DNA of 39,610 nucleotides from positions 1 through 39,610 of the forward strand of contig CALVQH010000007.1 of the NCBI GenBank assembly GCA_944358115.1, in the 5' to 3' direction. How positions within the stretch are numbered: position 1 is the stretch's first letter; the number at the start of each line of letters is the position of its first letter. The notes beneath the pieces were generated by a model. It did no database searches and was not told the DNA's origin. It saw nothing but the letters and a program-made list of their open reading frames with translations. Shown here one piece after another: positions 1 through 39,610 of the stretch. The position numbers were made by a program, and so were the translations under genes. Source of the DNA: an uncultured Bacilli bacterium. GTDB lineage: Bacteria > Bacillota_I > Bacilli_A > RF39 > UBA660.

Positions 1-9
1 TTCAATCAA

Positions 10-46
10 AAATCAGAAAAAGTTATTCACATTTTCTGATTTTTTC
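10..46 (+). terminator. Rho-independent terminator at left edge
   Basis: An 11-bp inverted repeat (AAATCAGAAAA at 10-20, TTTTCTGATTT at 32-42) is followed by a T-run. It faces right and probably ends a gene outside the window. The loop contains a TTATTCACA sequence resembling a DnaA box, which I take to be coincidental. Confidence 0.6.
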
Positions 47-71
47 TTGTCAACTATTTTTTTCACCGAAA

Positions 72-740
72 CTAAAATTTTTTTAGTTCATTGTAAATTG
101 CTTTATGGCCTAAATAGTTAATGTAATAGCTATCTTCAGTTAAATAATACTCTTTATTCATTAATATCTTGTTTACATCAATAAAGAAAAAACCATTCGT
201 TAGGGTGATATCTCTTAAACTCGCATTTAGTTTTTCGATTGTTAAAAAATCATTTTTCCCCCATGTATATAAACTGATTATAAATACTTTCTTGTTATTT
301 AACATTTTGATCATACTTAATAGTTCTTCCATATCATGCAAGTATTCTTCTTTCATTTGATTGGTAATTTTGGTATTTGCCAGTTCATCCATACCAATAG
401 CTATGGTTAGGATATCGGCTTGATTAATTGCTTGCTTGATTTCTAGTTTTTCGTCTTCTAAAGTGATTGTTTGGTTTTCTTTGATTTCATAAATTAGTTC
501 TTTTACGGTTTTACCAGAACTGGCAAATTCGTGTATATAGTTTTTTAATTCATGTTTGGTTAGATAATCTTCCTTTAAATAATCATTAAAACTTATGCCT
601 TCTATGCCATAAGGGGTCATACCTAGAGAAAAGCCATCACCAAGCGAAGTAATGGTTATTTCACTACTTTGCGTAAAAAAATAGATAATAACAGAGAGAA
701 TTGCTCCTAGTAAAGCGATTGCTATTATCTTCTTTCTCAT
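72..740 (-). CDS. Membrane-anchored SGNH/GDSL-like protein, probably inactive
   Basis: This 222-residue protein has an N-terminal membrane segment (about residues 4-22), so the rest should lie outside the cell. The order of motifs fits the SGNH (GDSL) hydrolase fold, as in Bacillus YpmR: a block-I-like GDGFSLG near residue 34, a middle strand ending IAIGMDEL, and a C-terminal D-x-x-Y-x-N-x-x-G. In active members block I is GDS and block V is DxxH. Here the nucleophile serine is glycine and the catalytic histidine is tyrosine, so ester hydrolysis seems unlikely. The protein could instead bind a carbohydrate or peptidoglycan ligand. It lies downstream of murA on the same strand, separated by the murA terminator. 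The fold assignment is from motif order only. Confidence 0.6.
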   Translation of the reverse strand: MRKKIIAIALLGAILSVIIYFFTQSSEITITSLGDGFSLGMTPYGIEGISFNDYLKEDYLTKHELKNYIHEFASSGKTVKELIYEIKENQTITLEDEKLEIKQAINQADILTIAIGMDELANTKITNQMKEEYLHDMEELLSMIKMLNNKKVFIISLYTWGKNDFLTIEKLNASLRDITLTNGFFFIDVNKILMNKEYYLTEDSYYINYLGHKAIYNELKKF

Positions 741-750
741 ATTTTCACCT

Positions 751-779
751 CAAAAAAAATATAGTACACTATACTATAT
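751..779 (-). terminator. murA: murA terminator
   Basis: Read on the minus strand, an AT-rich inverted repeat (arms ATATAGTA and TACTATAT) is followed by eight T residues. The 5' arm overlaps the murA stop codon. Confidence 0.6.
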
Positions 780-2027
780 TTCCTTGATCTTTATTTTAGC
801 ACCAACTTCTGTTAGCTTTCCTTCAATGTTTTCATATCCTCTTAATATATGTTCAACATCATTAATAATCGTTGTTCCTGTTGCAGTAAGGCCTGCGAGA
901 ACTAAAGCAGCTCCTCCTCGAAGGTCGGTTGCAACTACTTCACACCCATGCAACTTACTTGGGCCAATAATCATAGAACTCATGCCTTTTACTGTGATAT
1001 TTGCTCCCATTTTATTAAGAGATGGTACGTGACCCATGCGATTTTCCCAAATGGTTTCTTCAAATAGACTCGTACCTTCTGCTTGGGTTAATAAAACACT
1101 CATTGGTTGACCAATATCTGTTGGAAAGCCTGGATAAACAAGAGTTTTAATATTCGTTGGTTTTAAATGTTCTACTTTGCTAATCACAATGTTATCATCA
1201 TTGATTGTTATATCTGATGCCATATCTTTTAGCTTACTAGTTAGAGCTTCTAAATGCTTAGGAATAATATTTTTTATACATAAGTTTTTACCAACTAAAG
1301 CGCCTAAAATAATATAGGTTCCTGCTTCAATCCGATCTGGTAGGACCGCTATTTGGCCACCATGAAGACTTTCTACACCGATAATCGTGATTTCATCTGT
1401 CCCAGCACCAGTAATATTGGCTCCCATACTAATTAGGTAATCAGCAATATTTTCAATCTCGGCTTCTTTCGCAGCATTATGAATGACTGTTTTTCCTTCA
1501 GCTAAAACACTTGCAAACATTAAATTAACTGTTGCTCCTACACTTTGAAAACGAAGATAAATATCTGTTCCTATTAGTTTGTCGGCTTTTAAAATGTATT
1601 TATTTCCTTCGGTGGTAACTGTAGCACCTAATGCTTTAAAACCATCAATATGGATATCGATTGGTCTTGCCCCTATATTACAACCGCCAGGAATATAAAT
1701 TTCGACATATTTTTCTTTGCCAAGTAAAGCTCCCATAAAATAATAGGAAGCTCTTAATTTTTTAGAATGTTCTTCATCAATAATGGCGTTTTTTAAATTT
1801 GTTGTATCAATTTCTAATTTATCTTCATCTAATAAAACATCACAGTTTAATATTTTTAAAATATCAATTAACGCATCACGATCCGATATATTGGGAACGT
1901 TTTCTAAAACAGAAGTTCCATTTGCTAAAATAGAAGCAGGTATTAATGCTACGGCACTATTTTTAGCACCTCCTATTTTAATTTCTCCTGTTAACATCTT
2001 GTTTCCCTCAATAATCATTTGTTTCAT
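774..2027 (-). CDS. murA: UDP-N-acetylglucosamine 1-carboxyvinyltransferase
   Basis: MurA transfers enolpyruvate from phosphoenolpyruvate to UDP-GlcNAc, the first committed step of peptidoglycan synthesis in the cytoplasm, and is the target of fosfomycin. The 417-residue length is normal. The conserved Lys22-Asn23 pair is present, as is the loop PGGCNIGARP with the catalytic cysteine at residue 116. Because this is Cys and not Asp, fosfomycin sensitivity is expected from knowledge of the family. The C-terminal DLRGGAALVLAGL motif is also present. The gene is followed by its own terminator and is divergent from spoIIR. The intergenic region has a 9-bp inverted repeat at 2059-2080. Confidence 0.97.
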   Translation of the reverse strand: MKQMIIEGNKMLTGEIKIGGAKNSAVALIPASILANGTSVLENVPNISDRDALIDILKILNCDVLLDEDKLEIDTTNLKNAIIDEEHSKKLRASYYFMGALLGKEKYVEIYIPGGCNIGARPIDIHIDGFKALGATVTTEGNKYILKADKLIGTDIYLRFQSVGATVNLMFASVLAEGKTVIHNAAKEAEIENIADYLISMGANITGAGTDEITIIGVESLHGGQIAVLPDRIEAGTYIILGALVGKNLCIKNIIPKHLEALTSKLKDMASDITINDDNIVISKVEHLKPTNIKTLVYPGFPTDIGQPMSVLLTQAEGTSLFEETIWENRMGHVPSLNKMGANITVKGMSSMIIGPSKLHGCEVVATDLRGGAALVLAGLTATGTTIINDVEHILRGYENIEGKLTEVGAKIKIKEI

Positions 2028-2058
2028 CCTAACACACCCTTACCTTAAGAAAATTTTT

Positions 2059-2087
2059 AGTATAAGTAGGCACTTATACTATTTTTT
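2059..2087. repeat. Perfect 9-bp inverted repeat upstream of murA
   Basis: The arms AGTATAAGT (2059-2067) and ACTTATACT (2072-2080) are separated by AGGC and followed by T residues on the plus strand. No plus-strand gene ends here, so a terminator role is odd. It sits about 30 bp upstream of the murA start and could be an operator or a leader hairpin. Confidence 0.5.
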
Positions 2088-2236
2088 ATGATTAATAAAT
2101 TTTTTGGTGCATATTAAAAAGATTTTAATAAATTACCAATATTACTATATCTATTAATTTGGGCTTTGTCAAATCTTTTTGGGCTTTTTTTGTCTAATTT
2201 GAATAAAATTTTTGATATTTATCTTAATTATAGTGG

Positions 2237-2749
2237 GTGATAAGTTTGAAAAAAGGAATTCTTATTTTATTTTTGATTAGTTTAGGAATTATTTTTATGA
2301 ATGATGATGAAGAAATTATTATTCCTAATGATGCGATTCGTTTTCGGGTGATTGCTAATAGCAATAGTGTAGAAGATCAAACAGAAAAGATGATTATTAA
2401 AGAAAAAATTGAACAAGAAGTTTATGCATTAATTAATGGTGCCAATAATACCTCAGAGGTGCGTACTCTCATTCAAGATAATATGGAAGAAATTGAAGCA
2501 ATTGTGGATACTTATCAAGTTCCCTATACGATTAATTATGGTAATAATTATTTTCCTTCTAAAAGCTATAAAGGTGTTATGTATCCAGCAGGAAATTACG
2601 AATCTTTAGTTATTACACTAGGAAAAGGGGCTGGTAATAATTTCTGGTGTGTGCTTTTTCCACCACTTTGTTTACTTGAAAACAGTAAGCAAGACGTAAG
2701 TGATGTTGATTATCAATTATATGTAAAAAAATTATTAAGCGGGTTCTAA
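2237..2749 (+). CDS. spoIIR: Stage II sporulation protein R
   Basis: SpoIIR is made in the forespore under sigma-F and secreted into the intermembrane space, where it triggers the SpoIIGA protease to activate pro-sigma-E in the mother cell. The 170-residue product has an N-terminal membrane or signal segment (about 4-20), the family hallmark IRFRVIANSNSVEDQ near residue 36, and the conserved C-terminal region FWCVLFPPLCLLE. The open frame begins at GTG 2237, but an in-frame TTG at 2246 has better spacing from GGGTGA, so it may be the true start. Its presence shows that sporulation is retained, at least in part. spoIIGA and sigE are not in the window. Confidence 0.93.
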   Translation: MISLKKGILILFLISLGIIFMNDDEEIIIPNDAIRFRVIANSNSVEDQTEKMIIKEKIEQEVYALINGANNTSEVRTLIQDNMEEIEAIVDTYQVPYTINYGNNYFPSKSYKGVMYPAGNYESLVITLGKGAGNNFWCVLFPPLCLLENSKQDVSDVDYQLYVKKLLSGF

Positions 2750-2755
2750 AAGAAA

Positions 2756-2789
2756 AACTTCCTAATAAGATTTGGTAGGAGGTTTTTTA
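2756..2789 (+). terminator. spoIIR terminator containing the mntP ribosome-binding site
   Basis: AACTTCCTA (2756-2764) pairs with TAGGAGGTT (2776-2784, one G-U pair) and is followed by a T-run. The 3' arm contains AGGAGG (2777-2782), the only good Shine-Dalgarno sequence for the mntP TTG start at 2791, so the hairpin both ends spoIIR transcripts and masks the mntP start. Confidence 0.7.
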
Positions 2790-2790
2790 T

Positions 2791-3324
2791 TTGAAAGAAC
2801 TTTTTAGTATAATTTTAATTGGGATTGCCCTTTCTATGGATACTTTTTCATTATCACTTGGTGTTGGTATGTTTCGTATTTCAAATAAAAAAGCCTTAAA
2901 ATTAGCTCTTATTGTGGGGTCTATGCATTTTATTATGCCTTTTTTAGGAATGATTATTGGTGATCAATTAATTCAACTCTTAGAAATTAAATATGATATT
3001 TTACTGGGTTTCATTTTAATTATTATTGCTCTGCAAATGGTTGTTGATATTATTCGGCATGAAGAAGAAAAGTTTAATTTATCTACTTTAGGAATGTTTG
3101 TCTTTGCATTAGGAGTTAGTTTAGATAGTTTTTCCTTAGGTTTGGGACTAAAAGCAATTACGTCTAATATTTATCTAGCGATGAGTATTTTTGCTATCTG
3201 TAGCGCCCTTTTTACTTATCTAGGGGTGATTGTAGGAAAATTTGCTAGTAAATTACTCGGAATATATGCCAATGTAATTGGGGCAATTATTTTATTTGTT
3301 TTGGGTTTGATGCATTTATTTTAA
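2791..3324 (+). CDS. mntP: MntP/YtaF-family manganese efflux protein
   Basis: This 177-residue protein has six predicted membrane segments and an internal duplication typical of MntP, the Mn(II) exporter. The paired motifs are MDTFSLSLGVG near residue 16 and LDSFSLGLGLK near residue 110. The aspartates in these helices are the presumed metal ligands. YtaF, a sporulation-associated Bacillus relative, belongs to the same family, and the neighbouring spoIIR makes that reading plausible. Translation starts at TTG 2791, eight bases after AGGAGG. The 3' end overlaps the convergent acyltransferase gene by 38 bp. Confidence 0.85.
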   Translation: MKELFSIILIGIALSMDTFSLSLGVGMFRISNKKALKLALIVGSMHFIMPFLGMIIGDQLIQLLEIKYDILLGFILIIIALQMVVDIIRHEEEKFNLSTLGMFVFALGVSLDSFSLGLGLKAITSNIYLAMSIFAICSALFTYLGVIVGKFASKLLGIYANVIGAIILFVLGLMHLF

Positions 3325-4315
3325 TTTTCTTTATTAGATTTATACTTTTTTCGATGATGATTGCTAGTATGGTTGTTGCTAAGCATACTACTAAATATAA
3401 GATTAGATTATTATCAACTAAAATGATTTCTAGTTTGAAAATACCAGCTATAAAACGGATCATAATGATCATAAGAGGATGAAAAATATAGATAAATGTG
3501 GCTATTTTTCTTATTTCTCTATAAGAAGTGTTATTATGGGTTATTAAATATCTAAATAAGAAATACATGAGAGGTACTAAAAGTAAATACATGCTGTCAT
3601 GTCTTGGCATGTCTTCAAAATGAAGAAGAAATCCTTCTAAAGTCATGCCTAGAAATAGACACAAGCTAATTACTAAGTCATGATTAGAACCTTCTTTGTT
3701 GGCCTTTTTTATTTCATAACCTAAATATAAAAAGATAGGAGCATAAAATAAACCATTTCTAGTGTAGGTAGATATTAAAAATAGGATATCATAAATTTTA
3801 GTTAATAGAGGACTACTATTTAAAAAGCCATAATAACTATCACCAAATAGGCCAATTAAGTAAAGAATAATAACTATGGCGAGTGTTTTTTTGTTGCCTA
3901 ATTTTTTTACTAAAAAGTAAACAAGCCAAAGAGCTAAAATTAAAGCCGGGAAATACCATAAATGATAAAAGGTTCCGTCTATGAGTATTTCTTTTAAGAA
4001 ATCGATGATATTCATAGATTGCCAAGAGCCTGTATAAAAATTAATTGGTAAATAAATTAAGATACTGATAAAATATATGATTAATATTTTTTTCGTGTAC
4101 TCTTTTAATGTTTGAATTTCTTTTAAAGATTTAGATAAAATGTAATATCCGGTAATCATGAAAAAAAGAGGAACAGCTAGTCTTCCTAAAATTCTCGTAA
4201 AAAATAAATCAAAGGCGGGATTTATTTTTTCAAATGGGGAAATATGGATAGCAACTACTAGATAAGTAGCAATTAATCTTATGATATCTATACTTCTTTT
4301 TTTCATATCAATCAT
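3287..4315 (-). CDS. Acyltransferase family 3 membrane protein
   Basis: The 342-residue protein has about ten hydrophobic segments and the N-terminal signature of acyltransferase family 3 (OafA/YrhL-like): RSIDIIRLIATYLVVAIHIS, followed by RLAVPLFFMITGYYI near residue 47. Members O-acetylate or otherwise acylate cell-surface polysaccharides, peptidoglycan or lipids from the membrane. The conserved His of the first helix (AIHIS, near residue 23) is present. The substrate cannot be read from the sequence, and nothing nearby indicates one. The gene appears to be monocistronic and overlaps mntP tail to tail. Confidence 0.85.
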   Translation of the reverse strand: MIDMKKRSIDIIRLIATYLVVAIHISPFEKINPAFDLFFTRILGRLAVPLFFMITGYYILSKSLKEIQTLKEYTKKILIIYFISILIYLPINFYTGSWQSMNIIDFLKEILIDGTFYHLWYFPALILALWLVYFLVKKLGNKKTLAIVIILYLIGLFGDSYYGFLNSSPLLTKIYDILFLISTYTRNGLFYAPIFLYLGYEIKKANKEGSNHDLVISLCLFLGMTLEGFLLHFEDMPRHDSMYLLLVPLMYFLFRYLITHNNTSYREIRKIATFIYIFHPLMIIMIRFIAGIFKLEIILVDNNLILYLVVCLATTILAIIIEKSINLIKKIKINASNPKQIK

Positions 4316-4337
4316 TCTTTCTTATTTAATTATAACA

Positions 4338-4372
4338 GAAAAAATGCTAGAAAGAAAATTTTCTAGCATTTT
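4338..4372 (-). terminator. metG: metG terminator
   Basis: A 13-bp perfect inverted repeat (arms 4341-4353 and 4360-4372) with a 6-base loop is followed on the minus strand by a T-run. The metG stop codon lies inside the first arm. Confidence 0.85.
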
Positions 4373-5892
4373 GTTTCGATTCTGTTAAATAGAATTTGGG
4401 GCTCATTTAATGTAATATCTTGTTCTAACTTGCCAAAATATTCTAAAGAATCATAATCTGTTTGTTTGGTATTTAGTTGTGTTAATATTTTTTCACTTGT
4501 TTCAGGAATAAATGGACTTAATAAAATAGCACAAATACGAATTGATTCTAATAGATTATAAAGAACAGTTGCCAATCTATCTTTTTTACTTTCATCTTTA
4601 GCAAGTGTCCATGGAGTTGTTTCATCAATGTATTTATTACATTTTCTTAGTACTTCCATAATTTCTTCTATTGCTTCATTTACTTTTAAACCATTCATTT
4701 TTTCTTCAACAATGTCTTTTAGGTTAGATACTGCATGTATTAATTCATCATCAATTTCTTCTAACACTTTTGGATTTACTGGTTTACCATCAAAATATTT
4801 GTAAGACATAGAAATCGTCCGATTAACAAGGTTTCCTAATGTATTGGCTAAATCACTATTCGTACGAGCAATTAGAGCTTCTTCAGAGAAATTACCGTCG
4901 CTGCCAAATGGTACTTCTCTTAGGGCATAATATCTTACCGCATCAACACCATAAGCATTAATGTATTCTCTTGGATCTTTATAATTTCCTAAACTCTTAG
5001 AAATCTTTCCCCCATCAATTTTTAACCAACCATGGCCAAAGACTTGTTTTGGTAAAGGTAGATCAAGAGCCATTAATAAACATGGCCAAATAATTGTGTG
5101 GAAACGAACAATTTCTTTGCCAACTAAATGAAGATCTGCTGGCCAATATTTTTTCATTAGTGTATCATCTTCGGGATAACCTAAGGTTGTAATATAATTA
5201 GATAGCGCATCTACCCATACATAGACAACATGATCTGGGTCAAAATCAACTGGGATTCCCCATTTAAAACTTGTTCTTGATACACATAAATCTTCTAGTC
5301 CTGGATTGATAAAATTATTTAACATTTCATTTTTACGCGATAATGGTAAAATAAAGTCAGGATGTTCATTATAATATTTTACTAAACGGTCTTGATATTT
5401 GGATAATTTAAAGAAGTATGCTTCTTCACTTACCATTTTAATCTCTCTACCACAATCTGGGCATTTACCATCAACTAATTGTGACTCAGTCCAAAAAGAT
5501 TCACATGGAATACAATAAAGTCCTTTATATTCGCCTTTATAAATATCCCCTTGCTCATATAACTTTTTAAATATTTTTTGAACTCTTCTAACATGATAAT
5601 CATCTGTTGTTCTCATAAAATAGTCATAAGAAATATTAAGAGATTTCCATAAATCTTTGGCATCTTCAATAATTTTATCAACATATTCTTGTGGAGTTAC
5701 ACCAGCTTCATGGGCCTTTTTCTCAATTTTTTCGCCATGTTCATCCGTTCCGGTTTGAAAGTATACATCATAACCAGTTAATCTTTTGTATCTTGCTATC
5801 GCATCCGCGATAATCGTTGTGTAACAATGGCCAATGTGAAAATTAGCACTTGGATAATAAATTGGGGTTGAAATATAAAATTTTTCTTTCAT
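4363..5892 (-). CDS. metG: Methionine-tRNA ligase, short form
   Basis: MetRS charges tRNA-Met with methionine using ATP. The class I motifs are HIGH at residues 19-22 and KISKS at 296-300, a variant of KMSKS. Cys127, Cys130, Cys144 and Cys147 form the zinc knuckle of the connective-peptide domain. At 509 residues the protein ends after the anticodon-binding helical domain and lacks the C-terminal EMAP-like tRNA-binding domain found in Bacillus MetRS (about 660 residues). It is the second gene of an operon with the HAD phosphatase (15-bp gap), under a T-box leader at 6541-6775. Confidence 0.97.
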   Translation of the reverse strand: MKEKFYISTPIYYPSANFHIGHCYTTIIADAIARYKRLTGYDVYFQTGTDEHGEKIEKKAHEAGVTPQEYVDKIIEDAKDLWKSLNISYDYFMRTTDDYHVRRVQKIFKKLYEQGDIYKGEYKGLYCIPCESFWTESQLVDGKCPDCGREIKMVSEEAYFFKLSKYQDRLVKYYNEHPDFILPLSRKNEMLNNFINPGLEDLCVSRTSFKWGIPVDFDPDHVVYVWVDALSNYITTLGYPEDDTLMKKYWPADLHLVGKEIVRFHTIIWPCLLMALDLPLPKQVFGHGWLKIDGGKISKSLGNYKDPREYINAYGVDAVRYYALREVPFGSDGNFSEEALIARTNSDLANTLGNLVNRTISMSYKYFDGKPVNPKVLEEIDDELIHAVSNLKDIVEEKMNGLKVNEAIEEIMEVLRKCNKYIDETTPWTLAKDESKKDRLATVLYNLLESIRICAILLSPFIPETSEKILTQLNTKQTDYDSLEYFGKLEQDITLNEPQILFNRIETKC

Positions 5893-5907
5893 CTTTTTTC
5901 CTTCTTT

Positions 5908-6519
5908 CTATAAAATACTTTTTAATTCATATACATTTTTGATTGTTGGCACTAATTCGTTCTTTTCACTAATTAAATAAGTAGACATTCCTAGCTCTTC
6001 TGCCGGTTTAATATCTATTAAATAATTATCGCCAACCATTAAACATTCTTTTGGGAGACGTGCTCCCATCGCTTTTTCAAAGGCTTTTTTATTTGGTTTC
6101 ATTACTTCTTCACCACTTATGATTTCTTCAAAATAATCTACAATTTGAGCCTTTTTTAAACGATTATACTGAGAAATATGAAACCAATTGGTTAATACTA
6201 CTAACTCATATTTTTGATGTAAATAAGAAAGTGTAGATATTAGTTCTTCATCTTCCTCACTCATGGAACCTAAATGTTTTAACCAACACTTAATTAGAGA
6301 GTCATCTACATTTTGATTGTATAACTGATTAAAATAATTTGTCATATTTTCTATGGTTATTTGGGTTAAATTTTCTTGATATCCTTTTTTAAATTTAGAA
6401 AGAGTTTGATCTTCGATGGTAATATGACATTCTTCTAAGGCTTTTTTTGCTGCTTCGTCATATTCTTCTTTCCAAGAAATTAAGGTATTATCTAAGTCAA
6501 ATATGATTCTTTTTAACAT
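5908..6519 (-). CDS. HAD-superfamily hydrolase
   Basis: The 203-residue protein has all HAD motifs: FDLDNTLI with Asp8 and Asp10 (motif I), LTNW (motif II), the lysine in MKPNKKAF (motif III) and GDNYLIDI (motif IV). The helical cap after motif I resembles YjjG/YfnB-type phosphatases that act on nucleotides or sugar phosphates, but the substrate is not predictable. The start ATG at 6519 has a perfect AAAGGAGG nearby. It is the first gene after a methionine-type T-box and is cotranscribed with metG, so it is probably expressed when charged tRNA-Met is low. Confidence 0.9.
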   Translation of the reverse strand: MLKRIIFDLDNTLISWKEEYDEAAKKALEECHITIEDQTLSKFKKGYQENLTQITIENMTNYFNQLYNQNVDDSLIKCWLKHLGSMSEEDEELISTLSYLHQKYELVVLTNWFHISQYNRLKKAQIVDYFEEIISGEEVMKPNKKAFEKAMGARLPKECLMVGDNYLIDIKPAEELGMSTYLISEKNELVPTIKNVYELKSIL

Positions 6520-6540
6520 GTTAACCTCCTTTAAAACAAA

Positions 6541-6775
6541 TAAAAAACCATAAACTAAGGACGAGTTTGGCTTGCCAATGCATACCTTTTTCCCGCGGTA
6601 CCACCTTAATTCATGATTTTATTATTCATGCTCTTTTACTCCAATAACGGTGAGTGGCCGTTTAAACTCCAGAGTCATCTTCCATATTACCTTGTGTTTA
6701 TTTTCATCAGCCATAAACTTTCTCTAACAACAATAATATGTACTCATTCCTTCAACATTTAAGATAGATTCATTA
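6541..6775 (-). promoter_or_regulatory. T-box leader (methionine) upstream of HAD-metG
   Basis: On the minus strand this 296-bp gap contains the conserved T-box sequence AAGGTGGTACCGCGGG (6592-6607), which captures the acceptor end of uncharged tRNA. Upstream is a stem-I region with a GAGTA element (about 6742) and candidate AUG specifier codons at 6683-6685 and 6676-6678. Between the T-box and the HAD start are a GGCAAGCC palindrome and a hairpin followed by TTTTTT (about 6541-6565) that can act as the terminator. The gene it controls, metG, makes the methionine specifier likely. I did not fold it computationally. Confidence 0.9.
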
Positions 6776-6815
6776 TATTATATGCATCCCATTCCTGTCA
6801 AGAAAAAAATTTTTC

Positions 6816-7331
6816 TTAAATGTCTAATTTTTGAGCAAAAATATTTGAGACAAATTTTCCTATTACTACTTCATCTTTTAGAGGAGACTCACTATACATA
6901 ATAACGAGACCAATACTATCATTTAAAGAAATAATCGGAATAAAGACAAAATTACCATTTAGTGTATATTCGCCAATTGTTAATGAAGTGTTTTCTTTTG
7001 TTTTTATTTCTCGATCTTCTATTATTTGCAAAAATTCTGGGTTTAATAAATGACCTTTTAGATCACTACTCAAACCAGCATGGGCTATTATTTTTTCACG
7101 ATCACTTATCATGATGTTATAATTAAAGCTATTATATACAAGTTCACATAAATTGCTAGCTAAATCACTACTTGTCGACATGCGATAATATTTTTTTAGG
7201 ATAATACTATCATCCTCGGTAAATATTTCGATATTTTCGCCATCTCTTATTCCTAGATTTCTTCTTATTTCTTTCGGAATAACAATTCGTCCTAATTCAT
7301 CAATTCTTCTTACTACTCCAGTAGACTTCAA
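6816..7331 (-). CDS. spoVT: Stage V sporulation protein T, AbrB-type regulator
   Basis: The N-terminal 50 residues form an AbrB/MazE swapped-hairpin DNA-binding domain (STGVVRRIDELGRIVIPKEI, then RNLGIRDGENIEIF). The rest (about 55-171) fits the GAF domain of SpoVT. In Bacillus SpoVT tunes sigma-G-dependent genes in the forespore. The 171-residue length is close to the usual 178. It appears to be monocistronic. Together with spoIIR, bofA and the CwlJ/SleB hydrolase, it argues for a real sporulation programme. Confidence 0.93.
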   Translation of the reverse strand: MKSTGVVRRIDELGRIVIPKEIRRNLGIRDGENIEIFTEDDSIILKKYYRMSTSSDLASNLCELVYNSFNYNIMISDREKIIAHAGLSSDLKGHLLNPEFLQIIEDREIKTKENTSLTIGEYTLNGNFVFIPIISLNDSIGLVIMYSESPLKDEVVIGKFVSNIFAQKLDI

Positions 7332-7393
7332 ATTTTACAACTCCAATCTAATATTAATATTGGCTTTATTAAAGAAAATATACAGAAATAATA

Positions 7394-7422
7394 TTGAATT
7401 TAATTGCAAAATCATTTATAAT
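7394..7422 (+). promoter_or_regulatory. Sigma-A promoter of the structured RNA
   Basis: TTGAAT (7394-7399), a 17-bp spacer and a perfect TATAAT (7417-7422). The predicted start, around 7430, falls exactly at the 5' end of the long-range stem of the RNA described next. Confidence 0.75.
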
Positions 7423-7429
7423 CAAATTA

Positions 7430-7670
7430 GTAGAGCATTAGGTCTAAATGCCTACTTTTCGATTTGGTAGACATTGACTTCTGAGTTGTTTGTAACAATG
7501 ATGATTGTCGATGTCTTTTTTGGTTTTACCCAATTTATAAGCTTCAGAATTAAATTCTTCATGCTAACTAAGCGCAACTCCTCTCTATTGTCAACCAAAA
7601 CCTATTGTAAGGGAGGTAAGAACAATAGAAAATTGTCTAGATTAGTAGACACCAGCCCTAATGCTCAAGT
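7430..7670 (+). ncRNA. Unassigned structured RNA, about 240 nt
   Basis: A plus-strand promoter leads straight into a sequence with extensive self-complementarity and no credible gene. GAGCATTAGG (7433-7442) pairs perfectly with CCTAATGCTC (7657-7666), closing the molecule. Inside are GACATTGAC (7470-7478) with GTCGATGTC (7507-7515), GGTTTT (7522-7527) with AAAACC (7597-7602), a hairpin at 7540-7565, and TCTATTGT (7584-7591) with ACAATAGA (7622-7629). GAGTTG with CAACTC is an alternative pairing. The GGTTTT/AAAACC helix crosses the 7584/7629 helix, giving a possible pseudoknot. Size and closed ends resemble 6S RNA or the raiA-motif class, but I recognise no diagnostic sequence. RNase P RNA, tmRNA and known riboswitches do not fit. 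The 3' end is unclear: no strong terminator follows. Confidence 0.65.
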
Positions 7671-7757
7671 TATTATTATCAAGGATTGTTTAGGAAAAAG
7701 CAAGAAAAAGCGTATGACAAAGTTCGACTCTTTCCTACATCTATGTCGAAAATAAAA

Positions 7758-7787
7758 AAGAACCTATTATTTTAAATATTTGGGTTC
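7758..7787 (-). terminator. Terminator of the downstream XRE gene
   Basis: Read on the minus strand, GAACC and GGTTC flank an AT-rich self-complementary loop and are followed by TTTTTT. The regulator's stop codon lies within the hairpin. Confidence 0.55.
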
Positions 7788-8222
7788 ATCAATTTTACCT
7801 AGAAGGTAGTCTGCTGAGATGTTGTATTTTTTGCATATTTGATAAAGAAATGGTGTTGCAATTAAATTTTTTCCACGTTCATATTTTGAGATAGTGGAAT
7901 TGTCCACATTTAATTCTTTTGACATTTGAATTTGAGATAAACCAAATTCATTACGCAACTTTTTTAGACGTTTTGTTAATAAAGCTTTGTTAATATTTTT
8001 CTTTGAATTTATATAACTATTTTTATCTGTTAAATCAAAAAGATAATCTATAGAAATATTAAAGTAATTGCAAAAATTGTTAAGATGCTGGATTGGGATA
8101 ATACTATTTTGTAATTCGTATTCTTTATATGTAGTTCTACTAATTCCTAGAATTTTGGCCATATTTTCTTGAGTTATCAAATCATAGGTTCTTAATAGCT
8201 TCATTCTTTTGCTATAGTTCAT
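7767..8222 (-). CDS. Double-HTH XRE-family transcriptional regulator (copy 1)
   Basis: This 151-residue protein carries two Cro/C1-type helix-turn-helix domains: about residues 6-60 (MKLLRTYDLITQENMAKILG, then SRTTYKEYE) and 84-140 (LKKLRNEFGLSQIQMSKELN, then DNSTISKYERG). Each ends with the NISIDYL/NISADYLLG helix common in XRE proteins. No sensor or dimerisation domain is added. It is a close paralogue of the adjacent gene at 8345-8803. The upstream region of each copy has the same inverted repeat and a divergent promoter, so the pair arose by tandem duplication and may autoregulate. Start: ATG 8222 with GGTGAT upstream. Confidence 0.88.
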   Translation of the reverse strand: MNYSKRMKLLRTYDLITQENMAKILGISRTTYKEYELQNSIIPIQHLNNFCNYFNISIDYLFDLTDKNSYINSKKNINKALLTKRLKKLRNEFGLSQIQMSKELNVDNSTISKYERGKNLIATPFLYQICKKYNISADYLLGKIDEPKYLK

Positions 8223-8275
8223 AACATCACCACAATGATTGTCTCACTATAATTTGTTCATTTAATTTTTTGGCT

Positions 8276-8322
8276 AAAATAATCCATTTTTTATTGACTT
8301 TAATAACTTTTAAATATATAAT
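8276..8322 (+). promoter_or_regulatory. Duplicated operator and promoter (copy 1), no gene downstream
   Basis: The inverted repeat AAAATaatccATTTT (8276-8290) is followed by TTGACT (8294-8299), 17 bp and TATAAT (8317-8322), a textbook sigma-A promoter. It copies the region in front of the lectin-like gene at 8957. Transcription from it would run antisense into the second XRE gene. Confidence 0.65.
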
Positions 8323-8344
8323 TAAGTTAGAAAATTGATAACCT

Positions 8345-8803
8345 TTAGCTATTAATATATTTTGGATTATCTGTTTTACCAAGAAGATAATCTGCGGATA
8401 TGTGATATTTTTTACAAATGTCGTAAACATAAGCGGTTGCTATGGGATATATTCCCTTTTCATATTTTGAAGGTAAAGAGATATCTGTATTAAGAATGCT
8501 CGCTAACTTTTTTTGAGTTATATTAAGTTCTTTGCGCAATTCTTTTAATCTTTTTCCAGATAACTTCCGATCGATTTTTTCCCTAGTATTTTTATATTTT
8601 TTCACATCATTTAAACCTAATATTAAATCTATTGATATATTGAAATAATTGCAAAATTCATTTAAATGGGTAATAGGAATTATGCTGTTTTGTAATTCAT
8701 ATTCTTTGTATGTGCTTCTTTTAATATGTAATTTTTCAGCAACGAATTCTTGGGAATATAAATTTTCTGTTCTTATATCTTTCATCTTTGTTCCATAATT
8801 CAT
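8345..8803 (-). CDS. Double-HTH XRE-family transcriptional regulator (copy 2)
   Basis: It has the same architecture as its neighbour: two HTH_3 domains in about 152 residues, ending SADYLLGKTDNPKYINS. The open frame extends to 8815, but ATG 8803 (MNYGTKMK) matches the start of the paralogue and has GGTGAG at the right distance, so I prefer it. It is divergent from the lectin-like surface-protein gene at 8957, with an inverted repeat and that gene's promoter in between, and is therefore the best candidate regulator of it. No target outside the neighbourhood can be inferred. Confidence 0.88.
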   Translation of the reverse strand: MNYGTKMKDIRTENLYSQEFVAEKLHIKRSTYKEYELQNSIIPITHLNEFCNYFNISIDLILGLNDVKKYKNTREKIDRKLSGKRLKELRKELNITQKKLASILNTDISLPSKYEKGIYPIATAYVYDICKKYHISADYLLGKTDNPKYINS

Positions 8804-8857
8804 ATTTCTCACCATTTTTATTTTCTCATTAAAATATTTGCAAAAAATTTTATGGCT

Positions 8858-8905
8858 AAAATAGTCTATTTTTTATTGACTCTTTACATATGTTTAATGT
8901 ATAAT
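8858..8905 (+). promoter_or_regulatory. Operator and sigma-A promoter of the lectin-like gene (copy 2)
   Basis: The perfect inverted repeat AAAATAgtcTATTTT (8858-8872) abuts TTGACT (8876-8881), an 18-bp spacer and TATAAT (8900-8905). It lies between the XRE gene and the TTG start at 8957. The repeat position just upstream of -35 suits an XRE operator. Confidence 0.7.
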
Positions 8906-8956
8906 TAATATATAGTTAAGGGTTTTCAATTTTATTTTAGAAAGTAGGAAATAAAA

Positions 8957-10219
8957 TTGAAGAATAAAGAGATAGAATTCGAAACATTACATTTTAATAA
9001 ACATAGAATACATTTTTTAATTAGTTTTGTCTGTGTAGTAATACTTCTGGTAGTATTTATTATTGGTAGAAGTCATGCAAGATATAGAGTTACAGAAAGT
9101 ATTCCATTAGTAAGCGGAACGATAAATTATAGTTTACCAGATCTAAATATTGTTGGGCTATACATTGATGGAGTAGAAGCAACAGAACTAGATAGTTCTA
9201 AAAACTATAAATTAGATACTTCTAAAAGTACATGTACTTATAAGGATAGTAGTATAATTAGTAATTTAACATTAAGTTATGATAGCAATACTAGAGCATT
9301 TAGTATTAGTCCATATACAACAAAAGGAACAAAGTGTACATTATATTTTGAAGAAAGTTCATGTGGTTCAGCTTGCCAAACAATCTTAGCTAACAAAACC
9401 ATATCAGTAAGGACAGATTTTAGTACTACTGTAAAAGAAGATACAACAGGAACAATTTACCAAGCAGAAGATGATGATGGAACAACCTACTACTATGCAG
9501 GAGCACCAACGGATAACTGGGTACAATTTGCCGGATTCTATTGGCGAATTATAAGGATTAATGGCGATGGAACAATCAGGTTAATCTATAATGGAACTAG
9601 TACGGTAACAACTGGAACAGGAACTTATATAGATTACAATGCATTTAATTCAAACTATAGACTCAGCTCCTCTGTAAGTTTTGGCTCAAGTCCTATTAAG
9701 GGAATACTTTATACATGGTATCAAAATAATTTAGTAGCTGAAGCTGATAAGATTGATAGAAATGCTGGATTTTGTAACGATAGGACATCATATAGTGAAG
9801 AAGAAACAGATGAAACTGTTTATGGAGCAAATAATAGACTAGCCAGTAATAAAGCACCAAGTTTTAAATGTGAAAACGATAGCGACTTATATACAACAAG
9901 TGGCAGTAGTAAAGGAAATAAAGCGTTACAATATCCAATAGGACTCATCACGGCAGATGAAGTATCCTATGCCGGAGGAGTATATGGACTTAGCAACTCA
10001 AATAGAAGTTATTACCTATATACAAATCAAGATTATTGGACGATGTCTCCGTTTGTCTTTACCGGTACTTGGGCTTGGGGTTTTTATGTGGATTCGTCTG
10101 GCTACTTCACTCAACAAGGCGTGCAAATCTCCTATGGTGTTCGACCTGTTATTAATCTTTCGGCAGATGTTATAATTACTGGTTCTGGTACGATATCTGA
10201 CCCTTATGTTGTGCAATAG
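8957..10219 (+). CDS. Membrane-anchored surface protein with C-type-lectin-like C-terminus
   Basis: The 420-residue protein has an N-terminal membrane segment (about 18-37) and an extracellular part. After a beta-rich N-terminal region, two cysteine-bearing stretches (CxxxC near 135) lead into a domain starting VQFAGFYWRIIRINGDGTIRL and ending YWTMSP, then WGFYVDSSGYF, then GVRPVINL. This W/YW...SP...SG...GVRP pattern is that of the C-type-lectin or formylglycine-enzyme-like fold used as a display domain, also seen in DUF6273-type proteins. Start: TTG 8957, with GTAGGAA upstream. Codon use changes abruptly at about 10040, from AGT/AGA/GGA/TTA to TCG/TCT/GGC/GTG/CGA. This C-terminal segment has a relative at 33586-33763. 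The ligand is unknown. A divergent XRE gene probably regulates it. Confidence 0.8.
   Translation: MKNKEIEFETLHFNKHRIHFLISFVCVVILLVVFIIGRSHARYRVTESIPLVSGTINYSLPDLNIVGLYIDGVEATELDSSKNYKLDTSKSTCTYKDSSIISNLTLSYDSNTRAFSISPYTTKGTKCTLYFEESSCGSACQTILANKTISVRTDFSTTVKEDTTGTIYQAEDDDGTTYYYAGAPTDNWVQFAGFYWRIIRINGDGTIRLIYNGTSTVTTGTGTYIDYNAFNSNYRLSSSVSFGSSPIKGILYTWYQNNLVAEADKIDRNAGFCNDRTSYSEEETDETVYGANNRLASNKAPSFKCENDSDLYTTSGSSKGNKALQYPIGLITADEVSYAGGVYGLSNSNRSYYLYTNQDYWTMSPFVFTGTWAWGFYVDSSGYFTQQGVQISYGVRPVINLSADVIITGSGTISDPYVVQ
10040..10219 (+). other. Candidate variable region (C-type-lectin-like tail)
   Basis: This segment encodes the last 59 or so residues of the surface protein. It aligns at DNA level with 33586-33763. 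In two ungapped blocks (10052-10069 and 10085-10111, 45 bases) I count 14 differences, 10 of them where the other copy has A. That skew is expected for adenine-directed mutagenesis by diversity-generating retroelements. One codon-length gap on each side and four non-A changes show that the other copy is not its direct template. Confidence 0.4.
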
Positions 10220-10250
10220 AAAAAGCATCAATTAGTTGGTGCTTTTTCGT
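10219..10250. terminator. Bidirectional terminator between lectin-like gene and mfd
   Basis: GAAAAAGCAtCAA (10219-10231) pairs with TTGgTGCTTTTTC (10236-10248). It serves the plus-strand surface gene and the minus-strand mfd gene, whose stop codon lies in the hairpin. Confidence 0.8.
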
Positions 10251-13200
10251 TGGAATTATTTCCCGGGAAATAATCTTCTTTGATTAGTTCTAAGACTGGT
10301 ACGAATGTGTATAAGAAATGTTTATCACTTGATTTTAACATAAGACTTATTTTGATTTTATGATTTTGATAGGCAAACTTTAGATTTGGGTTAATGTTAT
10401 AACTTTCTAAGAATAGTTTGTCTGCTTTTATATGGTTTGATAATTCTTCCGGAAGTTCTACCTCTACAAATCTTTCTGTTTGCGTTACTCTTGTAATATT
10501 AAGAGAACTTGCTAATTTTTCAAACCATTCTTCATACATGTAAATAATCATTGATTCATCCACTTTACCAAAACGATCCTCTAATTCTTCTTTTACTTTC
10601 TTTAAACTTTCCTGTGAATCTACTTCATTAATCATTTGGTGGATTTCAATTTTGATTTCATCATCGGTTGTATATTCATCGGAAATATGAGTACTTACAT
10701 CTACTAGTGATTCTTTTGAATCTTCTACTTTAATCTCTTCACCTTTTAATTTCCGCATTTCTTCTTCAATCATTTGCATGTATAAATTGATACCAACTGA
10801 ATCAACAAATCCTGCTTGTTCACTTCCTAGGATATCCCCGGCTCCACGGATAGCTAGATCCCGCATAGCAATACGATAGCCACTTCCGAGTTCTGTAAAT
10901 TCTTTGATGGCATCTAGTCTTTTGATGGCTATATCATTTAACATTTTACTTTTATCATAAAGAAGATAAGCATAAGCGATTTTATTGGAACGTCCTACTC
11001 TTCCTCTTATTTGATATAACTGAGATAAACCAAAACGATCAGCATTATAGATAATTAAGGTGTTAGTATTCGGAATATCAATTCCTGTTTCGATAATTGT
11101 TGTACATACTAAAATATCATATTTATAATCAATGAAATCTTGCATAACATCTTCTAATTCTATTTTGTTCATGCGGCCATGAGCACTAATAATTCTGGCT
11201 TCTGGGACTAAAAATTTAATATGACTTACAATACTATCTAGTTTATCAATGTTATTATATAAAATAAATATTTGACCACGTCTAGCTAATTCTTTGTAAA
11301 TAGCGTCTTTTATGATTAAATCATTTTCTTCTAATACATAGGTTTGAATTGGATATCTATTTACTGGAGGTGTATCAATGATTGATAAATCTCTAAGTCC
11401 AGACATAGCCATTTTCATTGTTCTTGGAATTGGGGTAGCTGATAAAGTTAAAACATTCACATCGGTTTTAAATTTTTTGATTTTTTCTTTATGGGTTACT
11501 CCAAAACGTTGTTCTTCATCGACAATTAACAATCCTAGTTTATTAAATTTTACATCATCACTTAAGAGTCGATGGGTTCCAAAGACAATATCGATTGTTC
11601 CTTTTTCTAAACCTTCTAAGATTCTTTTCGTTTCTTTTTGAGAAGTAAAACGGTTTAATAGGGCAATTTCAATAGGATAATCTTTAAAACGTTCTAAAGC
11701 GCTTGTATATTGTTGCTTGGATAAAATAGTTGTTGGACATAAGTAAAAGACTTGATGATTATTTAATACTGTTTTAAACATAGCGCGGAATGCTACTTCC
11801 GTTTTACCGAATCCAACATCGCCACATAATAGTCTATCCATAGGGACTTGGTCTTTTAGATCATGATCAATTTCTTTAATTGCTTTTTCTTGGTCTTTCG
11901 TAGGAGTATATTCAAAGCTGTTAGCAAAATCTGTTTCCATATCATAAGTCTTGTAAGCGTCACCTTTTAGCGCTTTTCTTTCCACATATAACTTTAATAA
12001 TTCTTCTGAAATATCTTTTATTTTCTTTTCTACTGCCCGTTTGGTTTTAGCCCAACTAGTAGAATTTAGCTTATTAATTTTGGGTTTAAATCCATCTTTG
12101 CTAGTATATTTTAGGATTGTATTCATTTTCTCTACGGGTACATATACTTTATCATTATCAGCATAAAGAATTTCGATATAATCTTTAGCTAAGCCTCGCT
12201 TTGTAAGAGTTTTAATCCCATTATAAATACCAATTCCATGGGCCATATGAACAACATAATCCCCTTTGTTTAGAGAATTCAAATCTTTGATTTTACTGCC
12301 TATTTTATAAGAATTGCGGTACTTTATAGGTTCAATACTCACCTTCTCAATATCATTTTCACTTATTACTACCGTTTTATCCACAATAAAGCCTTGAGAT
12401 AAATATTTATTTTCAATTGTAATTGGAACTGTTATTAATTCTTTTATAATTTTTATTTGGCTTTCTTTACTTAAGTAAAAAATTATTTTATATCCCTTAT
12501 GATGCCATATTTCTGTTTGTTCTTTTAATTTATCAAAATTGGAATGAAAATTAGGTATTTCCTTAGTATTAAGATTTAAAGTGTTTTTACCTTTTGTGTA
12601 ATTATCAATAAAATTAATATAAATGTTTTCTTTTGGATTTATTTCATCAAGCAAAAACATAAATTTGGTATCTTTTGGTAAATCTTTAGCAACTCGATAT
12701 TCCAGCATTTCTTCTTCTAATTTTTCATAATTAGCTTTTATTCTTGCTTCATCAATCGTTATTACTAAAGCATCTTTGGCATAATCTAATAAACTAGATT
12801 TTTTATCGGTTTTGATTTCTCCATTAGTAATTAATTTTATACTGTTAATTTCTTTAATAGACATTTGTGTTGATTCATCAAAATAGCGAATAGATTCAAT
12901 AACATTTCCAAAAAATTCTACTCTTATTGGGTGTTCTTCTAGCGTTACAAAAATGTCAATAACAAATCCTCTTACTGCATATTCCCCAGTTGTTGTTACA
13001 ATCGTATCTCTTTTATAATCTAATTTTTCTAAAATTTCAATTAGTTTTTCTCTATTGATTTCATCTCCTTTTTTTAAAACGATGTTCATTTTTTCTTGGA
13101 CTTGTTGGTCTGTTAAAAACTTTAAATAGCCCATTAAATTAGTAACAATAATTCCCTTTTTGCTTTTCATTGCCTCAAGAGTATCAATTCTCGTTGTTTT

Positions 13201-13449
13201 CAGTTCGGGAGAAATAGCAAGAGCTTGGCTTGTAATAAAATCATCCATGGGAAAAAGGTAAGTATTTTTTTCATATGTGCTTATTCCTGAAAAGAAAGTA
13301 TTTGCTTCATATAATGTACTTAATAAAACAATGATATTTTTTTGCTTTTCCTTAAAAGCTGCAGCCACGTAAAGATAGGCTAACTCATGTGTTAACCCTG
13401 TTACTGTTAAATTATTGTCGTATTTAAAATATTGATCTAAAAAATTCAT
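10228..13449 (-). CDS. mfd: Transcription-repair coupling factor
   Basis: Mfd removes RNA polymerase stalled at DNA lesions and recruits UvrA. The 1073-residue protein is slightly shorter than Bacillus Mfd (1177). Domains in order: a UvrB-like N-terminal part (about 1-350), the RNA-polymerase-interaction domain (GDYVVHMAHGIGIYNGI near 400), the RecG-like helicase with LLCGDVGFGKTEVAFRA (Walker A, about 545), DEEQRFGV (Walker B) and LSATPIPRTM, then the C-terminal TRCF domain that masks UvrA binding. It follows pth by 3 bp, as in Bacillus, within the long minus-strand gene run. A Noc-type palindrome (10258-10271) lies in its last codons, encoding part of YFPGNN. Confidence 0.97.
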   Translation of the reverse strand: MNFLDQYFKYDNNLTVTGLTHELAYLYVAAAFKEKQKNIIVLLSTLYEANTFFSGISTYEKNTYLFPMDDFITSQALAISPELKTTRIDTLEAMKSKKGIIVTNLMGYLKFLTDQQVQEKMNIVLKKGDEINREKLIEILEKLDYKRDTIVTTTGEYAVRGFVIDIFVTLEEHPIRVEFFGNVIESIRYFDESTQMSIKEINSIKLITNGEIKTDKKSSLLDYAKDALVITIDEARIKANYEKLEEEMLEYRVAKDLPKDTKFMFLLDEINPKENIYINFIDNYTKGKNTLNLNTKEIPNFHSNFDKLKEQTEIWHHKGYKIIFYLSKESQIKIIKELITVPITIENKYLSQGFIVDKTVVISENDIEKVSIEPIKYRNSYKIGSKIKDLNSLNKGDYVVHMAHGIGIYNGIKTLTKRGLAKDYIEILYADNDKVYVPVEKMNTILKYTSKDGFKPKINKLNSTSWAKTKRAVEKKIKDISEELLKLYVERKALKGDAYKTYDMETDFANSFEYTPTKDQEKAIKEIDHDLKDQVPMDRLLCGDVGFGKTEVAFRAMFKTVLNNHQVFYLCPTTILSKQQYTSALERFKDYPIEIALLNRFTSQKETKRILEGLEKGTIDIVFGTHRLLSDDVKFNKLGLLIVDEEQRFGVTHKEKIKKFKTDVNVLTLSATPIPRTMKMAMSGLRDLSIIDTPPVNRYPIQTYVLEENDLIIKDAIYKELARRGQIFILYNNIDKLDSIVSHIKFLVPEARIISAHGRMNKIELEDVMQDFIDYKYDILVCTTIIETGIDIPNTNTLIIYNADRFGLSQLYQIRGRVGRSNKIAYAYLLYDKSKMLNDIAIKRLDAIKEFTELGSGYRIAMRDLAIRGAGDILGSEQAGFVDSVGINLYMQMIEEEMRKLKGEEIKVEDSKESLVDVSTHISDEYTTDDEIKIEIHQMINEVDSQESLKKVKEELEDRFGKVDESMIIYMYEEWFEKLASSLNITRVTQTERFVEVELPEELSNHIKADKLFLESYNINPNLKFAYQNHKIKISLMLKSSDKHFLYTFVPVLELIKEDYFPGNNSNEKAPTN
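10258..10271. promoter_or_regulatory. Noc-binding-site-like palindrome 1 (in mfd)
   Basis: A perfect match to ATTTCCCGGGAAAT, the published consensus for Bacillus subtilis Noc binding sites, within the mfd coding sequence. Confidence 0.7.
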
Positions 13450-13452
13450 ATG

Positions 13453-14007
13453 CTAACTCTTTCTATTGTATTTATTCATGGTTTGATCAATCCCATTTGT
13501 AATAAATGATATAATTATTTCATCAAATGTTGGATATAGATGATGATATATTTCTAATTCTTCTTTTGTAAATTTGCCTAAAACATAATCTTTTGTATCA
13601 ATTCCTTTATTATTGGAAATTCCTATTTTTAGACGAGCAAAGCTGTTACTTCCTAACCGATCAATAATAGATTTAATACCATTGTGTCCACCCGAACTAC
13701 TGTTAATTTTTAGACGGTATGTTCCAACATTTAAATCTAAATCATCATGAATAATTAGAATATCTTCTAAGTTTATTTTGTAAAAATGAACAAATTCTAT
13801 GACAGCATTTCCTGATAAGTTCATGTAAGTAAGTGGTTTTATTAACAATACTTTTTCATTATTTATAATTTGTTCTTGATACAGGGCATTCCACTTCGTT
13901 TGCCAAGTTGGAGATTCAGCAAAGTGATCTAATATCATAAATCCGATATTATGACGGGTATTTTCATAATTTTTTCCAGGATTTCCTAAACCAACGATTA
14001 ATTTCAT
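13453..14007 (-). CDS. pth: Peptidyl-tRNA hydrolase
   Basis: Pth releases peptides from peptidyl-tRNA that has dropped off the ribosome. The 184-residue length is typical. The sequence shows GLGNPGKNYENTRHNIGF with the catalytic His near residue 20 and Asn near 10, the aspartate in LIIHDDLDL near 93, and GGHNGIKSI. The start overlaps the end of the upstream methyltransferase gene (ATGA-type), and the end is 3 bp from mfd. The pth-mfd pair is conserved in Bacillus, where pth is spoVC. Confidence 0.96.
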   Translation of the reverse strand: MKLIVGLGNPGKNYENTRHNIGFMILDHFAESPTWQTKWNALYQEQIINNEKVLLIKPLTYMNLSGNAVIEFVHFYKINLEDILIIHDDLDLNVGTYRLKINSSSGGHNGIKSIIDRLGSNSFARLKIGISNNKGIDTKDYVLGKFTKEELEIYHHLYPTFDEIIISFITNGIDQTMNKYNRKS

Positions 14008-14723
14008 TTCTTCACATCCTTAAATATATTTTGATATGTTTTAGTATTACGGTTAATTTCCATACTTTTTACCTTAACACCGATGCGGGCGTTTTTCTTC
14101 ATTTTTATAAGTACCATAATTGCTTCTTTCTTATAGTCCGAATAAATAAAAACAATTTCTTTTACATGAAGTTTGTTTATGGTTGCTAAACTCATTATTT
14201 CTTCTAGTCGTTCTGGACGATGGACTAAATAAAAGATACCATTATCTTTTAATAAATATTTAACTATTTCTAATATTTCTTTTAAAGTAATTGTGATTTC
14301 ATGCCGTGCGATAGCTTTTTTTGGCTCTTCATTTATAAGAGAAGTTTTTTCTACTTTAAAAAATGGAGGATTGCAAGTGATGATATCAAAATTATTTCCC
14401 GGGAAATAATTTTTTAAATCTTTAGCATTACAATTTAACATCTTGATATTTTTTAAATGGTTTATTTCGATACTTTTTTCAGCTAGGTCACAAATTTCTT
14501 TTTGAATCTCGACACCAGTAATTTCAATCTTATGATTTTTAGCAACAATTAAAGGTAGTGGAGCGTTTCCACTACAGATATCTAATAACTTCTTATCACT
14601 TTTTTCAATTTTTAGAAACTCAGCAAGTAATAAAGAATCTAGAGAAAACTTAAATAAGTGATCATCTTGATATATTTTTAGACCATAATCATATAGATCA
14701 TTCAAGACTTCCATTTGGATCAC
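14004..14723 (-). CDS. tRNA1(Val) N6-adenine methyltransferase-like (TrmN6/YabB)
   Basis: A class I SAM-dependent methyltransferase of about 239 residues: LLDICSGNAPLPLIVA (motif I, near 43) and CNPPFFK (motif IV, near 117), the NPPY/F signature of N6-adenine methyltransferases. The downstream KKAIARHEIT fits the YabB/TrmN6 family, which modifies A37 of tRNA-Val. In Bacillus yabB also follows the holB-yaaT region. The open frame starts with GTG 14723 and overlaps ricT by 26 bp. ATG 14714 is an alternative start. A Noc-type palindrome lies at 14394-14407. Confidence 0.88.
   Translation of the reverse strand: MIQMEVLNDLYDYGLKIYQDDHLFKFSLDSLLLAEFLKIEKSDKKLLDICSGNAPLPLIVAKNHKIEITGVEIQKEICDLAEKSIEINHLKNIKMLNCNAKDLKNYFPGNNFDIITCNPPFFKVEKTSLINEEPKKAIARHEITITLKEILEIVKYLLKDNGIFYLVHRPERLEEIMSLATINKLHVKEIVFIYSDYKKEAIMVLIKMKKNARIGVKVKSMEINRNTKTYQNIFKDVKK
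14394..14407. promoter_or_regulatory. Noc-binding-site-like palindrome 2 (in methyltransferase gene)
   Basis: A perfect ATTTCCCGGGAAAT. It encodes part of NYFPGNN, the same residues as the site in mfd, although the proteins are unrelated. Confidence 0.7.
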
Positions 14724-15498
14724 CTAAAGAAATTTCCACTTTTTCATTATTTACTAACACTTTATAGGTACGATTTAGAGTATCTACATTAATTACTTGA
14801 CCTTCTCCTTTTTCCGTATTTACTGTTTCACCAATACTTGGTAGGCCTTCACTACAGCGCAAATACTCTTCGTCTTCGTATGTTAAGCAACATAATAATC
14901 TTCCACATAAGCCATTAATTTTAGATGGATTTAAGGCTAGCCCTTGATTTTTAGCCATATTCATAGAAACTGAATCAATATGATTTAAAAAGTTAGCGCA
15001 ACATATTTTTTCACCACAAATACCAACTCCACCAACTTCTCTTGCTTTATCCCTAGCACCAATTTGACGAAGTTCAATACGAGTTCGATAAATCGCAGCT
15101 AAACGTCTTGCTAATTCTCGAAAATCGATTCGTTCATCGGCTAAAAAGTTAAATATTAATTGTTTACGATCAAAAGTAAAACTGGCATTAATCATTTTCA
15201 TATCTAAGCCTAATTCTTTTACTAATCCACGGCACTGTTTTAAAGCTTGATCAGCATCACGTAAATTTTTTAAATATTCTTCATAGTCTTTTTTCGTAGA
15301 AATTCTGATAATATCTTTTAATTCATCTATATTTTTTATATTATCATTTTTAATATAACTAACTACTTTACCAAATTGAAGTCCCTTTTCAGTTTCTGTA
15401 ATGACTGTAACATTAATTGGACAACGAATTTTACTCTTAAAATTATAAATTTTACCATTATCTTTAAAATTTACACCATAAATATAATATTTATCCAT
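14698..15498 (-). CDS. ricT: PSP1-domain protein RicT (YaaT)
   Basis: RicT forms a complex with RicA and RicF that promotes RNase Y-dependent mRNA processing and affects sporulation, competence and biofilm formation in Bacillus. The 266-residue protein has the PSP1 core, with the cysteine-rich stretch GICGEKICCANFL near 155 and NGLCGRLLCCLTYE near 190, consistent with the Fe-S ligands reported for the family. It starts at ATG 15498, overlapping the end of holB by 8 bp, and overlaps the methyltransferase gene at its 3' end. Translational coupling is therefore likely. Confidence 0.94.
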   Translation of the reverse strand: MDKYYIYGVNFKDNGKIYNFKSKIRCPINVTVITETEKGLQFGKVVSYIKNDNIKNIDELKDIIRISTKKDYEEYLKNLRDADQALKQCRGLVKELGLDMKMINASFTFDRKQLIFNFLADERIDFRELARRLAAIYRTRIELRQIGARDKAREVGGVGICGEKICCANFLNHIDSVSMNMAKNQGLALNPSKINGLCGRLLCCLTYEDEEYLRCSEGLPSIGETVNTEKGEGQVINVDTLNRTYKVLVNNEKVEISLGDPNGSLE

Positions 15499-16354
15499 GA
15501 ATTCGCCTCATTTCTATTACAAATTTATCTAATAATAATTCTATATTTACATTATAACTCAAATCTTGTAAAAATTTAGCAATAATATTCATTTTTGTAA
15601 TGATATCTTTCATATTTTCTTTGATTTCAAAGTTTTTTACTAATTCTTGGTAATTTCCGCCATTCTGTTGTTTTAAAAAATTTTGATAGTAAATGGCAAA
15701 TATGATTTGAAACATTGCCTCTATTTGTTTTCGATCTGGAAATTGGGATAAAATAAACTCTTTATGATTAATATAATTATTATTTTCAATTTCGTCTAAA
15801 TAACTTCTAATAACTGTTTTATAATGCTCTAATTCTTCTTCAGTCATGTTTAATTTATCTAACAAATTATCACTTTCATAATTTACAACAAGTGATTGGC
15901 AACGACTTTTAATGGTAGGAATCATAACATCTTTATTATTGGTAATAAAGAATCCTATAATTCCTTCAGTAGGTTCTTCGACAAATTTAAGCATAGCATT
16001 CGCACTACTTCCATTTAATTTTTCAGCATTTTTAATGATATAAGTGTTGTATTTACTATAAATTGGTTTGGTTTCGAAAGCTATTTTTAAATCCTCTATT
16101 TGAGATTTTTTGATGCTTGTCCCCTCTGGTTCAATTGTTACTAGACTTGGTAAATTATTTTTACTAATTAAATTACATAAATTACATTTATGACATGTTT
16201 CTTGATATTCTTCGGGACAATTTAAAGCTTTGATTAATTCTTTTAAATCATTCATTAATTTAGGAATATTATTTGTTTCAATTAAATAAGCGTGAGCTAA
16301 TCTTCCCTCACGATATTTTTTATAAATTTCTAATAAACTACTATTTGAAAACAA
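15491..16354 (-). CDS. holB: DNA polymerase III subunit delta-prime
   Basis: Delta-prime is part of the clamp loader with DnaX. The 287-residue protein shows the AAA+ fold: an N-terminal AHAYLIET region, a CHKCNLC zinc-knuckle-like stretch near 55, KLNGSSANAMLKFVEEP and the sensor motif IKSRCQ near 130. No Walker A motif is apparent, as is usual for delta-prime. It starts at TTG 16354 with AAGGATG upstream, just after bofA, and is coupled to ricT. Confidence 0.92.
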   Translation of the reverse strand: MFSNSSLLEIYKKYREGRLAHAYLIETNNIPKLMNDLKELIKALNCPEEYQETCHKCNLCNLISKNNLPSLVTIEPEGTSIKKSQIEDLKIAFETKPIYSKYNTYIIKNAEKLNGSSANAMLKFVEEPTEGIIGFFITNNKDVMIPTIKSRCQSLVVNYESDNLLDKLNMTEEELEHYKTVIRSYLDEIENNNYINHKEFILSQFPDRKQIEAMFQIIFAIYYQNFLKQQNGGNYQELVKNFEIKENMKDIITKMNIIAKFLQDLSYNVNIELLLDKFVIEMRRIHG

Positions 16355-16366
16355 ATTACCACATCC

Positions 16367-16552
16367 TTAAATTAACAAATAAACTGCCACTAAGCCTAAT
16401 ATTCCTGGAGAACCCAATAATGTTACTAACACAATTGTAATAATATTAATGGGGATAAAGATATTTACTCCCGATAATATTAAATTTAAACCATATAACA
16501 TTACAAAGGCAAAACATAATTTACTTAACATTTTTAAGATCTTTTTTTTCAT
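16367..16552 (-). CDS. bofA: Pro-sigma-K processing inhibitor BofA
   Basis: A 61-residue membrane protein with two hydrophobic segments and the BofA C-terminal signature IPINIITIVLVTLLGSPGIL. In Bacillus BofA sits with SpoIVFA in the outer forespore membrane and inhibits the SpoIVFB protease that activates sigma-K. The position right after recR is that of Bacillus bofA, which supports the call despite its small size. Confidence 0.88.
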   Translation of the reverse strand: MKKKILKMLSKLCFAFVMLYGLNLILSGVNIFIPINIITIVLVTLLGSPGILGLVAVYLLI

Positions 16553-16589
16553 ATTCTATCACATTAAATTATATGAAAATTAGATTCTT

Positions 16590-17192
16590 TTATTCGGATA
16601 TTTTTTTACGATCTTCTAAGGCTTTTTCAAGCGTTACATTGTCTAAGTAATCAATTTCAGCTCCCATTGGAATACCATAAGATAATCTAGAAATCGTTAC
16701 TTTTTTATTTTCTAAAATTTTCTTAATATATAGAGTTGTTGCTTCTCCTTCTACAGTTGGTTTTAAAGCTAAAATGAGTTCTGGATTTTCTAATTTTTCA
16801 ACTCGACTAATTAAAGAAGATAAATTAATATCTTCTGGTCCAATGTCATCCATTGGGGATATCAATCCATTTAATACATGATAAGTTCCATTAAAAGTAC
16901 CAGTCTTTTCAAAAGAAAAAACACTTTTATAGTCTTCAATTACACAAATTACATTTTTATTTCGCGATTCATCACTACATATATTGCAAATTTCTTGATC
17001 GGTTAAGTGACCACAGATAGAACATCTCCTTAGATTTTTTTTGGCACTTTTTATTGCGTCACTAAGGCCTTCTGCTTCTTCATCACTTAACTCTAGTATA
17101 GCAATTGCATAACGTTCGGCACTTTTTTCACCAATTCCTGGTAACTTTTGAAGATAGCTCGTTAATTTTTCTAAATCAAGAGGATAATTCAT
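16590..17192 (-). CDS. recR: Recombination mediator RecR
   Basis: RecR acts with RecO and RecF to load RecA at gaps. The 200-residue protein has the helix-hairpin-helix LPGIGEKSAERYA (about 14-26), a four-cysteine zinc motif (CSICGHLTDQEICNIC near 57-72) and the Toprim segment beginning VICVIED near 80. Its start abuts the end of yaaK (1-bp overlap), the conserved dnaX-yaaK-recR arrangement. Confidence 0.97.
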   Translation of the reverse strand: MNYPLDLEKLTSYLQKLPGIGEKSAERYAIAILELSDEEAEGLSDAIKSAKKNLRRCSICGHLTDQEICNICSDESRNKNVICVIEDYKSVFSFEKTGTFNGTYHVLNGLISPMDDIGPEDINLSSLISRVEKLENPELILALKPTVEGEATTLYIKKILENKKVTISRLSYGIPMGAEIDYLDNVTLEKALEDRKKISE

Positions 17193-17491
17193 TAGAATAG
17201 TCCATTTAAGGATGAGCCATAAGCACCCATCTTATCTTCTATTTCTTTGTCTACCTTTTTGACAGCATCATTAAGAGCTATTTTTATCATGTCTTCTAAC
17301 ATTTCTTTGTCATCGGGTTCAATTGTACCTTCAAATGTAATATTAACTTTTTTTACTTCTTTTTTACCATTTATTTCTACCTTTACCCATTCAGAAGTTC
17401 CTTCAAATGTTGAATTATCAATTTCATCCTTCTTTTTAGTAATTTCCTTTTGCATTTTTTGGGCTTGAGCCATTAAATTTTGAATATTCAT
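17192..17491 (-). CDS. yaaK: YbaB/EbfC-family nucleoid-associated protein
   Basis: A 99-residue DNA-binding protein of the YbaB/EbfC family: MNIQNLMAQAQKMQKEI coiled-coil start, a central beta segment (GKKEVKKVNI) and the C-terminal helix with ALNDAVKKV. The family forms tweezer-like dimers on DNA. It lies between dnaX and recR, as in most bacteria. Confidence 0.95.
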   Translation of the reverse strand: MNIQNLMAQAQKMQKEITKKKDEIDNSTFEGTSEWVKVEINGKKEVKKVNITFEGTIEPDDKEMLEDMIKIALNDAVKKVDKEIEDKMGAYGSSLNGLF

Positions 17492-17507
17492 CTTTTTTCC
17501 TTCTTTC

Positions 17508-19172
17508 CTATTCTATTTCTATTTTTTCTTTATCAAATATATCATAAGCGATTTTTTCTATATTATCAATATTATTTTCAGTAACTTCTTTTAATTCTGG
17601 TTCTTCCATATATTGATACTCATGTTTATTTTTTAAATTAATGATATATTCTTGTTTTTCTTCATTCCATTTATTTTCTGATAAAGCAATAAATTTGTAT
17701 TCTGTCTTACTTTCTTTATTAAATTTATCTTCGATGTCTTTTAATTTTCCATTAATTAAATTAGCAGTTCCATCGACTAAATTAGTGAGAACGGCAATTT
17801 TATCACTTGCAGTTACTACATTACAATCAACTAATAAATTTAAGAGGTTTTTATCTTTTAAATTTGCAATAAATGTTTTCCATAATTCTTTCATTTTTTG
17901 TAAATACTCTTTTTTGGCATTAACAAAGCAATTATTTACTCTCACTTTTATTAATTCATCATAAGTTTCTGGTGTTGAAATTATTTCCCGGGAAATAATT
18001 TCTGATTCCTCTTCATTATTTTCAGATACAACTGAGTCCGGTGTTTTTATATTTGTCATACTTTTTGTATTTATTTCCCGGGAAATAATTTTTTGATCCT
18101 CTGGTTCTAGTTTGGTTGTTTTTATTTCTTCTTTCATTGTATTTTGAAAATATTTTAATAATGTAATTTCGATTAAAAGATATGGATCTATACTAATATT
18201 AACATAATTAGAAATGTCAGCCAGTTCAAAAGCCATTTCCTTTAATTGTTGGTAGCTTAATCCTTGATATTCACTATTTTTCTTGGAAAAAATGGCTTCT
18301 TCTTCAATCTTTTCAAGTAATTTTTTGATTAATACCTTGTAATCAATCGCCAACTCTTTAAATTTTTTCATCATCTTATCAAAGTTATCCACATCATTTT
18401 GTAATATTAATTGATATAAATCAGATATTTGTTTTTTTGATACTGAACCAAAATGCTCTATAACATCTTCAATTGTGATTTTTTCACTAGTACTGGATAG
18501 TTGATCCAAAATACTTAAGGCATCTCGCATACCACCATCTGAAATATAAGCAATTTCTTCCAAAGCATCAGAATCGATCTTAATATTTTCATTAGAAACG
18601 ACATAGTTTAAGCGTTTTATAATATCACTAATGGCAATTTTATGAAAATCAAAGCGTTGACAACGCGATAAAATGGTAATTGGTACTGCTTCAATGTTTG
18701 TTGTAGCTAAAATAAAGACAACATGTTTTGGTGGCTCTTCTAATGTTAATAACAAAGCATTAAAAGCACTCGTACTAAGCATATGAACCTCATCAATAAT
18801 ATATACTTTATATTTTGAATAAGCTGGCGCAAGCTTAATGTTATTAATAATTTCCCTTATTTCATCTACTCCGTTATTTGATGCAGCATCAATTTCAATG
18901 ATATCGGCATTTTCCTTAAAATGGAGACAACTTTCACATTTATTACATGGGCCATCCTCGGTAGGATTTAAGCAGTTGATTGCTTTGGCAAATACTTTTG
19001 CCGTACTTGTTTTACCAGTACCTCTTGGCCCTGAAAAAATGTAGGCATGGGAAATTTTATCATTTTTAATTGCATTTTTTAATATAGAAATCATATAATC
19101 CTGACCGATTATACTAGAAAAATTATCTGGTCGATATTTTCGATAAAGTACTTTATAATCCATGAAATCCAC
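17508..19172 (-). CDS. dnaX: DNA polymerase III subunit gamma/tau
   Basis: The clamp-loader ATPase. The 554-residue protein has GPRGTGKTSTAK (Walker A, about 45-56), a zinc module CNKCESC near 77, DEVHML (Walker B near 125) and the SRCQRF sensor near 168. The less conserved tail from about residue 370 is tau-like. Within it are two Noc-type palindromes, at 17983-17996 and 18073-18086, each encoding I-I-S-R-E-I in the same frame, which looks like a small repeat inserted in a tolerant linker. Upstream are tadA and the SRP RNA. Confidence 0.96.
   Translation of the reverse strand: MDFMDYKVLYRKYRPDNFSSIIGQDYMISILKNAIKNDKISHAYIFSGPRGTGKTSTAKVFAKAINCLNPTEDGPCNKCESCLHFKENADIIEIDAASNNGVDEIREIINNIKLAPAYSKYKVYIIDEVHMLSTSAFNALLLTLEEPPKHVVFILATTNIEAVPITILSRCQRFDFHKIAISDIIKRLNYVVSNENIKIDSDALEEIAYISDGGMRDALSILDQLSSTSEKITIEDVIEHFGSVSKKQISDLYQLILQNDVDNFDKMMKKFKELAIDYKVLIKKLLEKIEEEAIFSKKNSEYQGLSYQQLKEMAFELADISNYVNISIDPYLLIEITLLKYFQNTMKEEIKTTKLEPEDQKIISREINTKSMTNIKTPDSVVSENNEEESEIISREIISTPETYDELIKVRVNNCFVNAKKEYLQKMKELWKTFIANLKDKNLLNLLVDCNVVTASDKIAVLTNLVDGTANLINGKLKDIEDKFNKESKTEYKFIALSENKWNEEKQEYIINLKNKHEYQYMEEPELKEVTENNIDNIEKIAYDIFDKEKIEIE
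17983..17996. promoter_or_regulatory. Noc-binding-site-like palindrome 3 (in dnaX)
   Basis: A perfect ATTTCCCGGGAAAT in the variable C-terminal linker of dnaX, 76 bp from site 4. Confidence 0.7.
18073..18086. promoter_or_regulatory. Noc-binding-site-like palindrome 4 (in dnaX)
   Basis: A second perfect ATTTCCCGGGAAAT in dnaX. Flanking bases extend the palindrome to TTATTTCCCGGGAAATAA, as in site 3. Confidence 0.7.
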
Positions 19173-19196
19173 CCCATTCCATTATACCATAATCAG

Positions 19197-19622
19197 CTAT
19201 TTCTTGTCTCTTTTCTTTTGAAAAAAATCTTTTAACATTTTTTCATACATTTGTTCATATGAACTGTTGTTCATTTTTGAAAATTGCGTTTTATTATATT
19301 CTTTCTTATTTTCCGGTTTATCAACAAGATAATAGACGTTGTTTATTCTGGATTGTTTAATTACATTTTCACAAATACTACATGGTTTTAATGTTACATA
19401 TAAATCGCAATCAAAAAGACGCCAATCTTTTAATTTTTTACTTGCTTTCTTGATCGTTATAATTTCAGCATGATCAAGCACATTTCTATTTTTTGTTCTT
19501 TTGTTATATGCTTTTGAAATTATTCTGTGATTCTTAACTATTATAGCGCTTACTGGCACTTCTTTTGATTTGCCAGCTTTTTCGGCTAATTTTATTAATA
19601 TTTTTAAATATTTTTCTTCCAT
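19197..19622 (-). CDS. tadA: tRNA-adenosine/nucleoside deaminase (TadA-like)
   Basis: A zinc-dependent deaminase with HAEIITI (ligand His and catalytic Glu) and PCSICENVI (two Cys ligands), the signature of TadA, which makes inosine at the wobble position of tRNA-Arg. The open frame reaches 19649, but that would run into the SRP RNA. ATG 19622 with GGTGATAAG upstream is the likely start, giving 141 residues. The context (SRP RNA, tadA, dnaX) is that of Bacillus tadA-scr-dnaX and favours TadA over a cytosine or guanine deaminase. Confidence 0.85.
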   Translation of the reverse strand: MEEKYLKILIKLAEKAGKSKEVPVSAIIVKNHRIISKAYNKRTKNRNVLDHAEIITIKKASKKLKDWRLFDCDLYVTLKPCSICENVIKQSRINNVYYLVDKPENKKEYNKTQFSKMNNSSYEQMYEKMLKDFFQKKRDKK

Positions 19623-19634
19623 CTTATCACCCAA

Positions 19635-19714
19635 TAAAAAAGTGCACACAAATAGGGATTGACGTGGCTGCTACCTTCCGGTCCTGACCAGATTACAATA
19701 TATTTGTTGCACAT
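19635..19714 (-). ncRNA. ffs: Signal recognition particle RNA, small bacterial type
   Basis: The minus strand contains GGTCAGGACCGGAAGGTAGC and the following AGCC, the universally conserved SRP RNA apical loop and Ffh-binding site. The ends pair (GTGCAACAAATA, rc of 19701-19712, with TATTTGTGTGCAC), giving a 71-nt hairpin at 19642-19712 followed by TTTTTT. This is the 4.5S-like short form, without the Alu domain of the long Bacillus scRNA. Confidence 0.93.
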
Positions 19715-19752
19715 ATATAATTTATCATATTTTTTATTAAAATGCAAGTATA

Positions 19753-19768
19753 AGTTTCACGTGTAACA
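19753..19768. promoter_or_regulatory. parS-like site 1
   Basis: AGTTTCACGTGTAACA, two mismatches to the consensus TGTTTCACGTGAAACA. It opens the first copy of the duplicated cassette. Confidence 0.65.
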
Positions 19769-19950
19769 TAATTTTGATATATCAAATCGATTAAATTGGA
19801 AAAATTTAATTTGAACATACCTTTTATCAATTTGAAGCAGCAAATTGTAAAAAGGTACTACGAATTTATTAATTTGGTCCATGAAAACACTATATTCCAC
19901 TTATAGTTGGAATCTATCAATTTGGAGTTATTTAAAAATATTGTTTTCAA

Positions 19951-19966
19951 TGTTTCACGTGAAACA
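19951..19966. promoter_or_regulatory. parS site 2 (perfect)
   Basis: A perfect TGTTTCACGTGAAACA, the ParB/Spo0J binding consensus. Confidence 0.88.
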
Positions 19967-20183
19967 TTGTTAGTAACTTTATTTAGTAAAAGAAAATAGA
20001 TCAATGTTTTAATTTATTTAAAGCAGCTGCTTCTAAACATTTTATTTTTTTACTTTTTTTTAATTATTTGTAAAAAAATAATTTAGATTTGTTAAAGCAG
20101 AATTTAGTTTATAATTTTTGCAAATATATTTGCTAATTTTTTGATTTATTTTTAAATAGTTTTTTATTTTTAACATAGTTTTA

Positions 20184-20199
20184 TGTTTCACGTGGAACA
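20184..20199. promoter_or_regulatory. parS-like site 3
   Basis: TGTTTCACGTGGAACA, one mismatch to consensus. It lies between the two cassette copies. Confidence 0.78.
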
Positions 20200-20252
20200 T
20201 TGTTGATAACTTTTAGTTGATTAATTAAATTTATTTCTATCTATTTTTTAAA

Positions 20253-20268
20253 TGTTTAACGTGAAACA
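20253..20268. promoter_or_regulatory. parS-like site 4
   Basis: TGTTTAACGTGAAACA, one mismatch to consensus. It opens the second cassette copy. Confidence 0.75.
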
Positions 20269-20436
20269 TATTTTTGATATATCAAATCGACTAAATTGGA
20301 AAATTCTGATTTGCGCATACCTTTTATCAATTTGAAGCAGCAAATTGTAAAAAGGTACTACGAATTTATTAATTTGGTATATGAAAATACTATCTTCCAC
20401 CTATAGTTGGAATCTTCAATTTGAAGCGGTAAATCA

Positions 20437-20452
20437 AGTTTCACGTGAAACC
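20437..20452. promoter_or_regulatory. parS-like site 5
   Basis: AGTTTCACGTGAAACC. The inner 14 bases match the consensus perfectly. It closes the second cassette copy. Confidence 0.8.
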
Positions 20453-20523
20453 TTTTTACTTTTTCCTATCTTTTTAAAGTTATCCACATTCATTTTTTAT
20501 TAAATATATCATTTTTTTGTATA

Positions 20524-20550
20524 AAAAAACCATTAGAGTTTTTCTAATGG
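20524..20550 (-). terminator. gyrA: gyrA terminator
   Basis: On the minus strand CCATTAGA and TCTAATGG (8 bp) are separated by a 5-base loop and followed by TTTTTTT. Confidence 0.85.
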
Positions 20551-20566
20551 CTTTGTATTTTAATAA

Positions 20567-23011
20567 TTACTCGGTTGGTTCAGAAGAATCTGATTCATCA
20601 GTACTTTCTTCTTTATCTACTAAGCTTATTGTTGTAACATATTGATCATCTTTTAAATGAATTAATCTAACACCTTGGGTAACACGGCCTAATGTGTTAA
20701 TTTGATCTAATGTCATTCTAATAGTTGTTCCAATATTAGTCATAATTACTAATTCTTTATTTTCATCTACTACTTTTACAGAAGCAATATTACCATTTTT
20801 CTCAGTAGTATTTAAGGCTTTTACACCTTTACTACCACGACTAGTTTCTCTAAATTCACTTACTAATGTCTTTTTTCCATATCCTTTTGTAGTTACCAAC
20901 AATATTTTATCTTCTTCATTTACTACTTCTGCACAAACACATTTGCTTCCATCCAAATTAATTCCTTTTACACCACTTGCTGTTCTACCCATTACTCTGA
21001 TATTATCTTCTTTAAATTTGACCATACGTCCCGTTTCACTACCTAATAAAACATATTTATTACCATTCGTAGGTTTAACAGCGATTAACTCGTCATTTTC
21101 TTTTAGATTAATACAAATTTTTCCAGACGTACGTATGTTTGCAAATTCTTCTATTGATGTTTTCTTTACTAAGCCTTGTTTTGTTACAAATAATAGATAT
21201 TTTGTGTCATCATTTGCAGATATTCCTAAAATTGAACTAATTGTTTCTCCCTTTTCAATTGGTAATAAATTTACTATTGGAAGACCTTTTGATTGACGAT
21301 TAAATTCTGGTATTTCATATCCTTTGATTCGATATACTTTTCCTTTATTTGTAAAGAAAAGAACATGATCGTGTGAAGATATATTGATAATTTGTTCAAC
21401 AAAATCCTCATCATTAGTGGACATACCTTTAATACCCATTCCACCACGTTTTTGGGCTTTAAATGTATCTGAAGTGGTACGTTTAATATACCCTTTATTA
21501 GTCATAGCTATGAGAACGTTTTCCTCAGGGATTAAAGATTCATCCTCAATGTATTCAATTGCTGTCATATCGATATCAGTACGACGTTTATCACCATATT
21601 TATCTTTAATTTCTAAGAGTTCCTCTTTAATAATATTTAGAACTTTTTCTTCAGAACCTAAAATTCCTCTTAATTCTTCAATTAATTTTAATAATTCGTT
21701 TAATTCTTCTTCGATTTTATCTCTTTCTAAGCCTGTTAATCTTCTTAAACGCATTTCTAGGATAGCTTCGGCTTGAACATCACTTAAATTGAAGTTATTC
21801 ATTAAGCCGGCTTTCGCTTCTTCATCAGAGGCAGATGCCCTAATTAACTTAATTACTGCATCAATATGATCTAAAGCGATCTTCAAACCTTCTAAGATAT
21901 GAACACGTTTTTCGGCTTTATCTAAATCAAACTGGGTTCTTCTAATAATGACTTCTTTTTGATAATCGATATATTTTGATATTATGTCTTTTAGACCTAA
22001 TGTTTTTGGTACACCATTATCAAGCATTAAGAAGATAATACCATAAGTTGTTTGAAATGCTGTATGTTTATATAATTTATTTAAAATTACTTGAGCATTG
22101 GCATCCTTTTTTAAAGTAATAGTAATTTTGATACCATCTTTTAAATCAGCATGATAGTCGGTAATACCTTCTAAAACTTTATTATGTACAAGTTCAGCGA
22201 CTTTGTTTTTTAGTTCTAGAGTATTTACACCATATGGTACTTCATCGACAATAATATATTGTCTACCATTTTTCTCTTCAATATGGGCACGGCTTCTAAT
22301 CGTAATGGTACCACGACCTGTTTCATATGCTTTTTTAATCCCACTATTACCGAGAATTAGAGCTCCGGTTGGAAAATCAGGTCCTTTAATATACTGCATA
22401 AGTCCGGTTGTATCAATATCTGGATTGTCAATATAAGCGATACAGCCATCAATTACTTCACCTAAATTATGGGGTGGAATATTGGTTGCCATACCTACTG
22501 CAATACCCATGGTTCCATTTACCAATATATTTGGAAATCTTGAAGGTAGTACTTCTGGTTCTTTGGTTGTTTCATCATAATTTGGTAGGAAGTTTACCGT
22601 GTTTTTATTAATATCCCTTAATAATTCCATAGATATTTTGGCAAGTTTTGCTTCCGTATAACGGTAAGCAGCAGCACCATATCCTTCAATATTACCAAAG
22701 TTACCATGACCATCAACTAACATATATCGATAGTTAAAGTCTTGAGCCATTCTAACCATTGCTTCATAAATACTAGAATCGCCATGTGGGTGATATTTAC
22801 CCATAACATCACCGACAATGGTTGCCGATTTACGATATTGTTTATCTGGGGTTAGACCATTTTGAAGCATATCATAAAGAATTCTTCTATGAACTGGTTT
22901 TAAACCATCGCGGAGGTCTGGTAAGGCACGGGAGATAATTACACTCATGGAATATTCCAAAAAGGAATCTCTAACTTCTTTAACAATGTTATTCTGTTCT
23001 AATCGATCCAT
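20567..23011 (-). CDS. gyrA: DNA gyrase subunit A
   Basis: GyrA provides the DNA breakage-reunion activity of gyrase. The 814-residue protein has the quinolone-region sequence [19 protein letters not shown] (Ser and Glu at the usual resistance positions, i.e. a sensitive-type sequence), the active-site tyrosine in [11 protein letters not shown], and a C-terminal beta-pinwheel with the GyrA box [10 protein letters not shown] near 525. The GyrA box separates gyrase from topoisomerase IV. It lies 11 bp after gyrB and ends in a strong terminator. Confidence 0.98.
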
Positions 23012-23022
23012 TTTAACCCTCC

Positions 23023-26027
<3,005 letters not shown>

Positions 26028-26100
26028 TTTTTAGCCCCTACTTTGTTGATATTTAAAAATTAGTGGTATAATCGTACTCCTATACCTAAGTATATTATAT

Positions 26101-26129
26101 CATAAAAAAAGACCTTTTTAAAGGTTTTT
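26101..26129 (-). terminator. Terminator after comK-like gene
   Basis: On the minus strand an AACCTTT/AAAGGTC-type hairpin is followed by a T-run. It overlaps the end of the gene. Confidence 0.6.
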
Positions 26130-26570
26130 TATGTGTTTTCGGCCACGAATTGCTGATTCTAAACGCATCGCACGAAGAACTTGTTTATCAAAGTTAGCAT
26201 AACATACATTTAGATCTAATTTTTGATGATTTTTGAAAAGAATGGTTACTTGATGATTCTTATTTAAAGAATATTTTAAAATATTTCCTAAAACAAACCA
26301 GCAGCAATTGGGATTTTTACTAGAATGGGTGGGTATTAAGATAATACGCTTTAATTCATCCATAATAATTGGTGGTTTATAACTAGCTCCAATTAAGTAA
26401 GAGCTTCCTTTTCTTCTTCCTTCTAAAGTAGAACCATTTAAATTACAATTATACTCTAGAATCTTCGTAATTGATTCTTTCTGTATTTTTTCTTGATCTA
26501 ACTCTAATATTTTGGTTTCTTTTCCACTTGGTAAAAGTGCAATTGTTTTCTCTGTTATAATATATGGCAT
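26118..26570 (-). CDS. comK: ComK-family transcription factor
   Basis: The protein matches the ComK family: ITEKTIALLP at the N-terminus, CNLNGSTLEGRRKGSSYLIGASYKPPIIMD in the centre (family core SYEGR..GT.YL.G..HK.PI), then IILIPTHSSKNPNCCWF. In Bacillus ComK is the master activator of DNA-uptake genes and binds AT-boxes. The open frame begins at 26588, but GAAAGGGGG lies just before the internal ATG 26570 (MPYIITEK), the likely start, giving 150 residues. It occupies the place between dnaN and recF where Bacillus has yaaA. Bacillus ComK is longer (192 residues), mainly at the C-terminus. Activity as a competence regulator is inferred. Confidence 0.85.
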   Translation of the reverse strand: MPYIITEKTIALLPSGKETKILELDQEKIQKESITKILEYNCNLNGSTLEGRRKGSSYLIGASYKPPIIMDELKRIILIPTHSSKNPNCCWFVLGNILKYSLNKNHQVTILFKNHQKLDLNVCYANFDKQVLRAMRLESAIRGRKHIKNL

Positions 26571-26646
26571 CCAAATGCCCCCTTTCATGTAATGTTATAT
26601 CACATGAAAAGGTGTTTTTTTGTCGAACCGTGTCACCTCAAAATTT

Positions 26647-27765
26647 TTAGTATGTTTTGATTGGTAAAATAAGTTGAATTAAGGATTCATCGGTAAGTGA
26701 TTTAATGATTAATGGTTTGACATCACTATTTAATAATAATAGTACTTCTTCTTCATCAAGTGTTTTTAGGGCTTCAAGCATATATTTAGATGAGAAAGAA
26801 ATTTCTAGATGTTCTTTATTATTCGTTTCTACTACTAGTTGTTCTTCTACTTTTCCTATTTCTGAGGCATAAGAATTAATAATCATCTTCGTGTTTTCAA
26901 GAGTCATTTTTACAATATTTTTATCTTTTCCTTGAGTTAGAAGTGCTGCCCGATCAATAGCGTCATTAAAGTCTTTTTTATTTACTTTTACTATATAAGC
27001 AAATTCACTTGGAATTAAATTGGATGTATTCGGATAATTGCCACTTAATAAATTCGTTTGGAAATTAATGTTTTTGTATTTAAATAAGACTTTATTATTA
27101 AAGATATGCATTTCAACATCACTATCATCCGTTATAATTCGCTCTAATTCCATGATATTTTTACCAGGAATAACGATTTCAACATCTTTTTCAACTGGAG
27201 TGGATAACTTAATATTTTTCTTAGCTAAACGATAAGAGTCGGTTGCAACAGTTTCTAGGACATCTTTTGTAAATTTAAAGTTTACTCCTGTTAAAATTGG
27301 TCGTAATTCTTGATTTGATATTGCAAAAACGGTTTGATTAATAATTGTTTTAAATAAACCCCCATTAATGATAATTGGGTCTTTGTTAACTTATAGTTTT
27401 ACATCTGGATAATCATTAATATCTAAGCAATTTAAGTTATATTGGTTATTATCCGTATATATTTTTATTTTTAAACCGTCAATTACTTCAAAGTTAATTA
27501 AATCACTAGGCATTTTTCTTACAATATCTAGTATGTATTTACTTTGAATGATGATTCCACCTAAATTGCTTACTTGCTTAATATCTTTAGATTCAATTAA
27601 TACTTTAATGGTAAGTTCAGAATCACTTGCTGTTAGATATAAGCCACTATTTGTTAATTCAAATTTAATTCCATTTAATACTGGGATTACATTTTTAGTT
27701 GAGATTGCTCTTATAACATTATTTAATCCTTCTAAGATTACGTTTTTTTCAATTGTAAATTTCAT
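26647..27765 (-). pseudogene. dnaN: DNA polymerase III beta sliding clamp, interrupted by in-frame TAA
   Basis: DnaN encircles DNA and tethers the replicative polymerase; it is essential. The reading frame 27771-26647 would encode 374 residues, the normal length, with MKFTIEK at the start (ATG 27765 is better spaced from GAAGGA than ATG 27771) and the C-terminal LILPIKTY. A TAA at 27391-27393 interrupts it after DYPDVKL, at the boundary between clamp domains I and II. The frame is open and clearly homologous on both sides (after the stop: NKDPIIINGGLFKTIINQTV). No frameshift is involved. The next ATG is at 27153, well inside domain II. A single-base sequencing error, real mutation, readthrough or a second dnaN elsewhere are all possible. 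Confidence 0.93.
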
Positions 27766-27886
27766 ATTCATTCCTTCTTTCTAAAAATATATTAATATTT
27801 ATTATAGTGTTGATAATGTTTGTAACTTCTTTTTTTCTTTATTTTTCAGATAATTTTTTCTATTTTTGATGTTAATAACTATCTTT

Positions 27887-27895
27887 TTATTCACA
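27887..27895. promoter_or_regulatory. DnaA box in the dnaA-dnaN gap
   Basis: TTATTCACA, one mismatch to TTATCCACA. Origins in Firmicutes often have boxes on both sides of dnaA. Confidence 0.45.
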
Positions 27896-27912
27896 ATCTT
27901 ACAACAAGTTAT

Positions 27913-29271
27913 TTACAATTTGGCTTTGATCTCTTTGATTTCACGCTCCAGTTCATGATTAGTTAGTAATTCTTGTTCAATTTTATCACAAGCAAATATG
28001 ACTGTTGAATGATCTCGACCTCCAAATTCTAAGCCGATTCTTGGGAAGGTTTCATCGGTTTCCATTCGGCATAAATACATAGCTAATTGCCTTGGATGGG
28101 CTACTTTGTTGCTTCGTTTTTTCCCCTTTAAATCATCTACGGTTATATTATAGTGATCAGCGACTGCTTTTTGGATTTTGGTAATATTATTGTTAGAATA
28201 GATATTCTTATTAACAAAATCTTTTAAGGCTTCACAAGTAAATTCTAGATCGATTGTTTTGGGAACAATCATTGCTGTATAAGCCATTAATCGGTTGATT
28301 GCTCCTTCCAAAAAACGAATATCATTTTGACAAGCATTGGCAATATATTCAATGCTTTCTTCTTTAATTAGACCTGCTAGACTCGTATTTTCAATTTTTT
28401 TTCTTATAATTCGACATCTTAAGTCAAAATCGGGAGGATAAATATCAACTGGTAAGCCCCACATAAATCTTGATCGTAATCTCTCTTCTAGTATTTTTAA
28501 ATCTTCAGGAGAACGATCACTACTAATAATGATTTGTTTATTCGATTGATGGAGGTAATTAAATGTGTTAAAGAATTCTTGTTGTGTTTTTTCCGCTCCC
28601 ACTAAATACTGGATATCATCTATAATTAAAACATCAACATTTCGATATTTATTTTTGAAATCATTGGCATATTCGACGGTATTTTTGGCATTATCAGGAT
28701 TGGCAATGTTGGTGTATTCCGTCATAAACTCATCACAAGTACAATAAAGTACTTTTCGATTGGAGTTTTGTGTAATAAAATTACCGATTGCGTGCATTAA
28801 ATGGGTTTTGCCTAGTCCACTTTTACCATAAATAAATAAAGGATTATGGATACGCCCTGGAGCTTCGGCTACCGCCATCGCTGCTACTTTGGCTAAACGA
28901 TTGGTATCACCAACGACAAAGTTATCAAAGTTTAAATTTGGATTTAAATTTGTTTCAAAATGATTGTTAGTAACTTCATCTTTATTAACAACTTCTTCTT
29001 GTGTTTCTTTAATATCACTTTCTAAAACAAATTCAATATCATAATTGGTATTGGTGAGATTAGCTAATGTTTTTTCAATTAACGCATAATAGTTGTCGCC
29101 CAGCATTTTTTTATGAATTTCCATGGGGACTTTAAATGTTATTTTATCTTCGGTTAAATTTAGTATTTCTAGATCATTAAACCAGGCATGGAAGGATGCT
29201 GGATTGATCTCTTTATAAATATTATCTAGAAATTGTTTTAATAGTTTATCTTTATCCAACGTAACCCTCAC
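27913..29271 (-). CDS. dnaA: Chromosomal replication initiator DnaA
   Basis: DnaA binds DnaA boxes and melts the origin. In 452 residues: an N-terminal DnaB-interaction domain (1-85), a linker, the AAA+ domain with FIYGKSGLGKTHLMHAIGN (Walker A) and VLIIDDIQYL (Walker B), and the C-terminal DNA-binding domain with KVAHPRQLAMYLCR and FGGRDHSTVIFA. The open frame begins at GTG 29271. TTG 29259 has better spacing from GGGGTGAGG and may be the start. oriC lies directly upstream. Confidence 0.98.
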   Translation of the reverse strand: MRVTLDKDKLLKQFLDNIYKEINPASFHAWFNDLEILNLTEDKITFKVPMEIHKKMLGDNYYALIEKTLANLTNTNYDIEFVLESDIKETQEEVVNKDEVTNNHFETNLNPNLNFDNFVVGDTNRLAKVAAMAVAEAPGRIHNPLFIYGKSGLGKTHLMHAIGNFITQNSNRKVLYCTCDEFMTEYTNIANPDNAKNTVEYANDFKNKYRNVDVLIIDDIQYLVGAEKTQQEFFNTFNYLHQSNKQIIISSDRSPEDLKILEERLRSRFMWGLPVDIYPPDFDLRCRIIRKKIENTSLAGLIKEESIEYIANACQNDIRFLEGAINRLMAYTAMIVPKTIDLEFTCEALKDFVNKNIYSNNNITKIQKAVADHYNITVDDLKGKKRSNKVAHPRQLAMYLCRMETDETFPRIGLEFGGRDHSTVIFACDKIEQELLTNHELEREIKEIKAKL

Positions 29272-29700
29272 CCCACAGTCTGGACTTTTAACACATTAAT
29301 TGTATCGCATTTTTTTGGTAATTTAAAGTCTAAAATAACAAAAAATTTTATTCACATGTTATCCACACGACTTATTCCCTATCATACCTTATTTTTTTTA
29401 ATTTATCAACACTATCCACAAATTTTATTTTTAATTTTTTATTTATTCACTTTCTAATTTTGTACCTAAATTGTTAGTAATGTGGATAACTTTTATTTTT
29501 GATACACGAGATGCGGTGGATACGAGGATTTCCTTAAAAAGTGAAATTGTGAATAACTAAGTATTTATTCACAATTATATTCAAATGAGCTGTGGATAAA
29601 ATTTTTTTGTTTTTCTTTTTATAAACTTTTAATGTTTATGAAAAGTGGATAATTTTTTAGCTGGTGTTTAAAGAAGCATTTAATTTAAAAAAACTTGACT
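29272..29700. other. oriC: Replication origin oriC
   Basis: The gap between dnaA and rpmH holds nine DnaA boxes. Perfect TTATCCACA at 29359-29367 and its complement at 29481-29489 and 29591-29599; one-mismatch boxes at 29348-29356, 29412-29420, 29548-29556, 29565-29573 and 29644-29652; a weaker one at 29443-29451. T-rich and A-rich stretches between them could be the unwinding element. Gene orientation switches here, with dnaA side minus and rpmH side plus. Confidence 0.93.
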
Positions 29701-29723
29701 AAATACCTATAAAATATTATAAT
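29695..29723 (+). promoter_or_regulatory. rpmH: rpmH promoter
   Basis: TTGACT (29695-29700), a 17-bp spacer and TATAAT (29718-29723), 35 bp upstream of the rpmH start. Confidence 0.8.
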
Positions 29724-29758
29724 TAAACCACTTGATCTTTTAAGAGGAGGTGTATACT

Positions 29759-29881
29759 ATGAAAAGCACATATCAACCTAATAATCGTAAAAAAGCAAAA
29801 AAACATGGATTCTTTGCTAGAAAAGAAACTAATATTTTAAAAAACAGACGTAAAAAAGGTCGTAAAGTTTTATCTAAGTAA
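29759..29881 (+). CDS. rpmH: 50S ribosomal protein L34
   Basis: This 40-residue basic protein begins [19 protein letters not shown] and ends [10 protein letters not shown], the L34 pattern (TYQP...HGF.AR...GR.VL). It is four residues shorter than the usual 44, with the deletion in the middle. An AGAGGAGG ribosome-binding site lies upstream. It opens the conserved rpmH-rnpA-yidC-jag cluster on the right side of oriC. A terminator between it and rnpA (29881-29905) lets L34 be made in excess. Confidence 0.95.
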
Positions 29882-29906
29882 CCACTTTTTGTAGTGGTAT
29901 TTTTTT
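29881..29906 (+). terminator. rpmH terminator/attenuator
   Basis: ACCACT (29881-29886) pairs with AGTGGT (29893-29898) and is followed by TTTTTTTT. It partly separates rpmH from rnpA. Confidence 0.7.
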
Positions 29907-29934
29907 TCTTATTTTAAATAAGGATGTGAAAAAA

Positions 29935-30276
29935 TTGAAAAAATATGAAGTTGTGAAGAAAAATCAAGAATTTAATGATATAATTAATACTGGGAAGTAT
30001 TTAAAAAATTATTTCTTTCATATATATTATAAAGTTGGAGAAGCAAAATATCCAAAGTTTGGAATTGCTGTTAGTAAAAAATTTGGTAATGCTGTAGAAA
30101 GAAATAAAGTAAAAAGACAACTTAGAAGTTTGATTGATCAAAATAAAAATTTATTTGCAAATTCAAATAATTATATTATAATGATAAGAAAGGGAGTTAA
30201 AGGTCATTCTTACTCCGAAATGGAAGAACACTTGGTTCAGTTGTTAAAGAAAGGGTTTTCAAATGAAAAAATTTAA
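29935..30276 (+). CDS. rnpA: Ribonuclease P protein component
   Basis: RnpA binds RNase P RNA and helps process tRNA 5' ends. About 113 residues with FGIAVSKKFGNAVERNKVKRQLR, the RNR signature of the family. GTG 29926 is only one base from AAGGA, so TTG 29935 (LKKYEVVKK) is the better start. It overlaps yidC by 14 bp. The RNase P RNA gene is not in the window. Confidence 0.94.
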   Translation: MKKYEVVKKNQEFNDIINTGKYLKNYFFHIYYKVGEAKYPKFGIAVSKKFGNAVERNKVKRQLRSLIDQNKNLFANSNNYIIMIRKGVKGHSYSEMEEHLVQLLKKGFSNEKI

Positions 30277-31300
30277 AATTGGTATATTAGTTTTTCTTGT
30301 TTTTTCCTTAACTGCTTGTGGCAATAGTAATTATATTGTTAATGAAGATGGAACACCAGTTGAATATGAAAAAACAGGACAAATATTACAGAAAGATATT
30401 TTATGTAAACCAGTAGATGAAGATTTAGATGCTTTGTATCAGGAATATGGAGATCAAACAAAAATTCCTTATGATGATTTACCAGTATGTTCTGAGTTTC
30501 ATTTATCAAGTAATGAAGCGGATGGCATTTGGGAAGGTATCTTTGTTAAACCTCTTGCTTTCTTAATTATGAAGCTTGGTTATTTAATTCATAGTTTTGG
30601 CCTTTCGGTTATTTTAATTGGTCTTGCTATTCGTCTTATTTTAATGCCTATTTCAAGAAAAACTATGAAACAATCTAGTAATATGAAAAAGGCACAACCT
30701 GAGATTGCTAAGATTGAGAAAAAATATGCTGGTAAAACAGATAATGAATCGATGTTAGCTAAATCACAAGAAATGATGCTTGTTTATAAAAAGTATAATA
30801 TTAGTCCATTTGGTAGTTGTTTACTAGCATTCATTCAACTTCCTCTATTCTTTGCTTTCTTACAAGCGATTAATCGGACACCAGCCATATTTGAAGATAC
30901 TTTCTTAGGCTTAACGCTTGGTCAAACCCCAATGAAAGGTTTATTTGAATATCATCAATGGGCTTATATAATTATTATTGCACTTATTATTTTAACTACT
31001 TATTTATCATTTAGAAATTCGATGTCAACGACGCAAACAGGAAATCAAGACATGGAAAGACAAATGCAATTTATTTTTAAGTTTATGATTATTATGATTT
31101 CAGTTGCATCCTTATATTTATCTACAGCGATTGCTTTATATTGGATTGCAACTAATGGATTTGTCGTTCTTCAAAATTTTGTCTTTAAAAAGATAGATCA
31201 AAGAGAAGAAAAAAAAGATCAAATTATTGTTCCTCATAAGAATAAAAAGAAGGACAAAAAAGAAAAGGATAAGAAAGTTAGTAAGAAGAAAGGAAAATAA
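30263..31300 (+). CDS. yidC: Membrane protein insertase YidC (SpoIIIJ/OxaA type)
   Basis: YidC inserts and folds membrane proteins. The 345-residue product has a lipoprotein signal peptide ending LTAC (Cys19), then the conserved 60KD_IMP domain with five membrane segments, starting around GIWEGIFVKPLAFLIMKLGYL and including SPFGSCLLAFIQLPLFFAFLQAI. The C-terminal tail (about 310-345) is very lysine-rich, as expected for ribosome contact. In sporulating Bacilli this paralogue is SpoIIIJ. The overlap with rnpA and the 2-bp gap to jag suggest one operon. Confidence 0.95.
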   Translation: MKKFKIGILVFLVFSLTACGNSNYIVNEDGTPVEYEKTGQILQKDILCKPVDEDLDALYQEYGDQTKIPYDDLPVCSEFHLSSNEADGIWEGIFVKPLAFLIMKLGYLIHSFGLSVILIGLAIRLILMPISRKTMKQSSNMKKAQPEIAKIEKKYAGKTDNESMLAKSQEMMLVYKKYNISPFGSCLLAFIQLPLFFAFLQAINRTPAIFEDTFLGLTLGQTPMKGLFEYHQWAYIIIIALIILTTYLSFRNSMSTTQTGNQDMERQMQFIFKFMIIMISVASLYLSTAIALYWIATNGFVVLQNFVFKKIDQREEKKDQIIVPHKNKKKDKKEKDKKVSKKKGK

Positions 31301-31302
31301 TC

Positions 31303-31911
31303 ATGAATGTAGTAAAGTTTAGTGCCAAAACAAAAGAAGAAGCTTTAAAACAAGTTTTAGCAAAGTTAAATGCAAGTGAAGAAGAAGCTGTATATTCTTT
31401 TCAAGAAGTAAAAGGTGGACTTTTTAAAGGAACCACCTATGAATGTAGTGGCTTTTTAAAAAGTGATATTTTAAATGATCTTCAAGATTATTTAAAAGGA
31501 ATCTTAACTGGTATGGGATTAGAAGTATCTTTTGAAGTAAGTACAAAAGAAGGAGTTACAACAATTAAAATGTATACTTCTAATAATCCAATTGTCATTG
31601 GTAAAAATGGCAGTAATTTAGAAGCGCTTACTACCATTGCTAGACAATTTATTAAAAATATTACAAGTAATGGGCCAAGAATTGTTTTAGATGTAGAAGA
31701 TTATAAAGATAGACAAATAAAAAAATTAGAGCGTCTTGCTAAGAATCTTGCTCGTGATGTAGTTAGAACAAAAGTAGACGTGAAAATGGATAATATGAAT
31801 TCTTATGAAAGAAGAATTGTTCATAATGTTCTAGCTGATTTTAAAGGTGTTAAAACCGAGAGCGTTGGCGAAGAACCAAATAGACACGTTGTTATAAAAT
31901 ATGATAAATAG
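31303..31911 (+). CDS. jag: Jag/KhpB RNA-binding protein
   Basis: The 202-residue protein has an N-terminal Jag_N domain (about 1-50), a KH domain with VIGKNGSNLEALTTI (GxxG loop near 108) and a C-terminal R3H domain with MNSYERRIVHNVL. KhpB works with KhpA as an RNA chaperone affecting cell division and wall synthesis. It is cotranscribed with yidC. In Bacillus mnmE, mnmG and rsmG follow; here a terminator and a cell-wall amidase follow instead. Confidence 0.95.
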   Translation: MNVVKFSAKTKEEALKQVLAKLNASEEEAVYSFQEVKGGLFKGTTYECSGFLKSDILNDLQDYLKGILTGMGLEVSFEVSTKEGVTTIKMYTSNNPIVIGKNGSNLEALTTIARQFIKNITSNGPRIVLDVEDYKDRQIKKLERLAKNLARDVVRTKVDVKMDNMNSYERRIVHNVLADFKGVKTESVGEEPNRHVVIKYDK

Positions 31912-31932
31912 TACCTTAGGGTGCTTTTTTTC
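31910..31932 (+). terminator. jag terminator
   Basis: AGTACC (31910-31915) pairs with GGTGCT (31920-31925), followed by a T-run. The jag stop codon is in the first arm. Confidence 0.7.
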
Positions 31933-31988
31933 TTTTTTAAATAACTAATTTGTGCTTTTGTCATAAAATATCTTAGAGGAGGATGTTT

Positions 31989-33347
31989 ATGGCTAAAAAG
32001 GTTGTTATTGATCCTGGGCATGGAGGAGAAGATCCTGGAACAAGTGCCAATGGGATTGTCGAAAAAGATTATACTTTAAAGATAAGTGAATATATGGCCG
32101 ATCGTCTAACAGAACTAGGAATAGAAAATGCTTTAACTAGGGATAGTGATGTTACACTAGATTCAACTACAAGACCAAAGACTGCACAAAGTTTATTTGG
32201 TACGGGTAGTGATGTTATTTTGGTATCTAATCATATTAATGCTGGTGGTGGTGATGGAGCCGAAATTATTTATGCTTTAAGAAATAGTGATGCTTTATCA
32301 AGTAAAATTGCTAGTGAATTTATTAAATCTGGACAAAATGTAAGAAAGTATTATCAAAGAAGACTTCCAAGTAATTCTAGTAAAGATTATTATTATATTA
32401 TAAGAGAAACTCCAAATAATGAATCAATTATTGTTGAATACGGTTTTGCTGATTCAACTGGGGATGATGTGAATCAAATTAAAAATAATTGGGAGGAACT
32501 TGCAGAGGCTGTTGTTCGTGCTTTAGCAGATTATATTGGTGTAGCATATATTCCACCAGAGGGAGCAGAAGGTAATTATTATACTGTTAAAGCTGGAGAT
32601 ACTTTATATGGAATTGCTAGTAAATATGGAATTAGTGTAGATGAGTTGAAAGCGGCGAATAATTTATCTAGTAATACTCTTACGATTGGAAAAGTTTTAG
32701 TTATTCCTCAAGTAGAGGAACCAGAAACACCAGATGAAAATATATATACTGTAAAAAGTGGTGATACTCTATATTCTATTGCTAATAAATATGGTATGAC
32801 AGTTAATGAATTAAAGGCATTAAATAATTTAACAAGCAATACTTTATCAATTGGTCAAAAGTTAGTAGTTAGTGAAGGAAATGCGGCAACTCTTGATACT
32901 TATACGGTCAAGAGTGGTGATACTTTGTATTCAATTGCAAATAAGTATGGTTTAACTGTGAATGAACTTAAAAGTTTAAATAACTTAACAAGTGATCTTT
33001 TAAGTATTGGTCAAGTTTTAAATGTAAGCAATAGCGCTGTTACCCCTACACCAACTAATACTTACACTGTTAAGAGTGGAGATTCTTTATATAGTATAGC
33101 TAAACAGTATGGAGTTACTGTAGATGCTTTAAAGAGTGCAAATGGTAAAACATCTAATTTACTTTCTATTGGAGAAGTTCTAGTTATTCCAACAACAACC
33201 ACTTCTACGAGAACTTATATTGTTAAAGCTGGAGATAGTTTATGGAAGATTGCTACGAATTATGGGGTTAGTGTAAATGCATTAAAACAAGCAAATGGTC
33301 TTTCAAGCGATTTACTTTCTATTGGTCAAGTATTAGTTATTCCTTAA
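31989..33347 (+). CDS. N-acetylmuramoyl-L-alanine amidase with five LysM repeats, no signal peptide
   Basis: The N-terminal Amidase_3 domain (about 1-190) has the zinc ligands VIDPGHGG, the Glu in VEKD, SNHINA, and the catalytic Glu in IVEYGF. It cleaves the bond between muramic acid and L-alanine. Five LysM repeats follow, each starting Y-T-V-K-x-G-D-[ST]-L and ending with a [VI]L-x-[IV] strand, at about residues 197, 250, 302, 357 and 408. ATG 31989 follows AGGAGG at good spacing, so MF before it is not part of the protein. There is no signal peptide, unlike secreted autolysins. Export by lysis or assembly on spores from the mother-cell side (as for SafA or CwlJ) is possible. Confidence 0.93.
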   Translation: MAKKVVIDPGHGGEDPGTSANGIVEKDYTLKISEYMADRLTELGIENALTRDSDVTLDSTTRPKTAQSLFGTGSDVILVSNHINAGGGDGAEIIYALRNSDALSSKIASEFIKSGQNVRKYYQRRLPSNSSKDYYYIIRETPNNESIIVEYGFADSTGDDVNQIKNNWEELAEAVVRALADYIGVAYIPPEGAEGNYYTVKAGDTLYGIASKYGISVDELKAANNLSSNTLTIGKVLVIPQVEEPETPDENIYTVKSGDTLYSIANKYGMTVNELKALNNLTSNTLSIGQKLVVSEGNAATLDTYTVKSGDTLYSIANKYGLTVNELKSLNNLTSDLLSIGQVLNVSNSAVTPTPTNTYTVKSGDSLYSIAKQYGVTVDALKSANGKTSNLLSIGEVLVIPTTTTSTRTYIVKAGDSLWKIATNYGVSVNALKQANGLSSDLLSIGQVLVIP

Positions 33348-33376
33348 TCTCAAGATACAATCTTGGGATTGTTTTT
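33346..33376 (+). terminator. Amidase terminator
   Basis: AATCTCAAGAT (33346-33356) pairs with ATCTTGGGATT (33360-33370), followed by GTTTTT, directly after the stop codon. Confidence 0.8.
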
Positions 33377-33585
33377 GGAAAAATGTGATAAAACACATAA
33401 AAATAACTGGAATTTTGTGATGAAATGCTTAAAAATAGTTAGAAGAATGTGATATAAACGTTGATTTTAACTGGATTTTGGTGAAGTTATAGAAATATTT
33501 TTTAGTAATGATATGGATAAAAATTTGTTAATAATTATATATTAGTTAGTATTATAATAATATGGATTAATCTATTAATATGCAG
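33376..33585. other. AT-rich intergenic stretch
   Basis: No gene is visible. Short imperfect repeats of TAACTGGATTTTGTGA type occur twice (around 33404 and 33468). A TATAAT at 33553-33558 lies about 30 bp before the lectin-like tail fragment, but without a well-placed -35. Confidence 0.4.
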
Positions 33586-33763
33586 CATGTCTCCGTATAA
33601 CTATAACGGCAACGCTAACGTGTTCAATGTGAATTCGTCTGGCAACCTCAACTACGGCAACGTGTATTGGGCTGAGTCTGGTGTGCGTCCAGTTATTAAT
33701 ATAGCATCAAATGTTACGATTACTGGTTCTGGAACCATATCTGACCCTTATGTTGTTCAATGA
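33586..33763 (+). pseudogene. Isolated C-type-lectin-like tail (gene remnant or template-like cassette)
   Basis: The plus strand reads SMSPYNYNGNANVFNV, then NSSGNLNYG and GVRPVINI, ending ITGSGTISDPYVVQ and a TGA stop. It is homologous to the last 59 or so residues of the protein at 8957-10219, with the same final motif. Nothing upstream encodes the rest of that protein, and ATG 33587 has no ribosome-binding site. Asparagine is encoded mostly by AAC (seven AAC, two AAT in 28 codons), unlike the AAT-rich genome, and local GC is higher. Such AAC density is typical of template repeats in diversity-generating retroelements. A terminator follows at 33768-33796. Confidence 0.75.
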
Positions 33764-33767
33764 AATG

Positions 33768-33796
33768 AAATAGCTTGTAACATAGCTATTTTTTTG
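33768..33796 (+). terminator. Terminator after the lectin-like tail
   Basis: AAATAGCT (33768-33775) and AGCTATTT (33784-33791) form an 8-bp stem followed by TTTTT. Confidence 0.75.
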
Positions 33797-33820
33797 ATAT
33801 ATTTTTATTGGTGATATGAT

Positions 33821-34279
33821 ATGAAAATTAGAGGATTTGAAGTTGCAAAAGGATATGAAGATAAAGATATTCATTTACCGGTTAGAAAAACCAAATATGC
33901 AGCAGCATATGATATTGAAGCGGCAGAGGATGTTGTTATTCCTCCATTTAAATTAGGATGTAAACCAACTTTTATTCCTACTGGTTTAAAAGCATATTGT
34001 TTAGAAGATGAGTATTATATGCTTGTTAGTCGTAGTAGTGGGCCTAAAAAGGGTCTTTTAATGAGTAATGGAATTGGTATTATTGATCGTGATTATTATG
34101 GAAATATAGAAAATGATGGACATTTTTATTTTCAATATTATAATGTTACAGATCATGATATTATTATTCATAAGGGAGAAGCAATTGGCCAAGTTGTTTT
34201 TCAAAAGTTTTTATTATGTGATAATGATAATGCTGATGGTGTAAGAACTGGAGGATTTGGCTCTACTGATCAAAAATAA
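33821..34279 (+). CDS. dut: dUTP diphosphatase
   Basis: Dut hydrolyses dUTP to dUMP, keeping uracil out of DNA and feeding dTMP synthesis. The five trimeric-dUTPase motifs are present in order: AAYDIEA, RSSGPKKG, GIIDRDYYG, GEAIGQVVF and RTGGFGST. The 152-residue length is normal. It stands alone between the lectin-like remnant and the convergent CwlJ/SleB-type gene. Confidence 0.95.
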   Translation: MKIRGFEVAKGYEDKDIHLPVRKTKYAAAYDIEAAEDVVIPPFKLGCKPTFIPTGLKAYCLEDEYYMLVSRSSGPKKGLLMSNGIGIIDRDYYGNIENDGHFYFQYYNVTDHDIIIHKGEAIGQVVFQKFLLCDNDNADGVRTGGFGSTDQK

Positions 34280-34303
34280 AAAAGACCATTTTAGATCTTT
34301 TAG
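34278..34303. terminator. Bidirectional terminator between dut and the cell-wall hydrolase
   Basis: AAAAGA (34280-34285) pairs with TCTTTT (34296-34301) around a 10-base loop, with A- and T-rich flanks suited to both directions. Confidence 0.5.
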
Positions 34304-34719
34304 TATAATTCTTGACATTCGCCACTTTGAGGACGATAAAAACAATGATTCTTATATTTACCTGCTAGAGGTTGGCTATACCAAGTAGAAGTACAACTAT
34401 TGGAACCGGGAGCATAGAACCATAAGGAATGCGTTGCAGGATAATAATATTCTCCTCTTAAAGTCCTTTGAGCTAAATTTTTTTCAGCTGTTGTTGCAGA
34501 ACCATAAAAAAGAGAAGAATTGGTTCCTACAAATTGATTAGGTTGATAAATAGCATCTTCGATACTATCAATATTTTTGAATGTATAACAATCAGCGATC
34601 ACGCGATTTACAACGACATTTCCAACCATAAGCATGCCTAAATCCCCTTCTGTTTGGGCTTCAGCTCTCATAATTCTTGCTAATAAATCAAGTTCTTTTG
34701 TCGTATAATTTACTAACAT
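34300..34719 (-). CDS. CwlJ/SleB-family cell-wall hydrolase
   Basis: The 139-residue protein is a stand-alone Hydrolase_2 domain: LLARIMRAEAQTEG with the catalytic Glu near 19, MVGNVVVNRV and YQPNQFVG, then the C-terminal region ending CFYRPQSGEC. In spore formers this family degrades cortex peptidoglycan during germination. The absence of a signal peptide and of an N-terminal binding domain is like CwlJ, which is placed on the spore from the mother cell, and unlike SleB. The start ATG 34719 is preceded by TTAGGTG. The role in germination is inferred. Confidence 0.88.
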   Translation of the reverse strand: MLVNYTTKELDLLARIMRAEAQTEGDLGMLMVGNVVVNRVIADCYTFKNIDSIEDAIYQPNQFVGTNSSLFYGSATTAEKNLAQRTLRGEYYYPATHSLWFYAPGSNSCTSTWYSQPLAGKYKNHCFYRPQSGECQELY

Positions 34720-34803
34720 AATTAAATCACCTAATTTATTATATGAAAATGCTTTTAAATTGGAATAAATTATGATATAATTTATTTGTCTGTTAGGTGA
34801 TTT

Positions 34804-34877
34804 AGGGGATTAGTTAAATGGTATAATAGGAGTCTCCAAAACTTTAGTTGGGAGTTCGATTCTCTCATCCCCTGCCA
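34804..34877 (+). tRNA. trnW: tRNA-Trp (CCA)
   Basis: Acceptor arms AGGGGAT (34804-34810) and ATCCCCT (34867-34873) pair perfectly. The anticodon stem GGAGT/ACTTT encloses the loop CTCCAAA with anticodon CCA, and the T-loop TTCGATT is present. G discriminator and an encoded CCA end follow. The tryptophan anticodon CCA reads TGG only, consistent with TGA being a stop codon here. Confidence 0.96.
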
Positions 34878-34888
34878 TGAGATGATAC

Positions 34889-34928
34889 CGATTTTTCCTT
34901 GTTTTAAAGGTTAAAATCGTTTTTTTTT
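34889..34928 (+). terminator. tRNA-Trp terminator
   Basis: CGATTTT (34889-34895) and AAAATCG (34913-34919), with further CCTT/AAGG pairing, followed by nine T residues. Confidence 0.85.
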
Positions 34929-35067
34929 GCAAAAAAAGAATATACTAATAAAGAATAAGAAAATATAATAAAAAATGTTTTGTAATTATATATACAAAAT
35001 ATAATGTTAAATTAAATGATGACTGGAAAGATATTTATAATAGATTAGATTCTTTCTTTTTATCTTA

Positions 35068-35102
35068 TTGACTTTCTTACTAGTTTTCTATATACTAGAA
35101 AA
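35068..35102 (+). promoter_or_regulatory. Promoter and inverted repeat before the sortase substrate
   Basis: TTGACT (35068-35073), a 17-bp spacer and TATACT (35091-35096). A perfect 7-bp inverted repeat, TTTTCTA (35084-35090) and TAGAAAA (35096-35102), overlaps the -10 and could be an operator. Confidence 0.65.
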
Positions 35103-35122
35103 TGAAGTTAGGAGTGTTTTTA

Positions 35123-36602
35123 ATGAAATTAAAAAATGATTTTAAAAAAGCTTTGGAATTATTTATTTTTGCATTGGCGATGATTCCGGTAATGGATGTA
35201 AATGCTATGGGTATTAGTAGCAAAAGATGAATTATTCAATTTATATAATAAAGTCAATATTGAGGAAAAGAAATTTATTACACCTAGACAACTAGATCCT
35301 ACAGTAGATGGATATTCTGATACTGTAATGAATGATCAATATTTTTGGGCTTTATCATTTGATGAAATGCTTAAAGTTACAGGTACAGCAAGAACTTATG
35401 TAGATAAGTATTGGACACGTACCAGTTTAAATCATGATAGAGTGTATGTGATTAATCCAGGTGGAGATGTAAATTATGGAACGAGGAATATATCCGATAG
35501 AATGGTAAGACCTGCCTTTAATTTAGATCTATCCTCTTTATACTTTGCTTCTAGTGCTAACTCTGAAAATGATAAGTTATCTTTAGAATCAAAAAAATTA
35601 AATAATGTAACTACGCTTGATGATAATATTAAATTAACTTTTAAAGATGATTCATTAAATTTAAAAATTGATTCTGTAATTGATAAGTTTCAAACAAAAC
35701 AAACCCCATTACAAGTATCATATTCTAATGCTACCTATGGAGAAAATATATATTTATCAGCAATTTTAAGAGATGAAAATAATGATATTAAATACTATGG
35801 AAAAATAGATTTAGTGTCAGAAAGTGGAACTGGACAAATCAGCATACCTTTTGATAATGTTGATTATGGTAGTTATCAATTAGAAATATTTGTTGAAAAA
35901 ATTAATGGTGATACTATTTCTGATTTTTCAAGTGAACCTTATGTTACAGATATAACTGTTACTAATGAAATTATGATATCTTCTGATATAGAAAATGGTA
36001 AAGTTGAAACTAGTCAAAATGGTGCTAATAGTGGAGAAAAGATTAGTTTAAATGTATTAGCTGATAAAGGATATCAATTAGATACACTAAAAATAGTAGA
36101 TGCAGATAATAATGAAATTGTCATTGATAATAATACATTTATAATGCCTAATACTTATGTAACTATTTATGCTACATTTAAGCCTGTTGAGTATCAATTT
36201 ACCAGTGGTGAAAATGCTATTTATCAAGGTACTGATTTAGTATTTACATTAGATGGAGAATACGATCTAGTAGATAAAGTTTTACTTAATGATAAAGAAT
36301 TAGATCAAAATCATTATATAATTACAGAAGGTAGTACAATTATTACATTAAAAGATGAATATTTAAAAACGCTTGATGTTGGTGATTATGAATTAACTCT
36401 TACATATACTAATGGTTCAAGTGATACTACTACATTTACAATTGATGATAATAATCAAAATGTTGTAACTGACGATACTATAGATAATCCTAAAACATTT
36501 GATGGAATTTTATTCTATGTTGTTCTTGGCTTAGTATCTATTATTGGACTTGCTGGGGCAGGAATTTATTTCAAAAAATATGCTTATATTAAAACAAGAT
36601 AA
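35123..36602 (+). CDS. Sortase-anchored surface protein, signal peptide frameshifted
   Basis: A signal peptide (MKLKNDFKKALELFIFALAM, then IPVMDVNA) starts at ATG 35123 after TTAGGAG but runs into TGA at 35228-35230. The body is open one frame away (35202-36602, 466 codons) and has no ribosome-binding site of its own. Removing one G from GGG at 35209-35211 would join them. The body holds a C-type-lectin-like segment (YWTRTSLNHDR, GGDVNYG, VRPAFNLDLSS), an extracellular beta domain, an InlB-type repeat-like domain (about 265-335), an X2-like domain (about 345-415), and a C-terminal sorting signal: NPKTFD near residue 429, a hydrophobic segment and KK/R tail. The convergent neighbour is a class B sortase. 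Confidence 0.8.
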
Positions 36603-36625
36603 TTTTGGTTATCTTGTTTCTTTTT
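36592..36625. terminator. Bidirectional terminator between substrate and sortase genes
   Basis: AAACAAGATAA (36592-36602) and TTATCTTGTTT (36609-36619) form a perfect 11-bp stem. The substrate stop codon lies in one arm and the sortase stop codon in the other. Confidence 0.85.
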
Positions 36626-37430
36626 TGATTAATTTAGCATGGATGACCATTTTTTCACTACTGTTATAACAAGTAGATAATGTTAAAATATGGTCATTTT
36701 CATTTATCGTTGTATTAAAATCGAATTGGCTTCTATTTATTAACATATTTGTAAATTCTATAAAACTTTCATTGTTATTGAAATTGATTTTTAAGTAGTC
36801 ATTAGTTGTTGGAATATGATAAGCACTAAAAACTTGCCATAATGTATTTTCATATTCTGTCGATAGTTTAATAACATAATTATCTGTATTATTTATCCAG
36901 TCATTTGTTAATATATTTTTTAATGTTCCAAACATTGTTTTATCTGTTCTGCCATGCGCATATATAATTGTATTCTTATTTAATGTTTGTAAATTGTTTC
37001 GATAGTCTAAAAATACCCAGCCAGCACTATTATAACTTTTATTAAAGGAGTGTGTTAAATAATAATTGTTATCAGTAGTTTGGACAAATGGATAATTAAT
37101 ATTTGTGCCATTTACTTGTATCCACCCTACCGTTTGATTATTGATAGATTTCAATTCATTAAAATCTACATTGATTAAGTTCATTTTGATATAGTCCCAG
37201 TAAGGATTATTTTTAGGAATGTTTTCTTGTTCAATTATTTCTGTATTATCATTATCTGTAATCTCAACTACATTCACTATATTTTGTATTTCTTCAATTT
37301 GATTATTTGTATTATTAGAATCTATCCACCATTTTACTATATTTACTATAGATATAATTAAAGTAATTAATAGGATTAAAGATATTATTAATATTAGTAT
37401 ATTTTTCAATCCTGTCTTTTTTATTTTCAT
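36609..37430 (-). CDS. srtB: Class B sortase
   Basis: A membrane-anchored transpeptidase that attaches surface proteins to peptidoglycan or links pilin-like subunits. The 273-residue protein has an N-terminal membrane segment (about 9-33), an acidic linker, then the sortase barrel with NQTVGWIQVNGTNINYPFVQT, the catalytic His159 in IIYAHGR and Cys254 in TLSTC. The position normally held by the catalytic Arg, a few residues after Cys, is occupied by Lys260 in SSEKMVIHAKL. It faces its likely substrate, whose sorting motif NPKTFD resembles the NPxTx motifs of class B sortases. Confidence 0.92.
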   Translation of the reverse strand: MKIKKTGLKNILILIISLILLITLIISIVNIVKWWIDSNNTNNQIEEIQNIVNVVEITDNDNTEIIEQENIPKNNPYWDYIKMNLINVDFNELKSINNQTVGWIQVNGTNINYPFVQTTDNNYYLTHSFNKSYNSAGWVFLDYRNNLQTLNKNTIIYAHGRTDKTMFGTLKNILTNDWINNTDNYVIKLSTEYENTLWQVFSAYHIPTTNDYLKINFNNNESFIEFTNMLINRSQFDFNTTINENDHILTLSTCYNSSEKMVIHAKLIKKETR

Positions 37431-37870
37431 TTCTCTTCCTGCTTTCTCTTTTATTATAGCACATATAACAGTTATTTTAGGAGTTTATATTGATTTTATT
37501 ATGATAACCTATTTAAAACTTGACGCAAACTACGACTTATTTACTGAAGACTTTTTAGTTCCAAGAAATAAAGAAGATTTACTAATATGATATTTACGAT
37601 AAACATAATTAGATACAAATGGTATAAAATTTTGTGTTCAAATCATGTGGAAAATCTTTAATGTTTTGTGATATCCTATTCATAAGTGATTCAGTCCTTT
37701 TATTAATTTTTTTTAAATAATTCAATTATACGATTTGAATCACTTTTTTCTATTAAAACATTTCGTATCAATTGTAATACTACAAATTGATAGGATAAAT
37801 AAATGATTAAGAGTGTAATTGAAATTTAAGGTAATTTATGCTATAATTTGAGTGTAAATGAGAGGTTTTC
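37431..37870. other. 440-bp intergenic region with hairpins and a short ORF
   Basis: A 29-codon ORF (37501-37590, starting MITYLKLDANYD) has no well-placed ribosome-binding site and may be a gene remnant. AAGTGATTCA (about 37685) and TGAATCACTT (about 37745) form a wide inverted repeat before a T-run, and a smaller hairpin around TATCAATT/AATTGATA lies near 37765-37795. The promoter of the next gene ends the region. Confidence 0.45.
37819..37847 (+). promoter_or_regulatory. Promoter of the repeat protein
   Basis: TTGAAA (37819-37824), a 17-bp spacer and TATAAT (37842-37847), 23 bp before the start codon. The transcript leader is therefore short. Confidence 0.75.
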
Positions 37871-38278
37871 ATGGAAAATAATAATTTTAGTGTACCCTAT
37901 CCTATAGGTACTTATTTAGTTAAAATAGAAAATGGCCAAAAGCATCTTGATCGAGTAGAAAGATATGTTATTAATCAATTTGGAATATTTGCAGTTTTAA
38001 TGCTAGATGTAGATAAAGAACCAAGATATAGTACTAATATTAGTATTGCTGAGTTAGTAGATAATTGGATGGTAGATAATCAAATTCATCTATCTGGTGA
38101 TATAGGAACAAAAATACTTATTGATGTTCCGGATGATGAATTTCATTTAACTTATGATAAAGAAACAAAATTATTAGTTGATGTTCCATGTGAGAAATTT
38201 CATTTGTCTGGAAATATCGGTACTAAAATAGAGATTAATTATCCTGAAGATGATTTAAAGTTAATTTTAAAGAAATAA
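37871..38278 (+). CDS. Uncharacterised protein with three 19-residue repeats
   Basis: I do not recognise this 135-residue protein. There is no signal peptide or membrane segment, and it is acidic. An N-terminal part (1-70) containing PYPIGTYLVKIENGQKHLDRVERYVI resembles a small beta barrel. It is followed by three tandem repeats of about 19 residues: IHLSGDIGTKILIDVPDDE, FHLTYDKETKLLVDVPCEK and FHLSGNIGTKIEINYPEDD, with a partial fourth. The repeats suggest a beta-solenoid or stacked hairpins. ATG 37871 follows GAGAGG. The gene has its own promoter and terminator. Confidence 0.8.
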   Translation: MENNNFSVPYPIGTYLVKIENGQKHLDRVERYVINQFGIFAVLMLDVDKEPRYSTNISIAELVDNWMVDNQIHLSGDIGTKILIDVPDDEFHLTYDKETKLLVDVPCEKFHLSGNIGTKIEINYPEDDLKLILKK

Positions 38279-38290
38279 CAAATAAACAAT

Positions 38291-38316
38291 TAGAGTGATT
38301 GACACTCTATTTTTTA
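38291..38316 (+). terminator. Terminator of the repeat-protein gene
   Basis: TAGAGTG (38291-38297) and CACTCTA (38303-38309) followed by TTTTTTATTT. Confidence 0.85.
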
Positions 38317-38350
38317 TTTGTTATTATTATTTTATAATAGGAGTGATGTT

Positions 38351-39295
38351 ATGGTAAAGTGTTTAAAAGTTTTCGTGTTGGTTTTTAGCGTCTTCTTAAT
38401 TGCTGGATGTATGGATTATAAGTTTGGAATGAGCATTAATCAAAATAAAAGTGTTGACATTGAAATGAGTATGGAGATGGATATGCTAGATTTTGCAAAT
38501 AGCATGTTAAAAGAAGATGGTTTGTGGAATGAAATTAAAGAGCAAATTATTACTAGTACATGTTCTTCTATGTGTCCTTATGAAGAAGGGTCGAGTGAAT
38601 ATACTACTTGTATAAATGAATGTATAAATAGTTCTGATGATACTAGCCCAACAGAGATACCAACTGAAGAAGAAATAAGAGAATATTTAGATTCTTATTT
38701 TAGTTCAGGTGAATTCGATGAAGAAGAGTTTTTAAGTGCGGAAAAGCGTGCAGAGTTAGAAAGTATGGGTTATACTGTTGAAACAAATTTAGATGAAGAA
38801 AATTATACTTACTCTATTCATATTTCTCAACATTTTAACAATATTGATGATATTACTAGTGATAATTTAAATGAAGTTAACTTGGAAGAAGTTTTTAATG
38901 GTGAAGGAAATAATTTGTTCTTTTCAAAGACTGATGATGGTAATTATCAAGCTAATTATGTTTGGGAAGTAACTGATGAAGATATAAATTATGAAGATGT
39001 AGATATTAGTGAATTTTTAACTGTTTCCTATGAAGTAAAATTACCATATGCAAGCATTTCTAATAATGCTACAACGGTAGGTAGTGATGGTAAAACACTT
39101 ACTTGGGATTTGAGTAAAAATAAGACAATTCAATATGAATTTTCTTTTGCCCAAAAGAGTAATCATCAAGATCAAAATTTGTTTGGATTAAGTGATAATA
39201 CTTTAAAGATTATATCTCTTTGTCTTATTAGTGGAGGTAGTATTGGTCTTCTTATTACGATTATTGTTTTTATAAAGAAGAGTAAAAATAATTAG
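38351..39295 (+). CDS. Lipoprotein with a second, C-terminal membrane anchor
   Basis: ATG 38351, after AGGAGTG, gives a 314-residue protein with a lipoprotein signal peptide ending LIAGC. After the acylated Cys comes MDYKFGMSINQNKSVDIEMSMEMDM, reminiscent of the LppM/DUF3153 type of lipoprotein, then a four-cysteine stretch (TCSSMCPYEEGSSEYTTCINEC) that could form two disulfides. A beta-rich region follows (DGKTLTWDLSKNKTIQYEFSF near the end). The last 35 residues contain a membrane helix and a KKSKNN tail. Function is unknown. It is probably cotranscribed with the small downstream gene. Confidence 0.78.
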   Translation: MVKCLKVFVLVFSVFLIAGCMDYKFGMSINQNKSVDIEMSMEMDMLDFANSMLKEDGLWNEIKEQIITSTCSSMCPYEEGSSEYTTCINECINSSDDTSPTEIPTEEEIREYLDSYFSSGEFDEEEFLSAEKRAELESMGYTVETNLDEENYTYSIHISQHFNNIDDITSDNLNEVNLEEVFNGEGNNLFFSKTDDGNYQANYVWEVTDEDINYEDVDISEFLTVSYEVKLPYASISNNATTVGSDGKTLTWDLSKNKTIQYEFSFAQKSNHQDQNLFGLSDNTLKIISLCLISGGSIGLLITIIVFIKKSKNN

Positions 39296-39310
39296 TAAAA
39301 GTGTAATTTT

Positions 39311-39502
39311 ATGGGATTATTAAGTGAAATTTTTAAAGTTTTGTCCAATGGAGATACTCCGCAAGGAAAGGATAAAAAAATTCAAGATAAATTATTTATG
39401 GATGAGGCAAAAGCATATGGTCTTACCAAAGAAGAGATTGAAGAATGTCGAAAAGCAGGACTTACACCAGAAGAATGGGTTGAAGATAATAATAAAAAGT
39501 AA
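39311..39502 (+). CDS. Small hypothetical protein
   Basis: A 63-residue, charged, helical protein (MGLLSEIFKVLSNGDTPQGK at the start; KEEIEECRKAGLTPEEWVEDN near the end). The second half resembles a short helical hairpin. There is no signal peptide. It starts 15 bp after the lipoprotein gene and is followed by a strong terminator, so it is the last gene of that unit. The ribosome-binding site (GTGTAATTTT upstream) is poor. Function unknown. Confidence 0.65.
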   Translation: MGLLSEIFKVLSNGDTPQGKDKKIQDKLFMDEAKAYGLTKEEIEECRKAGLTPEEWVEDNNKK

Positions 39503-39552
39503 ATGTAAAATATTAAGGAAATATATAATGGTTTCCTTTTTGGTACTATAAA

Positions 39553-39600
39553 AGTGTAATAATTAATTACAAAAATGTGATTGATTATTACACTTCTTTT
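39553..39600 (+). terminator. Strong terminator at right edge
   Basis: An 18-base arm at 39553-39570 pairs, with two mismatches or wobbles, with 39577-39594, followed by a T-rich stretch. Confidence 0.8.
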
Positions 39601-39610
39601 TATTATGATT

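What the first reader, a model, noticed from the sequence alone, without database searches (positions are those of the whole stretch)
7394..7670. Strong promoter driving an unidentified, highly structured RNA next to spoVT
A 17-spaced sigma-A promoter starts exactly at a perfect 10-bp long-range stem that closes about 235 nt containing at least four further helices, one of them crossing another (possible pseudoknot). No known class is recognisable by eye. The position beside a sporulation regulator makes a 6S-like or sporulation-linked RNA plausible.
Basis: partly seen in the sequence, partly recalled or inferred. Interest (0 to 1): 0.65.

Follow-up and report, generated by a model that had tools for sequence, protein, structure and literature searches.

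The report
Likely small toxin with antisense RNA
The structured RNA seen beside spoVT is one half of a many-copied gene pair in uncultured gut bacteria: on the opposite strand lies a tiny protein gene that looks like a self-poison, apparently kept silent by a short antisense RNA and possibly switched on when sporulation starts.

Summary
The promoter and the 10-bp stem are real, but the RNA was read on the less informative strand. The element (window 7394-7729) is a convergent gene pair. The minus strand carries a promoter, a 5' UTR and a 36-codon ORF (7562-7452). The plus-strand promoter should make only a ~92-nt antisense RNA, ending at a hairpin plus T6 (7470-7521). The 10-bp stem (7433-7442/7657-7666) joins the 5' and 3' ends of the minus-strand mRNA, as in hok and aapA toxin mRNAs. 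A model of the antisense RNA finds copies in 35 of 36 genomes of the genus (Candidatus Caccenecus-like gut Bacilli) and in 0 of 24 outside it. The stems covary, the ORF recurs in 43 of 49 full-length copies, and the peptides match no known family. Upstream of the minus promoter lie tandem TGTCGAA boxes, the Spo0A core site: 59 of 79 copies, 0.2 expected; 35 of the 36 genomes encode Spo0A. Best reading: a new family of type I toxin-antitoxin loci, probably Spo0A-controlled. Transcription, toxicity and Spo0A binding are untested. The spoVT neighbour is incidental (2 of 28 loci).

The parts
7394..7422 (+). promoter of the antisense RNA: TTGAAT, 17 nt, TATAAT
   Evidence: conserved position in other copies
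7430..7521 (+). predicted antisense RNA, about 92 nt: 5' hairpin 7430-7455, terminator hairpin 7470-7515 followed by TTTTTT 7516-7521
   Evidence: start and end are inferred, no transcript seen
7452..7562 (-). small ORF, 36 codons, MKNLILKLINWVKPKKTSTIIIVTNNSEVNVYQIEK
7430..7669 (-). predicted toxin mRNA, about 240 nt; terminator hairpin at its 3' end is the complement of 7430-7455
   Evidence: ends are inferred
7433..7442 (-). 3' arm of the long-range stem P1 of the mRNA
7657..7666 (-). 5' arm of the long-range stem P1 of the mRNA
7578..7585 (-). Shine-Dalgarno-like GAGAGGAG, 15 nt before the ATG
   Evidence: predicted mostly paired
7612..7617 (-). anti-Shine-Dalgarno-like ACCTCC
   Evidence: pairing not supported by covariation
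7675..7703 (-). promoter of the mRNA: TTGCTT (7703-7698), 17 nt, GATAAT (7680-7675)
7713..7729 (-). tandem Spo0A-type boxes AGTCGAA-CTT-TGTCATA (3 of 14 mismatches to TGTCGAA-N3-TGTCGAA)
7767..8222 (-). Xre-type double-HTH gene, frequent neighbour of the element
8957..10219 (+). surface-protein gene of a family with 48 matches in this genome, frequent neighbour of the element

Best explanation
The locus is a type I toxin-antitoxin-like pair. A minus-strand promoter, preceded by tandem Spo0A-type boxes, makes a ~240-nt mRNA whose 5' and 3' ends pair (P1, continued by P2), with a structured 5' UTR and a cationic peptide of 36 aa. The plus-strand promoter at the far end makes a ~92-nt antisense RNA of two hairpins, complementary to the second half of the ORF and the 3' end; its terminator hairpin doubles as codons of the peptide. 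Inferred mechanism: the full-length mRNA is held inert by its closed fold, and the antisense RNA binds the 3' part and blocks or destroys mRNA that opens. When Spo0A~P rises at sporulation entry the mRNA outruns the antisense RNA and the peptide acts on the cell itself, most likely at the membrane. Shown here: layout, conservation, covariation, boxes, presence of spo0A. Inferred: transcription, translation, toxicity, neutralisation, Spo0A binding.
For: ORF in 43 of 49 full-length copies; pN/pS 0.49 over 17 copies. Antisense RNA hairpins: 94.8% of cells paired, 9 of 18 pairs with both-side changes, 0 of 500 shuffles as high. Long-range stem: 8 of 10 pairs with both-side changes. G-U pairs place P1+P2 on the minus strand (63 against 24) and both hairpins on the plus strand (25 against 7; 39 against 12). 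Model R1, built from the antisense RNA alone, finds copies in 35 of 36 genus genomes and 0 of 24 others; in 37 fresh copies the distant stem partner is there with at most 1 mismatch in 28, 0.4 expected. Minus promoter score of at least 9 in 46 of 79 copies, 8.7 expected; tandem boxes with at most 3 mismatches in 59 of 79, 0.2 expected. Spo0A_C in 35 of 36 genus genomes. A sister element with the same promoter and layout encodes a 26-27-aa hydrophobic peptide.
Against: No transcript, no toxicity test. The peptide has no clear membrane helix; amphipathicity of residues 2-12 is only suggestive (25 of 38 peptides at p below 0.1, the window's own at 0.104). Six of 49 copies lack the ORF. Removing the mRNA's 3' end does not free the SD in the predicted fold, so how the closed form silences is unclear. 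The pseudoknot is unsupported. The window's own boxes are degenerate.
Confidence: 0.77

Rival explanations
1. A small-protein gene under antisense control whose peptide is not a self-toxin: a secreted antimicrobial, signal or sporulation peptide, for instance aimed at sister cells when Spo0A is active.
For: Cationic peptides (38 of 38 positive); tandem Spo0A-type boxes.
Against: No signal sequence or export genes seen beside it (by eye); fold-back mRNA plus convergent antisense RNA is the layout of type I toxins; the sister family has a membrane-type peptide.
Confidence: 0.12
2. The plus-strand RNA is the functional product (a regulatory or housekeeping RNA) and the ORF opposite it is a by-product.
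For: Antisense hairpins are the best conserved part; six of 49 copies lack the ORF.
Against: ORF in 43 of 49 copies, pN/pS 0.49; a conserved minus-strand promoter; G-U pairs of P1+P2 favour the minus strand.
Confidence: 0.06
3. A MITE-like mobile repeat whose terminal inverted repeats merely look like an RNA stem.
For: 1 to 19 copies per genome at varying sites; paired ends would also change together under transposase recognition.
Against: Both promoters lie outside the repeats and are conserved; an ORF lies inside; the plus-strand 5' arm also forms a second, covarying hairpin; G-U use is strand-biased. Target-site duplications were not looked for.
Confidence: 0.04

Closest known systems
aapA/IsoA type I toxin-antitoxin loci of Helicobacter pylori (PMC6733600, passages read)
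   Same: Several chromosomal copies, tiny peptide, overlapping cis antisense RNA, toxin mRNA closed by pairing of its 5' and 3' ends
   Different: No family match of the peptides; antisense RNA starts at the mRNA's 3' end; Bacilli; tandem Spo0A-type boxes
hok/Sok (as described in PMC6733600; rest recalled)
   Same: Fold-back of the mRNA 3' end onto its 5' end; inert full-length mRNA expected
   Different: Unrelated peptide; antisense RNA position differs
Convergent Gram-positive type I pairs such as bsrG/SR4, txpA/RatA and fst RNAI/RNAII (recalled; reviews seen in listings, and passages of PMC8309996)
   Same: Convergent toxin mRNA and antisense RNA overlapping at the toxin's 3' part
   Different: Those peptides have a membrane helix and Pfam matches were not found here
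timP/TimR (PMC11228461, abstract and opening text)
   Same: An RNA first taken for non-coding turned out to be a structured toxin mRNA
   Different: Enterobacterial, unrelated sequence; its functional pseudoknot has no supported counterpart here
Sister element 'B' in the same genome (L253, L257)
   Same: Same tandem-box promoter, 5'-3' pairing, antisense terminator, HTH and surface-gene neighbours
   Different: 27-aa hydrophobic peptide; other stem sequences

Membership tests
Type I toxin-antitoxin systems | small protein-coding mRNA | tested here: met
   ORF in 43 of 49 copies, pN/pS 0.49; computed, not shown to be translated
Type I toxin-antitoxin systems | antisense RNA overlapping the mRNA, with its own promoter and terminator | tested here: met
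   promoter, covarying hairpins and T-run; no transcript data
Type I toxin-antitoxin systems | peptide is toxic to its own cell | not testable with these tools
   needs expression experiment
Type I toxin-antitoxin systems | antisense RNA neutralises by base pairing | not testable with these tools
   full complementarity by position only
Known type I toxin families in Pfam and NCBIfam | family match of the peptide | tested here: not met
   38 peptides, only single weak unrelated hits; PDB none
hok/aapA-type closed mRNA | 5' end pairs with 3' end | tested here: met
hok/aapA-type closed mRNA | 3' trimming frees the ribosome site | tested here: inconclusive
   predicted SD pairing unchanged on trimming
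Spo0A regulon | 0A boxes (TGTCGAA) at the promoter | tested here: met
   59 of 79 copies, 0.2 expected; the window's own copy has 3 of 14 mismatches
Spo0A regulon | Spo0A encoded in the genome | tested here: met
   35 of 36 genus genomes
Spo0A regulon | Spo0A binds and changes expression | not testable with these tools
   needs gel shift and reporter
6S, raiA and other Rfam families | score above the family's gathering threshold | tested here: not met

The most novel reading that the evidence does not exclude
A genus of small-genome gut Bacilli carries an expanded set of Spo0A-triggered type I toxin loci (at least two sister families, up to 19 copies of one per genome), placed beside HTH regulators and retroelement-diversified surface genes. 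The self-poisoning peptides would be made when sporulation starts, as a lysis or commitment device, and would also make the surface-gene cassettes hard to lose.
Probability: 0.35. Interest if true: 0.8.

Novelty: new variant of a known kind. Interest (0 to 1): 0.62.

Why it matters
Type I pairs are hard to find because the peptides are tiny and share no sequence; here the RNA signature led to a large family without a Pfam, NCBIfam or Rfam entry, in bacteria known mostly from metagenomes. If the Spo0A link holds, it ties a type I toxin directly to the decision to sporulate; my searches for that combination listed no paper whose title or abstract start reports it, and one search found no paper at all. 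It also shows how a toxin mRNA's mirror image can pass for a riboregulator.

Tried and rejected
Rfam at gathering and relaxed thresholds gave nothing for the element. Retron ncRNA and DGR template RNA were considered because the genome has reverse transcriptases; the copies are not beside them, so both were dropped. Viral origin: four IMG/VR pattern hits (L108-L111) did not match the full profile. One off-group pattern hit, L072 (Acidimicrobiia), gave no profile match. Two profile hits in another genus of the family cover part of the peptide and lie inside frames of 231 and 234 aa; judged unrelated. The pseudoknot was tested and not supported by covariation; an alignment-free count gave a modest excess. 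I expected trimming of the mRNA's 3' end to free the SD; the fold did not show it. The spoVT link was tested and rejected. Literature on type I pairs in Mollicutes (three papers, listing only) and on the genus name (no paper) led nowhere; one search found no paper on the side finding. Structure prediction was not run: the peptides are short and the aligned rows were typed letters.

Full report
What was claimed.

What is there. The promoter (7394-7422) and the stem (7433-7442 with 7657-7666) are as described. Rfam has no match for the element on either strand. A blastn search of 60 relatives found the element in 31 genomes, all in one genus, with up to 11 matches per genome; a second copy, 89% identical, lies elsewhere in the window's own genome. 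Records found by a pattern scan name the group as uncultured Bacilli, uncultured Mycoplasma or Candidatus Caccenecus. A DNA profile gathered 49 distinct full-length copies.

The other strand. In the 49 copies the minus strand shows a recurring ORF; the window peptide is MKNLILKLINWVKPKKTSTIIIVTNNSEVNVYQIEK (7562-7452). It is present in 43 of 49 copies; L008, L009, L012, L013, L018 and L037 lack it. The finder also accepted ATT and CTG starts; by eye the rows concerned also hold an internal ATG, GTG or TTG. Thirty-eight of the 43 peptides were aligned; the five left out are one identical row (L040), L115, and three near-repeats (second L066, L021, L027). pN/pS over 17 alignable copies is 0.49, and 0.56 in codons 2-13, outside the antisense terminator. 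The peptides match nothing in Pfam, NCBIfam or PHROGs beyond scattered weak hits in one or two members each and no PDB chain. All 38 carry net positive charge.

Two transcripts. The plus strand should terminate at a hairpin followed by six T (7470-7521), giving about 92 nt with two hairpins. On 46 distinct copies these two helices have 94.8% of cells paired and 9 of 18 pairs with both-side changes, 0 of 500 shuffles as high. The 10-bp stem has 8 of 10 pairs with both-side changes and 97.3% of cells paired. G-U pairs tell the strand: in the long-range helices P1+P2 they fall on the minus strand 63 times against 24 for the plus strand; in the 5' hairpin 7 against 25; in the terminator hairpin 12 against 39. 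So the long-range stem belongs to the minus-strand mRNA and the two hairpins to the plus-strand RNA. These counts include related copies and are not independent events. The minus strand folds at z -4.66.

An independent check. A covariance model of the antisense RNA alone (R1) finds copies in 35 of 60 genomes: 35 of 36 in the genus, 0 of 24 outside. I fetched 40 of its hits, mostly weaker ones. Two repeat earlier copies and one (L183) is cut by a contig end. Of the other 37, 28 hold the distant stem partner with at most one mismatch, 0.4 expected. A minus-strand frame of at least 25 aa opposite the antisense terminator is present in 36 of 40; two of these (L199, L207) do not look like the peptide. 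The peptide profile itself finds 30 of 60 relatives, all in the genus, and 13 of 288 genomes of the order, 11 in the genus.

Control region. A promoter scoring at least 9 of 12 sits at the expected place in 47 of 85 copies for the plus strand (11.0 expected) and in 46 of 79 for the minus strand (8.7 expected). Upstream of the minus promoter, TGTCGAA-N3-TGTCGAA occurs with at most 3 of 14 mismatches in 59 of 79 copies against 0.2 in shuffles. TGTCGAA is the core Spo0A box (PMC3485338, passages read). Spo0A_C is found in 35 of 36 genus genomes; the miss is G028. In the window's genome the tandem pattern with at most one mismatch has 12 matches against 4 for the reversed pattern; one lies about 100 bp upstream of spo0A itself, in the opposite orientation. 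The window's own boxes carry 3 mismatches, so this copy may be weakly controlled.

A sister family. Four of those 12 sites (in L253, L256, L257, L258) stand before another element with the same promoter, predicted 5'-3' pairing and, in all but the L256 copy, an ORF for a 26-27-aa hydrophobic peptide, e.g. MSEEIKYLFIIIMMLISIIRNDHQKRR. Its profile finds 12 of 60 genomes, all in the genus, and 7 places in the window's genome. This supports the type I reading, because this peptide has the usual look of a type I toxin (general knowledge and passages of PMC8309996).

Surroundings. Of 22 full copies examined, 14 have a surface-protein gene of the window's type within 3 kb and 10 show the order element, Xre-type gene, surface gene; several are the same site in related genomes, so independent cases are fewer. 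In the window's genome 6 of 9 listed loci of the two families lie within 1.5 kb of such a gene (p 0.0005); two further copies (L115, L125) were not in that count. spoVT is incidental: 2 of 28 spoVT loci carry the element; in other genomes the same flank holds other genes.

Interpretation and limits. The layout matches type I toxin-antitoxin loci, and the 5'-3' pairing looks like that of aapA and hok mRNAs (PMC6733600, passages read). It is not a member of a known toxin peptide family. Against the reading: no experiment, no clear membrane helix in this peptide, six copies without the ORF, and a predicted fold in which removing the 3' end does not free the SD. The pseudoknot is not supported. 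I put the type I reading at 0.77 and, given that reading, Spo0A control at about 0.7; both figures are judgement.

Noticed in passing
window 8957-10219 (+); 48 matches in the genome; L129, L133: The surface-protein family next door looks like the target set of a diversity-generating retroelement: an A-rich template-like copy (L129) differs from 12 variable ends at 183 of 368 A positions but only 144 of 834 others, and an RT gene with an Avd-like neighbour exists (L133). No template was found within the fetched stretches beside the RT.
   Followed up: partly
L253, L256, L257, L258, L264 (own genome, contigs C20, C13, C16): Second type I toxin-like family with a 26-27-aa hydrophobic peptide and the same tandem-box promoter; 7 places in this genome.
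   Followed up: partly
L255 around 1501 (own genome, C4:39281): The same tandem-box promoter stands before an unrelated stretch with a hydrophobic 57-aa frame; possibly a third such element.
   Followed up: no
window 6554-6764 (-): T-box leader (Rfam RF00230, 108 bits) upstream of the HAD-like gene at 5908-6519 and the gene at 4363-5892, which reads like methionyl-tRNA synthetase (by eye).
   Followed up: no
window 33566-33760 (+): Remnant matching only the last 65 residues of the surface-protein family.
   Followed up: no
L036 compared with L033: Copies look mosaic: nearly identical over most of the element but with different terminator-hairpin loops, suggesting exchange between copies (by eye).
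   Followed up: no

Follow-up and report, generated by a model that had tools for sequence, protein, structure and literature searches.

Organization and composition of the cassette

A 178-bp piece of DNA, at 33586-33763 of the window analysed here (the whole stretch of 39,610 nucleotides from an uncultured gut bacterium of the Bacilli), raises the question of how a sequence can look like a template repeat of a diversity-generating retroelement (DGR) at one end and like a surface-protein gene at the other. A first-pass annotation saw in it an unmutated template repeat, perhaps serving another target, a relic of a target gene, or a donor cassette for recombination. Based on sequence comparisons with related genomes, we consider it very probable that this cassette is a deletion scar, in which a template RNA gene, represented by its 5' end, would have become joined to the last part of a surface-protein target gene that was once its neighbour (Table 1).

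The layout reported in the first-pass annotation agrees with our inspection of the sequence: the reading frame runs uninterrupted from the ATG at 33587 to the TGA at 33761-33763, has no Shine-Dalgarno sequence, is preceded by a TATAAT box and is followed by a hairpin (AATAGCT/AGCTATT plus T7). This hairpin forms in the RNA fold and is weak in G-C; a strict terminator scan did not call it, because it contains too few G-C pairs. The reported packing with AAC codons was likewise borne out. The fraction of AAC/AAT in the first 18 core codons is 0.33; the corresponding values are 0.275 ± 0.077 for template cores (n = 65) and 0.067 ± 0.074 for target-gene variable regions (n = 30), and the richness of this front part is not due to chance. 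In the last third of the core (12 codons) the fraction is 0.25, compared with 0.473 ± 0.097 in templates and 0.153 ± 0.084 in variable regions; this part is not template-like and stands nearer to the variable regions.

The cassette possesses the promoter box, the leader and the AAC core of a template RNA gene, and has neither the closing stem nor the conserved 3' region of such an RNA. A covariance model of that region (R1) gave no match near the cassette, and both the fold and the model search indicated that the 3' partner strand of the leader, with which intact copies pair, is missing. As for a target gene, the signal and the body expected 5' of the variable repeat are also absent, and the promoter box and leader of a template gene occupy their place.

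Table 1. Features of the cassette, of its flanks and of the intact target gene in the window.
Feature	Position	Strand	Basis
DGR target gene, intact, elsewhere in the window (core of its variable region, 10046-10144)	8957..10219	+	3' flank of 340 nt (Mfd side), 84% to the right flank of the G005 fusion
LysM amidase, left flank of the proposed deletion	31983..33347	+	Pfam Amidase_3 and LysM; 83% to G010 over 1.4 kb
-10 box TATAAT of the template RNA gene	33553..33558	+	Sequence; most of the 77 template genes have such a TATAAT-type box a few nt 5' of their leader
Leader GGATTAATCTA; in intact template RNAs, the 5' side of the closing stem (9 bp)	33564..33574	+	Unpaired in the cassette
Template-repeat (TR) core, AAC/AAT codons unmutated	33590..33655	+	AAY fraction; 84% to the G010 template over 33589-33655; A-only differences with C37
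Junction zone, template/target gene	33656..33678	+	G010 template-side match stops at 33655, target-side match begins at 33679; agreement with the C37 variable region stops at 33655
3' tail of a DGR target gene, putatively lost; ends with the stop TGA	33679..33763	+	G010 alignment, 82%; tail matches the C41 target gene
Terminator-like hairpin of the putatively lost target gene	33769..33795	+	Fold; homologue in G010 behind the complete target gene; gene-less remnant in G007
dUTPase (dut), right flank of the proposed deletion	33821..34279	+	Pfam dUTPase; synteny in the genus

Related genomes contain both parents of the fusion

The same locus of G010, a genome of the same genus, carries, on the same strand, the amidase gene, a complete template, other genes, a complete target gene and dut. 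The window aligns with it in three blocks: 31949-33349 with G010 496-1896 (83%), 33589-33655 with the G010 template core at 1987-2056 (84%), and 33679-34794, spanning the target tail, dut and a hydrolase gene, with G010 5555-6657 (82%). About 3.5 kb of G010, which hold the complete tail of the template and the complete target gene, are absent from the window, and the crossover would lie somewhere within the junction zone. The leader of the G010 template differs from that of the cassette; therefore, G010 demonstrates the arrangement and is not a proven orthologue of the lost template. A complete target gene also precedes dut in G001, and a leftover terminator stands alone at this place in G007.

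According to the first-pass annotation, finding the upstream part of a normal gene at this locus in relatives would reduce the cassette to a plain pseudogene. Such genes do exist in G010 and G001, and the cassette retains the target-gene tail and the terminator. However, a target gene deprived of its front, with AAC codons arising by chance or from overwriting of its variable region (VR) by a fresh unmutated copy, does not explain the left half, which is the end of a template gene: the sequence 5' of the core consists of the -10 box and leader of a template gene instead of target-gene sequence, and a retrohomed copy would lack that promoter, as it sits 5' of the transcript. We thus regard a plain pseudogene as very improbable. 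The view of the cassette as a target-gene relic holds for about 33679-33763 and fails for the left part, and the view of an unmutated template repeat applies to 33564-33655 and not to the remainder, which is a target-gene tail without a 3' RNA region.

Fusions of this type are recurrent: we found three of them, independent of one another and in three species, against about 77 intact templates. The second lies between spoVT and mfd in G005, and its precursor is preserved in G014, in the order spoVT, template, nuclease, template, target and mfd; the G005 fusion aligns with G014 with 82% identity over 775 nt on the left side and with 77% over 1002 nt on the right side. The third occurs in G033, and the orthologous place in G005 contains an intact template. 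A precursor with an orthologous template is available for the G014/G005 case only. In our window, the 340 nt 3' of the intact target gene, on the Mfd side, are 84% identical to the right flank of the G005 fusion.

The recurrence also bears on the possibility of an assembly artefact, in which the assembler would have jumped from a TR core to a VR core via shared k-mers and the missing 3.5 kb would still exist. The assembly comprises 69 contigs, several of which end near templates or variable regions, and both TR and VR are repeats. Nevertheless, we judge an artefact quite unlikely: besides the occurrence of the same type of fusion in three species, the remaining contigs of the genome do not carry the skipped piece, the closest paralogues of the target gene and its neighbours being 68-72% identical over their longer stretches, versus 82-83% for the orthologous flanks; the six 3' RNA regions of the genome each have their own leader; and TR and VR differ at so many A positions that they share few long exact k-mers.

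The simplest mechanism for a scar of this kind would be a deletion between direct repeats. In an ancestral locus with the amidase gene, a template RNA gene (TR), other genes, the target gene (VR) and dut on a single strand, the TR core, of ca. 100 nt, and the homologous VR core would recombine. The template RNA gene would thereby lose its 3' half and the target gene its body, along with the intervening genes, and the template promoter, the leader and the unmutated core would end up joined to the last codons, stop and terminator of the target. An origin by retro-insertion of cDNA is disfavoured, given that the fusion includes the template promoter, located 5' of the expected start of the transcript, and that its core is unmutated. 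We also discarded a reciprocal exchange, because a search for its other product, a target front joined to a template tail, found none.

Templates and variable regions in the genome

Searching the genome with the cassette retrieved 19 places that, once read in context, formed two classes. The first comprises AAC-rich orphan cassettes, of which contig C30 has four and C51 and C42 have one each, besides the cassette itself; the second comprises the 3' ends of long surface-protein genes. Codon alignments of six of the better orphan-cassette/gene-end pairs revealed that 81 out of 132 differences occur at an A of the template (27% expected; p = 1e-16), with merely 16 differences in the opposite sense. 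A C-type lectin fold, implied by the lectin tail of the first-pass annotation, is no more than a possible assignment: the best Pfam matches of the intact target genes, DUF6273 and Lcl_C, are both sub-threshold, and a structure model reached a pLDDT of only 31.

As already stated in the first-pass annotation, many non-A differences rule out the cassette as the direct template of the 10-kb gene. The C37 variable region agrees with the cassette at all non-A positions over the first 66 nt and differs from it there at 11 positions, all of them A (p = 7e-8). This agreement ends at 33655, the same point where the template-side match of G010 ends. The probable source of the C37 variable region is the intact template that gave rise to the left part of the cassette, or else a sister copy of it. 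A template for another target, one of the roles initially envisaged, would therefore have existed here or as a sister copy, and is not the present cassette, devoid of the 3' RNA region; we found nothing in support of a donor cassette for recombination.

On contig C30 (L012:2460-5730), two copies of a putative nuclease gene, which resembles the PDDEXK/DUF1016 type, are interspersed among four template RNA genes. A target gene follows this cluster on the same strand, an arrangement prone to the same TR-VR deletion. Separately, across the genus, 1559 out of 2567 mutual mismatches between close templates are at A (a raw count), as if mutated copies sometimes overwrote the templates themselves.

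Stand-alone template RNA genes in the genus

Relaxed motif scans of selected loci identified 77 templates, one of which duplicates another with a shift in position. Their leaders are of the TTAATCT type and, in most cases, closely follow a TATAAT-type box. Of the 36 genomes of the genus, 24 contained the strict pattern and none contained its reversed control. The AAC core is followed by a conserved region of ca. 145 nt, whose consensus fold contains 27 pairs, 21 of them with compensatory changes (55 sequences). Additionally, the leader and the 3' region form a 9-bp stem enclosing the template, each pair being held in 60-62 of 62 sequences, although support for this stem comes mainly from its 3' strand because the leader was used for sequence selection. 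Single-sequence folding energies of the cassette and of intact templates do not stand out from those of shuffled sequences (z about -1), and the structural case for a template RNA rests on covariation, not on folding energy. The predicted RNAs would have their 5' end at GGTTAATC and their 3' end at the last hairpin.

The 3' region had no match in Rfam. Our covariance model of this region recognized 32 of the 36 genomes of the genus, with 2-25 matches per genome and 223 in total (table sum). Under stricter filters, 145 sampled genomes of the family yielded the RNA only in the two that belong to this genus and in one of another genus. Genome G030 has 25 matches, at least seven of which lie within about 3.1 kb (C20:22674-25783; L311 = G030:C20:20000-26118).

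A DGR reverse transcriptase without an adjacent template

The genome contains a MutS_I-bAvd-RT operon on contig C6. The IGxxxSQ motif is a hallmark of DGR RTs; the RT of this operon (RVT_1, 67.8 bits) carries the motif IGNMTSQ and, with the accompanying bAvd, is of the DGR type. The adjacent gene was recognized as Avd by NCBIfam Avd (3e-9) and PHROG 'Avd protein of DGR' (2e-11), and its bAvd match fell just short of the cut-off (39.4 against 40 bits). This RT is frameshifted in an A7 run and stops at 336 aa (L027:2944-4122 = contig C6:5443-6621), versus about 405-417 aa in most congeners. The remaining frame is homologous and open, and the frameshift may reflect either a real loss, with an inactive operon, or an assembly error. 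The closest named RT relatives are from metagenome genomes of Bacilli, including Candidatus Caccenecus avistercoris, with 82-92% identity in the best segment. Some genomes of the genus (G029, G014 and others) also contain a second DGR-like RT, 46% identical, with an AAC-rich repeat nearby (L103, L104).

We found no template RNA beside this RT or at 21 loci of close RTs; therefore, the system is a DGR variant and does not follow the classical layout, with the template beside the RT. More distant RTs, with 40-58% identity (L247, L249, L252, L254 and L255), are preceded by 1-4 template RNAs, suggesting that templates moved from RT-adjacent to dispersed sites in the genus. Locus L247:482-1791, with four matches of the template RNA family 5' of a 56%-identical RT, is an intermediate between both arrangements. 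Across the 36 genomes, a close RT is present in 23 of the 32 with template RNAs and in 0 of the 4 without them (Fisher p = 0.012); the association is only modest, because nine genomes, some of them incomplete, have template RNAs and no close RT.

We consider it likely, judging from these genomic arrangements, that the genus uses a dispersed library of templates in trans. One template-less RT operon would serve the 2-25 structured, stand-alone template RNA genes of a genome, each diversifying some surface-protein genes, and adjacent template/target pairs would be lost together through TR-VR deletion, the cassette being one of the scars.

Fate of the cassette

In BPP-1, the spacer 3' of the TR folds, recruits RT-Avd and primes cDNA synthesis (PMC12875486). 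By analogy, the cassette is probably dead as a template, because it has lost the part of the RNA that should recruit the RT, and it may still be transcribed into a short RNA. It could instead be argued that it represents a second type of template RNA gene, still functional, in which a target-gene tail replaces the usual 3' region. Its promoter box and leader are intact, as is the unmutated AAC core; such fusions occur in three species; and the C37 variable region matches its first 66 nt perfectly outside A. Yet this appears highly unlikely to us, considering the role of the BPP-1 spacer, the absence of both the covarying 3' region and the closing stem, and that the C37 match ends exactly where the target-derived part begins. 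A loss of template function thus seems the better reading.

Comparison with known systems

In the open literature, our searches brought up neither a template-less RT accompanied by dispersed, stand-alone template RNA genes nor a TR-VR deletion scar. One large DGR survey looks for repeats around the RT, and states that remote targets are missed (PMC8144416); because such surveys scan repeats around the RT, dispersed templates would also escape them. The template RNA model is searchable on its own, without an RT, and the genomes provide an evolutionary series from RT-adjacent to dispersed templates. Likewise, the natural deletions reveal which parts of the RNA are lost by a dying template, and expose a cost of placing a template beside its target, since a direct-repeat deletion takes both.

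As in DGRs of the BPP-1 type, we found an IGxxxSQ RT, an adjacent bAvd, an AAC-rich template, A-directed differences in 3'-terminal variable repeats and a structured RNA 3' of the template. Unlike in them, the RT has no adjacent template RNA, and there are 2-25 stand-alone template RNA genes per genome, with a 9-bp enclosing stem and, mostly, a TATAAT-type box. Some DGRs with several templates were reported in a survey of many genomes (PMC6642488). In Thiohalocapsa PB-PSB1, incomplete DGR loci without RT or TR, as well as degenerate loci, were described and diversification in trans was proposed; these differ from our system in comprising several transposon-shaped RT loci, and the available part of that report describes no family of stand-alone template RNA genes (PMC10907252). 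In Treponema denticola and cyanobacteria, one DGR has many target genes around the genome, encoding remote variable proteins (PMC4891356, PMC7517822). The many remote targets are shared with the system described here, but the template of those DGRs resides at the core locus, whereas in this genus the templates are dispersed too.
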